Source: Deltaproteobacteria bacterium
GTDB lineage: Bacteria > Desulfobacterota > Desulfobulbia > Desulfobulbales > Desulfurivibrionaceae
Direction of reading: 5' to 3'
DNA: 64,000 nt
Assembly: GCA_021802645.1 (NCBI GenBank)
Contig: JAJZRO010000002.1
Span: 184,306-248,305, forward strand
Part shown: one piece after another, positions 1 through 64,000 of the stretch
Position numbering within the stretch: position 1 is the first letter of the stretch
How the letters are laid out: each line of letters begins with the position of its first letter
Translations under genes and position numbers: made by a program
The notes under the pieces: model-generated
Seen by the model: the letters and a program-made list of their open reading frames with translations, nothing else
Databases searched by the model: none
Told to the model about the DNA's origin: nothing

Positions 1-607
1 GGGTGCGGTGCATCATCTCCACCACCTCGCGATCCACGCCGCGCGGGGCGATACCGAGCTTCTTCCAGATGGCCTGGCGCTTCTCCGGCGCCCTTTTCGT
101 CATGGCGAGCGGCTCGCTGTCCTGCTTGCCGAACTCGGCCAAGGCCTTTTCGCCCAGTTCCAACGCGATCTCGTTCACCTCGCGGCCCTCGGTGGCGATG
201 CCGAAGACGGCGGCCAACGCTTTGAGCTTCTCCACGTCCTTGATGCAGTGCGGGCCTTCGCCCTTGGCGGTGTCGATGAAACCGCGCACCATTTCGCGGG
301 CATGGTCGGTATGGGCCGCCGAACCGGCAGCCACCACGCGGGCGAAGTTACGGGCCGCCACGGTATCGGCATTGGCGCCGCAGACCCCGAGCATATCGTC
401 CACGCCGTCGATGATCTGGCACGGCCCCATGTTGCAGTTCCGGCAGCAGGTGCCGCCGGAGCCGAAGAGGCAGGCGGACATGCCGCGGGACTGCACGCGG
501 TCGTAGGCGGTCTTGACGTTTTTGGCAACATCGTTGGAGAGAACCTGCTTCGTGGACACACAGGTGATCTCTGTGCAGCCCTCGCATCCGTTTCTGGTGA
601 TAGCCAT
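1..607 (-). CDS. cooS: Ni-dependent carbon monoxide dehydrogenase catalytic subunit, N-terminal part (cut by window edge)
   Basis: The gene reads leftwards and runs off base 1, so only about 202 N-terminal residues are present. It oxidises CO or reduces CO2 at a Ni-Fe-S cluster, and in acetogenic-type pathways it supplies CO to acetyl-CoA synthase. The visible part has an N-terminal CEGCTEITC and then the cysteine group CLFGSGGTCCRNCNMGPC (C-x7-CC-x2-C-x4-C), the pattern of the B and D [4Fe-4S] clusters of CooS/AcsA; the Ni-site residues lie outside the window. The ATG at 607 follows GAGGGACGAC, a fair ribosome site. It lies 44 bp downstream of folD on the same strand, and fhs lies a little further upstream, so a shared one-carbon role is likely. 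Whether it is a monofunctional CooS or the AcsA partner of AcsB cannot be told here. Confidence 0.88.
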   Translation of the reverse strand, partial: MAITRNGCEGCTEITCVSTKQVLSNDVAKNVKTAYDRVQSRGMSACLFGSGGTCCRNCNMGPCQIIDGVDDMLGVCGANADTVAARNFARVVAAGSAAHTDHAREMVRGFIDTAKGEGPHCIKDVEKLKALAAVFGIATEGREVNEIALELGEKALAEFGKQDSEPLAMTKRAPEKRQAIWKKLGIAPRGVDREVVEMMHRT

Positions 608-651
608 GTCGTCCCTCAATAGCTCGGGTGTATGGTCGAAATTCTTTTGGG

Positions 652-1539
652 TTAGATCAGCCCGGCGGCCTGCTTGGCGGCCTGCACGGTGTTCTTCATC
701 AGCATGGTGATGGTCATCGGACCGACACCACCGGGCACCGGGGTGATGAAGGAGGCCTTTTCCTTGACCGCGTCGTAATCCACGTCGCCGGCCAGGATCG
801 CCTTGCCGGACTCACTCATGCCGATGCGATTGACGCCGACGTCGATGATGACCGCCCCATCCTTCACCATGTCGGCGGTAACCATCTTCGGCACGCCGAC
901 CGCGGCGATGATGATGTCAGCCCGCTTACAGTGGGCGGCCAGATCCTTGGTGCGGGTATGGCAGAGGGTGACGGTGGCATCGCCGGCGTCGCGTTTCTGG
1001 AGCATCAGGTTGGCAATGGGCTTGCCCACGATGTTGCTGCGGCCGATCACCACCACCTCGGCGCCGCTGGTCTTGACGCCGCTACGCTTCAGCAGCTCGA
1101 GGATGCCGTGCGGGGTGCAAGGCAGATAGCACTGCTCACCAAGCACCATCTTGCCGACGTTAACCGGGTGGAAGCCGTCCACATCCTTTTCCGGATCGAT
1201 GGTGTAGAGCACCTTGGTCTCATTGATGTGCTTGGGCAGCGGCAGCTGGACGAGGATGCCATTGATCTTGGGGTCCTTGTTGTACTTCTCGACGATCTTG
1301 AGCAGATCCGCCTCGCTGGTGTCGGCGGGCAAGGTCACCTGCTCGGAGTGGATGCCCAGCGCATGCGCGGTTTTGTTCTTGGCGGCCACATACGACTGGG
1401 AGGCCGGATTCTCGCCCACCAGGATGGTGACAAGACCGGGCACCACATTGTGCTTGGCCTTCAGTTCGGCGATCTCCGCCGCCAGTTCCTCGCGAATGGT
1501 CTTCGCCACTTCGGTTCCGCTGATGATCTTGGCACTCAT
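652..1539 (-). CDS. folD: Bifunctional methylene-THF dehydrogenase / methenyl-THF cyclohydrolase
   Basis: The 295-residue product has the full length of FolD. It interconverts methylene-, methenyl- and formyl-tetrahydrofolate in the cytoplasm using NAD(P). Recognisable features are the N-terminal catalytic block with SYVAAKNKTAHALGI (Tyr and the catalytic Lys), QLPLPKHI, DVDGFHPVNVG, the GRSNIVGKP nucleotide-binding turn, and the C-terminal PVPGGVGPMTITML signature. The start at 1539 has AAGGAGAAGGGTA just upstream. It sits between cooS and, beyond the PilB gene, fhs; with them it provides the methyl branch of the Wood-Ljungdahl pathway, which can run either reductively or oxidatively. Confidence 0.96.
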   Translation of the reverse strand: MSAKIISGTEVAKTIREELAAEIAELKAKHNVVPGLVTILVGENPASQSYVAAKNKTAHALGIHSEQVTLPADTSEADLLKIVEKYNKDPKINGILVQLPLPKHINETKVLYTIDPEKDVDGFHPVNVGKMVLGEQCYLPCTPHGILELLKRSGVKTSGAEVVVIGRSNIVGKPIANLMLQKRDAGDATVTLCHTRTKDLAAHCKRADIIIAAVGVPKMVTADMVKDGAVIIDVGVNRIGMSESGKAILAGDVDYDAVKEKASFITPVPGGVGPMTITMLMKNTVQAAKQAAGLI

Positions 1540-1857
1540 TACCCTTCTCCTTGCACACTGGCTCTATAAAAAATCTAAATGATTTTATGATGTTAAACTG
1601 ACCGGGCAGTTGGTTGTTGCCTGCCCCTGCTTCCGGGTTTTGGGCGCGTGAGACCACCCGCTTACCACATCGTAACAGCGTTTAGCCCGAAATGGAGGGT
1701 GTGATAAGGCCGTAAATCCCGCAACGTGAGCGTATCCAAGAGCCGGAATCAGAATGATTAACGAATTTCAATTCGTTTTTCAAGACAATTTGTTGCGAAA
1801 TTTAGGAAAGGATAAAATTCCACGAAAGAAGGACTACAGCGGGACGACGAACGCCGC
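1540..1857. other. Intergenic stretch between folD and the PilB-like gene
   Basis: This 318-bp stretch holds no convincing gene. Near the end of the PilB gene is a small AT-rich hairpin (AACGAATT at 1760-1767 pairing with AATTCGTT at 1770-1777), which may be a weak transcript end. The 100 bp next to folD are AT-rich and must hold its ribosome site and probably a promoter, but no clean -35/-10 pair could be assigned. Confidence 0.5.
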
Positions 1858-4083
1858 TTAGCCGCCGGCCTGGCGGGCACGGTCGTTGGCGAGCTTGACG
1901 ATGATACTGTTGGCTTGTCCCAGGCGATTTACCACGGTCTTGAACAGATGTTTGCCCACCTCGGGGTATTTTTCGATGACCTCCATGAGCTTGTCCCCCG
2001 GGAAACGCTTCACCTTGCAACGTCCTCGGGCGACGATGGAGGCGCTGCGGGGCTCCCCCGAAATGGCGCTCATCTCGCCGAAGTACTCGCCGGGTTCGGT
2101 GATCTCGGCGATCTTCTTGCCGTCCTTTGCCACCATCACCGCGCCGTTGACCAGCTTGAAGAAATCCTTGTCGTTATTACCCTGGCGGATGACAAGATCG
2201 CCGTCCTGGTACTCCTCGATATCCGGGTGCACCAGGTAGGCAGGCAGACTTTCCTCGGTCACCACCGTCCGCCGTAATACCTCCTCAATGCTGGTCACCC
2301 CCTCGCGGATCTTTTGCAGGCCCGCCTCACGCAGGGTGATCATGCCGTTCTGCACCGCGATCTTGCGCAGTTGGTCCTCCGGCACCTGAGCGTTGATCGC
2401 CTTGCCCACTTCCTCGGTGATCTCCATGAGCTCGAAGAGGCCGACCCGCCCCTTGTAGCCGCCACCGTTGCAGGCGGGACATCCTTTGGGGCCATAAATC
2501 TGAAGGGTGGCAAGTTCCTCTTCCTTGAAGCCGAGTCTGAGCAGCTCACCCTTGTCGAGGGAGGCCATATCCACCGGTTCCTTGCATTTTGGGCAGAGGC
2601 GGCGGGCGAGGCGCTGGGAGAGAACCATGGTGATGGCCGAGGCCACCATGTACGAGGGCACGCCGATATCGATGAGGCGGCCGATGGTGGCCGGACAGTC
2701 GTTGGTGTGGAGGGTACTGAACACAAGGTGGCCGGTCATTGCCGCCTTGATCGCGATCTCGGCGGTCTCCATGTCGCGGATCTCGCCGACCATGATGATG
2801 TCCGGGTCCTGACGGAGAAAGGCCTTCAAGGCCGCGGCAAAGGTCATGCCTACTTCGTTTCTGACATTGACCTGGTTGATGCCCTTGAAGTTGAACTCGA
2901 CCGGATCCTCGGCGGTGAGGATCTTGGTGTCCTCGCTGTTCAGGGCGTTCAACACCGAATAGAGGGTGACGGTCTTGCCGCTGCCAGTGGGGCCGGTAAC
3001 CAGCAACAGCCCTTGGGGCCGATAAATACAGCGTTTCAAGGTCTCGAAGGTGCGCGCCTCGAAGCCGAGTTTGGTGAGATCGACATTGAGGCTCGACTTA
3101 TCGAGAATACGGAGAACAATGGACTCGCCGAACAGGGTCGGCAGCGAAGAGACGCGGAAGTCCACCGCCTTGGTGCGGCCCAGCTTGATGCGGATGCGAC
3201 CGTCCTGCGGCACGCGACGCTCGGTGATGTCGAGCTGCGCCATGATCTTGATCCGCGAGTTGAGCGCGTTCTTGATGGAGAGCGGCAGGTTCATCGACTT
3301 GTAGAGGGAGCCGTCCAGGCGGTAGCGCACCTGGAGGTTCTTCTCGTAGGGTTCGATGTGGATGTCGCTCACCCCGTCCTGCACCGCCTTGATGAGGATG
3401 CCGTTCACCAGTTTGATGATCGGCGCATCGGAGGCGGAGTATTGGTCGGCGCCGGCCGCCTCCTCGAAGCTTTGCAGCTCCATGCCCTCGGCCGCCTCGG
3501 AGGCCAGCGAGCCGAAGTCGTCGATCTGGGTGACCGGACCCTCGTCTTCCTCCTTGCCCCCGCCCTCATGAGACATGAGGGTGTTGTACTCCTCGTCGCC
3601 GATCTTGTAGTAGGTCCTGTAGGCCTCGATGATCTCCTTTTCCGCGGAAACACACACGGTAAGCGGCATCTTGACTTCGGACTGCAAGGCCTCCACCGCC
3701 CCGGTGTCGGTGGGTTCGGCCATGGTAATTTGTAAATTCTTGCCGATGACGCGCAGCGGAAAGGCGAGATAGCGCTTGGCTGTCTCGAAAGGCATTTTTT
3801 GGAGCGCATCCGGTTTCGGTGGCTCGCGGGAGATGAAGACCGGCTGGTAATTGTGCTGACGGCTCAGGCAATTGAGCACAGTGGAGTCGTCGATGTGACC
3901 GAGCCTGAGCAGAATGGTGCTAAGCCGACCGCCAGACTTTTTCTGAATCCCCAGCGCTTCTTCCAGCTGGTTGCCGCTGATCTGGCCTGCCTTACGCAGC
4001 AGTTCGCCGATCTTTACCTTGCCAGCGCCCGACTGGTCCTTGACCGAGGCGCGGAGGGTCGATTTCTGTTCAGGGGCCGCCAT
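1858..4083 (-). CDS. PilB/GspE-type secretion ATPase with C-terminal cyclic-nucleotide-binding domain
   Basis: The 741-residue protein is a hexameric AAA-type motor that drives assembly of type IV pili or a type II secretion pseudopilus from the cytoplasmic face of the membrane. Residues 20-155 form an MshEN-like N domain (two LxxALxxQ-like repeats), a family that often binds cyclic-di-GMP. The motor has Walker A GPTGSGKT at 364-371, an acidic Asp box, Walker B DIIMVGEIRD near 428-437, and a zinc tetracysteine (CPKC near 497-500, CPAC near 535-538). Unusually, residues 615-735 add a CRP-like cyclic-nucleotide domain with the phosphate-binding cassette FGEMSAISGEPRSASI. No pilin, PilC or PilT genes are adjacent, so it is an orphan between two folate genes. 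Its exact machine (pilus or secretion) is not decided by the sequence. Confidence 0.9.
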   Translation of the reverse strand: MAAPEQKSTLRASVKDQSGAGKVKIGELLRKAGQISGNQLEEALGIQKKSGGRLSTILLRLGHIDDSTVLNCLSRQHNYQPVFISREPPKPDALQKMPFETAKRYLAFPLRVIGKNLQITMAEPTDTGAVEALQSEVKMPLTVCVSAEKEIIEAYRTYYKIGDEEYNTLMSHEGGGKEEDEGPVTQIDDFGSLASEAAEGMELQSFEEAAGADQYSASDAPIIKLVNGILIKAVQDGVSDIHIEPYEKNLQVRYRLDGSLYKSMNLPLSIKNALNSRIKIMAQLDITERRVPQDGRIRIKLGRTKAVDFRVSSLPTLFGESIVLRILDKSSLNVDLTKLGFEARTFETLKRCIYRPQGLLLVTGPTGSGKTVTLYSVLNALNSEDTKILTAEDPVEFNFKGINQVNVRNEVGMTFAAALKAFLRQDPDIIMVGEIRDMETAEIAIKAAMTGHLVFSTLHTNDCPATIGRLIDIGVPSYMVASAITMVLSQRLARRLCPKCKEPVDMASLDKGELLRLGFKEEELATLQIYGPKGCPACNGGGYKGRVGLFELMEITEEVGKAINAQVPEDQLRKIAVQNGMITLREAGLQKIREGVTSIEEVLRRTVVTEESLPAYLVHPDIEEYQDGDLVIRQGNNDKDFFKLVNGAVMVAKDGKKIAEITEPGEYFGEMSAISGEPRSASIVARGRCKVKRFPGDKLMEVIEKYPEVGKHLFKTVVNRLGQANSIIVKLANDRARQAGG

Positions 4084-4234
4084 GAGCGTATCGCGTTATC
4101 CCAAGATGTCGGAGTTGATCTGCATGAATATTTACTGTAGCAGAGAGTTCCCGCCCAAGGCAAGCCACTTATCACGATGAACTCCTTGAGAAAAGGCGCC
4201 ACCTGGCGGTCAGCCGGGTCAACGAACAAGAACA

Positions 4235-4272
4235 AGGGGGCATGGGAAAAAACCGCGGTTCCCATGCCCCCT
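4235..4272 (-). terminator. Rho-independent-like terminator after fhs
   Basis: A perfect 14-bp stem (AGGGGGCATGGGAA with TTCCCATGCCCCCT, 10-nt loop) lies 22 bp beyond the fhs stop. On the minus strand it is followed by a T-rich stretch (TTGTTCTTGTT). It would separate fhs from the PilB gene transcript. Confidence 0.75.
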
Positions 4273-4294
4273 GCGACAGAACAGAATCATTACG

Positions 4295-6058
4295 TTAGAA
4301 GACGCCCTTCACCTTGCCGGTGTTGACGTCGACGTCGATGCGGCGATAGGCCGGATCGGAGGCGGTGCCCGGCATCAGGCTGATGGTGCCGGCCACCGGC
4401 ACCACGAAACCCGCGCCCTTGTAGGTGAGGATGTCGCGGATCGGCAGGGTCCAGCCCTTCGGCACGCCCTTCTTGGCCGGCTCGTGAGAGAGCGACAGGT
4501 GGGTCTTGACCATGCAGGTTCCCATCTCCTTGAGATCCGGGTCGTTCTCCATCCGCTTCAGCTTCTCCTGCGCCTCGGCGGTGTAGCTGACCCCGTCGGC
4601 ACCGTAGACTTCCTTGGCGATGAGCTCGATCCGCTTGCTGAGCGGGGTCTCCAGGTCATAGAGGAACTTGAAGTCGTTCGGCTCCTCGCAGGCGTCGATG
4701 ACCGCGTCGGCGAACTCCAGCGCGCCCTCGCCGCCCTTCTCCCAATGGCGCGACAGGGCCACGCGGGCGCCGGCCGACTCGCACAGACGACGCACCGCCT
4801 TGATCTCGTTGTCGGTGTCGGTGTAGAAGGCGTTGATGCAGACCACCGGATTGATGCCGGCCTTCTTGACCGTCTCGATGTGGTGGATGAGGTTCTTGCA
4901 CCCCTCTTCCACCCAGCCGACGTTCTCGCCCTTGTACTCCTCGGGCATCGGCTTGCCGGGGACCGGGATCGGCGCGCCGCCGTGGCACTTGAGGGCCCGG
5001 ATGGTGGCGACCACCACCGCGCAGTTGGGCTTGTTGCCGGAGAAGCGGCACTTGAGGTTCCAGAACTTCTCGAAGCCGATGTCGGCGCCGAAACCGGATT
5101 CGGTGACGTTGTAGTCGGCGACCTTGAGCGCCACCCGGTCGGCGATGACCGAGCTTTGTCCGATGGCGATGTTGGCAAACGGACCGGCGTGGACGATAAC
5201 CGGCTGTCCTTCCAGCGTCTGCATGAGGTTGGGATTGAGCGCCTCGACCATCCAGGCGGTCATGGCGCCGGCCACGTCGAGATCCTCGGTGGTGATCGGC
5301 TTGTCGTTCTTGTCGTAGCCGACGACGATCTTGCCCATCCGGCGCCGCATGTCGGCCAGATCGTTGGCAATGGCGAGAATGGCCATGACCTCGGAGGAGA
5401 CGGCAATGGCGAACTTGGACTGCATGGTGTAGCCGTCCATCTTGCCGCCCAAGCCGATGGTGATGTTGCGGAGGGCCTGGGCGCAGTAGTCGATGATCCA
5501 GCCCATCTCCACCTTCTTGGGGTGGATGTCGAGCCGCTTCAGGCCGCGTTTGGCGAGCTGCTCGTCGGTGTAGTTGGACTCATGTTGCATCCGGCTGGTG
5601 AGCGCCACCATGGCCAGGTTGTGGGCGTTCATGATGGCGTTGATGTCGCCGGTGAGGCCCAGGGAGAACGGGGTAAGCGGGATGCACTGGGCCAAGCCCC
5701 CGCCGGCGGCGGAGCCCTTGACGTTCATGGTCGGGCCGCCGGAGGGCTGGCGGATGGCGCCGACTACGCTCTTCTGGCGCTTGCCCAACCCCTGCACCAA
5801 CCCCATGCAGCAGGTGGACTTGCCCTCGCCGAGCGGAGTCGGGGTGATGGCGGTGACGTCGATGTACTTGCCGTCCGGCTTGTTGCCCAGCCGGTTCATG
5901 ATCTTGCGGTAGTCGAGCTTGCCGTAATAATGGCCGTAGGGCAACAGCTCCTCCTTCTGCAAGCCAAGGATATCGCCCAGCTCGTACACCGTCTTCATGC
6001 GGCTCTCGGCCTCTTCCGCGATCTCCCAATCCGCGTGTTTGGTCGGATCTAACACCAT
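4295..6058 (-). CDS. fhs: Formate-tetrahydrofolate ligase
   Basis: The 587-residue enzyme makes 10-formyl-THF from formate, ATP and THF in the cytoplasm, or runs in reverse when C1 units are oxidised. Diagnostic parts are the P-loop [19 protein letters not shown], the [15 protein letters not shown] segment, HLTGD-like [10 protein letters not shown], and the [20 protein letters not shown] block. It is about 30 residues longer than the usual 556-560 residues, mainly at the N terminus. The ATG at 6058 is preceded by AGGAGGGAGAGTT, a very strong ribosome site. It has its own terminator downstream and thyX 83 bp upstream. Together with folD and cooS it indicates a Wood-Ljungdahl-type carbon route. 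Confidence 0.97.
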
Positions 6059-6141
6059 AACTCTCCCTCCTGTTTCTGTTGTTGAATTAGCCCAAACTCT
6101 GATTCAAAGGTGTACTGCAAAAACGAAAGGCACAGGGCCCG

Positions 6142-7098
6142 TTATTTCGACTCTGGTTCGACGCCGTCAAAGATGGTGGCGAACTTCTGCTTCATCGCCA
6201 GGAGCAGCGGATTCATCACCTCGCGCATGGAGGGTTCGGCAGCCGGGGTGGTGCGGAGGCGGAAGATATGGAGCCATTCCAGGAGATTCGCGTAGACGAT
6301 GATCTCGGTCTTGCAGGAGTTGGGCAGCACCGTGCGGGCTGCCTGGGGCGAGGAAGTCTCCAGGAGCTTCAGATAGATCGCCTCGGTCTCGGCCATGGCC
6401 TTTTCCCACAGCCGGTATTCCTCACTGCCTTCCTGAAAGAAGAGCGGCTTGATGAAGGTCACCTCGTTGCCGAACTTCTCCTCGGAGTAGCGGCAGTAGC
6501 GCTGGCTCTCCTGCAGGAAGGAACAGGGCCGATGACGCACGATTTCGTGGGTCACTGCCCGGTTGGTGACAAAGCGCACCGCCACAAAGCGGTGCTTGGC
6601 CCGGAGGTCGGCGGAGAGGCCATCCACCTCGGCGAGCGTAAGCTTCTCCACCTTGACCCCATCCTGGGGAATCCAGCCGCGCTTGGGGGTGAGATCGAAG
6701 TAGAAGAGCGGATAGCGTTCGCCCAGGAGGGCGGAGATGGCCTTGATGATCTTCACATTGCCGTGGTCCCGCGCCAGCTCCCGGAAGGCGCGCACGGTGC
6801 CGGTAACGAGCAGTTCCTTCTTGTCGAGCCGGTCGATCTGGAGAAACTTCGGCTGGACGCCGAAGAACTGGGTGGCCATGGATTCGGCATCGTAGGCAAT
6901 GCGCAGAGTGAGGGCGGCCATCTCCATCACCGAATTGTGGCCGTGCTGGACAATGCGTTTGATGAAGGGCTCGGTGGAGCCGGCCACGATTTTGTCTTCG
7001 CTCTTGTAGCAGAGCCGGCCGCACAACTCGATGCGGGTCGCCATCGACTGCCGGTCGAGGGACTCCAGTATTTCAAACGACGCAGGGATGACCCTCAT
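6142..7098 (-). CDS. thyX: Flavin-dependent thymidylate synthase
   Basis: ThyX methylates dUMP to dTMP using methylene-THF, FAD and NADPH, replacing ThyA. The signature RHRPCSFLQESQRY (consensus RHRxxSxxxxSxRY) is intact, and HNSVMEMAALTLRI and the C-terminal TLPNSC-like LPNSCKTEIIVYANLLEW block also match. The ATG at 7098 was chosen because GAGGAAAGGTGCGGC lies directly upstream; an in-frame extension to 7164 would overlap the end of nifS. This gives 318 residues, somewhat longer than the typical 220-260, from an insertion in the middle. It lies 13 bp downstream of nifS in the nifU-nifS-thyX run. Its demand for methylene-THF links it to the folate genes nearby. Confidence 0.95.
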   Translation of the reverse strand: MRVIPASFEILESLDRQSMATRIELCGRLCYKSEDKIVAGSTEPFIKRIVQHGHNSVMEMAALTLRIAYDAESMATQFFGVQPKFLQIDRLDKKELLVTGTVRAFRELARDHGNVKIIKAISALLGERYPLFYFDLTPKRGWIPQDGVKVEKLTLAEVDGLSADLRAKHRFVAVRFVTNRAVTHEIVRHRPCSFLQESQRYCRYSEEKFGNEVTFIKPLFFQEGSEEYRLWEKAMAETEAIYLKLLETSSPQAARTVLPNSCKTEIIVYANLLEWLHIFRLRTTPAAEPSMREVMNPLLLAMKQKFATIFDGVEPESK

Positions 7099-7111
7099 GC
7101 CGCACCTTTCC

Positions 7112-8332
7112 TCAGGAACATTGACACTTGCAGGAAGCGCCGCCGATACTGCCCTGGTGCGCACTTTGCCAGAAGGGCGACATCGCCCGCAGCTTCTCGA
7201 TGATCGGCGGCAGCTTTTCGAGCACGTAATCCACCTCGGCCTCGGTGTTGTAAACGCTCAAGCTCAACCGCACCGAGCCGTGGGCCGCAGTGAAAGGCAC
7301 GCCCATGGCCCGCAGCACATGGGAAGGCTCCAGCGACCCCGAGGTGCAGGCCGAACCCGAAGAGGCGCAGATGCCGAACTGATCGAGATGGAGCAGGATC
7401 GCCTCCCCTTCCACGTATTCAAAGCTCACGTTGGCGGTGTTGGGAAGCCGCTCGGTCTTGTGACCGTTGAGCATGGCGTGGGGAATCGCGGCGAGCAGGC
7501 CGTCCTCCAGTTTGTCGCGCAGGGTCTTGACCCGGGTGTTTTCCTCGCTCATGCGGTCGGCCGCCAGTTCACAGGCCTTACCGAGCCCGATGATGGAGGC
7601 GACGTTCTCGGTGCCGCCCCGGCGGCCCTTCTCCTGGTGGCCACCGATAAGAAACGGCACAAAGGGGGTGCCGCGCCGCACATAGAGCACGCCGATGCCC
7701 TTGGGGGCATGGAGCTTGTGGCCGGAGAGCGAAAGAAAGTCGATGGCGGATTGGGAGAGGTCGATGGGCACCTTGCCCACGGCCTGCACCGCGTCGGTGT
7801 GGAAGAGGATGCCGCGGCTTTTCGCGATACGGGCCATCTCCTCCACCGGGAAGAGGACGCCGGTCTCGTTGTTGGCCCACATGACGCTGACAATGGCGGT
7901 GTCCTCGGCCAGGCTTTCTTCGTACTGTTTGAGGTCGAGCCGGCCCTCGCGGTCCACCGGCAGTTGGGTGATCCGGTGCTTGTGGCCGGTAAGCTTGTCG
8001 AGGCTCTCGCAGAGGTTCTTCACCGCCGGGTGTTCCACCCGGGTGGTGACGATATGGCGCTTTTCCGGGAAGGATTGCAGGGCGGCAAAGATGGCGGTGG
8101 AGTCGCTTTCGGTGCCGCAACTGGTGAAGAGCAACTCATCCGACGAGGCGCCGACAAGGGTGGCGATCTGCTCCCGTGCCGCGGCGAGCTTGCGGCCCAC
8201 CTGACCACCAAAGGTGTGCATGCTGGACGGGTTGCCATACAGTTCGGAGAAATAGGGCAGCATCTCCGCCAGCACCTCGGGCGCCACCTTGGTGGTGGCG
8301 TTGTTGTCCATGTAGACCACGGGGGTGCTCAT
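7112..8332 (-). CDS. nifS: NifS-type cysteine desulfurase
   Basis: The 406-residue PLP enzyme takes sulfur from cysteine as a persulfide and hands it to the NifU scaffold. It begins VVYMDNNATTKVAPEV, carries the PLP lysine in SLSGHKLHAPKGIGVLY, and the catalytic cysteine loop in ICASSGSACTSGSLEPSHVL, which is the NifS/IscS group I form. Its ATG overlaps the nifU stop codon (ATGA), showing translational coupling. The C terminus ends in a small Cys-rich tail, GGASCKCQCS, which is not part of the usual NifS fold. Because no nitrogenase genes are seen, it may be the general Fe-S system of this anaerobe, as in many epsilon- and delta-type lineages. Confidence 0.96.
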   Translation of the reverse strand: MSTPVVYMDNNATTKVAPEVLAEMLPYFSELYGNPSSMHTFGGQVGRKLAAAREQIATLVGASSDELLFTSCGTESDSTAIFAALQSFPEKRHIVTTRVEHPAVKNLCESLDKLTGHKHRITQLPVDREGRLDLKQYEESLAEDTAIVSVMWANNETGVLFPVEEMARIAKSRGILFHTDAVQAVGKVPIDLSQSAIDFLSLSGHKLHAPKGIGVLYVRRGTPFVPFLIGGHQEKGRRGGTENVASIIGLGKACELAADRMSEENTRVKTLRDKLEDGLLAAIPHAMLNGHKTERLPNTANVSFEYVEGEAILLHLDQFGICASSGSACTSGSLEPSHVLRAMGVPFTAAHGSVRLSLSVYNTEAEVDYVLEKLPPIIEKLRAMSPFWQSAHQGSIGGASCKCQCS

Positions 8333-9168
8333 GACTTGGCCTCCTCGACGATCAGGCTTTCGAGCACCTGCTCGCGCAGTTTTTTCTCCACGTACTCCTT
8401 GAGCGTGGTCTGCGACTTCTTGCACGAACCGCAGGCGCCGCGCAGGGAGACCACGACGAAGTCGCCGTCCACGTCGACCAGTTCGATATCGCCGCCGTCC
8501 TTCCTGAGTGCCGGCCGGATCTCCCGTTCCAGCACCTCTTCGATCAGCTTGATCTTCTGGATGTTGGTCAGTCGCGCCGTCGGCCGCTGGTCCGGAATGA
8601 CCTTCTGCAGGTCCTGATGCACCTCGCGCAGGATCGCCTCCAGCCGTTCGTGGCACTTGCCGCAACCGCCCCCAGCCTTGGTGAAGTTGGTGATCTCCTC
8701 GACACTCTTGAGGTTCGACTCCTGGATGGCGCGGCGCACCTCAAGGTCGGTGACCCCGAAGCACTCGCAGACCACCTCACCCTGCGCCATGGGAAGCGGC
8801 ACGCCCTTATGATGGGCAATGGCCGCCTCCAAGGCCTCGCGGCCCATGACGGAGCAATGCATCTTCTCCTTGGGCAGCCCGCCCAGATATTCGGCGATGT
8901 CCTCGTTGGTGACCTTGGCCGCCTCGTCCAGGGTGAGCCCTTTGATCATCTCGGTCAAGGCCGAAGAGGAGGCGATGGCACTGGCGCAACCAAAGGTCTT
9001 GAATTTGGCGTCGCTGATGCGGCCTTCGGTATCAAGCTTGAAGGTGAGCTTCAACGCATCGCCGCAGGCGAGTGAACCCACCTCGCCCACGCCGTCGGGG
9101 TTTTCCACCTCGCCGACGTTGCGGGGGTTCATGAAATGATCCCGAACCTTATCGGTGTACTCCCACAT
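8329..9168 (-). CDS. nifU: NifU-type Fe-S cluster assembly scaffold
   Basis: The 279-residue protein has the full three-domain NifU layout. Residues 1-125 are an IscU-like scaffold (LACGDALKLTF, FGCASAIASSSALTEMI, HCSVMGREALEAAI with the three Cys). Residues 135-185 are a BFD-like [2Fe-2S] domain (VVCECFGVTD, GGGCGKCHERLE). Residues 200-279 are an Nfu domain (DGGDIELVDVDG, RGACGSCKKSQTTLKEYVE). It builds Fe-S clusters in the cytoplasm with sulfur from NifS, encoded immediately downstream with overlapping stop and start. Many enzymes in the window, such as cooS and the molybdoenzyme subunits, need such clusters. Confidence 0.97.
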   Translation of the reverse strand: MWEYTDKVRDHFMNPRNVGEVENPDGVGEVGSLACGDALKLTFKLDTEGRISDAKFKTFGCASAIASSSALTEMIKGLTLDEAAKVTNEDIAEYLGGLPKEKMHCSVMGREALEAAIAHHKGVPLPMAQGEVVCECFGVTDLEVRRAIQESNLKSVEEITNFTKAGGGCGKCHERLEAILREVHQDLQKVIPDQRPTARLTNIQKIKLIEEVLEREIRPALRKDGGDIELVDVDGDFVVVSLRGACGSCKKSQTTLKEYVEKKLREQVLESLIVEEAKS

Positions 9169-9306
9169 CGTATTATCCTCGTGAAGATGGCGGCAGATGC
9201 CAATAATGAGACAAAACTAATAACCTATTCAGTCGGCAAAACCATAGCAACATAATTTTTTGCCGACCAAAACGCAACAGCTAATCCGCGGCCGCGAGCC
9301 CGGCGA

Positions 9307-11157
9307 TCAGACAGGCGCGGCCGGCTGGAGGGCACGATGGATAGCCTCGGCCAAGGACGGGCCGATACCTGGTACCGCGGCAATTTCTCCAGGTTCGGCG
9401 GCAGCCAGCGTCCGCACGCTGCCGAAGTGACTGAGCAAGGCTTTTTTCTTGGCTGGTCCGATGCCGGGAATGTTGTCCAGTGCGGAGATGAATGTTGCCT
9501 TGCCGCGCAGTTGCTTGTGGAACGTGATGCCGTACCGATGCGCCTCGTCACGGATACGCATAAGGTAAAGCAAAACTGGTGAGTGGCGCGGCAGCAGGAT
9601 GGGGTTCTTGCGGCCGGGCCGGAAGAGCTTTTCCCCCTCCGTCTCATGCTCCTTGGCAATGGCCGCCAGGTCGGGTGTCTCGGTCATCAGCCCGGCCGCC
9701 GCCACCGCCTGCACGGCGATGTTGAGCTGCCCCTTGCCGCCGTCGAGCAGCAGCAGGTCCGGCAGCCCGCCCTCCTCTTTGCCTCGCTGCAGACGCCGCG
9801 CCAGCACCTCGGCCATCATGGCATAGTCGTCCGGGGTCTCCTTGGTGCGGATGCGGTAATGGCGGTAGCCGGAACGCCTTTCCTCGCCCTGCTCGAAACG
9901 GACCAACGAACCCACGGCCTGGGCGCCGCCCAGATTGGAGATATCGAGGCACTCGATGGTGTGCGGTGGCCGCCCCAGGTGCAGCGTCTGTTGCAGCGAT
10001 GTTGCCAACGCCTCCCAGGAATGGGCCTTCCGTTCCCGGTCGGCAAAGAGCTGACGGGCATTGGCCAAGGCCATCTCGATGAGCCGCACCTTATCGCCCC
10101 GCTGCGGCGCCGTGATCGTCACCCGTTTATCTTCCCGCTCGCTGAGCCATTCGGCGATGGTACCCATTTCGTCGAGGGCGAAGGGGAGAAGAATCTCGCC
10201 GGGTACCAAACGGCCTGGTTCATAAAAACGGGGCAGGAGTTCGCCCAAAAGGGAGGCGTCATCACCCACCGGATCGGTGAGAAAATAGCCCTGCTGGCCA
10301 CTCAACACTCCCTGGCGGATGAAGAGCACCGTTATTGCCACGCCGTTTCCCTGGCGGACCAGACCGAAAACATCCTGATCGCGCCGGTGAGCGGCCAATA
10401 CCACCTGTTTTTCCAAGGTCTGCCGCACCGAGGCGATGCGATCCCGAAAGAAGGCGGCCTCCTCGAAACGCAGCCCCTTGGCGGCCTGCTCCATCCGGTT
10501 GGTCAGAACCGCCAGCAACTCTTCTTTCTTGCCCTCCAGAATAAGGAGGACGCCCTCGACCATGGCGAGATAGTCGCGATGGCTGATGCGGTCGACACAT
10601 GGCGCCAGACAGCGACCGAGTTGGAAGTTGAGGCAGGCGCGCGACTGGCGGGTGAACGAGGCGGCCTTGCAACGACGCAGGGGAAAGAGTTCGTTCAAGA
10701 GCCGCAGGGTGTCCCACATGGCTCCGGCCGAGGCGAAAGGGCCGAAATAGCGGGCACCGTCCCGTTGCCGGCGTCGGGTCATCACCACCCGCGGCCACTC
10801 CTCCTGCACGGTCACCTTGATGAGGGGATAGTTTTTATCGTCGCGCAGAATGACATTGTATTTGGGGCGATGTTGCTTGATGAGCGAGGCCTCCAGAATC
10901 AAGGCCTCCTTTTCGGTACGGGTGATGATGGTTTCAATGGCCCGGATACGGGCAAGCAGCATGGCGGTCTTGGAGTGATCGCCGCCAGCATAGCGACCAT
11001 AGGAGGCGAGTCGCTTCCTGAGGTTGATTGCCTTGCCGACGTAGAGCACGGTGCCGCGGGCATCCCGCATCAGATAAACCCCTGGCGCCTCGGCCACGGT
11101 GGCAAGAAAAGCACGATCCAGCTGAAAGGATATGGTCTCGGAATGGCGCGGCATCAT
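9307..11157 (-). CDS. uvrC: Excinuclease ABC subunit C
   Basis: The 616-residue UvrC makes the two incisions around a DNA lesion in nucleotide excision repair, after UvrA and UvrB load. The N-terminal GIY-YIG nuclease is clear (GVYLMRDARGTVLYVGKAINLRKRL), followed by a Cys-containing region (CLNFQLGRCLAPCVDRIS), a UVR motif (KGLRFEEAAFFRDRI), the RNase H-like endonuclease domain (ECLDISNLGGAQAVGSLVRFEQG, DLLLLDGGKGQLNIA) and a C-terminal tandem HhH (LDNIPGIGPAKKKALLSHFGS, VPGIGPSLAEAIHRAL). The length is normal. It is a single gene facing away from the HD-GYP gene. Confidence 0.97.
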   Translation of the reverse strand: MMPRHSETISFQLDRAFLATVAEAPGVYLMRDARGTVLYVGKAINLRKRLASYGRYAGGDHSKTAMLLARIRAIETIITRTEKEALILEASLIKQHRPKYNVILRDDKNYPLIKVTVQEEWPRVVMTRRRQRDGARYFGPFASAGAMWDTLRLLNELFPLRRCKAASFTRQSRACLNFQLGRCLAPCVDRISHRDYLAMVEGVLLILEGKKEELLAVLTNRMEQAAKGLRFEEAAFFRDRIASVRQTLEKQVVLAAHRRDQDVFGLVRQGNGVAITVLFIRQGVLSGQQGYFLTDPVGDDASLLGELLPRFYEPGRLVPGEILLPFALDEMGTIAEWLSEREDKRVTITAPQRGDKVRLIEMALANARQLFADRERKAHSWEALATSLQQTLHLGRPPHTIECLDISNLGGAQAVGSLVRFEQGEERRSGYRHYRIRTKETPDDYAMMAEVLARRLQRGKEEGGLPDLLLLDGGKGQLNIAVQAVAAAGLMTETPDLAAIAKEHETEGEKLFRPGRKNPILLPRHSPVLLYLMRIRDEAHRYGITFHKQLRGKATFISALDNIPGIGPAKKKALLSHFGSVRTLAAAEPGEIAAVPGIGPSLAEAIHRALQPAAPV

Positions 11158-11496
11158 GGGTTGTTCGCCTCTTCATACCATATCCCGCCGTTTCTCACAC
11201 GCCACACCAACCGATGCCCCAATATCCGACAAGAATTCTTGATCGGGCAGAAACGTTGATTTCCTTAATTTCTCAATTTCTCATGCCGCCAGATTTCTCA
11301 TGCCGCCCGGATGCTCCACGCGCCTATCCTATAGTAGTATCAATAAATCTTCATGGAGTTGCCAGGCATTCGCAAATCGCTATCCTGTTGTTTGAGCAAA
11401 ATTTACCGAGTGCCGCCCCAATGGCACGATTTTTTCAATACCCTAACACAAATGAGGCTCGTTTGTTTTTCCGGCAATAAGAAGTCCGAGGAGATC
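11158..11496. other. Divergent spacer between uvrC and the HD-GYP gene
   Basis: These 339 bp must hold promoters for both directions. The sequence TTTCTCATGCCGCC occurs twice in tandem (11277-11290 and 11294-11307, period 17 bp). A possible -10-like TATAGT lies near 11333 in plus orientation, without a good -35. No gene is convincing here. Confidence 0.45.
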
Positions 11497-12465
11497 ATGC
11501 GTCTCAAAAATCTGGTCCGCATCAACACGGAGTACCTGGTCGCCGACGATCAGGTTCTCGATTTCAACATCTATACGGTTCGCCCAAGCGACAATACGCC
11601 GCTTCTGCTGGTCGGTGAAGATTCCAACATCGCCAACCTCAAGGAGATACTGCGGCAGAAGCAGTTGGGGCAGCTTTTTGTGGGCAAGAAGGATTACAAG
11701 CGGTTCCGGCTCTTCATGGAGGGCTCCATCACCGCCATGATCAATGATCCGTCCGTTTCCCTGCAAAAAAAATCAGAGATTATCTACACCTGCGCCAAGG
11801 ACATTATGGTCGATGTTTTTGACGACCCGCGGAGCGGCGAGAACCTTCAACGGGCACGCAACATCTCCGACAACATCATCCGCTTTGCCAGCAGCCGCTA
11901 CGATGCGATTCCCTCGATCCTCAAACTCGGCTCCCGCGACTACTATACCTTTTCCCACTGCGTCAACGTCTCGGTCTTTTTTATCGGCCTTTGGTTGATG
12001 ATCGGCCATGGCACCGAGCGCGATCTCCGAGAAGGCGCCCTGGGTTGTCTGCTGCATGATATTGGCAAAAGCGAGATCGATGACCGTATCCTCAATAAGC
12101 CAGGCAAGCTCACCGACACGGAATTTGAAGTCATGAAAGGGCATCCGCAACTGGGCCACAACCTGATGCAGACCCAACTCTCCCAACGCTCTCTGGAGGT
12201 AATCCTCCAGCACCACGAGAGAGCCGACGGCCGCGGGTATCCTTATGGTCTCAAGGAAGACCAAATCTGCGACTGCGTAAAGATCGCCACTATCGCCGAC
12301 GTCTACGACGCCCTGACCACCGAGCGCTCCTATGCCAATGCCCGCACTCCTTTCAAGGCACTTTTGTTCATGAAGGAGGAGATGGTGGGCCATTTTGAAC
12401 ACAAAAAATTTACCGAATTTGTCCACTTCCTCGGAGGCCACCACCACGGCCCCCCGGGCGATTGA
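11497..12465 (+). CDS. HD-GYP-like metal-dependent phosphohydrolase
   Basis: The predicted 322-residue cytoplasmic protein has an N-terminal region of about 110 residues (PilZ-like or DUF3391-like position, not recognised) and an HD-GYP-type domain. Metal and signature motifs are CLLHDIGKSEID and ILQHHERADGRGYPYGL, with IATIADVYDALTTERSY downstream; these are typical of cyclic-di-GMP phosphodiesterases of the HD-GYP class. The ATG at 11497 was chosen because CCGAGGAG lies just upstream; longer in-frame starts upstream have no ribosome site. It ends at a strong shared terminator. Its substrate is inferred from the family. It could act on the second messenger sensed by the MshEN domain of the PilB-like protein. 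Confidence 0.9.
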   Translation: MRLKNLVRINTEYLVADDQVLDFNIYTVRPSDNTPLLLVGEDSNIANLKEILRQKQLGQLFVGKKDYKRFRLFMEGSITAMINDPSVSLQKKSEIIYTCAKDIMVDVFDDPRSGENLQRARNISDNIIRFASSRYDAIPSILKLGSRDYYTFSHCVNVSVFFIGLWLMIGHGTERDLREGALGCLLHDIGKSEIDDRILNKPGKLTDTEFEVMKGHPQLGHNLMQTQLSQRSLEVILQHHERADGRGYPYGLKEDQICDCVKIATIADVYDALTTERSYANARTPFKALLFMKEEMVGHFEHKKFTEFVHFLGGHHHGPPGD

Positions 12466-12486
12466 GCTTTCGTCTTCTTCTCCCTA

Positions 12487-12530
12487 AACAGGAAAGCCCG
12501 CCTCCTCTTCCGGAGACGGGCTTTCCTGTT
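12487..12530. terminator. Bidirectional terminator between convergent genes
   Basis: A perfect 14-bp stem, AACAGGAAAGCCCG with CGGGCTTTCCTGTT, closes a loop of 16 nt that can itself pair CTCC with GGAG. It lies between the stop codons of the HD-GYP gene (plus) and the ferredoxin-subunit gene (minus) and can serve both. Confidence 0.85.
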
Positions 12531-12555
12531 ACAAAACAACAACCCAGCAGGGAAT

Positions 12556-13380
12556 TTATTCCTTGCTGTCGTCTTCCTCACTCTGGAGCCCTTTCACCAC
12601 CAGGGCGCCGGCCAGACCAAGCAGTCCCAGGTTCTTGGCCTGCTGCGTGGTGGACTTGATCGCCTGCGCCATCATGATGCGGCGCAGATTGGCCTGCGGC
12701 ATCGTCTTCGGCGTAGAGGTGGCGTTCAGCAGTTCGAGATCCTTTTTCTTGCCAAAGTAACGGACATTGGGCCCGATCTTCACGGCGGAGGATTCCAGCC
12801 GGATGGCTCCCTTCTTCACATACTTGGCAACCGCCGAATGGGGATCGTTGATATCGCCGAAGATACGGGCATCAGCGATACAGGTCTGCACACAGGCCGG
12901 CTGCAAACCCTGCGCCAATCTCTCGACGCAGAAGGTACACTTGTCCGCCTTGGGTGCCTCGCCCGTTTCATTCACATACCGGGCGCCATAGGGGCAGGCA
13001 TCGGCGCACGCACCGCAACCGAGACAACGCTCCTTATCGATCTGCACCGTCCCGTTGAAGGGGTCTTTCCAGGTGGCGGCCACGGTCATCTTCTTCGTCT
13101 TGCCGGTCTTGGCATCCGTAAAGGTCTTTTCCACCTTGTCAGCCGGGCACACCGCAACGCAGGCGGGCCGGTCACAATGGTTGCACAAACCCGGATAGAA
13201 GGTATAGGAAAGGCCATGACGTGTTTCGGCCGGGCCAAGCCTTTTCACCCAGTTCCGCCGCTGATCCCGTTTAGACGAATCCTGACCGGTAGGGACCTGC
13301 CATTCTGCCCGGCAGGCTATGGCGCAGGCATGACAGCCGACACACCGGTTCAAATCAATCACCATAACATACTGGCTCAT
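12556..13380 (-). CDS. Four-cluster ferredoxin subunit of a Psr/Dms-type molybdoenzyme
   Basis: The 274-residue protein transfers electrons between the molybdopterin subunit and the membrane. It has four Cys groups for [4Fe-4S] clusters: CVGCHACAIAC, CNHCDRPACVAVCPADK, CLGCGACADACPYGARY and the closing set CTFC with PACVQTC. It lacks a signal peptide, as is normal for partners carried out by the TAT route with the catalytic subunit. Unusually, the C terminus carries a short hydrophobic stretch (NLGLLGLAGALVVKGL) and an acidic tail, and no NrfD/PsrC membrane subunit follows. It lies 12 bp downstream of the catalytic subunit gene. PsrB, PhsB, TtrB and ArrB all look similar, so the substrate cannot be assigned. 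Confidence 0.92.
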   Translation of the reverse strand: MSQYVMVIDLNRCVGCHACAIACRAEWQVPTGQDSSKRDQRRNWVKRLGPAETRHGLSYTFYPGLCNHCDRPACVAVCPADKVEKTFTDAKTGKTKKMTVAATWKDPFNGTVQIDKERCLGCGACADACPYGARYVNETGEAPKADKCTFCVERLAQGLQPACVQTCIADARIFGDINDPHSAVAKYVKKGAIRLESSAVKIGPNVRYFGKKKDLELLNATSTPKTMPQANLRRIMMAQAIKSTTQQAKNLGLLGLAGALVVKGLQSEEDDSKE

Positions 13381-13392
13381 ATCGAATCTCCT

Positions 13393-15681
13393 TTACGCTC
13401 TTTTGATCTCGAAATAGGGAATTTCCTTGGGAACGGGGCGCAGTTCCGGGATGTCTAGCACCTTGTTGTCCTTGATAATCCGGACAAAGTTGGTGCGCTT
13501 GCTGGTGGCGCCAATAAAGGGATCTGCGACGAGGTTGGTCATCATGAACCCGTCGGCTGCACCCTTCTGGTAAGCACGCGAAAGGAGCGGCGACCGGCTG
13601 CCAAAACCATGGGCCATGTACACGGCATCGGGACGTATACCCGGAGTCACCAGAACCTTGATGGGCAGCGAACGCTTGCCGTCCTGATTCTCGAGGACGA
13701 CCGCCTCGCCGTCGGCGATGCCCAGCCGCTTGGCGATCTCGGTGTTGAGCCAGAGGCGATTCTCCGGTTCCTCGTTATGCAGCCAGGCATTGTTCATCGT
13801 CCGGGAGAAGGTGTGGATGGGGGAACGGCCATAGATCAAGCGCGTATAGCCCTTGGGCGGCGCCGGCGTCGGTTCGAACTTGGGCATGGCGTCAAGCTTT
13901 GCGTCGGCGAATTCCTTGATCGACAAATTGACCTTGCCGGAATCCGTCTTGATCTCGAGCTTTTTAGGATCCCGATAGGGGTTGCCGGGATAGGTAACGA
14001 TACCCCCCTTCTCCCGAAGGGTTTCGAGGGTGAGTCCCGCTCCTTTCAACATCTCGTTGATGAAATCCTCCTCCTTCTCGCAGGTATACCCCTTGATGTC
14101 GAGACGCTTGGCCAGGTTTTTGGCGATCCAGTAGGGGGATTTTGCCTCGTACAGCGCCGGAACCACCGGCTGCCGGACCGTGAGATAGGGGGTCAGGCCA
14201 TCGTAGGTGTGGACATCGTCGTAGCGCTCCAGGTAGACGGCGCCAGGGAGAACGATGTCAGACCACACGGCGGTCTCACCCGCCATCATCTCTTCGCAGA
14301 AGATGAAGTCCAGGTTGTTGATGGCCTTCATGGTGTCGTAGGGGTTGGGGATCGTCTGGATAATGTTGACGCCGTTCACCCCCAAGAGTTTCACCGGATA
14401 AGGTTTGCCGGTAATCATTGCCTGGATGACATCGGCGGTAACGGAGCCGAACGGTGACGAAAAGGGGTATTTTCCTTCCTTAAGGGAGGCGGCAGGTGAT
14501 TCGACCTCTGCTGCTTTGGCCTCAGCACATTCTGCCTTGCTGGGTTTGACCGGGGTGGGCAAATAAATACCACCCGGTACCGCCACGGCACCAAAAAGGG
14601 CGGTCAGGATCGCCAGCGACTGATGACGACCGACGTCGCCCTTGCCGTACCAGGTCGAATGGCGGCCAGGATGGATATTGACATGGGGGCTCGCCTTGGC
14701 CAGTACCTCAATCGCGGCCTTCATGTCCCCGACCTTCAGGTCGCAGATCCGCGCCGCCCAGTCCATGGAATAATCCTTGGTCGCCGCCTTGAGCTCATCA
14801 AAGCCCTGGCAATGATTCGCGACGAACTCCTTGTTGTAAAGCTTATGCTGGATCACATAGTTGATCCAGGCAAGCAGGAGTGCGTTGTCGGTGCCCGGAC
14901 GGATGGGCAGATAGATGTCCGCCTTGTTGGCCGGTGCCGAGAAGCGGGGGTCAACAACCACCAGCTTGGCGCCGCTGGACAGGCCCTGGATGTATTCCCG
15001 GACATGGGAGACATGAATATTTTCACCGATATGGGAGCCGACGAGCAACATGGCCTTGGCGTGCCCCATGTCGTTATATTGCCGCGTTCCGGTGGTGATG
15101 TAGCCGACCGTGTTCAGGTAGGCAAGGGCCGCCGGGCCAACGCACTGGAAGAAGGCCGGCTCGCTGGTGTAATTCTCCGTACCCATCGCTTCAAAGATCC
15201 CCCGCATGTTTTCCGCGGAGGCGCCATGATCAAAATAGGCGAGCGCATGGGGACCATATTTCTTCTTGACCGCTTGGATGTTGTGGGCGATCTCGTCCAG
15301 CGCCTCATCCCAGGAAATTTTGGCCCACTTCCCTTCTCCACGGGCGCCCATCCTCTTCATGGGGTACTTCACCCGATCCGGATCATAGACGAGCTGCACA
15401 CCCGAGTTGCCGCGTGCGCAAACCCTTGGGCCGTTGACAGGGCTTTTCGGGTTCCCTTCAATCTTTACGACCTTGCCGTCCTTGACCTTGCCCACGATGG
15501 GGCAACGCCAGAAGCACATCTCACAGACAGAGGTAACCTCTTTCGCCCCGAGGCTGCCGGGGAGATCGGCGGCAATCGCTTTCGACGGGCGCAAAAAATT
15601 GCCCCCCTTCATCTCCAAGGCGGCGAGGGCCGCACACGTGGCCGTGGAGCATTTCAAAAAATCTCTTCTGTTCATACCCAT
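13393..15681 (-). CDS. TAT-exported molybdopterin oxidoreductase catalytic subunit (Psr/Phs/Ttr-like)
   Basis: The 762-residue protein belongs to the DMSO reductase superfamily and should reduce (or oxidise) a sulfur or related oxyanion in the periplasm. It starts with a twin-arginine signal (MNRRDFLKCS), then a [4Fe-4S] site CEMCFWRC with the last Cys in VCARGNSG. Bis-MGD binding regions include LLVGSHIGENIHVSH and LVVVDPRFSAPANKAD. A cysteine in SEPAFFQCVGPAAL stands where a Mo-ligating Cys would lie. The ATG at 15681 follows GGAGGAAGGAG, a very strong site. The TorD-like chaperone is encoded 75 bp upstream and the ferredoxin subunit follows. The FWRC variant and the missing membrane subunit set it apart from textbook PsrA/PhsA; the substrate is unknown. 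Confidence 0.92.
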   Translation of the reverse strand: MGMNRRDFLKCSTATCAALAALEMKGGNFLRPSKAIAADLPGSLGAKEVTSVCEMCFWRCPIVGKVKDGKVVKIEGNPKSPVNGPRVCARGNSGVQLVYDPDRVKYPMKRMGARGEGKWAKISWDEALDEIAHNIQAVKKKYGPHALAYFDHGASAENMRGIFEAMGTENYTSEPAFFQCVGPAALAYLNTVGYITTGTRQYNDMGHAKAMLLVGSHIGENIHVSHVREYIQGLSSGAKLVVVDPRFSAPANKADIYLPIRPGTDNALLLAWINYVIQHKLYNKEFVANHCQGFDELKAATKDYSMDWAARICDLKVGDMKAAIEVLAKASPHVNIHPGRHSTWYGKGDVGRHQSLAILTALFGAVAVPGGIYLPTPVKPSKAECAEAKAAEVESPAASLKEGKYPFSSPFGSVTADVIQAMITGKPYPVKLLGVNGVNIIQTIPNPYDTMKAINNLDFIFCEEMMAGETAVWSDIVLPGAVYLERYDDVHTYDGLTPYLTVRQPVVPALYEAKSPYWIAKNLAKRLDIKGYTCEKEEDFINEMLKGAGLTLETLREKGGIVTYPGNPYRDPKKLEIKTDSGKVNLSIKEFADAKLDAMPKFEPTPAPPKGYTRLIYGRSPIHTFSRTMNNAWLHNEEPENRLWLNTEIAKRLGIADGEAVVLENQDGKRSLPIKVLVTPGIRPDAVYMAHGFGSRSPLLSRAYQKGAADGFMMTNLVADPFIGATSKRTNFVRIIKDNKVLDIPELRPVPKEIPYFEIKRA

Positions 15682-15756
15682 AAAAATCTCCTTCCTCCGA
15701 CAAGTTAGATTAGGATGCACCCAATGCCCCGAATGCACCTGAAAACACGGGCCATG

Positions 15757-16353
15757 TTACGACGTAAAGAAATCGATAAGTCGCACCAAAATCGCATAGT
15801 AAGGCTGCTGGCTCTCCAGGAGAACCCGGTCTCTAAATATCTCAAACCAGGGACGGAAAAGGGCCTCAAGAAACCGCTTTTCCTCCTCAGGCTGATCCCG
15901 ATCCATAAGGGTGGCCAGAAACTCCAGCTCGCATCCCAGGTAATCGGGGATTTCCGTCTCGGAAGCAAGATCAAACCCATGCTCGCGATAAAATGTCAGG
16001 GTTCTTACGGAATTTTGGCCATATACAGTGCCATCGGGGCTCAGATAGACCGAACCATACGGTGGAGCGATCACATGCGGCACCGCATTGATAAAAAGCC
16101 TCGTGTATTCGATCTGGAGGGATGCGAGATGATCCGAGACAGTATCGGGGGATGCCAAGAGCGATGACAAGGTGGATATTTCCTCCTGCCAACCCAGATC
16201 CGTCAGCATGGTGTGGAGGAATGTCCAATAGTCAGGCGTCAACCATGCCGCATCCGGATACTCCATGGATTGGGCAAGAAAACGATAGATATCAGCCATG
16301 CCGGCTGTCAATTTTTCACCGTCGGTCGCTTCCGCCAGATCAGTCGTCATCAT
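15757..16353 (-). CDS. TorD/DmsD-family chaperone for the molybdoenzyme
   Basis: The protein of about 198 residues is all-helical and matches the TorD family, which binds the TAT signal and helps insert molybdopterin before export. Family-like motifs are QIEYTRLFINAVPHVIAPPYGSVYL and the C-terminal RPWFEIFRDRVL. It sits first in the operon, upstream of its presumed client. The start is uncertain. The ATG at 16353 (or 16350) has GAGGG directly beside it. A longer in-frame ATG at 16404 would lie immediately after the T-tract of an attenuator-like hairpin and has no ribosome site, so it was not chosen. Confidence 0.85.
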   Translation of the reverse strand: MMTTDLAEATDGEKLTAGMADIYRFLAQSMEYPDAAWLTPDYWTFLHTMLTDLGWQEEISTLSSLLASPDTVSDHLASLQIEYTRLFINAVPHVIAPPYGSVYLSPDGTVYGQNSVRTLTFYREHGFDLASETEIPDYLGCELEFLATLMDRDQPEEEKRFLEALFRPWFEIFRDRVLLESQQPYYAILVRLIDFFTS

Positions 16354-16404
16354 CCCTCGCTCTTCGGTTCTGGTTTCCGCGTCAAAACGGACCAACCGTT
16401 TCAT

Positions 16405-16650
16405 ACAAAAAAGGCCATGCCGCCAAAAAGAAGTGGTACTTTATTTTGTTTAAAAAGTACCATTCACCGGCGATGGCCCAGCCACTTCGTGGCAGACGTG
16501 TCTACCGTGATGGATGGCATCTGGTTTTCATGGGGAGCCGCCCGCGGAAAACCGCAATCCATCCGGCAGAACGCCGAGGAAGGAAAACACGAGAATTTTC
16601 ATACCACAGTCATCCCATCCTGCAAATGCGGCAAATTGTCGCACTCATTC
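16405..16650 (-). ncRNA. Structured leader element, promoter-distal copy (next to the torD-like gene)
   Basis: This is the copy nearest the operon of a roughly 240-nt element that occurs twice in the same orientation. Reading the minus strand, blocks shared with the other copy include TGCGACAATTTGCC near the start, GTGTTTTCCTTCCTCGGCG, a GGTTTTC...GAAAACC stem enclosing GGGCGGCTCCCC, CGTCTGCCAC-loop-GTGGC, and a closing terminator-like hairpin. Identical loops with changed spacer sequence look like a folded RNA, such as a riboswitch or attenuator. Because the downstream operon encodes a molybdoenzyme, a Mo-cofactor or redox signal is a natural guess, but I could not match it to a known class from memory. 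No protein-coding reading is supported. Confidence 0.55.
16407..16478 (-). terminator. Attenuator-like terminator of the proximal leader copy
   Basis: On the minus strand, GGCCATCGCCG (from 16478) pairs with CGGCATGGCC (to 16413) with one bulged C, and six Ts follow. Inside, TGGTACTTT pairs with AAAGTACCA. An alternative pairing of GAAGTGG, just before the stem, with CCACTTC inside it could act as an antiterminator. The whole sits just ahead of the torD-like reading frame. Confidence 0.6.
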
Positions 16651-16836
16651 ACACAAGACTTGGCCCGTGCGAAGGCACAATCGCACCCCCGAGGCCGAAA
16701 GATCAGGATGACTGGCTGGAGGAGCACAAACATGCCGGGAGGACGGCTATGGCAAGGACTGAAGAGGAGAGCGGGAGGTTGTCTCTTGGGCAAACAGTCC
16801 AGGCGAAGTCGGGGGCATCCGGTGAGGATCCCTTTC

Positions 16837-17075
16837 GCACAAAAAAAAGGCCATGCCGCCAGATGGAAGAAGTGGTACCTTACGTACCATGCAACCACCA
16901 ACGGCGATGGCCCAGCCACTTAGTGGCAGACGCCCACCACAAGGTGTCCGGTTTTCAAGGGGAGCCGCCCTGCGGAAAACCTTCTTCCATCCGGTGGAAC
17001 GCCGAGGAAGGAAAACACAAGAAACTTGTACCACAGAAAATCAGCCCTGCAATGAGGCAAATTGTCGCATTCCCG
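16837..17075 (-). ncRNA. Structured leader element, upstream copy
   Basis: This is the second copy of the element, about 430 bp upstream of the first in the direction of operon transcription. It keeps the same block order: TGCGACAATTTGCC, TTTTCCTTCCTCGGCG, the GGTTTTC/GAAAACC stem around GGGCGGCTCCCC, the GCCAC/GTGGC hairpin, and a terminator with eight Ts. Variable parts differ in both length and sequence, including a CACC-TTGT-GGTG hairpin found only here. The roughly 190 bp between the copies show no gene. The plus-strand histidine kinase begins shortly beyond, so the promoter of the minus-strand leader probably lies in 17076-17127. Confidence 0.55.
16841..16912 (-). terminator. Attenuator-like terminator of the upstream leader copy
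   Basis: On the minus strand, GGCCATCGCCG (from 16912) pairs with CGGCATGGCC (to 16849) with a single bulged C, followed by eight Ts. The inner hairpin is TGGTAC-GTAAG-GTACCA. It spans 72 nt, the same as the terminator of the other copy, although the inner sequences differ. Confidence 0.65.
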
Positions 17076-17127
17076 TGAATAACGTGTCGGCTCACGAAAC
17101 CTCCCCTTGCTTTGCCATCCAAAGATC

Positions 17128-18495
17128 ATGAATAATTCCATTGGGTTCACGCCCACCTCTCCGGGGCCACCGCACATCGCCTTCCGCTGGTTGTTGCGCC
17201 TGCGCTGGGGGGCAGTCTGTTGCCAGCTGCTTTTAATCGGCGTGGTTTCTTTGCTCTTTGCCATTGGCATTCCTCTGCTTATCCTGTCGGCCATCATCGG
17301 CTTTGAGATCATCAGCAATCTCTTCTTTCGCTATCGACTCAATCGCGGGGCCATGGTGGCCGAATACACCTTCACCCTGGTTCTGCTGCTCGACACCATC
17401 CTCCTGACCGCCCTGCTCTATTACACTGGCGGTCCAATGAACCCCTTTACCTTGCTTTATCTCGTGCATATCACCCTGGCCGCCATCCTCATGCGCCCTC
17501 TCTGGTCATGGGCCATTGCCGGACTCACGGTAGTGGCTTACGCTACTCTCTTCTTTCTGCCGCACTATGAGATGCCGGCCCATGACCTCGGCATGCCCAC
17601 CCTGGAGGATCTCTTTGCCCGCTGTCATCTCGTACCGCCGACAAGCGTCGATCTTCTGCGCGATCCCATGGCTATCCACCTGCACGGTATGCTGGTCGCC
17701 TTTGGGGTCAGTGCCTTTTTCATCGTCTTTTTTGTCGGCAGAATTCGGACGGCCTTGGAGGAACAGCAGAAAACACTGACCGATCTCCGCGAACAGAAGC
17801 TTCGTAATGAAAAACTCGCCTCGCTGGCCACCCTCGCCGCCGGAGCGGCCCATGAGTTTTCGACGCCGCTGGCGACCATTGCGGTAGCCGCCGGTGAGAT
17901 GCACCATGCATTGCAAGAACGTGGGGACGACGAAGAGTTGCTGGCGGATGCCACCCTGATTCGCAGCCAGGTTGACCGATGCCGCGAAATTTTGTATCAC
18001 ATGGCGGCCGATGCCGGAGAGCATCTGGGCGAGGCCCTGGAGGAGTTCACGGTCCAGCGATTGGTTGACGAATGCCTGCGTTCTCTACCGGCCAAGGCCA
18101 GGATCCTGATCACCGTGACGAATCAGACCGGCCAGTTGATGATTCGAATGCCATTCCGTACGCTGAGTCGGATCATCCGCGGTCTGTTGAAAAACGGTCT
18201 TGACGCCTCGCCTCCCGATGCACAGGTCGCCCTTGTCTGCCGAATTGAGGGACCACACCTGATATTCGAGGTGAGCGACCATGGCAGCGGCATGGATGCA
18301 GCAACCATGGCCAGGGCGAGCGAGCCTTTCTTCACCACCAAGGAAGCGGGGCGCGGCCTGGGTCTCGGTCTCTACCTGGCAAGATCGGCAGCGGAACGCT
18401 TTGGCGGCGGCTTGGCCATCACTTCTCGGCCGGGGGTTGGCACCACGGTGCGATTGGCCTTTGCCCTGCACCAAATCCAGTCGCCCACGGCGTGA
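17128..18495 (+). CDS. RegB/PrrB-type redox-sensing histidine kinase
   Basis: The 455-residue membrane kinase has six predicted N-terminal membrane helices (residues 25-210) and a cytoplasmic kinase. The loop YYTGGPMNPFTLLYLVHI matches the RegB quinone-sensing GGxxNPF motif. The phosphorylated histidine is in AAGAAHEFSTPLATIAV, close to the RegB H-box. The N box is LLKNGLDASP, and the G boxes are DHGSGM and GRGLGLGLYLA. The ATG at 17128 was preferred over a TTG seven codons upstream; neither has a strong ribosome site. It is followed by its RegA-like partner. RegB proteins sense the quinone pool redox state, which fits the surrounding respiratory genes, including the divergent molybdoenzyme operon. 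Confidence 0.92.
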   Translation: MNNSIGFTPTSPGPPHIAFRWLLRLRWGAVCCQLLLIGVVSLLFAIGIPLLILSAIIGFEIISNLFFRYRLNRGAMVAEYTFTLVLLLDTILLTALLYYTGGPMNPFTLLYLVHITLAAILMRPLWSWAIAGLTVVAYATLFFLPHYEMPAHDLGMPTLEDLFARCHLVPPTSVDLLRDPMAIHLHGMLVAFGVSAFFIVFFVGRIRTALEEQQKTLTDLREQKLRNEKLASLATLAAGAAHEFSTPLATIAVAAGEMHHALQERGDDEELLADATLIRSQVDRCREILYHMAADAGEHLGEALEEFTVQRLVDECLRSLPAKARILITVTNQTGQLMIRMPFRTLSRIIRGLLKNGLDASPPDAQVALVCRIEGPHLIFEVSDHGSGMDAATMARASEPFFTTKEAGRGLGLGLYLARSAAERFGGGLAITSRPGVGTTVRLAFALHQIQSPTA

Positions 18496-18521
18496 ACCGG
18501 CAACGCGTTGGGGAGGTTTTC

Positions 18522-19058
18522 ATGGAACAGACCATCCTCTTAGTCGATGACGAGGATTTTTTTCGCGAACGCCTGGCCAAAGCCTTTACCAAGCGCGGCT
18601 TCACCGTGTTCACTGCCGCGGATTACGAGGAGGGCATAACCGCTATTCGCGAAAAACAGCCGGCCATGGCGGTGGTGGATCTGAAAATGCCTGGGAAATC
18701 GGGACTGGAACTCATTGCCGCCGCCAACGCCGAGTGCCCTTCCATGCGAATCGTGGTGCTCACCGGTTATGGCAGTATTGCCACCGCCGCCGAGGCGGTC
18801 CGGCTCGGGGCGCTGTATTACCTTCCCAAGCCAGCAGATGTGGATGACATTCTCAATGCCTTTGCCCGCGACCAGTCGTTGGGGATGGTGCCCGACGAGG
18901 ATGCCTTCGAGGCCCCCTCTCTGGCACGGGTGGAGTGGGAACACATCAACCGGGTACTTCACGACTGCGGTGGCAACATCTCGGCCGCCGCCCAGAAATT
19001 GGGCATTCACCGGCGGTCTCTTCAGCGTAAACTCCAAAAATATCCACCGGCGAAGTAA
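18522..19058 (+). CDS. RegA/PrrA/ActR-type response regulator
   Basis: The 178-residue regulator has a receiver domain (LLVDDEDFF acidic pocket, phosphorylated Asp in VVDLKMPG, LTGYGSIATA, Lys in LPKPAD) and a C-terminal Fis-type helix-turn-helix (ISAAAQKLGIHRRSLQRKLQKYPPAK). This compact receiver-plus-Fis form without an AAA domain is the RegA/PrrA/ActR arrangement, and the HRRSLQRKL helix is close to the family's. The ATG at 18522 has GGGGAGG nine bases upstream. It follows the kinase by 26 bp. Likely targets nearby are the NosL gene and the molybdoenzyme operon, but no operator was identified. Confidence 0.92.
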   Translation: MEQTILLVDDEDFFRERLAKAFTKRGFTVFTAADYEEGITAIREKQPAMAVVDLKMPGKSGLELIAAANAECPSMRIVVLTGYGSIATAAEAVRLGALYYLPKPADVDDILNAFARDQSLGMVPDEDAFEAPSLARVEWEHINRVLHDCGGNISAAAQKLGIHRRSLQRKLQKYPPAK

Positions 19059-19194
19059 GTTTGGCCCGCTAACCCTTGAGAATCCTTTTTCCTCATTCGG
19101 CATCATGCCCTTCCCATTGTCTTTTGGCGACATAGTGCACTAATAAAAGAGAGCATCCCGCAAGCAAATCCCATCACGTTAGGAGGAACAAACC

Positions 19195-19740
19195 ATGCAG
19201 CCGTCCACCAGCCATCTGCGCCCCTTAATCGCGTTTGCCATCGCCGCCCTGCTGTGTCTCATCACCGCGACCGCCCACGCGGAAACATCGGCACCCTCCG
19301 CCTACCCGGCCCAGGCCATTCCGGCCGACAGGGGATGCGCTACCTGCGGTATGTACCCTGCTCACTACCCGCAGTGGCAACAACAGGTCATTTTTAAAGA
19401 CAAAAGCATGGCCGCCTTTGACGGCGGCAAATGCCTCTTCCGTTTTCTTCTCAACATGACCAAGTACGATACTCGTCATACCCTGGCGGACGTGGCCATG
19501 ATTTGGGTGAAGGACTTTAATACCGGCGCCTGGACGGATGGTACCAAGGCCTTTTACGTGGTGGGCAGCAATGCGATGGGTCCCATGGGCAAGGAGATCA
19601 TCCCGTTCACCACTCAGGAGGCTGCCCAGAAATTCCAGCAGCAAGAAGGCGGGACGGTCGAGCCTTACGCCAACATCACCATGGACACGCTCAAATCTCT
19701 CATGGGTGGCATGATGCACATGCCGCATAGTGGCCATTGA
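19195..19740 (+). CDS. NosL-family periplasmic metal-binding protein (first copy)
   Basis: The 181-residue protein has a cleavable signal peptide (to about AHAETS) and a NosL domain with the metal motif RGCATCGMYPAHYP. The sequence also holds FDGGKCLFRFLLNM and a Met/His-rich C terminus (GGMMHMPHSGH) that could bind copper. NosL proteins bind Cu(I) and assist copper-centre assembly in nitrous oxide reductase and related systems. TTAGGAGGAACAAACC gives a strong ribosome site. It stands alone behind the RegBA pair, about 8 kb from a second NosL gene that lies in an ABC-transporter cassette. Confidence 0.88.
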   Translation: MQPSTSHLRPLIAFAIAALLCLITATAHAETSAPSAYPAQAIPADRGCATCGMYPAHYPQWQQQVIFKDKSMAAFDGGKCLFRFLLNMTKYDTRHTLADVAMIWVKDFNTGAWTDGTKAFYVVGSNAMGPMGKEIIPFTTQEAAQKFQQQEGGTVEPYANITMDTLKSLMGGMMHMPHSGH

Positions 19741-20050
19741 TCCAGCCAACGCCCCTCTCCCCCACGCATCCCCGGGTGGTCGTCTTTTAACGGCCGCCCG
19801 GGCCGCTCCTCCGCCCTTTTCCCTCGTCAATTCCGCTAGCTGTCAACATCTATTGTCAAGATCGTCGCATCCCTGATTTCCCCGAATGCCGACACCTTTT
19901 TTGCCCGTGATGCTAACATCTTCGGCTGTCATATAACTATTTAAAATTATTCATTAATTTATTGCAATAAACCCATCCATGCTTATAATAAAATTACGAG
20001 GCCACATGGTGTGGCCGAGGCACAGGCGAACGAACAAGAGGAGGCCGACC
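19741..20050. other. AT-rich spacer before the two tiny membrane-protein genes
   Basis: These 310 bp have no gene. The right part is sharply AT-rich and holds a good vegetative promoter (listed separately) and, after it, a GGCCAC-ATGGT-GTGGCC hairpin at 20000-20016 that would lie at the transcript's 5' end. The left part contains only a GC-rich inverted stretch near 19790 that could end the NosL transcript weakly. Confidence 0.5.
19962..19989 (+). promoter_or_regulatory. Vegetative-type promoter for the small membrane-protein genes
   Basis: TTGCAA at 19962-19967 and a perfect TATAAT at 19984-19989 are separated by 16 bp. The start of transcription would fall near 19996, directly before the GGCCAC/GTGGCC hairpin and about 55 bp ahead of the first small gene. 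Confidence 0.6.
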
Positions 20051-20257
20051 ATGACGAATACCGTATTGACACGTACCCGTGTGAACGAACAGGCCACGAC
20101 AGAGATCAATGCGTCCAAGGGAGCCCTTACCGCCTTGGGCGTTGCCTCTGCCCTCGTTGGACTATGGGCGGTCGCCTGCTTCGTGGGTGGCATCGTCGCC
20201 AGCGGTGGCCCTATCGCCCTGGCAAGGGCATGGATTTCCGCCGTGACCGGTGTTTGA
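20051..20257 (+). CDS. Small single-helix membrane protein, first paralogue
   Basis: The 68-residue protein has one membrane helix (LGVASALVGLWAVACFVGGIVASGG) and a C-terminal RAWISAVTG segment. The start at 20051 follows AAGAGGAGGCCGACC, a strong ribosome site. It is clearly related to the next gene: both share the pattern G-x-(G)-x2-C-x2-GG-x3-SGG-x5-R-x-W-x-SA. I do not recognise the family. It shares a promoter upstream and a terminator downstream with its paralogue, so the two form a unit of their own ahead of ftsH. A role as small subunits of a membrane enzyme or as FtsH clients or regulators would be conjecture. Confidence 0.75.
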   Translation: MTNTVLTRTRVNEQATTEINASKGALTALGVASALVGLWAVACFVGGIVASGGPIALARAWISAVTGV

Positions 20258-20289
20258 CCATCGCGCCAACGACACAACGGACGCAGCTC

Positions 20290-20532
20290 ATGAAGAACGC
20301 TATTGCCATTGCCATCGCGAAGGCACGCCAAAGGAGCGGAACCATTCAGCCCGAACCTCGTCAGTCGGTGGATCTGAACGACGAGATCTCGCGAACAGGA
20401 TTGGGAGTGTTGATCATTACCGGAGCGGTGGTGGGGATAGGTGGTTTTGTCTGCCTTATTGGCGGCCTCATCCGCAGTGGTGGGGTAGTGGATTTTGTCC
20501 GTGGATGGTTTTCCGCTCTCGGCGGCGGCTGA
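20290..20532 (+). CDS. Small single-helix membrane protein, second paralogue
   Basis: The 80-residue protein has a 38-residue polar N terminus, one membrane helix (VLIITGAVVGIGGFVCLIGGLI) and the tail SGGVVDFVRGWFSALGGG. It is paralogous to the gene 32 bp upstream. Its ribosome site is weak (GACGCAGCTC), so translation may be coupled. A perfect terminator follows at 20586. The function is unknown. Confidence 0.7.
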   Translation: MKNAIAIAIAKARQRSGTIQPEPRQSVDLNDEISRTGLGVLIITGAVVGIGGFVCLIGGLIRSGGVVDFVRGWFSALGGG

Positions 20533-20585
20533 CAAAAGAGAAAGTACAACGTCTCGTTTTTCGCCCTCCACCCTCAATTGATCAG

Positions 20586-20609
20586 AAGCCCGGCCAGCGA
20601 CCCGGGCTT
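20586..20609 (+). terminator. Terminator after the small membrane-protein genes
   Basis: AAGCCCGG pairs with CCGGGCTT around an eight-base loop, followed by further Ts. It lies 54 bp beyond the second small gene and separates it from ftsH. Confidence 0.85.
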
Positions 20610-20647
20610 TTTTCTTTTCTTGGCAGAGCGAGAGCCCTTCCGGTAAG

Positions 20648-22618
20648 ATGAAAATGAAAACGATCCCAACCAATCACTTCACCGCGCCGACGCCGGAGAG
20701 ACGCATGGGACGAATCATCCAGTACAGCATCATTCTTGCCACCCTGGCCATCTTCGGCGCGACCGGCTACTTCTTCTACACCCTCGAACAAAGACTTCCG
20801 CCGCTCAAATACAACGACTTCCTTACCAGCCTCGACAACAACGAGGTTGCCGAGGTGCACCTGCAGGGCGGCAGCATCAGCGGTTCCGACGTTTACGGCC
20901 GCAAATTCACCACCTTTTCCCCCGATGTCGCCTCACTGATGCCGCGCCTCCTGGCGAAGAAGGTGGCGATCACTGCCGATCCCGACAAGGCGTCGCCCTT
21001 CTGGAATTTTGCCACCATCACCTTCCCCATCATTCTCGTGCTCCTCATCTGGCTCGTCCTCAACCAACGCCAACGCCCTCCCCAGGATGAGAACTCCGAG
21101 TTCGCCAAGGATCGGGCCATTCTGCCGGCACCGGGCGCAAAACATGTCACCTTCGAGGATGTGGCCGGCATCCCCGAGGCCAAAGAAGAACTGGTCGAGA
21201 TCATCGAATTTCTTAAAGATCCGCAACGATTCAGCCGCCTGGGCGCAAGCATTCCCAAAGGGGTCCTGCTGCAAGGGCCGCCGGGCACCGGTAAAACCCT
21301 GCTCGCCAAGGCGATTGCCGGCGAGGCCGGGGTGCCCTTTTACAGCTTCAGCGGCTCCGACTTTGTCGAGATGTTCGTCGGCGTCGGCGCCTCAAGGGTG
21401 CGCGACCTCTTCCGCGAGGCAAAAAAACACACCCCCTGCATCGTTTTCATCGATGAGATCGACGCCGTGGGGGCTCATCGGGCCGGCGCCGGGACCGTTG
21501 GCGGCCAAGACGAGCGGGGACAGACGCTCAACGCGCTGCTGGTCGAGATGGACGGTTTCGGCCGCGACGACACCATTATCGTACTGGCCGCCACCAACCG
21601 GCCCGACATCCTCGACCCCGCCCTGCTGCGACCTGGCCGCTTCGACCGGCAGATCACCATTCTGCCGCCAGACGTCAAGGGACGGCTCAAAATCCTGGAG
21701 GTTCACAGCAAACGCGTCACCGTCGCCCCCTCCCTCGATCTCTACGAAATCGCCCGCAACAGCCCTGGCTTTACCGGCGCCGAACTCGCCAACCTGGTGA
21801 ACGAAGCGGCGCTGATCGCGGCCCGGGCCAATAAAACCGTCATCGAGATGGACGACTTCGAGCGGGCCAAGGATCGTATCCTCATGGGCGTGGAGCGCAA
21901 AGGGTTGGTGATCAGCGAGAATGACCGGCGTACCATGGCCTACCATGAGGCTGGGCATGCCATTGTCGCCCGGTTCATGCCGGAGAGCGATCCCCTGCAC
22001 AAAATCACCATCATCCCCCGCGGCAAGGCCATGGGTCACACCCAGCAACTGCCCCTGAACGACCGCCATGCCTACTCGAAAACCTATCTGCGCAGCCGCG
22101 TCACCATCCTGTTGGGCGGCAGGGCGGCTGAGGAGGTGGGGCTCAACCAGCAGACCACCGGCGCCGAGGACGACCTGATCCGGGCCACCGAGATCGCCAC
22201 CCGCATGATCTGCCAGTGGGGGATGAACGAGGTGATCGGCCCATTGGCCTATGCCAAGAACGACAGCATGTTCCTCGGCAACGCCCTTACTCCCACCTCC
22301 CACAGCGAGAATATCGACCGCCACATCGACCAGGAGGTCAAAAAGCTGGTGGAGGATTGCTACCGAGAGGCTTACGCGATTCTGTCGCGTGAACGCGACT
22401 TTCTGCGACACCTGGCCGAAATCCTGCTCCAGACCGAGACCCTCGATCGGGAGGAGATGGAGATCATCTTCGAATGTTCCCTCAAGAAATCCCGCGACAA
22501 GAAGGCGGATGCCGATGGCGCCGGCACCGAATCCGGGGAGTCATTGCTTCATGCCTGCAATATCTGCCCAGCCTCAGCCCACTGCACCGAAAAGCCGGTG
22601 AGGGCCGCAACCGGCTGA
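20648..22618 (+). CDS. ftsH: ATP-dependent membrane zinc protease FtsH
   Basis: FtsH unfolds and degrades membrane and cytoplasmic proteins as a membrane-anchored hexamer. Two membrane helices (about residues 23-45 and 120-140) flank a periplasmic segment. The AAA module has Walker A GPPGTGKT, pore motif [17 protein letters not shown], Walker B IVFIDEID and the [14 protein letters not shown]. The protease site is HEAGH, with the third ligand in [17 protein letters not shown]. The C terminus is unusual for its cysteines ([12 protein letters not shown]). Without a ribosome site at 20648, the ATG at 20705 (GGAGAGACGC upstream, 637 residues) may be the true start. Its place among respiratory genes suggests a specialised second copy, but that cannot be verified here. 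Confidence 0.94.
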
Positions 22619-22839
22619 CCCCTTCCCTATCCTCTTTCCCTGTCACCTTCGTCAACCGGAAACCACAATGTGCTATAATGCAGACAACCGTTTTGGTTGC
22701 AATGCTACCAACCCAAAATACAGGTTAACTTATTTAAATTACATTGTTTTTTCCTTCAAGTCAGCTATGATATACCACAGAGTGTCAGGGGCCGCGGTAC
22801 TGGTTGGCAACCCACCATAGAGAAGGGGAGGAAGGAACT

Positions 22840-24297
22840 TTGACGCGATTCACGGACATCATCAAGGCATTTGTTGGCGGTATCGCCCGCAGCAGGGTCT
22901 CACTGGTCGGTGCAATTATGGCCACCGTGATCTTCCCGGTGCTGCTGGTCTCTGCCGTGCTCGACATGCAGGGCGTGGTGGCAAATCCCTATTTCGGCTT
23001 CATCATCTACATGGTGCTCGGGCCGACCTTTCTTCTCGCCCTTTTGCTCGTCTTCCTCGGCCTCTTCTTCTTTAAGGGCAAGGAAGAGGTAGGGATATTT
23101 ACCTTCGAATATCTCAAGGAACAGTTCACGGCGCCGGACAAATTCGTTCGGGTGCGCAAGCTCATCATGCTGTCCACCGGGTTGACGCTGCTCAACATCT
23201 TCATCGTGCTGCTCATCTCCTATACCGGCTATCACTACACTGAATCCGTCGCCTTCTGCGGCCAGTTCTGCCACACGGTGATGACGCCGGAATACACCGC
23301 CTACCAAAACTCACCCCACTCGCGGGTGAAATGCGTGGAATGCCATATCGGCCCTGGGGCCCAATGGTTTGCCAAGTCAAAGATCTCAGGCATACGTCAG
23401 CTCTTTGCCGTGGCATTCAACACCTACAGCCGGCCCATCGAAACGCCGGTGCACGGCCTGCGCCCGGCGCGGGAAACCTGCGAGGAGTGCCACCGTCCCG
23501 AACTCTTCCATGGCGATAAACTCTATGTGAAAGACAAGTACCTGCCGGACGAGAAAAATACCCATGTCCAGACCGTGCTGCTCATGAAGGTGGGCCATGG
23601 CGGTTATCGTGGCCAGCAGGCCCAAGGCATCCATTGGCATGTGGCGCCGGAAAACAAGATCACCTACACCCATACCGACCGGGCGCGGCAGCAGATCAGC
23701 GAGGTGGTGCTGGAGAAACTCGACGGCACCAAGATCGTCTTTACAACGAACAAGGGGGCGGAACCAGCGCCACCGGCCGGCAATGAAGGAGGGGTGCGGG
23801 TGATGGATTGCGTGGACTGCCATAACCGGCCAACCCACGTCTACCTCTCGGCGGACGAGGCGCTCGACCAAAAACTCTTGAGCGGTAAGATTTCCACCGC
23901 CCTGCCCTTTATCAAGCAACAGGCCTTGGCAGTGGTGACCAAGGAGTACACCTCCACCGCCGAGGCCAAAAATGCCATCGCCACCCAGTTACGCGCCTGG
24001 TATCAGGAAAAATACCCGGCACTTTATAAGAACAACATCCTGATGATCGAACAGGCCATCAGTGGCGTGCAACAGGCGTACGAGGAGAACGTTTTCCCCA
24101 GCATGAAGATCGGCTGGGACACCTACCCCAACTTCCTCGGCCATAAGAACGACTCCGGTTGCTTCCGCTGCCATGACGATAACCACACCACCAAGGCAGG
24201 CGGCACCATTTCCATGGACTGCGATACCTGCCATGTCATCCTGGCAGAAGATGAGGAGGCACCGGAAATATTGAAGCTCCTGCGGGGCAAAAAATAA
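22840..24297 (+). CDS. NapC/NirT-type membrane-anchored six-haem cytochrome c
   Basis: The 485-residue protein has three predicted N-terminal membrane helices (about 15-40, 48-75, 108-130) and a large periplasmic part. It carries five CxxCH motifs (CVECH, CEECH, CVDCH, CFRCH, CDTCH) and one CGQFCH, a CX3CH version of the first NapC haem site followed by TVM, where NapC/NrfH has its Met. It would accept electrons from menaquinol and pass them to a periplasmic partner. The start is a TTG at 22840 with GGGGAGGAAGGAAC directly ahead; a longer TTG start at 22804 would place this ribosome site inside the gene. The extra helices resemble inner-membrane quinol oxidases such as ImcH-like proteins. Confidence 0.88.
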   Translation: MTRFTDIIKAFVGGIARSRVSLVGAIMATVIFPVLLVSAVLDMQGVVANPYFGFIIYMVLGPTFLLALLLVFLGLFFFKGKEEVGIFTFEYLKEQFTAPDKFVRVRKLIMLSTGLTLLNIFIVLLISYTGYHYTESVAFCGQFCHTVMTPEYTAYQNSPHSRVKCVECHIGPGAQWFAKSKISGIRQLFAVAFNTYSRPIETPVHGLRPARETCEECHRPELFHGDKLYVKDKYLPDEKNTHVQTVLLMKVGHGGYRGQQAQGIHWHVAPENKITYTHTDRARQQISEVVLEKLDGTKIVFTTNKGAEPAPPAGNEGGVRVMDCVDCHNRPTHVYLSADEALDQKLLSGKISTALPFIKQQALAVVTKEYTSTAEAKNAIATQLRAWYQEKYPALYKNNILMIEQAISGVQQAYEENVFPSMKIGWDTYPNFLGHKNDSGCFRCHDDNHTTKAGGTISMDCDTCHVILAEDEEAPEILKLLRGKK

Positions 24298-24310
24298 CAA
24301 GAGGGGACCC

Positions 24311-24350
24311 CTCCCATCTGACGCACGACCTTGAGTGCGTCGGGTGGGAG
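24311..24350 (+). terminator. Terminator-like hairpin after the cytochrome gene
   Basis: CTCCCATCTGACGCAC and GTGCGTCGGGTGGGAG pair almost completely around an eight-base loop. The T-run follows only after a gap (AGCTTTTTG), so it may be a terminator or an mRNA-stabilising hairpin. Confidence 0.55.
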
Positions 24351-24461
24351 GACCGGCTGAGAGCTTTTTGTTGACAATTGTCCCTGGCTTCTGGTGAAAT
24401 TTTTCGTAGGAGCCGCCCTGTGCGAAGTTTTTTGGCGAATGACCAGGATTCCCAGGAGAGG

Positions 24462-24917
24462 ATGATGACAGTCGACCACAGCGCCCCGATTTACCCCATC
24501 AGTGTTGCCGCCAAACTGCTCGACGTCCACCCGCGCACCCTCCGCATTTACGAAGAAGAGGGACTGATCAAACCCGCCCGCCAAGGCAACAAGCGGTATT
24601 ACTCCAACAACGACATCGAATGGATCCGCTGCCTCCGCACCCTGATCCACGACCGGGGCATCAGCATCCCCGGCATCAGGATGCTCCTCGAACTCACGCC
24701 CTGCTGGGAGATCACCAAATGCCCACCCGAAAAGCGCGAGGCCTGCTCAGCCTACATCGATCGGTCCATCCCCTGCTGGGAGCGGGCCAGCAGCGCCTGC
24801 GCCAAGGAACTCAGTCAGTGTGAAGGGTGCGAGGTCTATGTCCAGGCAATGAAAAAGGCGCGGGAGGCGGCCACCGGCGACTGCACCAAACCGAACCGCA
24901 AAAGCGCCATATTGTGA
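24462..24917 (+). CDS. MerR-family regulator with Cys-rich two-CW-like C terminus
   Basis: The 151-residue protein has an N-terminal MerR/HspR-like winged helix (YPISVAAKLLDVHPRTLRIYEEEGLIKPARQGNKRYYSNNDI). The C-terminal half carries eight cysteines, with two CW pairs (PCWEITKCP, PCWERASSAC) and CEGC, similar to the two-CW arrangement, and so probably binds a metal or Fe-S cluster. ATGATG at 24462/24465 follows AGGAGAGG, so either may be used. It is convergent with the ABC-transporter cassette and downstream of the cytochrome gene. A metal- or redox-sensing role for the neighbouring genes is inference. Confidence 0.85.
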   Translation: MMTVDHSAPIYPISVAAKLLDVHPRTLRIYEEEGLIKPARQGNKRYYSNNDIEWIRCLRTLIHDRGISIPGIRMLLELTPCWEITKCPPEKREACSAYIDRSIPCWERASSACAKELSQCEGCEVYVQAMKKAREAATGDCTKPNRKSAIL

Positions 24918-24944
24918 CGGATACAATAAACTGACGGACCGGCG

Positions 24945-24964
24945 CGCTGCGCACGTGCGCAGCG
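24945..24964. terminator. Palindrome between convergent genes
   Basis: CGCTGCGCACGTGCGCAGCG is a perfect 20-bp palindrome, flanked by further pairing CTGAC/GTCAG. It sits between the stops of the MerR gene and the membrane-protein gene and could end both transcripts, although neither side has a T-run. Confidence 0.45.
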
Positions 24965-24966
24965 GG

Positions 24967-25974
24967 TCAGACCTCGCCGCCCGAGGCCATGTAGAGAAGG
25001 TAATGATAGCTGGTCAGGGCGGCAAAAAGCAGCAGCAGAATCAACGAGATCTGCACCGCCCGCTTCTGGTAACTTGCCACCACCTCTGCAAGTCCCGCCC
25101 GCCGCTTGCACGGCTCCACCAATCCCGCCGAACTCCCCAAGAATGCGCCGCCGATCAGCGTGCCGTAAATGGCAAAGCCGATGTAGTGGTATTCCGGCTT
25201 CAGAAGGCAGAAGGGACAGTGGTGATAGGGCATGGCGTAGATGTAGGAGGAGATCACATTGGTGATCACCACCAGCGCCAGCCCGAAAAACCAAAACCAG
25301 CCCACCGCATAGAGCGCCTGCAGCCACCGGTTCCAGCGCCAGAGGAGCAATCCCCCGAGGCCGAGGAGCAGCACCATGGTCAGGTAATAGAGGAGCAACT
25401 GAAGGTTCTCCGAACCCAGGGTCAGCAGGTTCGTCCCCCCGCCGGTGGCGGCGGCAAAGACCACCGCACAGCAGGAGGTGATGATGTCCGGCTTGAGTCC
25501 GGCGATGTAGAGAGTCTGGAGCGTGACATCCGCGGCCATCAACGGATAGAGCAGAAGCAGATAGAGGTACTTGGTCCGCACCAGGGGATACGACTCGGAA
25601 CGGATATCGAGCTGGTGGAGGACGATCCAGAAGCCGTAGAAAAAGACTCCGACCAGTTTGACCAGAAGGGCCGGCATACCGTAGCTGTTGGCAAGCAGGG
25701 AGCCGGTGGCGCACATGGCACCGACGATCACCTTGCAGAACTCGTCGGCCGCCAACACAAAGAGAATCAGCGAAACAATCTGAAAACCGAGACCGTAGGC
25801 CACCAGGGTGGAGGAGAGCCATATCTCCCCTTCCAGCCGGATCTGGAGTTCGCTGTCGCTCGCCGGGTTCCAGTGGCGCAGCACGCGGATCGCGGTCCGG
25901 CAGGCAATCCCCCCCAGGACGATCCCCGCAATGCTGGTCAGGGTGAGCGCCAGGCTCCAGGCGTTAAGGAACAT
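24967..25974 (-). CDS. Polytopic membrane protein of unknown function in the ABC/NosL cassette
   Basis: The 335-residue protein has about eight hydrophobic segments spread over its length. Conserved-looking features are the cysteine pair in [19 protein letters not shown], and [23 protein letters not shown], a His-Cys cluster with CPFC near a membrane edge that could bind a metal or take part in thiol chemistry. I do not recognise the family. Its start overlaps the end of the upstream ABC ATPase gene by 11 bp, so it is the last gene of the seven-gene minus-strand cassette. Role in metal or thiol handling is inference from motif and context. Confidence 0.8.
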
Positions 25975-26653
25975 CGATCCGGCCGTCCTTGACCCCGACC
26001 ACCCGGTCGATGGCCGGATGCTCGGTCACCAGCGGGTCGTGCGAGGTGATGACAATGGTCTTGCCGGCGTGTTTCAGGTCGGCCATGATCTGCATGAATT
26101 CGCTGCTCAGCCGGGAATCGAGGTGGGCGGTGGGTTCGTCCGCCAGGATGATGGGCGGATCGTTGACGAGCGCCCGCGCGATGGCCACCCGTTGCAGTTC
26201 GCCGCCCGAGACCTGGCCGGCCGGGAAATGCTCGCGGTGACGGATGGCGAGCTGGTCCATCAGGATGACGGCGCGCTCCCGTCGTACCTTGGGGGAGATG
26301 CCCAACGGCAGCAGCGGCAGGGTGATGTTGTCGACCACCGAGAGCGCCGGCAGGATGTTGAAGCGCTGGAAGATGAAGCCGATGGTGGCGCGACGATGCA
26401 CGGTGAGGAAGCGGTCCGGCAGCCGGGCCAGCGCCTTGCCGGCGATGGTGGCCCGACCGCTGGTGGGCGCGAAGATGCAGCCGATGATGGAAAGCAGCGT
26501 GCTCTTGCCCGAGCCGCTCGGCCCCTTGAGACAAACCATGGTCTGCGGCGGGATGGCGAGCGAGACCTCCGATAAGGCCCGCACCTCGTTGGGCTGCCCC
26601 TGGTTGTAAATCTTGCTGACGGAATCGAGTTCGATCAACATGACATTAGCCAC
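25964..26653 (-). CDS. ABC transporter ATPase, LolD/MacB type (first)
   Basis: The 229-residue ATPase has Walker [10 protein letters not shown], the Q-loop IFQRFNILP, signature [15 protein letters not shown], Walker [13 protein letters not shown] and the switch histidine in TSHD. It belongs to the LolD/MacB group, which power FtsX-like permeases by mechanotransmission rather than classic import. A GTG start at 26653 overlaps the permease gene by 8 bp; an ATG at 26641 is an alternative. Its partner is the permease encoded just upstream. Confidence 0.92.
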
Positions 26654-27833
26654 TCAAGGCCGATTCGGCCGGCACGCTGGCCGCACGCCAGGCCGGCACC
26701 ACGGTGACCGCCAGATACGGCACCACCGTGAAGGCCAGCAGCAGCAGCACCTCCTTCAGCGTCACGTGCGGAGCCAGGGACAGGGCCGGGTGGAGCACGG
26801 ACCAGCCCACCAGGACCGGCCGGAAGAGCGAGGCCCCGAAAAAAACCACATGGAGATAGGCCAAGGTGCAGCCGAGGAGAAAGGCGAGGCCTGCCACCAA
26901 TCCCCCTTCCCAGAAACGCATGGCCAACACGTCCGCAGTCTCCCAGCCGAGAATTTTCAAAATCGCGATTTCGCGACGCTCTTCCGGCGAGAGCCCCGAG
27001 GCCTTGTCCCAGGCGAGAATGGCAAAGGCAGCCAGAGCCGCCAGCAGACACACCGAGGCAAAGCCGCTGCGCCAGCCGAAAACCACTTGGTAGGTCTTCT
27101 GGATCTGGGGCCGGGTAAGCACCCGGGTATCGGGGAGCAACTTCGAAATTTTCTCGGCGATGGTGCCAATCTCTGCCGGATTGGAGATGTAGACGCAGAG
27201 ATCGGTGGCCTTGCTGGCAGGAATGAGAAAAAGATCACGCGCCTCGACCAGCGGCATGGCAATGAGATCGGCAGTGAGAAGATCGGTCTCCGGCCGGAAG
27301 ATGCCAGCCACGGTCATGGCCTTGAGCGACAGATTCGGTCGGAAGAGGGAAAAAAGCTGACCGGGCTGTAGCTGAAGGGCCTGGCTCACGGCGCGACCCA
27401 CCACTACCTTGCCCTGCCCGCCGGACCCCATCACGCCGCCAACCACCGCCCGACTCAGTTCGTCGGCCTGGGGCATGTCGGCCGACACGCCGAGCACCGT
27501 GTAGTTCGCCCCCCGCACCTCATCGAAATAGTAGCCCCACACCCGCGGCACGACCGCCCGGATGCCGAAGATGTCATGCAGCTTCTCGGCATAGGCAAGC
27601 GGTATCGCCTCCTGGCGACCGGCCGACATCCGCTGGATGGTAATCTCCGGGGTGACGGCCAAGACCTTGCCCGCGGTCTCGGTGAGAGCCGTCGTTACCA
27701 GCTGGAATGAGGCGACCAGAAAGATGACCGCGGCAAAGACAACGACAATGCCGCCATTTTTGAGGCGATGGCGCCAGAGTGCGGAGAGTGCGTAATCGAG
27801 GATATTGAGGTGCTTTTCGAGAGCGCTGTTCAT
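26646..27833 (-). CDS. FtsX/MacB-type ABC permease (first)
   Basis: The 395-residue permease has one N-terminal helix (GGIVVVFAAVIFLVASFQLV), a periplasmic domain of about 200 residues, and three C-terminal helices, which is the MacB/LolE/FtsX layout. The cytoplasmic coupling segment EERREIAILKILGW is typical. The ATG at 27833 overlaps the stop codon of the upstream small gene (ATGA). With the adjacent ATPase it forms an exporter or mechanical device acting on periplasmic protein or lipid. NosFY-type transporters act in copper-centre assembly, and the neighbouring NosL gene makes a similar job plausible. Confidence 0.9.
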   Translation of the reverse strand: MNSALEKHLNILDYALSALWRHRLKNGGIVVVFAAVIFLVASFQLVTTALTETAGKVLAVTPEITIQRMSAGRQEAIPLAYAEKLHDIFGIRAVVPRVWGYYFDEVRGANYTVLGVSADMPQADELSRAVVGGVMGSGGQGKVVVGRAVSQALQLQPGQLFSLFRPNLSLKAMTVAGIFRPETDLLTADLIAMPLVEARDLFLIPASKATDLCVYISNPAEIGTIAEKISKLLPDTRVLTRPQIQKTYQVVFGWRSGFASVCLLAALAAFAILAWDKASGLSPEERREIAILKILGWETADVLAMRFWEGGLVAGLAFLLGCTLAYLHVVFFGASLFRPVLVGWSVLHPALSLAPHVTLKEVLLLLAFTVVPYLAVTVVPAWRAASVPAESALSG

Positions 27834-28117
27834 CGGCGGAACGGAGGGGGCGCCCAAAAGGAGCCCGTGGGGAAGTGTTCCATGGCACCGGGATGGTCCA
27901 TAAAGGGTGCCACGGGATCGCTCACTGCGGGGTGGCGGGTATAGCGGGCCTCGGTGGCGACGCAGAGGTCGCTGAGCCCCAAAGCGGCGGTCACGGTATG
28001 GAGGAGTGGCAGCTCCCGCTGCTGGGCGATTCGCCGCTCCTGGCCAACCGCAAGCAGAGTCGCGTCAAAGGCCAGCGACAGGGCCACCACCAGAAGCAAC
28101 CAACTCGCGGGCCGCAT
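27830..28117 (-). CDS. Small secreted or membrane-anchored protein of the cassette
   Basis: The 95-residue protein starts with a hydrophobic segment (PASWLLLVVALSLAFDATLLAVG) that could be a signal anchor. A short soluble part with one Cys and a Pro/Phe-rich C terminus follows. It starts three bases after the NosL stop and overlaps the permease start, so tight translational coupling supports it as a real gene. I do not recognise it. A small accessory subunit of the permease complex is possible. Confidence 0.7.
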   Translation of the reverse strand: MRPASWLLLVVALSLAFDATLLAVGQERRIAQQRELPLLHTVTAALGLSDLCVATEARYTRHPAVSDPVAPFMDHPGAMEHFPTGSFWAPPPFRR

Positions 28118-28120
28118 CGT

Positions 28121-28603
28121 TCAGTGCCGCATCTGCTGGCCGGTCCGCAGGGACTCGACCAGGTTCTCGGTGATCGCGGCAAAGGGCAACACCTGTTTGC
28201 CGTGATGGTCCTTGGCAAACGCCTGCGCTGCCTTTTCGCTGACAAACGGGATCAATTCCAATCCCATGGGGCCATACACGTCGCTGCCCACCACAAAATA
28301 GGCGCTCCGCGCATCGAGCCACGCCAAGGTATAATAATCCTTGGCCCACATCTCGCGGATGTTGCCCGTCTTGCCGCCATAACGGGTCGGTTGGAAGGAG
28401 TAGGCCAGCAGATCCTTCATCCCGTCAAAGTGAAGAATCGTGCCGTCGGTCAGACGGGCCTGGGTGACCCAATTCGGATATTTCGCCACGAACATGCCGC
28501 AGACCGGGCAACGTTCCTTGGGGCCAAGGGTGTTTGCCGGTTCCGCCAAGGCCAGGGACGGACCGACAACCAGCAACAGAAGCATCAACAGGATTTTTTT
28601 CAT
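28121..28603 (-). CDS. NosL-family periplasmic metal-binding protein (second copy)
   Basis: The 160-residue protein has a signal peptide (MKKILLMLLLLVVGPSLALA) and the NosL motif CPVCGMFVAKYPNW, followed by a YFVVGSDVYGPMGLELIPF region also present in the NosL protein at 19195 (VVGSNAMGPMGKEIIPF). It probably delivers copper or another soft metal in the periplasm. It is 10 bp from the TlpA-like gene and lies inside the ABC cassette, as NosL lies next to NosDFY in denitrifiers, but no nosZ or nosD is present. Confidence 0.9.
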   Translation of the reverse strand: MKKILLMLLLLVVGPSLALAEPANTLGPKERCPVCGMFVAKYPNWVTQARLTDGTILHFDGMKDLLAYSFQPTRYGGKTGNIREMWAKDYYTLAWLDARSAYFVVGSDVYGPMGLELIPFVSEKAAQAFAKDHHGKQVLPFAAITENLVESLRTGQQMRH

Positions 28604-28613
28604 CGCCCGCTCC

Positions 28614-29123
28614 TTACAGATAGGCCCCCAGCAGCCGCTGGAGTTCTGCCTCGCTCACGCCGCCGAGGATGGCGGCCACGATCTTCTGCTCAGGGTTGAT
28701 GACGATGGTCTGGGGATCGACCCTCACATGGTAGAGGGACGCCAATTCGCCCTTGGTATCGATCACCACCGGAAAATGGATATCGAGGTCGGCAACAAAG
28801 TCGCGCACCGTTTTCTCATCGGGGTTGCGGCTGATATAAATGACCTGTAGCCCCAGCTTTTTGTATTTGTCGAAATAGGCATTGAAGATGGGGGTATCGG
28901 CCCGGCAGAATTTGCAGTCCGTGGACCAGAAGCGCAGGATGACGGGCTTACCTCGCAACGCTGCGAGGGACACGGGGTTGCCCGCGAGATCCACCGCCGT
29001 AAAGGATGGCGCCGGGTCACCGACCCGCAGGGGCTTTTCCGTCTTGCCTCCGCCGCAGCCAGCAACCACCACCAGCAGCAGCAAAACCGCAAAGAGATGC
29101 ATGAAGCGACGGGCCATGGGCAT
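28614..29123 (-). CDS. TlpA/ResA-like thioredoxin-fold lipoprotein
   Basis: The 169-residue protein has a lipoprotein signal (LLLVVVAGCGGGK) and a thioredoxin-fold domain. The active site is STDCKFCRADTP, a CxxC, with the later cis-Pro near VRVDPQTIVI. TlpA/ResA proteins reduce disulfides outside the cytoplasm, for example to prepare cysteines of apocytochrome c or of CuA sites, and some TlpA proteins pass copper. The next gene upstream is an ABC ATPase (6 bp gap), and NosL follows. It may serve the haem site of the divergently encoded beta-propeller protein. Confidence 0.9.
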   Translation of the reverse strand: MPMARRFMHLFAVLLLLVVVAGCGGGKTEKPLRVGDPAPSFTAVDLAGNPVSLAALRGKPVILRFWSTDCKFCRADTPIFNAYFDKYKKLGLQVIYISRNPDEKTVRDFVADLDIHFPVVIDTKGELASLYHVRVDPQTIVINPEQKIVAAILGGVSEAELQRLLGAYL

Positions 29124-29128
29124 ACTGG

Positions 29129-29809
29129 TTATGCCGCCTCCTGCAACACGCCCTGCCGCATGGTAAAGACCCGGGGGTTGACCTGGGTGGCGGCAAGTTC
29201 ATTGTTGTGGGTCACCACCACAAAGGTGGTTCCTTGTTCGTTGTATTTGCGGAAAATCTGCAAAATTTCCCGTTCCGTTGCCTCGTCGAGGTCACCGGTA
29301 GGTTCATCGGCAAGAATCACATCGGGCCGATTGATGAAGGCCCTGGCAATGGCAACCCGACGCTGCTGTCCACCGGAAAGCTGGGCCGGAAAGGCGGTGG
29401 CCTTGTCGGCCAAACCGACGGTCTCAAGGATCGCGAGGGCATCGGTTCGATCCGCGGTCACCTTGTTGCCGAAACTGAGCGGCAGCAGGATATTTTCCAG
29501 CACGGTCAGGGTGGGAATCAGGCTGGCAAACTGAAAAATAAAGCCGATTTTCTGGTTGCGCATGGTGGAAAGGGCCTCATCGCTCTGGTGCCAGTTCTCC
29601 ACCCCCTCCACTGAAACCTCCCCGGTATCCGGTGTGGTCAGGCCACCGATCAGGCTCAACAACGTTGTTTTCCCCGAGCCGGAGTGGCCGAGAATCACGA
29701 CAAAATCGCCCTTGTCCACGGTGAGGTCTACCTTGTCCAGAGCAATAACGGGCTTATCGTTCACAAGATATTGCTTAGAGAGATTCCGACATCCAATGAT
29801 TGCAGCCAT
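29129..29809 (-). CDS. ABC transporter ATPase, LolD/MacB type (second)
   Basis: The 226-residue ATPase has Walker A GHSGSGKTT, signature LSGGQQRRVAIARAF, Walker B VILADEPTGDLD and switch His in VTHN. It opens the minus-strand operon, with AAGAGGT upstream of its ATG. Because the permease at 26646 has its own ATPase, this one probably pairs with the second permease encoded divergently at 31669. That would split one transporter across two strands that share a control region. Confidence 0.92.
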   Translation of the reverse strand: MAAIIGCRNLSKQYLVNDKPVIALDKVDLTVDKGDFVVILGHSGSGKTTLLSLIGGLTTPDTGEVSVEGVENWHQSDEALSTMRNQKIGFIFQFASLIPTLTVLENILLPLSFGNKVTADRTDALAILETVGLADKATAFPAQLSGGQQRRVAIARAFINRPDVILADEPTGDLDEATEREILQIFRKYNEQGTTFVVVTHNNELAATQVNPRVFTMRQGVLQEAA

Positions 29810-30240
29810 ATTCGTACCTCTTAACTGCCGAAGTTAGAATCACATCCCCAGCCTCGGGCTTATGTTACCTAAAGGCCACGCCCCAAAAAGGGTGGTGAGG
29901 ATATCCAAAAACATTTCTTGGAAACATAAGCGGTAAATTAAATTAATTCAACATTGCACTTGCAAAATATGCAAAACCCATTATTCTGAGCACGCTCAAT
30001 GAAATTGCATGAGCATAAGAAATAGGGCGTTAAAAACTCATGCCACGCTGTGGCATGAGGAGGCAGTACCGATCTTTGAGATGAAGACTGATGAGGGAAC
30101 CCTGTGAGCCGACAGTGTTGCCGCTTTATGCGAAGGACGCCTTTTGCCTTGAAGGCGTTTACGGCAAAGAGAAAAATCAGTCATTGCCAATAGTTGGCAG
30201 ATGCGTTGTTTCGTGACAAACGTGCGAAGGAGGAAAACAC
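29810..30240. promoter_or_regulatory. Divergent control region between the ABC operon and the beta-propeller gene
   Basis: This 431-bp region has no gene. For the plus strand, TTGCAA (29960-29965) and TATTCT (29982-29987), spaced 16 bp, are a possible promoter, overlapped by TTGCA-AAATA-TGCAA. Further on lies a perfect 10-bp inverted repeat CTCATGCCAC-GCT-GTGGCATGAG (30037-30059), then a GACGCCTT...AAGGCGTT hairpin near 30127-30150 in the likely 5' leader. The first may be an operator or leader hairpin. The beta-propeller gene has a strong ribosome site, GAAGGAGGAAAACAC. Confidence 0.5.
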
Positions 30241-31413
30241 ATGCGTATTTCGAAAAAGGCTTGGTACAAAACCATAGTGGCCGGGGCCCTGACCGTTGGG
30301 CTGGCAGCCGCCGCCGCGAGCACTCAGGCGAAAAACTACGAGGCCACTTTCTACGTGGCCGCCATGGGCGGGCACTTTGCCAAGGCCGAGTGTACCATCG
30401 ACCCCTCAAATCCCAACCCTATTCATCTGAATAGCCTGGACAAAATCGACATCGGCGACGTGGACTCCCACCCGACCCATGACGCCCGGATCGACAACAA
30501 GGACCGCAACCTGCTCTTCTGGTCCACCTATCATCTCGATAAGGCAACCGGCAAGACCCATGTCGGCAAGACCGACCTGAAGACCGGCAAGGTCATTGAG
30601 GACGTCAGCGTGGACACCCCGGCCGGCGTTGCCATCACCAACCACATGTACTGCGCCTCCGGTCAGACCGCTAAGTACTATCTGCCCGTCAGCATGTCCA
30701 ACAAAGGCTATGTCGACGTCTTCCGCAAGTCCGACCTGAAGAGGGTGCGGTCCGTTTTCCTGGAAGGCACCGATGCCGACATCAAGAAGCCGTATGTCTT
30801 CTACCACGGCACCAACTCCCCGGACATGAAGAAATTCTTCATGACCATCAACGAGGCCGATAAGAACCAGGGCACCCCGATCGGCAAGATGCACCTCGTT
30901 ATGCTGGACCTCAACGACCTGGTCAAAGGCAAGGTCAAGGTTTTGGCCAAGGGCATCGCTCCCGGCGCCAAGGGCAAGACCTACAGCTTCCGTCAGTACT
31001 TCTCGCCGGACGGCAAGCTCATCGCCAACTCCGGCGGCGACCGCATGCTGCTGATCGACGCCAAGACCCTCAAGGTGCTGGACAACCAGATGATGCTGCC
31101 GCTTGAGGAGAACCACGACGCGATCTTCACCCCGGACAGCAAGTACGTTGTTGCCACCTCCCGGACCAAGACCCTGGTTCATGGCAACTACCCCAATATC
31201 AAGCGCGACAATGCGAACTGCAAGACCGAGGAAGCTCCTGCCAAGGAGCTGGGCCCCGACGACTACATGATGGACGGCCAGTTGAAGCTTTATGATGTCG
31301 CTGCCAAGAAGTTCATCGGCACCGCCACCTCGACCTGCCTCGCCTGCCATAACGAGATGGGCGTTGAGCAGCACGCGGTGCTTTGCGGTATCGATGCCAA
31401 CTGGAAGAAGTAA
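30241..31413 (+). CDS. Secreted beta-propeller protein with one C-terminal c-haem motif
   Basis: The 390-residue protein has a signal peptide (cut near STQA-KNYEA) and a body of blade-like repeats such as SPDGKLIANSGGDRMLLIDAKTLKVL and TPDSKYVVATSRT, as in YVTN/NosZ-type beta-propellers. One CLACH haem site is at about 366-370, followed by His and Cys (VEQHAVLC). Several histidines stand at blade edges, including GDVDSHPTHDARID near the N terminus and ENHDAIFTPDSKY. These remind me of the CuZ-ligand segments of nitrous oxide reductase (DVHHPHMS; PHGVxxSPDGKY), but the cupredoxin domain and most of the NosZ sequence are missing. Strong ribosome site and a perfect terminator suggest high expression. 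Function unknown; an electron-transfer or copper enzyme is inference. Confidence 0.85.
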   Translation: MRISKKAWYKTIVAGALTVGLAAAAASTQAKNYEATFYVAAMGGHFAKAECTIDPSNPNPIHLNSLDKIDIGDVDSHPTHDARIDNKDRNLLFWSTYHLDKATGKTHVGKTDLKTGKVIEDVSVDTPAGVAITNHMYCASGQTAKYYLPVSMSNKGYVDVFRKSDLKRVRSVFLEGTDADIKKPYVFYHGTNSPDMKKFFMTINEADKNQGTPIGKMHLVMLDLNDLVKGKVKVLAKGIAPGAKGKTYSFRQYFSPDGKLIANSGGDRMLLIDAKTLKVLDNQMMLPLEENHDAIFTPDSKYVVATSRTKTLVHGNYPNIKRDNANCKTEEAPAKELGPDDYMMDGQLKLYDVAAKKFIGTATSTCLACHNEMGVEQHAVLCGIDANWKK

Positions 31414-31486
31414 CAGGAGTTGGGATATACCGCCGTTTGCGGGGTGATTTTCTTTCTGCCCGGGGCGGTGCACAATGTCAGGTACA

Positions 31487-31524
31487 ATAAAGCCGGAGAC
31501 AGGTTCGCCTTTCTCCGGCTTTAT
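31487..31524 (+). terminator. Terminator after the beta-propeller gene
   Basis: ATAAAGCCGGAGA and TCTCCGGCTTTAT form a perfect 13-bp stem around a 12-base loop, followed by CTTCTTT. It ends the single-gene transcript before the second permease. Confidence 0.85.
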
Positions 31525-31668
31525 CTTCTTTCGATTCCCTGTATGGGTTCCACGTGTCGAGCTATCGCGGCGGCGTCTTTCTCCATAAAGCCCACCGGTA
31601 GAGTAAGCGACCCGGGACAAATGTGTTGTCTATAAAAGCATGTGATGTGCTTGTAGAAGGGTGTGGGT

Positions 31669-32859
31669 ATGGCAAACAAAGGCGTCTATTCCATCACGAC
31701 GATTGCCTGCAAGGGCGTTTTTCGCAAACTGTTCCGCAATTCCGTTCTGGTATTGGCGGTTTCCTTGCTGGTTTCCCTGCTGGTCTTTTCCCTGCTCTTC
31801 AACAATGCGGTCAAGGCAACCCTCGAAACCGCCACCAAAAAGCTGGGGGCGGATATCGTTCTTGTACCAGTCGAGGCCATTGACAACGCCGAAGAATTCA
31901 TCCTCGAGAGCAAAGACAAGACCTTCTATATGGATAAGGATGTCTTTGACTCGGTAGCCCACCTGCCCGAGGTCAAGGCAGCCACCTATCAGATATATCT
32001 CAACACTCTGGATTCCGGCTGCTGCAGCATCGTCAACGGTCAGGTGGTGGCCTTTGACCAACATACCGATTTCGTCATCAAACCATGGTTGGACAATCCG
32101 CCCCCCCTTAAAGAGGGCCAGGTCTACGTGGGCAGCTATGTCAACGAATACCTCGGCCTCATCGATACCCCCACCCTCTTCGGACACAAGGTCAAGGTAG
32201 CTGCCCACCTCAAAAGAACCGGCACCGGACTCGATCACGGCATCTTTGTCCGCATGGAGGATCTGAACCTCATAACCGCCCAGGCGGCGGGCCAATACCA
32301 GCCCGGAAAAATTTCCATCATCTTTCTGAAAGTCAAGGAAGGTACTGATATCGATGCGGTGGTTCGGAAGATACAGCGCATCAATCCCACCATCGGGATC
32401 ATGACCCAGGGAAATATCGGCACCGATGTCCGCGCCACCTTAAAGGACATTATCAAGATCTTTTCCATCACCATCCTGATCTCCACCGCTTTGGCCATTC
32501 TGCTGGCCTGGTCCACCTTCACCGCCATGACCAACGAACGGCGACGTGAGGTAGGCATTCTCCGGGCCATCGGCGCCAAGCAAAGCCATATCATGAAGAT
32601 TTTCCTGATTGAGGCGACGATCATCAGCACCATAGGCGGCCTCATCGGCGTTGCGCTCGGCCACTATCTCCTCCACTACCTGGCCAGCGACTTCAACCTC
32701 CTCAAAAAACTGGGCGCCATTGCCGCCTTCAACCTCACCACCATCCTCTTGAGTCTGGTCGCCCTGCTGGCCGGTGTCGTCGTCTGCCTCATTGGCGCCG
32801 CCGTGCCGACCATCCGTCTCGCCCGCATGGAACCCCTGAAGGCGATAAAAGAAGAGTAA
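31669..32859 (+). CDS. FtsX/MacB-type ABC permease (second)
   Basis: The 396-residue permease has the layout of one N-terminal helix (VLVLAVSLLVSLLVFSLLF), a periplasmic domain, and three C-terminal helices with the coupling motif ERRREVGILRAIGAK. Periplasmic residues SGCCSI give a cysteine pair. The ATG at 31669 was preferred to a GTG two codons upstream. No ATPase gene is adjacent on this strand, so it probably uses the ATPase encoded at 29129-29809. It belongs to the same presumed maturation or export system as the first permease, with which it shares little beyond the fold. Confidence 0.9.
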   Translation: MANKGVYSITTIACKGVFRKLFRNSVLVLAVSLLVSLLVFSLLFNNAVKATLETATKKLGADIVLVPVEAIDNAEEFILESKDKTFYMDKDVFDSVAHLPEVKAATYQIYLNTLDSGCCSIVNGQVVAFDQHTDFVIKPWLDNPPPLKEGQVYVGSYVNEYLGLIDTPTLFGHKVKVAAHLKRTGTGLDHGIFVRMEDLNLITAQAAGQYQPGKISIIFLKVKEGTDIDAVVRKIQRINPTIGIMTQGNIGTDVRATLKDIIKIFSITILISTALAILLAWSTFTAMTNERRREVGILRAIGAKQSHIMKIFLIEATIISTIGGLIGVALGHYLLHYLASDFNLLKKLGAIAAFNLTTILLSLVALLAGVVVCLIGAAVPTIRLARMEPLKAIKEE

Positions 32860-32864
32860 GGAGC

Positions 32865-32968
32865 GGGGCACGATTGCCCCGACTCGAGACAGACTCCCGC
32901 AGCCATTTTTTCATCCATATCGGCAGGTTATTCCGCAGGCCGGCGCCGAATTGGGGCACTATTGCCCC
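32865..32968. repeat. Pair of near-identical small hairpins
   Basis: Two hairpins with identical six-base stems, GGGGCA-CGAT-TGCCCC at 32865-32880 and GGGGCA-CTAT-TGCCCC at 32953-32968, lie 88 bp apart in the 284-bp gap after the permease gene. They may be transcript ends or part of a small dispersed palindrome family. Confidence 0.5.
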
Positions 32969-33143
32969 CGCAATGTGGTGGACCCCTCTCTAACATCTCT
33001 ATTGCTCTCCTTTTCTTGTCGTCATTTCCGCTAGTTATCCATAAACAGCATGGTGTGGGTTTTGCATTTCTTCCAACCCAACCAGCCACCGAGCAATGAA
33101 CCAAGTGTCTCGTACCATGCTTTCAAAAAACTAGGGAGAGCTT

Positions 33144-34937
33144 ATGCACCTGAATCTCAGGAACCGGTTTCTCATCCCCACCACCGCCGTGGTAGTTGCC
33201 TCGCTGATCCTCATCTCATTGCTCTCCTATCTCAAGGCAAGGATGGCCCTGGAGACGCAGATCAAGGAACATACCACCTATGTCTCCCGTGCCATCGCCG
33301 GCCAGATCGCGGCGTGGGTCTCGGAGCGACGGCTCAATATCGCAAGCTTCAGCGAGGATGTTTCTTATTGCACCGCCTTGAATGCCTCGGCGAGCGACAG
33401 CGCCAGATATCAGGCAAGCGATCAGCTCGCCCGGATCAACACGCGGAATCCCTTTTACGAGTTCCTCGCCGTGGCCAATCCACAAGGCGACATCGTCGCC
33501 TGTTCGCAGAAAGAGCATATCGGTACCATGAATCTAGCGGATCGAGACTACTTTCGGCGCTCACTTCGGGGAGAGGTGGCGGTTTCGGATGTGGTCTTGA
33601 GCAAGGGCTCGGGGCGGCCGGCCTTTGTGATCTCCGCCCCCATCAAGGAAGACGGCCGGGTGGTTGGCGTGTTGTTGGGGGTCACGGATCTCGACTATTG
33701 TGCTAAAAAATTCATTAGTCCAGCTCGTGTCGGCCAGACCGGCTATGTCTACCTGATCAACGCCAAAGGTTTGATGCTCGCCCATCCGGACAAGGCCACC
33801 CTCATGCAACTCGATCTGAGCCAATACGACTTCGGTCGTGAGATACTGGCCCAGAAGAACGGCATCATCCACTACCGCTTCAAGGAAGTGGACAAGATCG
33901 TCGGCTTTGCCGAGGTTCCCGGCCAGGGTTGGCTGGTGGCGTCCACCGCCAACGACGACGAAATTTACGCCCCCATCCGGCAGATTGGTTATGCCAGTCT
34001 GGTGCTCCTCGTCGTGAGTGCCCTTGTTACCGCACTGGTCCTCTATCTTATCACCCGCTCGGTCACTGGGCCGGTCCAATCGATCATCGCCGGCCTGGCC
34101 GGCGGCTCCGCCCAAGTTGCCGCCGCCTCTGGCGAGGTTGCCTCCGCCGGACAATCGCTGGCTGAAGGCGCCTCGGAACAGGCCTCTGCCCTGGAAGAGA
34201 CCGCTGCGGCCATGGAACAGATGTCGGCCATGACCCAGAAAAACGCGGTCAACTCCGGCGACGCGGATACCTTGGTGCAAACGGCGGCCAAGACCATCTC
34301 CTCTGCCTCCCGCGCCATGGAGAGCCTCACCTCCTCCATATCCGAGATCACCAAAGCGAGCGAGGAGACCTCCAGAATCATCAAGACCATTGACGAAATT
34401 GCGTTCCAGACCAACCTGCTGGCCCTGAACGCGGCGGTGGAAGCAGCCCGGGCTGGTGAGGCCGGCGCCGGCTTCGCCGTGGTGGCGGAAGAGGTGCGCC
34501 GTCTGGCACTCCGCTCCACCGAGGCGGCAAAAGAAACAGCCGCGCTCATCGAGGGGACGATTTTCAAGGTAAAAGAGGGTGCCGGCCTGGTCGAAATCAC
34601 CCAATCGGCCTTTGGCGAGGTGAGCGATCAATCCCTTCGGATCAAGGCGCTCATCAGCGAGATCGCCGGCGCCTCCAGGGAGCAGGCTCAGGGCATCGGC
34701 CAGGTCAACAAGGCGATTACGGAAATGGATATCGTGGTCCAGCAAAACGCGGCAAGCGCCGAGGAAGCAGCCGCGGCCGCAGAGGAACTCAATGCCCAGG
34801 CCGAACAGATGAAGGATTACGTTCTCCATCTGGCCAGCGTCATCACCGGCGAAGCCCGGTCTGCGGTCCCAACCGCCACCGACCAGGCGGAACTCTCGGC
34901 CCCTATGTCAGCAAAACCAACCTGTTGTTACCCTTGA
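33144..34937 (+). CDS. Methyl-accepting chemotaxis protein with double-Cache-like sensor
   Basis: The 597-residue receptor has one membrane helix (about 10-30), a periplasmic dCache-type sensor to about 280 ([19 protein letters not shown] and [19 protein letters not shown] motifs), a second helix ([18 protein letters not shown]) and a cytoplasmic signalling domain. The hairpin tip [40 protein letters not shown] is nearly canonical. A normal HAMP is not evident: the helix leads through [11 protein letters not shown] into the coiled coil. It ends with a short CCYP tail. The ligand is unknown; dCache domains often sense amino or carboxylic acids. It is a single gene preceded by AGGGAGAGC. Confidence 0.93.
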
Positions 34938-35114
34938 ACCACGACAAACACGTTCCTCCTCCTCTCACTCAACGTACCCGGCAGGCAGCCGTGCCAGGAA
35001 GCGTGTTCCCTTCCTGACACCGGGGAACATTTGCAAAAAAATGCTGTCATAGATATAATTATAAAAATTATAAGTTGTTGGCGTTGACTCCCCTATTGCC
35101 GCAGGAGTGGAACC

Positions 35115-36542
<1,428 letters not shown>

Positions 36543-36550
36543 CCCCACCG

Positions 36551-36568
36551 TGGGTCAAGCGTGACCCA
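36551..36568 (+). promoter_or_regulatory. Palindromic operator 1 (upstream activator site)
   Basis: TGGGTCA-AGCG-TGACCCA is a perfect 7+7 inverted repeat, starting 9 bp after the activator gene and about 155 bp upstream of the -24 element, the usual distance for a sigma-54 enhancer. Confidence 0.75.
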
Positions 36569-36619
36569 ATCGATATTTTTGATAAATTTTCACTAGTTAC
36601 ATCGTAATGCGCAATCCGG

Positions 36620-36637
36620 TGGGACAATCATGACCCA
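36620..36637 (+). promoter_or_regulatory. Palindromic operator 2 (upstream activator site)
   Basis: TGGGACA-ATCA-TGACCCA repeats operator 1 with one changed base in the left arm. The centres are 69 bp apart. Two such sites would let two activator dimers assemble cooperatively. Confidence 0.72.
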
Positions 36638-36722
36638 TCGGATTACTTGCCTTCTACTCCCGCTTCCCTCCATCTTTTATTTTTTTCCATTATATCATTA
36701 AGTTACGATTACGCCTACCAAC

Positions 36723-36737
36723 TGGCACAGCTCTTGC
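36723..36737 (+). promoter_or_regulatory. Sigma-54 (-24/-12) promoter for the FmdE-MoeA pair
   Basis: TGGCAC-AGCTC-TTGC matches the -24/-12 consensus exactly, with correct spacing. Transcription would start near 36749, leaving a leader of about 220 nt before the FmdE-like gene. Confidence 0.88.
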
Positions 36738-36774
36738 TGTACAACCAAGCAGCCCAAACGTAGTTCTTTTTTTC

Positions 36775-36887
36775 GGTCCTTCTTTCCCCCAAGAAGGACC
36801 CACAAGCCCCCTCCAAAGGCATTCGCCTCACCTAGCCGGAATGGGTGAATGCCGTGTGTAATGCCTCCCCGCAAGGGGAGGCATTAC
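36775..36887 (+). ncRNA. Hairpin-rich leader RNA upstream of the FmdE-like gene
   Basis: Three hairpins follow one another in the leader. The first is GGTCCTTCTT-TCCCCC-AAGAAGGACC (36775-36800, 10 bp). The second pairs GGCATTC with GAATGCC and ACC with GGT around TAGCCGGAAT (36818-36853). The third is a perfect 13-bp stem with a GCAA tetraloop (36858-36887). None has a T-run, so they are not simple terminators. A molybdenum/tungsten-cofactor riboswitch is tempting given the genes that follow, but I cannot confirm the class. Confidence 0.5.
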
Positions 36888-36967
36888 ATCCTCCCTTCCT
36901 GCCTTGCATTTCCTGCACTTTTCGGCTACGCTGCCTCACATCTTTCCCCCTTTGGTACGGAATTCCC

Positions 36968-37555
36968 ATGGAATCCTTCGACGAACTCCTCGAAAAATCC
37001 ACCGCCATCCACGGTCATATCTGCGCTGGCCAGGTGATCGGCGTCCGCCTGGCCATGATCGGCCTGCGGGAGATCGGCATCACCGACCCACGCGGCAAAG
37101 AACGCAAGGACTTCTACGTCTTGGTCGAAATCGACCGCTGCGCCACCGACGCCATCCAGACCGTCACCGGCTGCACCTTGGGAAAACGCTCCCTCAAGTG
37201 GCTCGACTATGGCATCATGGCCGCCACCTTCGTCAACCTCAAGACCGGTAAGGCCGTCCGAATCACCGCCTTGGAAGAGGCCCGCGAGACGGCTAAAAAC
37301 TACTGCCCCGAAATCGGGGACCGCTATCGCCAGCAGTTGGAGGCCTACCGCGTCATGCCTGAGGCGGAACTCTTCCGCCTCCAGGCGGTGACAGTCAAGG
37401 TGCCGCAACAGGATATGCCAGGTCGGCCGATGAAACGGGTCCGCTGCGAGGTGTGCGGTGATTGGGTGCAGGACTGCCGCGACGTTGAGCAGAATGGACG
37501 CATCCTCTGCCGCCCCTGCGCCTTTGGCCGCTACTACGAACCCTCAAACGGATAA
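36968..37555 (+). CDS. FmdE-family protein with C-terminal zinc ribbon
   Basis: The 195-residue protein resembles subunit E of formylmethanofuran dehydrogenase. It has HGHICAGQVIGVRLAMIGL, DRCATDAIQTVTGCTLGKRSL and a C-terminal zinc-ribbon CEVCGDWVQDC...CRPCAFGRYYEP. In bacteria without methanofuran these proteins appear beside molybdenum-cofactor genes and probably bind or supply Mo/W cofactor or a metal. The ATG at 36968 begins MESFDELLEKS; the in-frame upstream extension is leader RNA. It stops 3 bp before the MoeA-like gene, so the two are co-transcribed, very likely under sigma-54 control. Confidence 0.9.
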   Translation: MESFDELLEKSTAIHGHICAGQVIGVRLAMIGLREIGITDPRGKERKDFYVLVEIDRCATDAIQTVTGCTLGKRSLKWLDYGIMAATFVNLKTGKAVRITALEEARETAKNYCPEIGDRYRQQLEAYRVMPEAELFRLQAVTVKVPQQDMPGRPMKRVRCEVCGDWVQDCRDVEQNGRILCRPCAFGRYYEPSNG

Positions 37556-37558
37556 ACC

Positions 37559-38584
37559 ATGGCCAAAACCGTTCCCGTAGAGCAAGCGGTAGGGATGATT
37601 CTGCCGCACGACGTAACCGAGATTCGCCAGGGCGAGTTCAAGGGACGCGCCTTCAAGAAGGGGCACATCATCCGCTCCGAGGATGTGGACCATCTGAAAA
37701 GGCTCGGCAAGGAACACATCTATGTTCTGGAACTGACGGCGGACGACATCCACGAAAACGAGGCCGCCTTGGTCATGGCCGAGGCCCTGGCCGGGACGGG
37801 GATCACCTTTCCAACCGATGTGGTGGAGGGGAAGGTCAACCTCCATGCCGCGCATGCCGGCCTGTTCCAGGTCAACACCGAAGTACTTCAGGCCTTCAAT
37901 CTGCTGGGCGAGGTGATGTGTGCCACCCTGCACACCAACACCCTGGTGAACCAGGGTGAATTGGTGGCCGGTACCCGTCTCATCCCACTGATGAGCAAGC
38001 GACAGGTGGTGGAAAAGGCGGTGGGGATCGCGAAGGCGGCCGGCGGCGTGCTGTCGGTGCTGCCGCTCCGTAGCGCCAGGGCGGGGCTGGTAATCACCGG
38101 CAACGAGGTCTTCCACGGCCGGATCAAGGACGCCTTCGAACCGGTGCTCCGCAAGAAACTCGACGCCATCGGCTCCGAGGTGGCGGCAGTCCGTTTTGCC
38201 CCGGACGACGTGGAGAAAATCGCTGCTGCCATCCGCGAGTGTCTGGCGGAAGGGGCGGACCTCATCGTCACCAGCGGCGGCATGTCGGTGGACCCGGACG
38301 ATGTCACCCGCCTCGGCATCGCCAGGGCAGGCGCCACCGATATCGTCTACGGCACCCCGGTCCTGCCCGGCGCCATGTTCCTCAGCGCCACCATCGGCAC
38401 GGTCCCGGTGCTGGGATTGCCGGCCTGCGGTATGTTCCACAAGATCACCGTGTTCGACCTGGTCCTGCCGCGGGTCTTGGCTGGCCAGCAGATCACCCGT
38501 GAGACCATTGCGGCCATGGGCCACGGCGGCCTGTGCCGGAATTGCGCCCAGTGCCACTACCCCATCTGCCCGTTCGGCAAGTAG
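37559..38584 (+). CDS. MoeA/CinA-like molybdopterin-binding protein with Cys-rich tail
   Basis: The 341-residue protein has a MoCF/MogA-type molybdopterin-binding fold (LVITGNEVFHGRIKDAFEPVL, ADLIVTSGGMSVDPDDVTR, GAMFLSATIGTVPVLGLPACGMF). It is shorter than true MoeA (about 400 residues) and lacks recognisable MoeA domain IV. The C terminus ends in CRNCAQCHYPICPFGK, with four cysteines and a His that suggest a metal or cluster site; the CAQCH there is not a haem site because there is no signal peptide. With the FmdE partner it may tailor Mo- or W-cofactor for a specific enzyme, such as a formate dehydrogenase or the sulfur-type molybdoenzyme. The client is not identified. Confidence 0.9.
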   Translation: MAKTVPVEQAVGMILPHDVTEIRQGEFKGRAFKKGHIIRSEDVDHLKRLGKEHIYVLELTADDIHENEAALVMAEALAGTGITFPTDVVEGKVNLHAAHAGLFQVNTEVLQAFNLLGEVMCATLHTNTLVNQGELVAGTRLIPLMSKRQVVEKAVGIAKAAGGVLSVLPLRSARAGLVITGNEVFHGRIKDAFEPVLRKKLDAIGSEVAAVRFAPDDVEKIAAAIRECLAEGADLIVTSGGMSVDPDDVTRLGIARAGATDIVYGTPVLPGAMFLSATIGTVPVLGLPACGMFHKITVFDLVLPRVLAGQQITRETIAAMGHGGLCRNCAQCHYPICPFGK

Positions 38585-39997
38585 CTACACGCCGGCGGCC
38601 AGCACAAAGAGATCGCCGATCAGCCATGCCTCCTTTTCCCGGCGCAGCCGGGTCTCTTCCTGCAGCACCACACGCAACCCGCAGGCAGCAGCCACTTCTG
38701 CGACATAATCCGTGGCGTGGGCATGGCGACCGGTGGGACGAAGCACAAATCCCTCTTCGCATCGTTCGGTAGAGAAGGCAAAAAGACCGCCGGGGACAAG
38801 TATCTTTGCTACCGCGGCAAAGAAAGGGGCGATCTCGCCAAGATAGACAAGAACATCCGCCGCCACGATGCAGTCGCAACGCTCCGTCTGCTGGCAGCAA
38901 AATTCGACGATCTCACCAACCTTCAGGGCGTCGTAAATCCTCTTTTGCTCGGCCAGCGCAACCATCCTGGGAGAAAGATCCACCCCGATGAGGGTGGTCG
39001 CCAGATCACGAAACACCTCGCCCGCCAGGCCGGTGCCGCAGCCAAGATCCAGTACCCGGTCCAAACGGTTGCCGACTGGCAGCAAAGATCCCACCAGTTG
39101 CCGCAGTCGCCTCGGCGCCGTATAGCCTAGCTTTGCAACCAACTCCTGCTCAAAGGAACCGGCATAGCCGTCGAACAGCTTGCGGACATAGCCAGCCGCG
39201 ACCACTTCCAATCGCTCGCCACGCAAGGCGGCCAGCATATGGCGGGCCGCCTCTTCATCGTGCCCCAGCTCCAGCAACCGCTCATAGCAACGGATCGCCT
39301 CGTCCGACCGCTCCAGCCGGCCATAGATGGCAGCGAGATGGGTGTAAGCCGGGGCGTAATCGGCAGCGATTGCGATCGTTTGTTCCAGATAACGCTGTGC
39401 CAACGCAAAGGAGTGGGCTCGTTTGTAGAGCAGGGCCAGATTATAGGGAATGTCGGGATCAGTGGGGGCGAGTTCCATGGCCCGGTCATAGGCGCGGATC
39501 GCGTCATCCGGTTGCCCGGCCCTGTCGTAGGCAATGGCCAGGTTGTAGAAGGAATCCACGTCGTCCGGGGTGCACGCCACTGCCCGTTCGTAGGCGGCGA
39601 TGGCCTCGTGCAGCTGCCCCGCCGCGAAAGAGGCCGCGCCGAGATTGTACCAGGCCGGGCCGTGTTCCGGGGCCAGGTTGACCGCCTCCCGACAGGCATC
39701 GACTGCCTCGACGTATGCCCCCAGCCGTTGGTGGAGGGCGCCCACGGCCAGATGCGCGTCCGCCTGCTGCGGATCTCGTTGCCTGGCCGCTTCCAGGTGG
39801 CGCAACGCCTCATCGAGGCGGCCGTCGGCCTGACAGAGCAACCCCAGATAATAGAGCACCTCCGCCTGATCGCCACAGACGGCAAGTATCTCGCGGTAGC
39901 GTTTCTCGGCAGCGGCCAGTTGCCCCGATTGATGCAAGGCGAGCGCCTCGCCCAAGGTCTCCTCGATAACCGCAAAATGTTTCGCGCAATCGGCCAT
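38585..39997 (-). CDS. TPR-repeat protein fused to a SAM-dependent methyltransferase
   Basis: The 470-residue protein begins with about seven tetratricopeptide repeats (residues 15-265; for example AEVLYYLGLLCQADGRLDEALRHLEAA and DVDSFYNLAIAYDRAGQPDDAIRAYDRAMEL). A class I methyltransferase follows with motif I RVLDLGCGTGLAGE, LIGVDLSPRMVALA and the post-motif VAADVLVYLGEI. The ATG at 39997 follows GGTGGAGTGTC. It is convergent (by 1 bp) with the MoeA-like gene. The substrate is unknown; TPR-methyltransferases of this kind are poorly characterised. Confidence 0.9.
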   Translation of the reverse strand: MADCAKHFAVIEETLGEALALHQSGQLAAAEKRYREILAVCGDQAEVLYYLGLLCQADGRLDEALRHLEAARQRDPQQADAHLAVGALHQRLGAYVEAVDACREAVNLAPEHGPAWYNLGAASFAAGQLHEAIAAYERAVACTPDDVDSFYNLAIAYDRAGQPDDAIRAYDRAMELAPTDPDIPYNLALLYKRAHSFALAQRYLEQTIAIAADYAPAYTHLAAIYGRLERSDEAIRCYERLLELGHDEEAARHMLAALRGERLEVVAAGYVRKLFDGYAGSFEQELVAKLGYTAPRRLRQLVGSLLPVGNRLDRVLDLGCGTGLAGEVFRDLATTLIGVDLSPRMVALAEQKRIYDALKVGEIVEFCCQQTERCDCIVAADVLVYLGEIAPFFAAVAKILVPGGLFAFSTERCEEGFVLRPTGRHAHATDYVAEVAAACGLRVVLQEETRLRREKEAWLIGDLFVLAAGV

Positions 39998-40132
39998 GAC
40001 ACTCCACCAGCACACCGGGTTGGGGAAAAATTCGGCAGAGTATCTATCATGGACTGTGGCCGCGGTCAAGGCCCCGCCACCACCTCATGATTTGATTTGA
40101 TGGGCCGCGGTTTTCCTGGTACATCTCAGGAC

Positions 40133-41329
40133 ATGATCAAATCACTGCGACCAGACCGCGAGTGTACCGAATGGATGACCGCCATCCGGCGCCATCTCCA
40201 CCGCCAGCCGGAACTCGGCTATCACGAGCATGCCACCGCGGCGTTTATCGAAGAAAAGCTTGCGGAACTCGGGATCACACGGGTGAAACGGCTGATGGGC
40301 ACTGGAGTAGTGGCCTGGCTGGGGCAGGAGGAACCCGAGCCCACCGTGGCCCTGCGGGCGGACATCGATGCCCTGCCCATTCACGAGCAGACCGGGCTGC
40401 CCTTTGCCTCGGAACATCCTGGGGTCATGCATGCCTGCGGCCACGACGGCCATGTGGCCATGCTGCTGGGCGCGGCGCGCCTGCTCAAGGATTGCCCGTT
40501 GCCAGGCCGTGTCGCTCTCATTTTCCAGCCCGCCGAGGAAGCAGATGGCGGCGCGCAGGGCATGATAACCGAAGGGGCGCTGGAGGGAGCGGCCGTTATC
40601 TTCGGCGGCCATATCGAACGGCTCTATCCGGTGGGACAGATCGCGGTGCAACCGGGGATCATCTGTGCCTACACCGACGAGTTCCGCCTTGCCATCACCG
40701 GCAAGGGAGGACATGCAGCCAAGCCCCACGACTGCCATGATAGTATCGTGGCCGCCAGCGCCTTGGTGCTGCAACTCCAGACCCTGATCTCCCGCGAGAC
40801 CGACCCGGTCGCCCCGGCAGTACTGACCATCGGCACCATCCAGGGCGGCAGCGCGGCCAATGCCATTGCCGAAGAAACCGAATTGACCGGCACGATCCGC
40901 AGCGTGGACCCGACCACGCGGACTACCCTCTTCAACGGCCTCCGCCGAATGGCGGCAGGGCTGGAAGGACTCTATCAGGTCACCACCTCGGTGACCATCA
41001 GCGACGGCTACCCGCCGGTGGTGAATGACGAGGCCGCCAGCCGCATTGCCCGCGATGCCGCCATCGCGGTGGTGGGTGAGGCCGGGGTGATTCCCCAGCC
41101 CAGACCGAGCCTGGGCGGCGAGGATTTCTCCTTCTACCTGCAACAGGTGCCCGGCTGCTTCGTCCGTTTCGGGGCCCGCAAAGAAGGGCACGAGCAGGAA
41201 TCGGCCCATAGCCCCCGTTTCGATTTCGACGAGGGCGTGCTGCCAGTCGGCGCAGCCTTTCTCGCCCAGGCAGCGGTTGCCGCCCTCTCCCGCCTCGACG
41301 AACTCAAGAATGTGGCAGATCGAGCGTAA
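40133..41329 (+). CDS. M20-family amidohydrolase (N-acyl-amino-acid or hippurate hydrolase-like)
   Basis: The 398-residue metal-dependent hydrolase has the M20D signature: RRHLHRQPELGYHEHAT, LRADIDALPI, VMHACGHDGHVAMLLGAA (metal-binding Cys/His), FQPAEEADGGAQGMI (catalytic Glu), GGHIE, and LGGEDFSFYLQQVPGCFVRFGAR. It removes acyl groups from amino acids or related amides in the cytoplasm. The ATG at 40133 begins MIKSLRPDREC with AGGAC upstream; a start 12 codons earlier is less likely. The actual substrate cannot be predicted from family alone. Confidence 0.92.
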   Translation: MIKSLRPDRECTEWMTAIRRHLHRQPELGYHEHATAAFIEEKLAELGITRVKRLMGTGVVAWLGQEEPEPTVALRADIDALPIHEQTGLPFASEHPGVMHACGHDGHVAMLLGAARLLKDCPLPGRVALIFQPAEEADGGAQGMITEGALEGAAVIFGGHIERLYPVGQIAVQPGIICAYTDEFRLAITGKGGHAAKPHDCHDSIVAASALVLQLQTLISRETDPVAPAVLTIGTIQGGSAANAIAEETELTGTIRSVDPTTRTTLFNGLRRMAAGLEGLYQVTTSVTISDGYPPVVNDEAASRIARDAAIAVVGEAGVIPQPRPSLGGEDFSFYLQQVPGCFVRFGARKEGHEQESAHSPRFDFDEGVLPVGAAFLAQAAVAALSRLDELKNVADRA

Positions 41330-41367
41330 TCCGCCGGAACGCCAAACAGCATCAGGTGTGATCCCTT

Positions 41368-41973
41368 ATGGAAAGCGAACAAGCACGCACGATTGCCGAC
41401 GAGGCGCCGGATTGCGACCTCTTTTTCAATATCATCAACCGCTTTGTAGGGCTCTTTACCCGCGAATCGAACCGGGCCACCCGAAACGACCTGGCCCGTG
41501 AATACCCCTTTGTGGCCATGGACACCCGGCAGGTCTATGCCCAGCTCTGCTTTGCCAAGAGGTATCTCGGGCTGCCGGATGAGGCCGATGAGAACCAGCG
41601 TCCCACCCTGCTGGACATCGGCTGCGGCATCGGCAATGTCCTGCTCTTTGCCGAACAGCTGGGCTTTGAGGTGTACGGGATTGAGAAGGACCCCTACCCC
41701 TGCTCCATCGCCCAGCGGCTCTTTGGCGAGGAGAAGGTGGGGCAGCATGATATCTGGCACTATGACCGCTACGGCGACTTCGACGTGCTCTACTACTTCC
41801 GACCCTTTTCCGATCGCGAACCGCAGCGCCGCTTCGAGGCAATGATCGAGGATCGGCTGAAACCCGGGGGGCTGCTCATCGCCAACCACAAGAACAGCGA
41901 CGACATCGACCGCGACCCGCGTTTTGTCCGCCTCGCCCCCGACCTTCCCATCTGGGCCAAAAAAGGGGGCTGA
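41368..41973 (+). CDS. Class I SAM-dependent methyltransferase
   Basis: The 201-residue protein has motif I LLDIGCGIGNVLLFAEQLG, an acidic end in VYGIEKDPYPC, and the downstream strand LYYFRPFSDREPQRRFEAMIEDRLKPGGLLIANHKNS. The target is unknown. It lies 38 bp downstream of the amidohydrolase and ends about 90 bp before the convergent deacetylase gene. Confidence 0.85.
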   Translation: MESEQARTIADEAPDCDLFFNIINRFVGLFTRESNRATRNDLAREYPFVAMDTRQVYAQLCFAKRYLGLPDEADENQRPTLLDIGCGIGNVLLFAEQLGFEVYGIEKDPYPCSIAQRLFGEEKVGQHDIWHYDRYGDFDVLYYFRPFSDREPQRRFEAMIEDRLKPGGLLIANHKNSDDIDRDPRFVRLAPDLPIWAKKGG

Positions 41974-42065
41974 CCAAGAGCCTTCCACGGGAAAGACGAG
42001 GCGGGCTGCACATCCCGCGGCGCCGGGACTTATCCCCTCTCGCAGCGCTTTTCTCTGGGGCGGGA

Positions 42066-43145
42066 TTACGGCGCGATCAGCATCCAGAAGCGCACCGCGG
42101 TCCTGCCGCTTGCCTTTTCCCTGGCGCTGATCATCACCCGGTTCATGGGCCGGGTAAGGGGTTGCGGGTTGGCGATGGCCACCACCCCATCGTGCAGATG
42201 CCCCTTGGCCCACCCCCGTTCGCTCACGTAGATACCGAAGCTCTCCGGATCGTACCGTTCGGGATAGACAATCCGCGCCCCGATGCGGGCAGGGTGGCGG
42301 TTGACCAGCGGCGCGATACCCGGCTGAAGGTCGGCCAGGGGCAGATCGACCCGCTCAAGCACCTCCTTGAAATGGGGCATGGTGGCCCATTCGCGGCCGA
42401 GGATCGGCTCGCGGGGCACGAGGAACAGGTCCGTATCAGGTCCCACCGCGCCGCCATCCTGGGTAAGGATCGCCTCATAGCCCGCTTTCCTCGCCTCGTC
42501 GATCACCAGGGTGTTGTACTGGCCATAGGGAATGGCGAAGAAACGGGGGAGGTGGCCGAGCCGGGCCGAGAGTATGGTGCGACTGCGGGCAAGATCGTCG
42601 CGGATAGAGCCTCGCCATGCGGCCTCATCCATGCCGGCGGGTCGATTGGCCAAACGATGGTGGAAGTAGCTATGATCCTGAAAATCGACGCCGGCGGCCT
42701 GCATTTCCTTGACCTGGGCCCAGGTCATGTAGTTGGAATAGCCGCGCTCCAGTCCCTCGGTGTAGAGAAAGACGGTAAAGGGAAAGCCATACTGCCTGAG
42801 GAGCGGCCAGGCATTGGTATAAACCGTGCGGTAACCGTCGTCGATGGTGATGACCACGGTTTTTTCCGGCAGCGGCTTCTTTTCGCGCAGGAGCGTGATC
42901 AGTTCGGCCAGCGGGATGACGTGGTAGTGCTGCTCGGCCAGATAGGCGAGTTGCTGGCGGAACGCCGATAACTCCACATTGGTGGTGGGATAACGCGAAT
43001 CGCCGAAGTGGTGATAGATGAGGACGGTCGCGCTGCCGACTGTTGCGGGTTGTGTTCCGGCCCCCGAGCCGGCGGCCGGAACAAGCAACATCAGGAGCGC
43101 AGCCACAATCCATGCAAGCGAGTGGCGGCGGCGCGACCGAAACAT
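42066..43145 (-). CDS. Secreted polysaccharide deacetylase (NodB/PgaB-like)
   Basis: The 359-residue protein has a signal peptide (LAWIVAALLMLLVPAAGSGAG) and a carbohydrate esterase 4 NodB domain. Metal and catalytic motifs are VVITIDDGYRTVYTNAWPLL (first Asp pair) and FQDHSYFHHRL (HxxxH-type). FAIPYGQYNTLVIDEARKAGYEAILT gives the arginine/proline region. It resembles the N-terminal domain of PgaB, which deacetylates poly-N-acetylglucosamine during export. The Bax-like hydrolase gene ends right before it, with no spacer between the stop codon and the next ATG, so cell-wall or exopolysaccharide modification is the joint theme. Confidence 0.9.
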   Translation of the reverse strand: MFRSRRRHSLAWIVAALLMLLVPAAGSGAGTQPATVGSATVLIYHHFGDSRYPTTNVELSAFRQQLAYLAEQHYHVIPLAELITLLREKKPLPEKTVVITIDDGYRTVYTNAWPLLRQYGFPFTVFLYTEGLERGYSNYMTWAQVKEMQAAGVDFQDHSYFHHRLANRPAGMDEAAWRGSIRDDLARSRTILSARLGHLPRFFAIPYGQYNTLVIDEARKAGYEAILTQDGGAVGPDTDLFLVPREPILGREWATMPHFKEVLERVDLPLADLQPGIAPLVNRHPARIGARIVYPERYDPESFGIYVSERGWAKGHLHDGVVAIANPQPLTRPMNRVMISAREKASGRTAVRFWMLIAP

Positions 43146-44198
43146 CTAGTTGATCAAGCCGGCCAATTTGAGCGGCTTGGCCTCGCGGGTAACAAGCCCG
43201 GCCGAAAGCACACAGCCGTCATACTGTTGCAGGCGATTCTGCTGGATAAAGGACTGGAGGTCGGTGACGTATACATCCCGCTTCTCCGAATAACGCTGGA
43301 GACCGCTGGCCAACTGCAACGGGTCCATCGTCCGCTCGCGCAGAGTGCGGAAGTCGCGGTAGGCCGCCTGGCGGTTAATCATCAACAGATAGGAACGGGC
43401 TGAATCGAGAATGGTGTCGTACATGGCCACCAGGTGCCGTTCCCCAGGCTCGCGCCGCTGTGGCAGCATACCGCTGGTGCCCCAGGTCCAAACCCCGAAG
43501 AGATTATTGCCCTCCGAGGCAAAGCGCGATCCGCCCCAGGAAGACTCCAACGCCCCTTGGGCCAGCATCAGGCTCACCGGCACCACGTTGACCCGTCGCA
43601 GCAGTTCGTCCATCCTGGCGGTGCGGTATTTATCACCCAGCTGTTGAAGAAAATAAAGCTCGTTTTGGCTCAACCCGCACGTCCGGGCATCCATGCTCCC
43701 CTTGAACAACTGATCGGGGTCGCAATCGCCCAGTTTGTCGAGGAGAGCGAGGAGCATGGTCCGCTCCTGCTCCACCTCGGCGTTGGCCACCATGGCCACC
43801 GGCAACAGCGTGTGGAGAAAAACGCGCTTCTTGAGATCGGAATCGATCCGGTCGAAATCGTCGGGGAATTGGGTGAAAACCACCGGCGGCACCTCGGTCC
43901 GCGGGGTAACGTCCCAAAGGGACAGGGCCTGGAGCTTTTCCACCAGCTTTTCGCTGTCTCTGACCCGGATGACCTGAAGGGCATCGGAAAATTGAAAACG
44001 GCCAAAAAGAAGGTCCATGGGCGGACGCAGGACGGCAAGCACCAGTAGAACAATGGCCAATGTTGCTCCGACCACAAACCGAACCATGTCCGAATCCACG
44101 GTCAGGCCGCCGAATTGGGCTGAATGTTGGTTACTGGCCTGGTGCCGGTGGTGTGAGAGGAAATGCTCCAGCCTCTCGTGCGCGGTCACGTTTTTCAT
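43146..44198 (-). CDS. Membrane-anchored Bax-like glucosaminidase
   Basis: The 350-residue protein has a cytoplasmic N terminus of about 45 residues, one membrane helix (VVGATLAIVLLVLAVLRPP) and a periplasmic domain. The C-terminal half matches the glucosaminidase family (GH73-like, as in E. coli Bax): PVSLMLAQGALESSWGGSRFASEGNNLFGVWTW, with the catalytic Glu in GALESSWG. It would cleave peptidoglycan between GlcNAc and MurNAc. The ATG at 44198 follows GAGGTTTTTTT. It is the first gene of a two-gene operon with the deacetylase. Confidence 0.88.
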   Translation of the reverse strand: MKNVTAHERLEHFLSHHRHQASNQHSAQFGGLTVDSDMVRFVVGATLAIVLLVLAVLRPPMDLLFGRFQFSDALQVIRVRDSEKLVEKLQALSLWDVTPRTEVPPVVFTQFPDDFDRIDSDLKKRVFLHTLLPVAMVANAEVEQERTMLLALLDKLGDCDPDQLFKGSMDARTCGLSQNELYFLQQLGDKYRTARMDELLRRVNVVPVSLMLAQGALESSWGGSRFASEGNNLFGVWTWGTSGMLPQRREPGERHLVAMYDTILDSARSYLLMINRQAAYRDFRTLRERTMDPLQLASGLQRYSEKRDVYVTDLQSFIQQNRLQQYDGCVLSAGLVTREAKPLKLAGLIN

Positions 44199-44521
44199 AA
44201 AAAAACCTCGCGGCTTGGGTTGCAACTTCTTGAAATGACAAGTTTTCCCCCTTACCTCTCCCCCGTGCAACGCGGCACCACACAATACAATATTACCCCA
44301 AAAAAGCAACCCATCCTCCACAAAAAAACACTTTTTTTTACAAAAAAACACTAGATATAGTATTCAAATAAACTTAGGACACCATAAATAGTAGGCTTCC
44401 CCGGTTTCCCCACTCCCCACTTGCGATTCCAGGAGGGATCGGGTTTGATGTCGGGCGATTCCGTTTCCCTTGGAGAACAACGAAAAATAACCATTCCAAC
44501 AGGTTAGCAAGGAGCACCACC
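44199..44521. other. AT-rich divergent spacer between the Bax-like gene and ppiB
   Basis: These 323 bp have no gene. ACAAAAAAACACT occurs twice (44320-44332 and 44340-44352) around a run of Ts. A -10-like TATAGT lies at 44356-44361 in plus orientation, without a good -35. The ribosome site for ppiB is AAGGAGCACC. Confidence 0.5.
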
Positions 44522-45019
44522 ATGGCCATTCGCTTTGAAACCACCTTGGGCAACTTCACCGTCGAACTCTTTGACACCGAGGCGCCGATCACCACCGACA
44601 ACTTCCGCCAATATGTCCGCGATGGCTTCTACGACGGCCTCATCTTCCACCGGGTCATCCCCGGCTTTGTGGTGCAGGGCGGCGGCATGGAGCCGGGGAT
44701 GCGGCAGCGGCCCAACCGGCCGCCCATCAAAAACGAGGCGGCCAATGGTCTTCGGAATCTGCGCGGCACGCTCTCCATGGCCCGCACCGGGGTCATCGAC
44801 AGCGCCACCAGCCAGTTTTTCATCAATGTGCAGGATAATCCGAACCTGGACCACCGGGGCGAGAGCCCCAGCATGTTCGGCTATGCGGTCTTTGGGACGG
44901 TGACCGAGGGAATGGAGGTGGTGGACCAGATCGTCAGCGTACCCACCACCTCGGTGGGCTTCCACCAGGATGTGCCGGCGCAGGATGTGATGATCCTCAA
45001 GGCGTACGAACTCGAGTAG
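44522..45019 (+). CDS. ppiB: Cyclophilin-type peptidyl-prolyl cis-trans isomerase
   Basis: The 165-residue cytoplasmic cyclophilin accelerates proline isomerisation. Core residues are in [23 protein letters not shown] (Phe-His-Arg active site), [29 protein letters not shown] (Gln and Phe of the pocket) and [17 protein letters not shown]. There is no signal peptide. The start at 44522 follows AGCAAGGAGCACC. It is convergent with parC with only 3 bp between stops. Confidence 0.96.
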
Positions 45020-45022
45020 GGA

Positions 45023-47050
45023 TCACTCGTCGTCGGCAGGCGCCCCCTTGCCCCCCGCCACTGATGGCTTGGTGGCGGGGGCGGCAAAGAGCGTGGGCTG
45101 GACCACCGATTCCGGCGACGGCGCGGCCGCGGCGGCAACCTCTTCGAGTTTCCGCACCGGCCGCAACGCCAGCCGCTTGCCGATGGCGCTCGCCCCCTTG
45201 ACCAGAAACTCGTCGAAACGCACGTCTTCCTTATTGCTGCGCGCCCGCTTAGAAGGGGCGTAGTGCACTCGCACCGTAAGCCCGGGGCCGGTTTTGAGAA
45301 AGAGTATCTCCGAACGTTTGTGTTCCGGGAAGAGGCGGTATTCCTTCTCCAGGATGAACTTGGGGGTCTCAAAGCGCTTCACGTAGCAGACCCCCTGCCC
45401 GCCCTCGCGGTAGATCACGTTGAAAACCGTCTTTTCCCCCACCTTGCCGACCCAGACGAGTTCGTGGCCAACAAAGACCTTGTCCGGCACGTTGATCACC
45501 TTGTAGCTGCCGTTCTTGTAGATAAGCAGCAGCTTGTCGTACTCGGAGCAGGCAAAGCTCTGTTCCGGCGGAGCCTTCACCGTGTGACCCAGGAAGCCGG
45601 ACTCGCGGTCGTAGCCCATGGTGAGGTTTGAGAGCGCCACCTGCCGGACCTGCACCTCGTCGAAGGTGGCGAGTTCGGTCCGACGCGGATAGAGGTGGCT
45701 GTAGCGGTTGAGCAGGTCATCAAGATAGCGGATGGTGAAACCGGTCATGTCGGTGAGGTCGGTCTCCACCGCCTTGATCGCCTCGCGCACCGCCTTGACC
45801 TCCTTGCGCTTCTTGTCGATGTCGTAACGGGAGATGCGCTTGATGCGGATTTCGAGCAACCGGTCGATATCCTCCCGGGTCACATCGCGGACGAGCTGCT
45901 TGCGGAAGGGTTGAAGCGCCTTTTCGATGGTGACAATCACCAACTCAAAGGTCTTGCACTCCTCGATCTCCTTGTAGAGCCGCTCCTCGATGAAGATCTG
46001 CTCCAAGAGATGGGCATGGAGCTTCTCCTTGAGCCGGCCCAGCTCAATGGAGAGTTCCTGTTCGAGGTCTTGCACCAGCTTGTCGGTATTTTGTTGCAGC
46101 ACCTCGCTCACGGTGAGAATTACCGGGTTGTTGTCGCGGATCACCGTGAGATTCGGGCTGATCGGCACCTCACAGTCGGTAAAGGCGTAGAGCGCCTTGA
46201 TGGTGTCGCCGGCGTGGACGTTGCGAGGCACCTTGATCTCGATCTCCACCTCCTCGGCGGTATAGTCGTTGATGGAGACGATCTTCAGCTTCCCCCCCCG
46301 CGCCGCCTTTTCGATGGACTCGCTCAGGCTCTGGGTGGTGGTGCCGTACGGAATGTCGCGGATGACGATGGTCTTGTCGTCTTTTTCCTCGATCCGCGCC
46401 CGGCAGCGGATGCGGCCGTTGCCGTCCTGGTAGTCGCTCACATCGAGCAGCCCGGCCTGCTGGAAATCCGGGAACACCGCAAAGGGTTTGTTGCGCAGGA
46501 TGTTTTTCTGCGCCTTCAAGAGTTCGCCAAAATTGTGGGGCATGATCTTGGTGGCCATGCCCACGGCAATGCCCTCGGCGCCCTGCATCAGGAGCAGCGG
46601 CAGTTTGGCCGGCAGGGTCACCGGCTCCCTGGCCCGGCCATCATACGACTCCACGAACTCGGTGAGGTCGGGATTGAACATGGTCTCCCGTGCCAGGGGA
46701 GTGAGCCGGCACTCGATATAGCGGGCGGCCGAGGCCGAGTCCCCGGTGTAGATGTTGCCGAAGTTGCCCTGGCGGTCGATGAGAAAACCCTTGTTGGCGA
46801 GGTTCACCAGGGCGGCGAAGATCGAGGCGTCGCCATGGGGATGGAGCTTCATGGTCTCGCCCACCACGTTGGCCACCTTGTGGAAACGGCCGTCATCCAT
46901 GTTGAAGAGGGTCTGCATGATGCGGCGCTGCACGGGCTTCAACCCATCGGCCACGTCGGGAATGGCGCGCTCGCGGATGACGTACGAGGTATAGTCGAGG
47001 AAATTCTCGTCAAAGAGCCGGTGCAGTTCGCCGTACTGGGTGGTTTCCAT
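45023..47050 (-). CDS. parC: DNA topoisomerase IV subunit A
   Basis: The 675-residue ParC cuts and rejoins double-stranded DNA to unlink daughter chromosomes. The catalytic tyrosine lies in SASAARYIECRLTPLA, with GLKPVQRRIMQ and KVANVVGETMKLHPHGD forming the CAP-like region. The C-terminal DNA-wrapping part is short (to about 600), and no GyrA box (QRRGGKG) is seen, which distinguishes it from GyrA. The last 60 residues are Ala/Pro-rich and unstructured. It follows parE by 3 bp. Confidence 0.95.
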   Translation of the reverse strand: METTQYGELHRLFDENFLDYTSYVIRERAIPDVADGLKPVQRRIMQTLFNMDDGRFHKVANVVGETMKLHPHGDASIFAALVNLANKGFLIDRQGNFGNIYTGDSASAARYIECRLTPLARETMFNPDLTEFVESYDGRAREPVTLPAKLPLLLMQGAEGIAVGMATKIMPHNFGELLKAQKNILRNKPFAVFPDFQQAGLLDVSDYQDGNGRIRCRARIEEKDDKTIVIRDIPYGTTTQSLSESIEKAARGGKLKIVSINDYTAEEVEIEIKVPRNVHAGDTIKALYAFTDCEVPISPNLTVIRDNNPVILTVSEVLQQNTDKLVQDLEQELSIELGRLKEKLHAHLLEQIFIEERLYKEIEECKTFELVIVTIEKALQPFRKQLVRDVTREDIDRLLEIRIKRISRYDIDKKRKEVKAVREAIKAVETDLTDMTGFTIRYLDDLLNRYSHLYPRRTELATFDEVQVRQVALSNLTMGYDRESGFLGHTVKAPPEQSFACSEYDKLLLIYKNGSYKVINVPDKVFVGHELVWVGKVGEKTVFNVIYREGGQGVCYVKRFETPKFILEKEYRLFPEHKRSEILFLKTGPGLTVRVHYAPSKRARSNKEDVRFDEFLVKGASAIGKRLALRPVRKLEEVAAAAAPSPESVVQPTLFAAPATKPSVAGGKGAPADDE

Positions 47051-47053
47051 GGT

Positions 47054-48892
47054 TCAGACCAGATGCTCCATGATGTAGTCGCGGCGGTCCGGGGTGTTCT
47101 TGCCCATGTAGAACTCGAGCACCTGCGGCACCTCGCTCAGGATGTCGATGTTCACCTGCCTGAGGCGCATGTCCGGGCCAATGAACTGCTTGAATTCCTT
47201 GGGCGAGATCTCGCCCAACCCCTTGAAACGGGTGATCTCCACCTGCCGTTTGTTCTTGCCGCTGCCACCGAGCTTCCGCTCCGCCGCGGTCTTTTCCTTT
47301 TCAGAATAGCAGTAGATCGTCTCCTCCTTGGTGCGTACCCGGAAGATCGGGGTTTCAAGGAGGTAGATATGGCCGCGTTTGACGATGGACTCAAAGTAGT
47401 GGAGGAAGAAGGTGAGCAAGAGGTTCCGGATGTGCAGGCCGTCCACGTCGGCGTCGGTGGCGATGATGATGCGGTCGAAACGGAGGTTGCCCACCGAGTC
47501 CTCAATGTCGAGGGCCCGCATCATGTTGTACATCTCGTCATTTTTGTAAAGCAGCGCCATGGGCTGGCCAAAGACATTGAGCGGCTTGCCCTTAAGGGAA
47601 AAAACCGCCTGGGTCATGGGGTCGCGGGCACTGACAATGGAGCCGGAGGCGGATTGCCCCTCGGTGAGGAAAATCATGCTCTCGCGACCCGCCGGCGAGG
47701 GGCGACCAGGGGCGGGATGGTATTTGCAGTCTTTCAGCTGCGGCACCTTGAGCGCCACCTTCTTGGCCTTGGCCTTGGCCTCCTTGCGCACGTGCTGCAA
47801 TTCCTTGCGGATGCGCGCACTCTGCTGGATCTTGTCGATGACGATTTCAGCGATGTCGGTGTGCTTGTAGAGATACTCGCTCACCGCATCACGCACCGCG
47901 TTGACGATCTCGGCGCGGATCTCGGTATTGCCGAGCTTGTTCTTGGTCTGGGACTCGAAGATCGGCTCCTTGACCTTGACGGCAATGGCGCCCACCACGC
48001 CCTCGCGCGCGTCCTCGCCTTCGAACTTCTTGCCGGAAAACTCGTTGATCCCCTTCAAAATGCCTTCGCGGAAGGCGGAGAGGTGGGTGCCGCCCTCGTT
48101 GGTGTAGGTGCCGTTCACGAAGGAGAAGTAGGATTCGCCATAGCCGTCGGTGTGGGAGAAGGCGAACTCCACCAGCTTGTCCTTGGCGTGAATCGCCTCA
48201 TAGAGCTTGGTGCTGCGGGTTTCGTTGTCGAGCAGGTCCAGCAGGCCGTTTTCGGAATAAAAGGTTTCGTCGTCAAGCTGGAGGGTCAGGCCGGCGTTGA
48301 GATAGGCATAGCGCCACAACCGCTTGCGGACAAAATCAAGATTGAAGGTATATTCCTCAAAGACCGTGGGATCAGGCCGAAAGTGGACCAGAGTACCGTT
48401 CTTTTCCTTGGTCTTGCCCTCCTCCTCGCCGGTCAGCCCACCGGCGACGAAAGTGGCCCTGGCGAATCTGCCGTCACGGAAGGAGGTGACGGTAAAATGT
48501 TCGGAAAGGGCATTCACCGCCTTGGTGCCCACGCCATTGAGTCCCACCGAAAACTGGAAAACGTCGGTGTTGTACTTGGCGCCGGTGTTGATCACCGAGA
48601 CGCACTCCACCAGTTTGCCCAAGGGGATGCCCCGGCCGTAGTCACGCACGGTGACCGAGCCCTCCTCGCCGATGGCGATCTCCACCTGCTTGCCCGAGCC
48701 CATGATGAACTCGTCCACCGCGTTGTCGATCACCTCCTTGAGCAGCACGTAGATGCCGTCGTCAGGGTGGGAACCGTTGCCGAGCCGACCAATATACATA
48801 CCGGGCCGCAGCCGGATGTGTTCGATGGAGCTCAGCGTCTTGATCTTGCTCTCGTCGTAAACCGCGGCGGATTCGGGAGTTGCTTTCGTCAT
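47054..48892 (-). CDS. parE: DNA topoisomerase IV subunit B
   Basis: The 612-residue ParE supplies the ATPase and TOPRIM domains of topoisomerase IV. The GHKL ATPase is seen in EVIDNAVDEFIMGSG, VRDYGRGIPLG and VGLNGVGTKAVNALSE; the TOPRIM residues in FLTEGQSASGSI and ATDADVDGLHIRNLLLTFF. Its length is slightly below the usual 630. It is the first gene of the parE-parC operon. Confidence 0.95.
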   Translation of the reverse strand: MTKATPESAAVYDESKIKTLSSIEHIRLRPGMYIGRLGNGSHPDDGIYVLLKEVIDNAVDEFIMGSGKQVEIAIGEEGSVTVRDYGRGIPLGKLVECVSVINTGAKYNTDVFQFSVGLNGVGTKAVNALSEHFTVTSFRDGRFARATFVAGGLTGEEEGKTKEKNGTLVHFRPDPTVFEEYTFNLDFVRKRLWRYAYLNAGLTLQLDDETFYSENGLLDLLDNETRSTKLYEAIHAKDKLVEFAFSHTDGYGESYFSFVNGTYTNEGGTHLSAFREGILKGINEFSGKKFEGEDAREGVVGAIAVKVKEPIFESQTKNKLGNTEIRAEIVNAVRDAVSEYLYKHTDIAEIVIDKIQQSARIRKELQHVRKEAKAKAKKVALKVPQLKDCKYHPAPGRPSPAGRESMIFLTEGQSASGSIVSARDPMTQAVFSLKGKPLNVFGQPMALLYKNDEMYNMMRALDIEDSVGNLRFDRIIIATDADVDGLHIRNLLLTFFLHYFESIVKRGHIYLLETPIFRVRTKEETIYCYSEKEKTAAERKLGGSGKNKRQVEITRFKGLGEISPKEFKQFIGPDMRLRQVNIDILSEVPQVLEFYMGKNTPDRRDYIMEHLV

Positions 48893-49131
48893 AGATACGG
48901 GAAGGGGCTCAGGACCAAAAGTTTGGGCACATTACCGGGTATTCCCGGCCGATACCGGTCGGGCGCCGCAACGGGCGTGGCCATAGAGGAATGCAAGGGC
49001 TGTTTCTGGCAAAAACACGCAGGGTCGCGACATCCGGTTGCTGGAACACCTGTATGCTGCTATAACCTTGGGCAACACTCTATCTGATGCGCACGGCGGC
49101 GTCAAATACCATTTTTCGCAGGAGCCCGACC

Positions 49132-50907
49132 ATGACTGAAGCTTTGAACGAACAACTGGCCACCACAACGGTCCACTGGAACCTGACCGATCTCTACACC
49201 GGGGTGACCGATCCGCAGGTGGAGGCCGATATCGCTGCCTGCGAGCGCGAGGCCAAGGCCGTCCGCAGCGACTACGCCGGCACGGTCGCCGCCTTGAGCG
49301 CCGAACAACTTCTTGCCCTGGTGACGCGCCTGGAACAACTGGAAATCCGAGTCGCCAAGCTTGGCACCTTTGCCTTCCTCAACTTCACCACCCAGACCAA
49401 GAATCCCGAGGCCGGCGCCTTCCTCCAGAAGATCAAGGAGGCGGGCAGCCGCATCAGCCGGGAGACCATCTTCTTCGAATTGGAGTGGAGCGCGGCGAGC
49501 GAAGAGGCGGCCGAGAGCCTGCTCGCCAACCCAATGCTCGACCATTACCGCCACTATCTCCACAATGTCCGGCGCTATGCCAGCCACCTCCTGAGCCAGG
49601 CGGAGGAGACGCTGCTCATCGAAAAATCCCCCGTGGGGCGCACGGCCTGGACCACCCTCTTTGAAAAGGTCATGGGCCATCTCAAGTTCGGCAAATCTGG
49701 CCGCACCGAGGAGGAGGTGCTGAACGACCTCTATCATCCGGAACGCCCGGTGCGGCAGGCGGCGGCGAGCGATCTGACCAACGGCCTTCAGAATCAGCTC
49801 CACATCCTCACCCACATCTTCAACACCCTCTTGGCCGACAAGATGATCGATGACCGGCTACGGAAGTATCCTGCCTGGGTGAGTTCCATGAACCTCTACA
49901 ACGAACTCCATGACCAAACCGTGGAGGTATTGGTCGATGCAGTCACCAGCCGCTATGATATCGTTCAGCGGTACTACCGCCTGAAGCGCAACCTGCTGGG
50001 CCTTGACGAACTGACGGATTACGACCGCTACGCCCCCCTGCCCCATCTGCCCACCGCCTCGATTCCGTGGCAAGAATGCACGCGGTTGGTGCTCAAGGCC
50101 TTCCACGAATTTTCGCCGCAGATGGCCGAGATCGCCGGGATGTTCTTCGACAAACAGTGGATCGACGCGCCGGTGCAGGAAGGCAAGCGGGGCGGCGCCT
50201 TTGCCCACCCCTGCGTGCCCGAGGTGCACCCCTACGTGATGGTCAACTATGTGGGCAACCTGCGGGACATCTCCACCGTGGCCCACGAACTGGGCCACGG
50301 CGTCCACCAGCATCTGGCCGCGGCCAACGGCTATTACAACAGTTCCACCACCCTGGTGCTGGCCGAGACCGCCTCGGTCTTTGCCGAACTGCTCCTCTTC
50401 AATTCCCAGCTGGCACTCATCGACAATGCGGGAGAAAAACGGGCTTTCATCTGTCAGAAACTCGAGTCGATCTTTGCCACCGTCTTCCGGCAGGTGGCCA
50501 TGAATCGCTTCGAGCATTTGGCCCACACCACCCGCCGCGACCAGGGCGAGCTTTCCAGCGAAGAGCTCTCTGGCCACTGGTTGACCACCCAACGCGCGAT
50601 GTTCGCCGACTCGGTCACCCTCTCCGACAACTACGCGGTGTGGTGGTCCTATATCCCCCACTTCCTCAACTCGCCGGGCTATGTGTACTCCTATGCTTTT
50701 GGCGAACTGCTGGTGCTGGCGCTTTACAACCTCTACCAGCAGGAGGGGACGGCCTTTGTGCCGAAATATCTGGAACTGCTCAAGGCGGGCGGCAGTGCCT
50801 CGCCCTATGAGTTGCTCAAGCCCTTTGGGGTCGACCTCGACGATCCGGCCTTCTGGCACGGCGGGCTCGCCACAATCGACGCCATGCTCCGGTTGGTGGA
50901 GGAATAA
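49132..50907 (+). CDS. pepF: M3-family oligoendopeptidase (PepF-like)
   Basis: The 591-residue zinc metallopeptidase cleaves short peptides in the cytoplasm. The metal motif HELGHGVHQHL (HExxH type) and the second-ligand segment LAETASVFAELLLF (Glu 25 residues later) are intact, and the C-terminal GYVYSYAFGELLVLALYNLY matches PepF/M3B. The ATG at 49132 has GCAGGAGCCC upstream. A hairpin at 51040 may end its transcript. Confidence 0.93.
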   Translation: MTEALNEQLATTTVHWNLTDLYTGVTDPQVEADIAACEREAKAVRSDYAGTVAALSAEQLLALVTRLEQLEIRVAKLGTFAFLNFTTQTKNPEAGAFLQKIKEAGSRISRETIFFELEWSAASEEAAESLLANPMLDHYRHYLHNVRRYASHLLSQAEETLLIEKSPVGRTAWTTLFEKVMGHLKFGKSGRTEEEVLNDLYHPERPVRQAAASDLTNGLQNQLHILTHIFNTLLADKMIDDRLRKYPAWVSSMNLYNELHDQTVEVLVDAVTSRYDIVQRYYRLKRNLLGLDELTDYDRYAPLPHLPTASIPWQECTRLVLKAFHEFSPQMAEIAGMFFDKQWIDAPVQEGKRGGAFAHPCVPEVHPYVMVNYVGNLRDISTVAHELGHGVHQHLAAANGYYNSSTTLVLAETASVFAELLLFNSQLALIDNAGEKRAFICQKLESIFATVFRQVAMNRFEHLAHTTRRDQGELSSEELSGHWLTTQRAMFADSVTLSDNYAVWWSYIPHFLNSPGYVYSYAFGELLVLALYNLYQQEGTAFVPKYLELLKAGGSASPYELLKPFGVDLDDPAFWHGGLATIDAMLRLVEE

Positions 50908-51039
50908 TTACCTGCAGTTATCCCGACCCAAACGACGCCTTTCTGCCGAAGGTGCAAAAAAAACTTGCCCCTGCCATGAAAATAGGGTATTCAATCATAT
51001 GAAGTGCAGAAGCTGTTGACAGCTCCGGATACACAACCG

Positions 51040-51069
51040 AACCGCACATCATGTTCCACTTGTGCGGTT
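51040..51069 (+). terminator. Hairpin between pepF and the cold-shock gene
   Basis: AACCGCAC and GTGCGGTT pair around a 14-base loop, and TTCTTGTTT follows. It either ends pepF transcription or belongs to the long (about 270 bp) 5' region of the cold-shock gene, in which such structures are common. Confidence 0.6.
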
Positions 51070-51181
51070 TTCTTGTTTCAGGGGCTGGTCAAATGGCGCT
51101 GCAAGGCTGGTTGGCACAGTGTCGGCCAAGCCAATAAGAAAGTGGCCCCTGCGGGGCCGAGTACAGAAGGAGTAGTTCGCA

Positions 51182-51382
51182 ATGGCAGAAGGTACAGTAA
51201 AGTGGTTTAACGCTTCCAAGGGCTTTGGTTTCATCGCTCAGGACAACGGCAAGGACGTGTTCGTCCATTACTCCGCGATCCAGACCGACGGGTACAAGAC
51301 CCTTGAAGAGGGCGCCCGGGTTCGTTTCGAGATCGTGGAAGGTCCGAAGGGACCCGCAGCTGATAAGGTTACGCCGCTGTAA
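51182..51382 (+). CDS. cspA: Cold-shock protein
   Basis: The 66-residue OB-fold protein binds single-stranded RNA and DNA as an RNA chaperone. RNP1-like GFGFIA and RNP2-like VFVHYSAI are intact, and the start is [16 protein letters not shown]. The ribosome site AGAAGGAG is strong. A perfect terminator follows. Csp genes of this type are often constitutive or growth-phase controlled, so cold induction is not assured. Confidence 0.97.
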
Positions 51383-51411
51383 TAACAGCAGTTATTCCCC
51401 TTCGACACCCA

Positions 51412-51435
51412 AAAGCCCCGCCTCGGCGGGGCTTT
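51412..51435 (+). terminator. Terminator after the cold-shock gene
   Basis: AAAGCCCCG and CGGGGCTTT form a perfect nine-base stem around CCTCGG, followed by five more Ts. It can also end the convergent acyl-CoA synthetase transcript, whose stop lies 24 bp away. Confidence 0.9.
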
Positions 51436-51458
51436 TTTTTGCCGAAATTCCGAGCGAT

Positions 51459-53651
51459 CTATTCCGCGGGGCCATCCGACGGGCGCAGGAGAATGCGGCA
51501 ATCGGCCACGGAACACCCTTTGCCCTGCTCGTGCACCATGAGCGGATTGATATCGAGTTCCGCGATTTCCGGATGGTCGGTGGCCAGCCGGGAGAGCCGC
51601 AACAGACAGCGTTCCAGCTCCTCCTGATCCGCCACCGCGGCCCCACGCGCGCCATCGAGCATGGGATACGCCTTGATGGAACGCACCATGTGGCGGGCGC
51701 CGTTGTGCCGAATGGGCGCCAGTCGAAAACTCACATCCTTGAAAATCTCGACAAAGATCCCACCCAGGCCGAACATGAGCAGCGGCCCGAAGGCAGGATA
51801 ACGCTTGATGCCGAGGATCACCTCCACCCCGCGCGCGGCCATCCGCTGGACAAACACCCCATGCACCTCGGCTTCCGGCAGGTGACGGCGGGCGGCGGCG
51901 ATGATCTCTGCGTAAGCCCTCTGGGCCTCCGCCGGGGTGGCAACGCCGACCCGTACTCCGCCGACATCGGATTTATGGACGATCTGCGGGGAGACGATCT
52001 TCATCGCACAGGGGCCGAATTCCGCCACGGCCGCCGCCGCCTCATCGGCACTCACGGCCAGCCGGGAGGGCAAGACCGAAAAACCGTAGGCGGCAAGGAT
52101 CTCGTTGCCCTCCACCTCCCCCAGATACTGGCTGCCGTTTTTGAGGGCTCGCCGAATCACCTTGGCGGCCGCGGTCCGGTCCACCGGCAGCGCAATCTCC
52201 TCGAGGTGCTGGCGGTGCAGCCAACAGGAATACTGGTAGAGGGCGCTCATGGCCCGGGCGGCGGCCTCGGGGAAGTGGTAATGGGGAATGCGATGCTGCT
52301 CCAGGACCTCGATGCCCTTGGAGACATCCATCAGTCCCATGAAGGAGGCCACCACCGGCTTGCCGCTCTTGCGCGCCAACTCGGGGATGATGGCCGCGGT
52401 CTCCTCGATCTCGGTCATGGACTGCGGGGTGAGGATGAAGATGACGCCGTCCACGTTCTCGTCATGCAATACCGCTTCGAGGGCCGCCTGATAGCGGTCC
52501 GAACGCGCGTCGCCGATTACATCCACCGGGTTGTGGATATTGGCCGAGGCCGGCAGGTGGCTGCGCAGCACCTCGGTGGTGGCCTCTCCGAGAGCGGCCA
52601 ATTTAAGGCCCGAATGGATGGTGACGTCGGTGGCAATGATCCCCGGACCGCCCGCATTGGTAATGATCGCCATGCGGTTGGAACGCGGCAACGGTTGGTT
52701 GGCAAAGGCCACGGCGTAGTCGAAGAGCTCCTCGATGGACTGGGCGCGAAAGACGCCGGATTGCTCGAAGAGGGCGTTGTACACCGCCTCGGAACCAGCC
52801 AGCGAGCCGGTGTGCGAGCTGACCGCCGCCGCCCCTTCGGCGGTGCGGCCGGCCTTGATCGCCAGAATCGGGGTGGGATTTTCACCGCCGGTGATCTCGC
52901 GCACTACCTCGATGAACTCAGCCCCGTGGCGCAGCTCTTCGACGTAGAGCATGATCACCTTGGTCTGCGGGTCGTCGTGGAGGTAACGGATGAGCGCCAG
53001 TTCGCCAATGTCTGCCTTGTTGCCCACCGAGATGAATTTGGAAAAGCCGATGTTCTTCTTGGCCGCGAAATCGAGCACCGCGGTGCAGAGTGCGCCGGAC
53101 TGACTGATAAAAGCGATGTTGCCGGGCTTGGCCTTCTGGCGGGCGAAACTCGCATTGAGGCCGGTCAGCGGGTCGGTATTGATGATGCCGAGGCAGTTCG
53201 GCCCCACCAACCGCATGCCGTGCTCCAGGCAAACCGCCACCAGTTCCTGCTCGATGGCCGCACCGGCCGGTCCGGTCTCGCGAAAGCCGGCGGAAATGAC
53301 GATCAGGGCCTTCACTCCCTTGGCCGCCGCCTCGCGGGCCACGGCCGGCGTCTGGGCGGCCGGCACGATGAGCACCGCGAGATCGACCTGATCCGGGATG
53401 TTCCCCATGGTCGGATAGGCGCGTACGCCGCAAATCGACTTGGCCTTGGGGTTTACCGGGTAGATGATGCCGGAATAATCGCTCGCCAGGATATTCTTGA
53501 AGACCGCGCGGCCGACACTGTCCGGCCGGTTGGAGGCACCGACCACCGCCACCGAGGCCGGGGAAAAGATCGCCGTCAGCCCCTCGGCCGAAACCGCCTT
53601 GGCCCGTTGTGCCTGCTTTGCCTTGCCACCCGCCGCTGTTGCCGCTGCCAT
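51459..53651 (-). CDS. NDP-forming acyl-CoA synthetase (fused alpha and beta)
   Basis: The 730-residue enzyme links acyl-CoA hydrolysis to ATP (or GTP) synthesis, or the reverse, via a phosphohistidine. An N-terminal CoA-binding Rossmann domain (FSPASVAVVGASNRPDSVGRAVF) is followed by the succinyl-CoA synthetase-like alpha part, with SSHTGSLAGS near the active site. The C-terminal ATP-grasp beta part contains LAAYGFSVLPSRLAVSADEAA and ELDINPLMVHEQGKGCSVAD. The ATG at 53651 has GGGGAGGG upstream. In anaerobes such enzymes make ATP from acetyl-CoA or salvage acyl acids. The acyl substrate is unknown; a protein acetyltransferase of the Pat type lacks the C-terminal match, since no GNAT domain is present. 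Confidence 0.93.
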   Translation of the reverse strand: MAAATAAGGKAKQAQRAKAVSAEGLTAIFSPASVAVVGASNRPDSVGRAVFKNILASDYSGIIYPVNPKAKSICGVRAYPTMGNIPDQVDLAVLIVPAAQTPAVAREAAAKGVKALIVISAGFRETGPAGAAIEQELVAVCLEHGMRLVGPNCLGIINTDPLTGLNASFARQKAKPGNIAFISQSGALCTAVLDFAAKKNIGFSKFISVGNKADIGELALIRYLHDDPQTKVIMLYVEELRHGAEFIEVVREITGGENPTPILAIKAGRTAEGAAAVSSHTGSLAGSEAVYNALFEQSGVFRAQSIEELFDYAVAFANQPLPRSNRMAIITNAGGPGIIATDVTIHSGLKLAALGEATTEVLRSHLPASANIHNPVDVIGDARSDRYQAALEAVLHDENVDGVIFILTPQSMTEIEETAAIIPELARKSGKPVVASFMGLMDVSKGIEVLEQHRIPHYHFPEAAARAMSALYQYSCWLHRQHLEEIALPVDRTAAAKVIRRALKNGSQYLGEVEGNEILAAYGFSVLPSRLAVSADEAAAAVAEFGPCAMKIVSPQIVHKSDVGGVRVGVATPAEAQRAYAEIIAAARRHLPEAEVHGVFVQRMAARGVEVILGIKRYPAFGPLLMFGLGGIFVEIFKDVSFRLAPIRHNGARHMVRSIKAYPMLDGARGAAVADQEELERCLLRLSRLATDHPEIAELDINPLMVHEQGKGCSVADCRILLRPSDGPAE

Positions 53652-53676
53652 ACACGCCCTCCCCTTTGGTATCCCA

Positions 53677-55860
53677 TTATGGGGGCGACAGTGGCTGGCT
53701 GTCGAGTTGTTTTTCCAGCACCATCGGGTCGGAGGTCGGCTGGTTGCAGGCGTATCCCTGGCAGAGATAGGCGGTGGGCCGGCCGGCGAGCCGTTGCGTT
53801 GCGGCCACCGAAGGAAGCCGCTGGCCGAGCCACCCCTGCCCCCCCTGCGTGCTGTCGGCAAGCAGCACCATGAGGCCGGGCAGAAAACGGCGACGCACCA
53901 CCTCCAGGAATTGCTGCGTTTCCGCCTCGTCCCGTTCCCCAATGATGACGAGTTGCCGCGGGGGCTGGCGCCAAAGGTCATAGGCCACCAACATCTGCGG
54001 CAGGGCCGGCGGATATTCCTTCAGGCGATGGCCAAAGGCGGCAATGGTCCTTTCGGCCATGGTCAACCACGCCTCCTTGCCGGTGATCCGCGCCAAGTGC
54101 AAGAGATTCAAGGCGGCAATGGAGTTGCCGGTGGGCTCGGCCCCGTCGTAGTCCGATTTCATGCGGACGAGGAGATTCTTCTCCGCCGCGCTGGTCTCAA
54201 AAAAGCCGCCGGTCTGGGGGTCGGAGAACAGGGCGATCTGTTTTTCGGTGAGCGATACCGCCGCATCGAGCCAGGTCACGTCAAAATCGGCCTCATAGAG
54301 GTCGAACAGGGCCTGAACCAGAAAAACGTAATCATCAAGCTGCCCCGTCAACCCGGCCTTGCCCTCCCGATAGCGACGCAAGAGGGTGCCGCTGTCCTGA
54401 TCCACCAGACGGTCGAGGAGAAATCGACCGGCCCGGACGGCGGCGTGGCGGTACTTCTCCCTGCCCAGCACTTGGTACCCACGGGCCAAAGCGCTGATGA
54501 CGTGCCCATTCCAGGCGGTGATGATCTTGTCGTCGAGATGGGGCCGGGACCGCTGGCGGCGGGCGCGAAAAAGCGTGGCCCGAGCCTGCTCCAACAACTC
54601 CCCCACCTCGGCCGGGGTCTGATCGAACTGGCGGGCGGTCTCCTCCAGGGTGCGGGCGACAAAGAGGATGTTGCGGCCGGCAAACTCGCCGTGTGGGTCG
54701 TTGGCTGCGTTGCCGTTCGGCTCGACGCCGTAGTGATAGCAAAAGACCGCCCCAGCCCCCGGCCCGAGCCGGTGGAGAATTTCCGCCTCGGTCCACAGAT
54801 AGAACAATCCTTCGCCGTGGCGTTCCGGGTCGGTCGGATCCGGGCTGTCGGCATCTTCGGCGGAGTAGAAAGCGCCCTCCGGATTGCTCAGTTCGCGCAG
54901 CACGTAATCAAGGACATCGGCGGCCACGTTGGCATAGAAGGGCTCACGGGTAAGCTGGTACGCTTCCAGATAGGCCACCGCCAACTGCCCCTGGTCGTAG
55001 AGCATCTTCTCGAAATGCGGCACCCGCCACGCCCGATCGACGGCATAACGATGAAAGCCGCCGCCCACGTGATCGTACATGCCGCCGGCCGCCATCCGCC
55101 GCAGGGTGACGAGGACCATGTCGCGGGCCTTTTCCTCCCCGGTGCGGTCATAATGACGCAGCAGAAAGGAGAAAACCACCGGCCGGGGGAATTTGGGCTG
55201 GCGGCCGAATCCCCCAAAGGCCGGGTCGTACTCGCTGGCCAACAGTTGATATCCCTGGGTCAGGAGACGTTCGTCGAGCTGCGTCGGATCGGCAGCAGTC
55301 GACGCCTGTGTCTGCAAGTGGTTGGTGACCGCCGCGGCCGAAGCCAGTACCTTGTCCCGCTTGTCGCGCCACAAAGCCTGGATGGCATCGAGCACCTGCC
55401 GGAAACTCGGCAGGTTGTGGCGCGGTTCGGGCGGGAAATAGGTGCCGCTGTAAAAGGGTCTGAGCTCCGGGGTGAGGAAGACCGACATCGGCCAGCCGCC
55501 GCCTCCGCCCAACGCCTGGGTTGCGGCCATGTAAAGCTGATCGACATCCGGCCGTTCCTCGCGGTCCACCTTGATGGCAATGAAATGCTCGTTGAGCACG
55601 GAGGCGATAGCCGGATCACCAAAGGATTCCTGCGCCATGACATGGCACCAGTGGCAGGTGGAATAGCCGATGGAAAGAAAGATCGGTTTGTCCTCCGCCC
55701 GCGCCCGGGCAAAGGCCTCTTCGCCCCACGGATACCATGCCACCGGATTGAAGGCGTGCTGGAGCAGGTAGGGACTCTGCTCCGTCAGGAGGCGATTGGG
55801 CGTCCTGCCGCGACCGAGCTCCTGTGCAACGAACTCCGCAATGGTGTTGGTGCCTGGCAT
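53677..55860 (-). CDS. YyaL/SSP411-like thioredoxin-domain protein (DUF255)
   Basis: The 727-residue protein has an N-terminal thioredoxin-like domain (residues 20-175) with [18 protein letters not shown] as the active-site region. A long alpha/alpha-barrel part like N-acylglucosamine epimerase and glycosidases follows ([36 protein letters not shown]). The family is widespread and called spermatogenesis-associated protein 20 in animals, but its biochemical role is unknown. It lies 25 bp upstream of the acyl-CoA synthetase gene and may be co-transcribed with it. Confidence 0.93.
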
Positions 55861-56160
55861 GCCTTCCTCCTCTGCCGAATCGCCAAAGGATATCGCCCCC
55901 GGTTCCGGACAGGCGGCCTCGGCGGTGGCCCCAAAAAGTCGAACAACATGGTGGTGGTCTCTGTCAGTGTAGCAGAACCGCGGCAGCGGATAAAGGAAGC
56001 AATGGCCAAGGCCGGGACTCGCGGCTTTTGTTGAGCGGCCGGGCCAGCACGAAGTTCCCCTGGTTTTGGCGGGCGTTTTTTGCTACGATAGATACGTCAG
56101 GCATTCCATGACGGCTGGTGTTCCATCCTTCGTCAACCCGATGCGCTGAAGGAGAAATCC
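55861..56160. other. Divergent spacer between the YyaL-like gene and the coiled-coil gene
   Basis: These 300 bp hold no gene that I can support. The right end is moderately AT-rich (TTTTTTGCTACGATAGATACG), compatible with a plus-strand -10 element near 56088, but no paired -35 is convincing. Confidence 0.4.
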
Positions 56161-56478
56161 ATGGCTCTTAGTCTCGACGCCACCTCCGCTCCGCCGTTGA
56201 CCCACGCCTTCGTGAACCAACGAAGGCGAGCCGCCAGCAGTTCCAACCAGCAAGACGACCAGCAGCTCCGGCAGGCAAAGGCGCGCGAGCAGGATTCCTC
56301 CCAACAGGTACACGACGCCCAAAATGACGTGGAGGAGGCCGACCGTCGCTTGCAGGAGGCCCTGTCACGGGAGCGGCAGGCCAGCGAGCAGGTCCGTGCC
56401 GCCCGCGCCGAACAAGAACAGGTGCGGCAGGCCAGCCAGATACAGGGGCGCGGCACCGTGGTCAGCGTCCTGGTCTAA
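56161..56478 (+). CDS. Small Gln/Arg-rich coiled-coil protein
   Basis: The 105-residue protein has a disordered start and a strongly charged heptad-like helix from about 30 to 92 (QQLRQAKAREQDSSQQVHDAQNDVEEADRRLQEALSRERQASEQV). It ends GTVVSVLV. GAAGGAGAAATCC gives a clear ribosome site. No signal peptide or membrane helix is visible. I do not recognise the family. The DUF2784 gene follows 27 bp downstream, so the two are probably co-transcribed. Confidence 0.72.
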   Translation: MALSLDATSAPPLTHAFVNQRRRAASSSNQQDDQQLRQAKAREQDSSQQVHDAQNDVEEADRRLQEALSRERQASEQVRAARAEQEQVRQASQIQGRGTVVSVLV

Positions 56479-56505
56479 CCCGCCTCCTGACCCGGTCAGC
56501 CGCTT

Positions 56506-56883
56506 ATGTTCTACCGTCTTCTCGCCGATGCCGTGGCCCTGCTGCACTTCTCCTTTATTCTTTTTGTGGTCCTCGGCGGGCTGCTGGTCATCCGCTACCC
56601 CCGCCTCATCTGGCTGCACCTGCCCGCGGCGGCATGGGGTGTCCTGATCGAATTCTACAGCTGGGGCTGCCCTCTCACCCCGCTGGAAAACTATTTTCGT
56701 CTCTTGGCCGGGGAAACACCGTATGCGGGCGGGTTCATCGAACGCTATCTCATCCCGCTGATCTATCCGGCCGACCTCCGTTACGCCGACGGGCTCCTGC
56801 TGGGGACCGGTTGCCTGCTGCTCAACGGCCTGATCTATCTGCGGATGCTGAAAAAGTACCGAGCGAGGAAAAAACATGACTGA
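56506..56883 (+). CDS. DUF2784-type small membrane protein
   Basis: The 125-residue protein has three or four membrane helices (ALLHFSFILFVVLGGLLVI, WLHLPAAAWGVLIEFYSWGCPLTPLE, YADGLLLGTGCLLLNGLIYL). The pattern H-F-x-F-I-x2-V-x2-G and the CPLTPLEN segment match DUF2784, a family of unknown function. Its stop overlaps the start of the dehydrogenase gene by 8 bp, so translation is coupled. Confidence 0.88.
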   Translation: MFYRLLADAVALLHFSFILFVVLGGLLVIRYPRLIWLHLPAAAWGVLIEFYSWGCPLTPLENYFRLLAGETPYAGGFIERYLIPLIYPADLRYADGLLLGTGCLLLNGLIYLRMLKKYRARKKHD

Positions 56884-57745
56884 AAAAATCGGCTTTATCG
56901 GCATGGGGATCATGGGCCAGCCCATGGCCGCCAATCTCGTAACCAAAGGCTATGCGGTGATGGTCTACAATCGCTCCGCCGACAAGACCAAACTATTGGC
57001 CGACCTCGGCGCCAAGGTAGCCATGACCCCAAAGGAAGTCGGAGAGTGGGCCCAGGTGGTTTTCCTCATGCTGACCGGCCCCGAGGCGATCAACGACACC
57101 CTGCGTGGCCCGGATGGCCTGCTTGCCGGCTTGCCTTCTGGCGGTGTCATCGTCAACATGAGCACGGTGCCCCCGGCCTATAGTAGGACACTGGCCGGTG
57201 ACCTGGCGCAACAGGGCATTACCCTGATCGACGCCCCGGTCTCCGGCTCCAAAAAGCCTGCCGAAGAGGGCACGCTGGTCATCCTTGCTTCCGGTCCCGA
57301 GGAAGCGGTCAACCAACTGGAGTCCGTTTTTCTCGGGATGGGGAAAAAGGTGGTCTACTGCGGGATCGCCGGTAACGGCTCGGCGATGAAGATGACGGTA
57401 AACCTGCTCCTCGGCGCCATGATGGCCGGCTTGAGCGAGGCAGTCCAGTTCGGCGAGCGATGCGGGCTCGGTGCCGACATCATCATCAACACCATTCTCT
57501 CGAGCCCCTTGGGCTGCGGGCTTTACAACCTGAAGGCCGAGATGCTTCGCAACAACCAATTTCCGGCGCAGTTTCCGTTGAAGCACATGTTCAAAGACCT
57601 CGGCTTTGTGCTGGAAACCGCGGAACAACACCATACGAAGACGCCCCTGGGCAACGCCGTGTATGCCCTCTACCAGCAGGGCATGGCCGCAGGATTGGGA
57701 GAAATGGATTTTGCCGCGGTCAAGAAGGTGCTCGCCGCGATGTGA
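56876..57745 (+). CDS. Beta-hydroxyacid dehydrogenase family oxidoreductase
   Basis: The 289-residue NAD(P)-dependent enzyme belongs with 3-hydroxyisobutyrate and tartronate-semialdehyde reductases and glyoxylate/succinic-semialdehyde reductases. The cofactor fold GFIGMGIMGQPMAANL, the substrate loop DAPVSGSKKPAEEGTL and the catalytic lysine in GNGSAMKMTVNLLLG are all present. In the position after the GMGIMG turn, VYNRSADK with an Arg suggests NADP preference. The natural substrate is unknown; glyoxylate or a semialdehyde is likely. Confidence 0.93.
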   Translation: MTEKIGFIGMGIMGQPMAANLVTKGYAVMVYNRSADKTKLLADLGAKVAMTPKEVGEWAQVVFLMLTGPEAINDTLRGPDGLLAGLPSGGVIVNMSTVPPAYSRTLAGDLAQQGITLIDAPVSGSKKPAEEGTLVILASGPEEAVNQLESVFLGMGKKVVYCGIAGNGSAMKMTVNLLLGAMMAGLSEAVQFGERCGLGADIIINTILSSPLGCGLYNLKAEMLRNNQFPAQFPLKHMFKDLGFVLETAEQHHTKTPLGNAVYALYQQGMAAGLGEMDFAAVKKVLAAM

Positions 57746-57755
57746 GCCCAGGCCC

Positions 57756-59840
57756 TCAGTCGCCGATGGCACGCACGGTCAGGGCAAAGGCGATGACCGG
57801 AGCAACGATGACGGTGGTCACGAAAAGGACGGTACGGTGAAAGGCGGGACTCCTGATCGTCGCCACCAGCCCCTCGCCGAGTTGGTCGGCCAGCAGCAGG
57901 GCCAGGATGGGATAGAGCAGGATGAGCAAAGCACAGAGCACGATTTCGAGGGCCACGAGCTGCTTGCCGAAGACCCGCAGGGTATCGAGCGCGAGCCGCA
58001 CCTTTTGCATCCTTTCCACCGCCGGGTGCAGCGCCGCCAGATCGGTAGCCCCTTCTTCCAGCCTATGGTTGGCGCTGGCGAGGCTCTCGCTGGCCACGGA
58101 ACGCGCCTCCACCAGACGGCGTTTGCCCCGACGCAACAGCGCCTGAACATCACGAAACAGCGGCTTGTAGGGATACTCCTTCCACAGCTCGTTGGCCTGA
58201 TCCCACTGCAGCACCGCCTCGTCGACCCGCTGGTTCAGGTCTTCCAACTTCGCCTCCTTGAGACGCGGCGCCGCATGGCTTAATTCGTTGGCCTGCGTTG
58301 CCACGTCAAGAAAGTCGTAATAGGACTTCCGGGCATACTGCTCCTCGAGCTGATCGAGCACATGCAGATTTTCCTGGAAATCCTGATCGTCGCCGTCAAA
58401 CCATTTCTTCAGGGCCTCGCAGTCGGCATTGGCCTTGGTGAGGGCTTCGGTGGCCAGTTCACTGGCATGCCGCACGTGGGCAACGAGGATGTCCTCCACC
58501 AGACCTTCTATTGGCAACAGCACCGGGTCCATCAGCGCGGCCATAAAATAGAGACGGTCCGCCTCGACCAGTTTGGCAATGAGTTTCAGTGTCTTGGCCC
58601 CCTGCCCGTCCCGCACCAGGAGCTGCACCTTGCGGTAGAGCGCCTCGTGACAATCCACGTAAAGATTGAGCGTGGACTGGATGGCGTGCTCGGCCTTCCA
58701 CGGTTGCCCCACCAGATCAAGAAAACGCGAAAGCAGCAGGCTCACATAGATCTTTTCTTTCTCGCAACTGGCCATGCCGGCAGCAATCTGGAGATGCTGT
58801 CCCATTTCGTCGAGCCGGTCACGCTCCAAGGCGACGAAGGCCAACCCGATGGTGGCGTAGAACTGTTTCCCGCCCATCTGCTGATTTTCGGTCATCAGCA
58901 GTTCAAACGCCTTGCGGTGCTGCCCGACCCGGAGGCAATCCAGGCCGAGCTGCAGATTGCGGCTGTCCACCTTGATCCGCTCGCTCTGGCCGGTACCATC
59001 CCAAACCGGATGGACGGAAAAGGCGATGCGCCGGAGATAGCGCGGCTGGTACACCAGATAGAGATCAAAATAGGCGACAAAGACCTGGAGCGGTTTGTTC
59101 CCCCGCAGCTCGGCACTGTTCACCCCCGCGGCCAGGAGTTCCCCCAGTCTTTTGGCATTGGTCACCGCGGCATGAAAATGGCCGGCCAGCTCGGCAAACG
59201 AAAGATACCCCACATCCTGAACCGCGCGGTCTTCGGTGGCCAGCAGGCGGCTAGGGCAATCAACCGGCTTGTGGGTGGCCATGCCGCAATAAAAACATTC
59301 GCGCTGGCCGCTCTTGACGAGAAGCGAGCGGTGAGGGAACAGTTTTTCGCGTTTGAGTCCGCTCTGGTCCGCAAACCGCAGCGGAAAAAGGCCGGACTCC
59401 TCGGTACCGAACTGGTAAGGCGGCAGCTTTTTCTCCGGCACCAGCCGCTCCCACTGGAGCTTGAGCGCCCGCGAGACGTGAATCGTTTCGTGCGACACCC
59501 CTTCCCAGATGCGGCCCGAGGCCACTCGAAACGGCGGCGGCACCTCCCCCTTTTTCTCCAGATGGAGAATGAGCTGGAGCGGCAGTGCGCCCTTGGACCG
59601 TTCCCACTGGTATTCCCTCCTGAGTCGCTCGAAACTCTCGAAAAAAACGGTGATCGCGGTATGGGGCTGGTCGTAGTTGAAAAGCAAGAGTTCCGGCCGG
59701 CTGTCCGGCGACTCGATCCCACCGGAACGCAACAACAGGCGGAGGTCGTGGATGAAGGTCTCCCACCGGCCAGGCAGAAAGCGCTCCCCCAGGAAGGGCA
59801 GATTGTGAATAGCCAGCAGGATGGGATATTCTTTCGGCAT
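57756..59840 (-). CDS. Large protein of unknown function with CCHC zinc knuckle and C-terminal membrane helices
   Basis: The 694-residue protein has no recognised overall family. Residues about 189-202 are CFYCGMATHKPVDC, an exact C-x2-C-x4-H-x4-C zinc knuckle, which is rare in bacteria. The middle is helical and TPR-like (residues 290-480), followed by a coiled coil, and the C terminus has two membrane helices (LVALEIVLCALLILLYPILALLLADQ and TVLFVTTVIVAPVIAFALTV). It is convergent with the dehydrogenase gene by 10 bp and stands alone. A membrane-tethered scaffold is the simplest reading, but function is unknown. Confidence 0.82.
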   Translation of the reverse strand: MPKEYPILLAIHNLPFLGERFLPGRWETFIHDLRLLLRSGGIESPDSRPELLLFNYDQPHTAITVFFESFERLRREYQWERSKGALPLQLILHLEKKGEVPPPFRVASGRIWEGVSHETIHVSRALKLQWERLVPEKKLPPYQFGTEESGLFPLRFADQSGLKREKLFPHRSLLVKSGQRECFYCGMATHKPVDCPSRLLATEDRAVQDVGYLSFAELAGHFHAAVTNAKRLGELLAAGVNSAELRGNKPLQVFVAYFDLYLVYQPRYLRRIAFSVHPVWDGTGQSERIKVDSRNLQLGLDCLRVGQHRKAFELLMTENQQMGGKQFYATIGLAFVALERDRLDEMGQHLQIAAGMASCEKEKIYVSLLLSRFLDLVGQPWKAEHAIQSTLNLYVDCHEALYRKVQLLVRDGQGAKTLKLIAKLVEADRLYFMAALMDPVLLPIEGLVEDILVAHVRHASELATEALTKANADCEALKKWFDGDDQDFQENLHVLDQLEEQYARKSYYDFLDVATQANELSHAAPRLKEAKLEDLNQRVDEAVLQWDQANELWKEYPYKPLFRDVQALLRRGKRRLVEARSVASESLASANHRLEEGATDLAALHPAVERMQKVRLALDTLRVFGKQLVALEIVLCALLILLYPILALLLADQLGEGLVATIRSPAFHRTVLFVTTVIVAPVIAFALTVRAIGD

Positions 59841-60086
59841 GGTCTGGTGGTGGCTGTTCTAAAAGAGAGGTGCCCCGGCGGGATCTTTCCGACCGGTCGC
59901 CCACATTCCCTTGATCTCCCGCCTACTATAAGAAACAACCCCGTGGAGGGTCAATCATTCTCAGGCTCGTCGCCAAAAAACTCTTGTCAAAACGCCGCAT
60001 CGCCTGGTTATAAAAGACCAAAAGCGCCTTATTCGCCCCAAATCGTCACCCAAGTGGCTTCATCCCCTTGTAACGAGGAGGAACCC

Positions 60087-60542
60087 ATGGCCCGCATCGC
60101 CATTCTCACCTGCGCCAACTGTACGCAGGAAATGAACTGTGCTTCGGTGGTCTGCCTTGGCGATCTGCGCAAGCGAAGAGGGCTTTTCGACCGCTACCCC
60201 CCGGACCAGGAGCTAGAGCTGATCGGTATCATCAGTTGCGCCGGCTGCCCCACCCTGGCGGCCCCGGAAAAAATCCTCCGCCGGGTGCGCGCGGTGGCCG
60301 ACTACCGCCTCGATGCCCTGCACCTCTCGTATTGCATGACCGCCCTCTGCCCCTTTCTCGCCCAGTACCACAAGATGATTGCCACCGCCTATCCGGCGCT
60401 CGAAATCGTCCGCGGTACCCACACGCCGCGCGACCTGGGGCAATTCCGTGCCGAGGTCCACGAACTCCTCTGCCCCAGCGTCTCGCCGCGGCAGGACATG
60501 AACGACCTCATCAGGGGAACGTTCTCCCTTCCCAAATCGTGA
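60087..60542 (+). CDS. CGGC-domain (DUF1847-like) metal-binding protein
   Basis: The 151-residue cytoplasmic protein has nine cysteines, in LTCANCTQEMNCASVVCLGDL, IGIISCAGCPTLAAPEKILRRV (CAGC in place of CGGC) and LSYCMTALCPF. The spacing fits the CGGC family, which probably binds a metal or Fe-S cluster; its role is unknown. The ATG at 60087 has CGAGGAGGAACCC ahead of it; the frame stays open far upstream, but that is antisense to the neighbouring gene and lacks protein features. Confidence 0.88.
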   Translation: MARIAILTCANCTQEMNCASVVCLGDLRKRRGLFDRYPPDQELELIGIISCAGCPTLAAPEKILRRVRAVADYRLDALHLSYCMTALCPFLAQYHKMIATAYPALEIVRGTHTPRDLGQFRAEVHELLCPSVSPRQDMNDLIRGTFSLPKS

Positions 60543-60615
60543 GCAACGGCGGGAAAGTTTCCTTGCCAACCATGGCTGCCTGCACTAGCATGAGGCAAAC
60601 GGACAAGGAGGAGCC

Positions 60616-61011
60616 ATGGTTCGCAAACTGAGCGGGGCCTTTACCGGCGGCGTCGTGGGCGCGCTGATCGACAGCGTCAATGTCTGGCTGCTTTCCCACT
60701 TCGGCCTTCTCGCCATGGCAGGGATCTCCATGCGGGTGGAGTTCGTCGGCAGTTGGCTCTATCCGCGCCTGGTCTGGGGCGGCATCTGGGCGTTGCTGCT
60801 CCTGTTGCCGATTCTCAAGAAGAAGGTCGCATTACGCGGTACCCTCATGAGCCTTTTTCCCTCCGCCATGATGCTCTTCAAGGTGCTGCCGGCGATGGGC
60901 CAGGGGCTGATGGGCCTGCACCTCGGCATCCTGATGCCGGTGATGGTGGTAGCCCTCAACATCATTTACGGCCTGGTCGCGGCCTTCTGGTACAAGAACA
61001 GCGGCGGCTGA
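60616..61011 (+). CDS. Small polytopic membrane protein of unknown function
   Basis: The 131-residue protein has about four hydrophobic segments, including GAFTGGVVGALIDSVNVWLL, LVWGGIWALLLLLPIL, MLFKVLPAMGQGLMGLHLGIL and MPVMVVALNIIYGLVAAFWY. AAGGAGGAGCC provides a strong ribosome site. It lies 6 bp upstream of the M23-like gene. I do not recognise the family, though the glycine-rich N-terminal part resembles small permease-like proteins. Confidence 0.8.
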   Translation: MVRKLSGAFTGGVVGALIDSVNVWLLSHFGLLAMAGISMRVEFVGSWLYPRLVWGGIWALLLLLPILKKKVALRGTLMSLFPSAMMLFKVLPAMGQGLMGLHLGILMPVMVVALNIIYGLVAAFWYKNSGG

Positions 61012-61017
61012 TCGACG

Positions 61018-61605
61018 ATGCTGCTCCCCTCCACCGACCTTTTTCTCCGGCTGGTTGCGGAAAACGATCTCAACAAGCGCCGCTTTCATCAGTGGGTCTT
61101 CAACCCCGGCATGCTCTTCCGCACCGAAGAGAAATGGTGGGATGCCTCCTCCGCCCGCCCCATCCCGCACGAAGGGCTCGATGTCGCCGCTTTTCTCACC
61201 AAGGGGGGCCAACTGGAGTGGCTCACCCCGCAAACCCGCATCCCGGCGGCCTATGACGGCATCATCGCCAAGCTACAGAAGGATTTCCTCGGCTTTTCCT
61301 GTTTCCTCCGCCACGACCAGTTCCAGCGCGGCCCCCGGCTACTCTACAGCGTCTATGGCCACATCGAGCCGTTGCCGGAACACCGTGAAGGACAAGCGCT
61401 CAAGGCCGGCGACATCCTCGGCACCCTGGCCGACACCAGTCAGAAAAAATCCCCCATCCGGACCCACCTCCATTTCAGCCTCGCCTGGATTGCGACGACC
61501 GTTCCGGCAAACTCCCTCAACTGGGAGACTATGAACGACCCGGAGGCGGTGATCCTTATCGATCCGCTCTCGCTCCTGACCGGCGCCTTTTCGGTGATGT
61601 ACTGA
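61018..61605 (+). CDS. M23/LytM-like protein without signal peptide
   Basis: The 195-residue protein keeps the main LytM elements: HEGLDVAAF (HxGxD-type), LLYSVYGHIEPLPEHREGQALKAGDILGTLADT, and THLHFSLAW (HLHF zinc motif). In M23 peptidases these bind zinc and cut peptidoglycan cross-links. No signal peptide is visible, so the site of action is unclear; it could be cytoplasmic or exported by another route, or degenerate. It is coupled to the preceding membrane-protein gene. Confidence 0.78.
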   Translation: MLLPSTDLFLRLVAENDLNKRRFHQWVFNPGMLFRTEEKWWDASSARPIPHEGLDVAAFLTKGGQLEWLTPQTRIPAAYDGIIAKLQKDFLGFSCFLRHDQFQRGPRLLYSVYGHIEPLPEHREGQALKAGDILGTLADTSQKKSPIRTHLHFSLAWIATTVPANSLNWETMNDPEAVILIDPLSLLTGAFSVMY

Positions 61606-61652
61606 TTGCCAGGGGGGGCGGCAGAGACTCCCGGTAACTCGCCGCGTCCGGT

Positions 61653-62465
61653 TTACAGATACGTTTCCGGCTCCTTGCGGTCGCCGCAGGTCTGCCGCAG
61701 ATATTCCGTAACCTGCCGGATCCGCGGATCGTCCATGGTGCGCGCCCCGGCCGGACAACCCTTGATACAGGCGCAACACCGGATGCACCGGCCTTTTTCG
61801 GCAACCGCTGGATCATCCTGCGGTATGGCCCCGGTCGGGCAGAGGGCCACGCATTGACCGCATGCCGTGCAACGGGTCTGGTCCACAACCGGCGCGGTTG
61901 CCGGCAGCTGCGGGTGTTCCTTGTAGGGGAAATTGCCTGGCACCGAAAGGGGTGCAAGCCCCGCAGCGGACGGCAGCACGGTGACCTTCTTACGGACCGC
62001 ACCCCCAAACGCCCGCGCCTTGGCCAGATCCATGGCATCCGGCCGCCCCACGGCAATGGGCGCGCCTACTGCGGAATAAGAATGCTCACCGATGAACGCT
62101 CCCGCCGCAATAGGCTGAAAGCCTACCGCAACGGCCAGATCCCGCAATTCGAGGAGCGCGTCGTCATACGCCCGGTTGCCGTAGACCACGACAATGACCG
62201 CTGGTGTCCCCTGCCCTTCAAGGCGTCGAAAACGCGACACCATCATCGCAGGCAACCGGCCGGCATAGACCGGGGCGCCGATAAGGGCAATATCCCAGAC
62301 GCCTGCCGAAAACGATTGCCCCTCGGCCGCCGGCGGTGTCAAATCGACCTGGCATTCGCCGGCAGCCCCCAGCCCTTCGGCAATGGCCGCCAGGATCCGC
62401 CGCGTGGTATGGGTCGGGGAAAAATAGATCAGCCCGGCAGCGTCGATCTCCATCCCCGGCCCCAA
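61653..62465 (-). CDS. EFR1-type flavodoxin-ferredoxin protein
   Basis: The 270-residue protein combines a flavodoxin-like N-terminal domain (IYFSPTHTTRRILAAIAEGL, LIGAPVYAGRLPAMMVSRFRRL) with a C-terminal pair of [4Fe-4S] sites (CTACGQCVALCPTGAI and CIRCCACIKGCPAGAR). It would move electrons in the cytoplasm, from flavin to Fe-S clusters. MGPGM or the later Met (62453) may be the start. Its start is directly beside the stop codon of the UbiA-like gene, so the two are probably one transcript. Confidence 0.9.
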   Translation of the reverse strand: MGPGMEIDAAGLIYFSPTHTTRRILAAIAEGLGAAGECQVDLTPPAAEGQSFSAGVWDIALIGAPVYAGRLPAMMVSRFRRLEGQGTPAVIVVVYGNRAYDDALLELRDLAVAVGFQPIAAGAFIGEHSYSAVGAPIAVGRPDAMDLAKARAFGGAVRKKVTVLPSAAGLAPLSVPGNFPYKEHPQLPATAPVVDQTRCTACGQCVALCPTGAIPQDDPAVAEKGRCIRCCACIKGCPAGARTMDDPRIRQVTEYLRQTCGDRKEPETYL

Positions 62466-63317
62466 TCAGAAAACCAGCGACAGCCAGGTGGCGGCGAAGA
62501 GGGTCAGACTGATGAGGCCGTTGAGGGTAAAGAAGGAAAGCTGGATGCGGGAGAGGTCGCGGGGATTGACCACCAGGTGCTGGTAAAAGAGCGCCCCGGC
62601 GGTAAGAACAATCCCCACATAGTAGGGCCAACGAAGTCCGGTCAAGATGCCGGTGGCCACGAAGAGCGCAAAGGCCACCGCATGAAAGGCGACCGCGAGG
62701 CGGAAGGCGCGCTCCCGGCCAAAACGGGAAGGGAGGGAAAAGAGGCCGGCCTCACGGTCGAAGTCGGCATCGAGGCAGGCATAGACCGTATCGAACCCCG
62801 CCACCCAGAAGAGCACCCCCAGGGACAGCGCAAAGGGGTAGTCGACGAGCGTTCCCTTCACCGCCACCCAGCCGCCCAGCGGCGAAAAGGCCAGGGCCAC
62901 GCCGAGCACCACATGGCAGAGCCAGGTAAAGCGCTTGGTGAGGGAGTAGAAAAAGGTGAGTCCCAAGGCAAAGGGCGAAAGCAGCAGGGTCAGGCGATTC
63001 AACTGGCTGCAGGCGAAGAAGAACAAGGCGGCGGCGAGCATCACCATGAGCCAGGCCTCGACCAGCTTGACGCTGCCGGCCGGCAAGGCCCGATCGGCGG
63101 TGCGGGGGTTGGCGGCGTCGAAGCGGCGGTCCACAATGCGGTTGAAGCCCATGGCCGCGGTCCGCGCCCCCACCATGGCCAGCACCACCCAGAGGAAGGT
63201 GATGGCGTCCGGCACCCCCCGCTTGGCCAAAAAGGCGCCGATAAAGGCAAAGGGCATGGCAAAGACGGTGTGCTCGAATTTGATCATCTCGAGCAGGATG
63301 GCAATCTTTTTCAGCAC
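62466..63317 (-). CDS. UbiA-family prenyltransferase, probably menaquinone (futalosine) pathway
   Basis: The 283-residue membrane enzyme attaches a prenyl chain to an aromatic acid. It has about eight membrane helices and both Asp-rich Mg-binding motifs: NRIVDRRFDAANPRTADRALP (first) and DTVYACLDADFDREAGLFSLP (second). In anaerobes lacking ubiquinone such a UbiA, next to a UbiX homologue, usually acts in the futalosine menaquinone route (MqnP). That assignment is from context. Menaquinone would feed the NapC-type cytochrome and the RegB sensor in this window. Confidence 0.92.
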   Translation of the reverse strand: MLKKIAILLEMIKFEHTVFAMPFAFIGAFLAKRGVPDAITFLWVVLAMVGARTAAMGFNRIVDRRFDAANPRTADRALPAGSVKLVEAWLMVMLAAALFFFACSQLNRLTLLLSPFALGLTFFYSLTKRFTWLCHVVLGVALAFSPLGGWVAVKGTLVDYPFALSLGVLFWVAGFDTVYACLDADFDREAGLFSLPSRFGRERAFRLAVAFHAVAFALFVATGILTGLRWPYYVGIVLTAGALFYQHLVVNPRDLSRIQLSFFTLNGLISLTLFAATWLSLVF

Positions 63318-63340
63318 AGCAGACCCCTTCGGACGTTTTC

Positions 63341-63398
63341 GCCACGAAAGACACGAAATCCACTAAGAATCTTTCGTGTCTTTCGTGGATTTCGTGGC
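63341..63398. repeat. Interspersed inverted repeat of CACGAAA modules
   Basis: GCCACGAAAGACACGAAATCCAC on the left and its diverged complement on the right (to TTTCGTGGC) form a near-palindrome built from CCACGAAA, GACACGAAA and TCCACGAAA modules. The end of the window (63991-64000) reads GCCACGAA, the start of another such unit beyond ubiX. Very similar CACGAAAGACACGAA repeats are scattered in many environmental genomes. It may act as a hairpin between the UbiX-like and UbiA-like genes. Confidence 0.7.
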
Positions 63399-63404
63399 AA
63401 GCGC

Positions 63405-63965
63405 TTAGCCGTTCCAGCGCGGCAGGTCGGGCAGGTCGAAACCGAGCAGCGACGCCACCCGGCCGGCAAAGGCGCGGGCCATGGCGGTGAGGCTCTCGGG
63501 ATGATGATAAAAGGCCGGCATGGGGGGGCAGATGATGGCCCCGGCTTCATCCGCCTTGAGCATGTTGGCAAGATGGACGCGGTTGAGCGGCGTCTCCCGG
63601 ACCGCCAAGATCAGCGGCCGCCGCTCCTTCAGGGTGACGTCGGCGGCGCGGTGAATGAGGTTGCGGGTGATGCCGTTGGCAATGGCCGCCAGCGTTCCCA
63701 TGGTGCAGGGCAGCACCGCCATGGCGTCGAAGCGGCTGGAGCCGCTGGACATGGGCGCGGCAAAATTTTTCACATCATGCCACTGGGCCACATAGGGGGC
63801 CAACTCCGCCGGGCCGAGGTCCAGCTCCAGCCGCAGCACCTGCTCTCCGGCCTCGGAGATGATCGCGTGCACCTCGGCATCGGTGGCGGCCATGAGTTTC
63901 AGGAACTCCAGGGCGTAGAGCGAGCCAGTGGCGCCGGTGATCGCCAGGATGATTTTCTTCTTCAT
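63405..63965 (-). CDS. ubiX: UbiX-family flavin prenyltransferase
   Basis: The 186-residue enzyme makes prenylated FMN for UbiD-type decarboxylases. The fold signature AITGATGSLYALEFLKLM, SGSSRFDAMAVLPCTMGTLAAIANG (SSRFD/PCTMGTLA region) and RPLILAVRETPLNRVHLANM are the family's. A UbiD partner is needed for menaquinone or ubiquinone synthesis and is not seen here. Together with the UbiA-like gene it fits the late futalosine pathway (MqnM). It precedes the UbiA-like gene with the CACGAAA repeat between them. Confidence 0.95.
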   Translation of the reverse strand: MKKKIILAITGATGSLYALEFLKLMAATDAEVHAIISEAGEQVLRLELDLGPAELAPYVAQWHDVKNFAAPMSSGSSRFDAMAVLPCTMGTLAAIANGITRNLIHRAADVTLKERRPLILAVRETPLNRVHLANMLKADEAGAIICPPMPAFYHHPESLTAMARAFAGRVASLLGFDLPDLPRWNG

Positions 63966-64000
63966 GCCGGCCCCCAGATCAGTTGGTTTGTAGCCACGAA

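Follow-up and report, generated by a model that had tools for sequence, protein, structure and literature searches.

Tandem duplication of small RNA genes is known from PrrF1 and PrrF2, which are under the control of Fur. For the RegB/RegA (PrrB/PrrA, ActS/ActR) redox two-component systems, the sites of PrrA/RegA have been proposed to be degenerate GCG inverted repeats with varying spacer (PMC4263372), and glmY is described as a small RNA gene neighbouring the two-component genes qseEGF, its promoter carrying putative sites for the regulator (PMC8745638). The locus analyzed here, in a window of 64,000 nucleotides (the whole stretch of DNA under study) from a bacterium probably related to the Desulfobulbaceae, resembles RegB/RegA loci in that its histidine kinase and response regulator are best matched by these protein families and that its palindrome is a GCG inverted repeat, which is a loose fit to the sites proposed in PMC4263372. 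However, neither protein reaches its NCBIfam equivalog cut-off, and the site is highly conserved at a fixed promoter spacing, in contrast to the degenerate PrrA sites with their varying spacer. With glmY (PMC8745638), the locus shares a structured RNA beside two-component genes and putative regulator sites at the promoter, whereas the regulator family differs, no sequence relation is claimed, and no Hfq was found in this genome. As with the Moco RNA motif and further riboswitches in molybdoenzyme leaders, a structured element is placed before a molybdoenzyme operon; unlike these, it is without an Rfam match and persists without that operon. The likeness to PrrF1/PrrF2 is one of layout, with a head-to-tail pair of similar promoter-RNA-terminator units, the putative regulator being RegA-like here instead of Fur.

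Between torD (start 16353) and the divergent kinase gene (start 17107), the minus strand carries two copies of one unit, A and B, which lie head to tail with an offset of 426 nt. Each unit consists, in this order, of a 17-nt palindrome, an extended -10-like site, a C/U-rich stretch, a hairpin with a GGCGGCTCCCC apex, a GCCAC/GTGGC hairpin, and an outer stem, GGCCATCGCCG/CGGCATGGCC in both copies, followed by a run of eight (A) or six (B) T. The features of the locus are as follows (R1 denotes the model of the RNA discussed below).

12556 to 13380, minus strand: 4Fe-4S ferredoxin subunit, psrB-like (profile matches)
13393 to 15738, minus strand: psrA/phsA-like molybdopterin oxidoreductase (best NCBIfam family PhsA, below cut-off)
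15757 to 16353, minus strand: torD-like chaperone (Pfam Nitrate_red_del)
16407 to 16412, minus strand: T6 of copy B
16407 to 16591, minus strand: predicted RNA of copy B, also putative torD leader, with the elements of copy A (predicted start; R1 match 16489 to 16596)
16598 to 16606, minus strand: extended -10-like site of copy B, TGGTATGAA, at the fixed spacing of the module
16627 to 16643, minus strand: palindrome of copy B, TGCGACAATTTGCCGCA, putative RegA-type operator and part of the module (0 mismatches to TGCGRCAAWTTGYCGCA)
16841 to 17018, minus strand: predicted RNA of copy A (start placed about 7 nt after the -10-like site; R1 match 16923 to 17024)
Within the RNA of copy A, minus strand: P1 region, GGCGGCTCCCC hairpin, GCCAC/GTGGC hairpin, outer stem (16902 to 16912 with 16849 to 16858), T8 (16841 to 16848)
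17025 to 17033, minus strand: extended -10-like site of copy A, TGGTACAAG, at the fixed spacing, missed by the strict scan
17053 to 17069, minus strand: palindrome of copy A, TGCGACAATTTGCCTCA, putative RegA-type operator and part of the module (1 mismatch to TGCGRCAAWTTGYCGCA)
17107 to 18495, plus strand: RegB/PrrB/ActS-like histidine kinase, divergent (NCBIfam 197.6 bits, cut-off 350)
18492 to 19058, plus strand: RegA/PrrA/ActR-like response regulator with Fis-type HTH (NCBIfam 176.6 bits, cut-off 250)

Thus, for neither the kinase nor the regulator is the RegB or RegA equivalog cut-off reached, though each of these is the best-matching family. The torD start at ATG 16353 was picked for its GCGAGGG, and an in-frame ATG is also present at 16404. 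In the alignment of A and B, mean column identity is 85% and the named blocks keep their order; the preliminary description, which had noticed from the sequence two copies in the same orientation about 430 bp apart, sharing ordered conserved blocks and each ending in a stem with a T-tract of eight or six, was accurate on all these points, the last by inspection. A strict consensus scan of positions 16300 to 17150 reported no sigma70-like and no terminator-like sites, the latter because the stems enclose over-long loops or have tails with too few T for the scan, and the names promoter and terminator therefore rest on conserved spacing and inspection. Since a separate palindrome and -10-like site come with each copy, the two are best read as operator-promoter-RNA-terminator units and not, as had been suggested at first, as switches sensing in series. 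Two equal-scoring RNA copies were also seen in G020 (contig C77; L131, 7798 to 7904 and 8025 to 8131; also in L055), which may be a second tandem case or, since the copies score identically and flank an N gap, an assembly error.

The TGCGACAATTTGCC block, initially counted as part of the structured leader, makes up most of the 17-bp palindrome at a fixed distance upstream of the extended -10-like site, and this conserved 14-mer is a DNA element and not RNA. A search with the pattern TGCGACAATTTGCCNCATT-N10-22-TGnTA detected 83 matches of this module in 58 of the 242 genomes of the order and none in the reversed controls; the span was exactly 42 nt in 66 and 41 to 43 nt in 81 of the 83 matches. 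Among 297 genomes drawn over the phylum, the module was absent from all 285 that lie outside the order, the other 12 belonging to the order and including three with a match. BLAST of the region against 97 genomes, its own included, matched 39, mostly by short stretches covering the palindrome, and the longer element was clear only in G001 and G026 (79% identity). A RegB-like kinase (E ≤ 1e-80) is present in 97 of the 242 genomes of the order and in 52 of the 58 module genomes, with six lacking it; the Fisher p of 2.7e-19 for this co-occurrence is descriptive only, the genomes being related. All 24 modules found at most 700 nt upstream of regB, in 23 genomes, are divergent from it. Of the 97 regB genomes, just 23 place the strict module beside regB, and five of eight further regB loci inspected had neither the palindrome nor the RNA. 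A GCG inverted repeat is found at promoter-like sites in genomes with RegB, as proposed for RegA/PrrA-type sites, and because of its co-occurrence with the RegB-like kinase and its position the palindrome is predicted to be the operator for the divergently encoded RegA-like regulator; the two copies would therefore provide two putative operators in this genome. The module thus offers a concrete candidate operator-promoter arrangement and a small, readable candidate regulon for RegA-like regulators in the order.

A third module in the window's genome (G000:C25:77468-77509, L002; 42 nt) lies before a long ORF with a NosL-resembling start. Moreover, at L135, L137, L149, L150, L153, L154, L159, and L160 the module precedes genes for proteins with twin-arginine-like RRxx(L/I/V)IGxGxxA starts, and a gene related to these at L165 belongs to Pfam C_GCAxxG_C_C.

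The predicted folds were compared with 200 dinucleotide shuffles for each copy, which gave a z of -2.39 for copy A (3 of 200 as stable) and of -4.25 for copy B (0 of 200 as stable). Downstream of the module, the RNA has a narrower distribution. Model R1 matched 15 of the 242 genomes of the order at E ≤ 0.01, of which 13 fall within the 27 genomes of the window's family; 11 of these 13 had contributed sequences to the model, the other two being G025 and G026. Outside the family, R1 matched G198 (E 0.0029) and G209 (E 0.002). The G209 match is coding-like by eye and was taken as chance, whereas G198 was accepted as this RNA because of its imperfect palindrome, -10-like site (TGCGATATAG), C/U-rich start, predicted 16-bp P1 stem, and CGGCT apex. 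The search of Rfam that the preliminary description had proposed, the Moco RNA motif included, gave no covariance-model match in the window at gathering scores and, at E ≤ 5, two unrelated matches far below their cut-offs; at 12 related loci, the sole match was a group II intron elsewhere. A group II intron D1D4 match is located downstream of the regulator gene in G001 (L069, 10932 to 11093, minus strand). A Moco or other known riboswitch was rejected, since there is no Rfam match, and the Mo-cofactor-type switch first suspected is also at odds with the RNA and the molybdoenzyme operon being separable in both directions. A leader peptide was likewise discarded: a short frame follows CCCC in copies A and B, and none was seen by eye in G001. 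No description of the element was found among the best-ranking literature matches listed, mostly from open-access journals, PMC4263372 and PMC7561615 included. The RNA is an undescribed family of a known kind, and this family is missing from the Rfam version searched. The case illustrates that, before a structured element preceding an operon is taken for a riboswitch, one should ask whether it persists where that operon is missing.

We propose, giving it roughly an even chance, that each copy is a RegA-controlled small RNA gene, duplicated here, and that the nearer one is also read through into torD-psrA-psrB. The RegA-like regulator encoded next door would bind the palindrome and activate the promoter of each copy, each RNA would mostly stop at its own terminator, and pairing with mRNAs would involve its C/U-rich 5' segment and its C-rich loop, while copy B, nearest to torD, would double as the leader of torD-psrA-psrB, whose expression would come from read-through. 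A small RNA gene under RegA control is the simplest reading of a structured RNA that brings along a promoter-like site and a terminator-like end and outlasts changes of the downstream genes. For the RNA in the window's family, a leader role besides the small RNA role is likely, because the operon sits so close that its expression from this promoter needs read-through. The homologous leaders upstream of torD-type operons that were to be sought exist in 11 of the 13 R1-matching family genomes, where torD is directly downstream of the RNA; in eight g4 genomes the torD match starts 29 to 48 nt past the end of the R1 model, so that the RNA must act as a leader in these genomes unless torD has another promoter.

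The same proximity of torD, along with the T-run that most g4 leaders carry after P1, speaks for a serious rival, which we regard as possible: RegA would start transcription, and the folded RNA, in response to a ligand, a protein or a translation signal, would set termination versus read-through into torD-psrA-psrB, copies without torD being remnants or serving new neighbours. However, the RNA and the molybdoenzyme operon come apart both ways, and at three loci the RNA is independent of the downstream gene. G001, from the window's genus and about 90% complete, has one unit beside regB with no torD behind it; the next same-strand gene encodes an SNF transporter about 1 kb off, with a short opposite-strand ORF between, and a single PsrA-like protein was detected at E ≤ 1e-100, which has 35% identity and is encoded on another contig. 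In G002, which is weak by R1 (E 1.6) and features a palindrome altered at its first base together with a -10-like site, a predicted P1, and T8, the RNA occupies the regB-divergent place with no torD behind, and a MoCF-domain gene comes next in convergent orientation. In G198, the RNA is found near nosL-regB without torD behind, arsR and a permease gene being next. Conversely, the f3 genomes G050, G104, and G121 have a regB-divergent module before torD and psrA-like genes with no R1 match. Furthermore, no conserved antiterminator was seen among the minimum-energy folds inspected, and no Rfam class accounts for a sensing RNA. G016, with a palindrome beside regB and no torD, has a different short hairpin with T8 and was not counted as this RNA.

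Several observations were made in the related loci. Two loci, G026:C68 (L070) and G001:C30 (L069), are nearly identical and belong to genomes from two genera. A second regB is located on C94 of G026, a genome with 7% contamination, so its contig C68 may be foreign. In g4 leaders, e.g., L036, L038, and L043, a recurrent AACGATA was noticed by eye just after the P1 T-run, which could pair with TCGTTGT or TTGTT before P1, giving an outer helix that only read-through transcripts could form.

A further explanation, which we consider improbable, holds that only the operator-promoter matters and that the RNA acts as a stable 5' UTR or as a terminator insulating the divergent genes, with no regulatory role of its own. 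In line with this, the DNA module is present in 58 and the RNA in 15 of the 242 genomes, and three genomes of the family (G004, G009, and G022) retain torD behind a leader that matches poorly, has no T-run after P1, and is not among the R1 matches at E ≤ 0.01 (in a further model search, G022 and G004 scored 27.5 and 18.7 bits). The structure of the RNA argues against it. In 12 family sequences, 90.9% of the P1 cells are paired as compared to 38 to 43% in slid controls, and 5 of 11 pairs are changed on both sides, a count that is supportive and not independent, the P1 structure having been derived from those 12 sequences. Additionally, the CGGCT apex is kept in G000, G001, G006, G020, and G198, and 22 nt of the C/U-rich 5' stretch are identical between copies A and B. 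Covariation, the absence of which had been named beforehand as evidence against a folded RNA, was thus found for P1. Overall, the folded RNA, the terminator-like end, and the operon leader of the preliminary description stand, whereas its views on which block is RNA, on a Moco switch, and on sensing in series do not.

A mobile repeat of MITE or REP type that landed twice by chance would fit two similar copies close together and is extremely improbable, given that a BLAST search of the window's own genome with the entire region found no third long copy at an unrelated locus (only the region itself and one 23-nt match) and that the R1 matches in relatives adjoin regB or torD, with the exception of G209.

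Returning to the proposed small RNA gene, its action in trans is what we infer. C/U-rich starts and C-rich loops resemble the anti-ribosome-site seeds of other small RNAs. A crude target search with the 5' segment in the window's genome gave 12 places at no more than one mismatch, two of which are the RNA's own DNA, leaving 10 non-self places versus 7 in the reversed control and thus no clear excess; two of the 10 overlap start regions by inspection (L190 and L192) and represent a weak lead only. L192 (G000:C26:297-309, minus strand) is perfectly complementary to the 5' segment over 13 nt and lies immediately ahead of an ABC-ATPase-like gene's start. Masking of torD's own ribosome site by the 5' segment was rejected, as the duplex was no better than shuffles at 14 of 14 loci (fraction 0.085 to 0.74). 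Hfq gave no match in the window's genome, in a search whose control was positive in 5 of 14 known genomes. Weighing against the proposed small RNA gene are the empty strict scan, the nearness of torD in the eight g4 genomes, the regB loci with neither palindrome nor RNA, the weak R1 score of G002 and the modest one of G198, the leaders of G004, G009, and G022 with no T-run after P1, the f4/f7 RNAs described below, which have none after their second hairpin, the missing Hfq match, and a target count near that of the control. A broader proposal, which is tentative and which we rather doubt in its entirety, is that an order-wide RegA-driven small RNA family, born at the regB-facing promoter, might extend redox control past transcription without detected Hfq; the molybdoenzyme operon of one family would ride on terminator read-through, its transcript being small RNA and leader at once, and the duplication of the unit here would give two operators. 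The putative link of the RNA family to redox sensing is directly testable, and an unstudied RNA is tied to a well-defined candidate redox operator.

Positional counterparts of the RNA were observed in f4/f7 genomes, for which no homology is claimed. In G032, G042, G044, G051, G072, G078, and G082, and similarly in G053, the regB-divergent module is followed by an RNA of different appearance, with two hairpins and a conserved CCCCG loop; the seven regB-divergent f4/f7 loci are without a match in Rfam. The second hairpin covaries, 7 of 15 predicted pairs being kept with a change on both sides, and is not followed by a T-run. The two-hairpin RNA loci are L162, L163, L164, L165, L167, L169, and L170, all regB-divergent, as well as L166 and L168 with no detected regB. 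The genes behind these RNAs include uvrC (G032) and those for a xylose-isomerase-like barrel (G042), a SRAP protein (G082), and a C_GCAxxG_C_C protein (G044).
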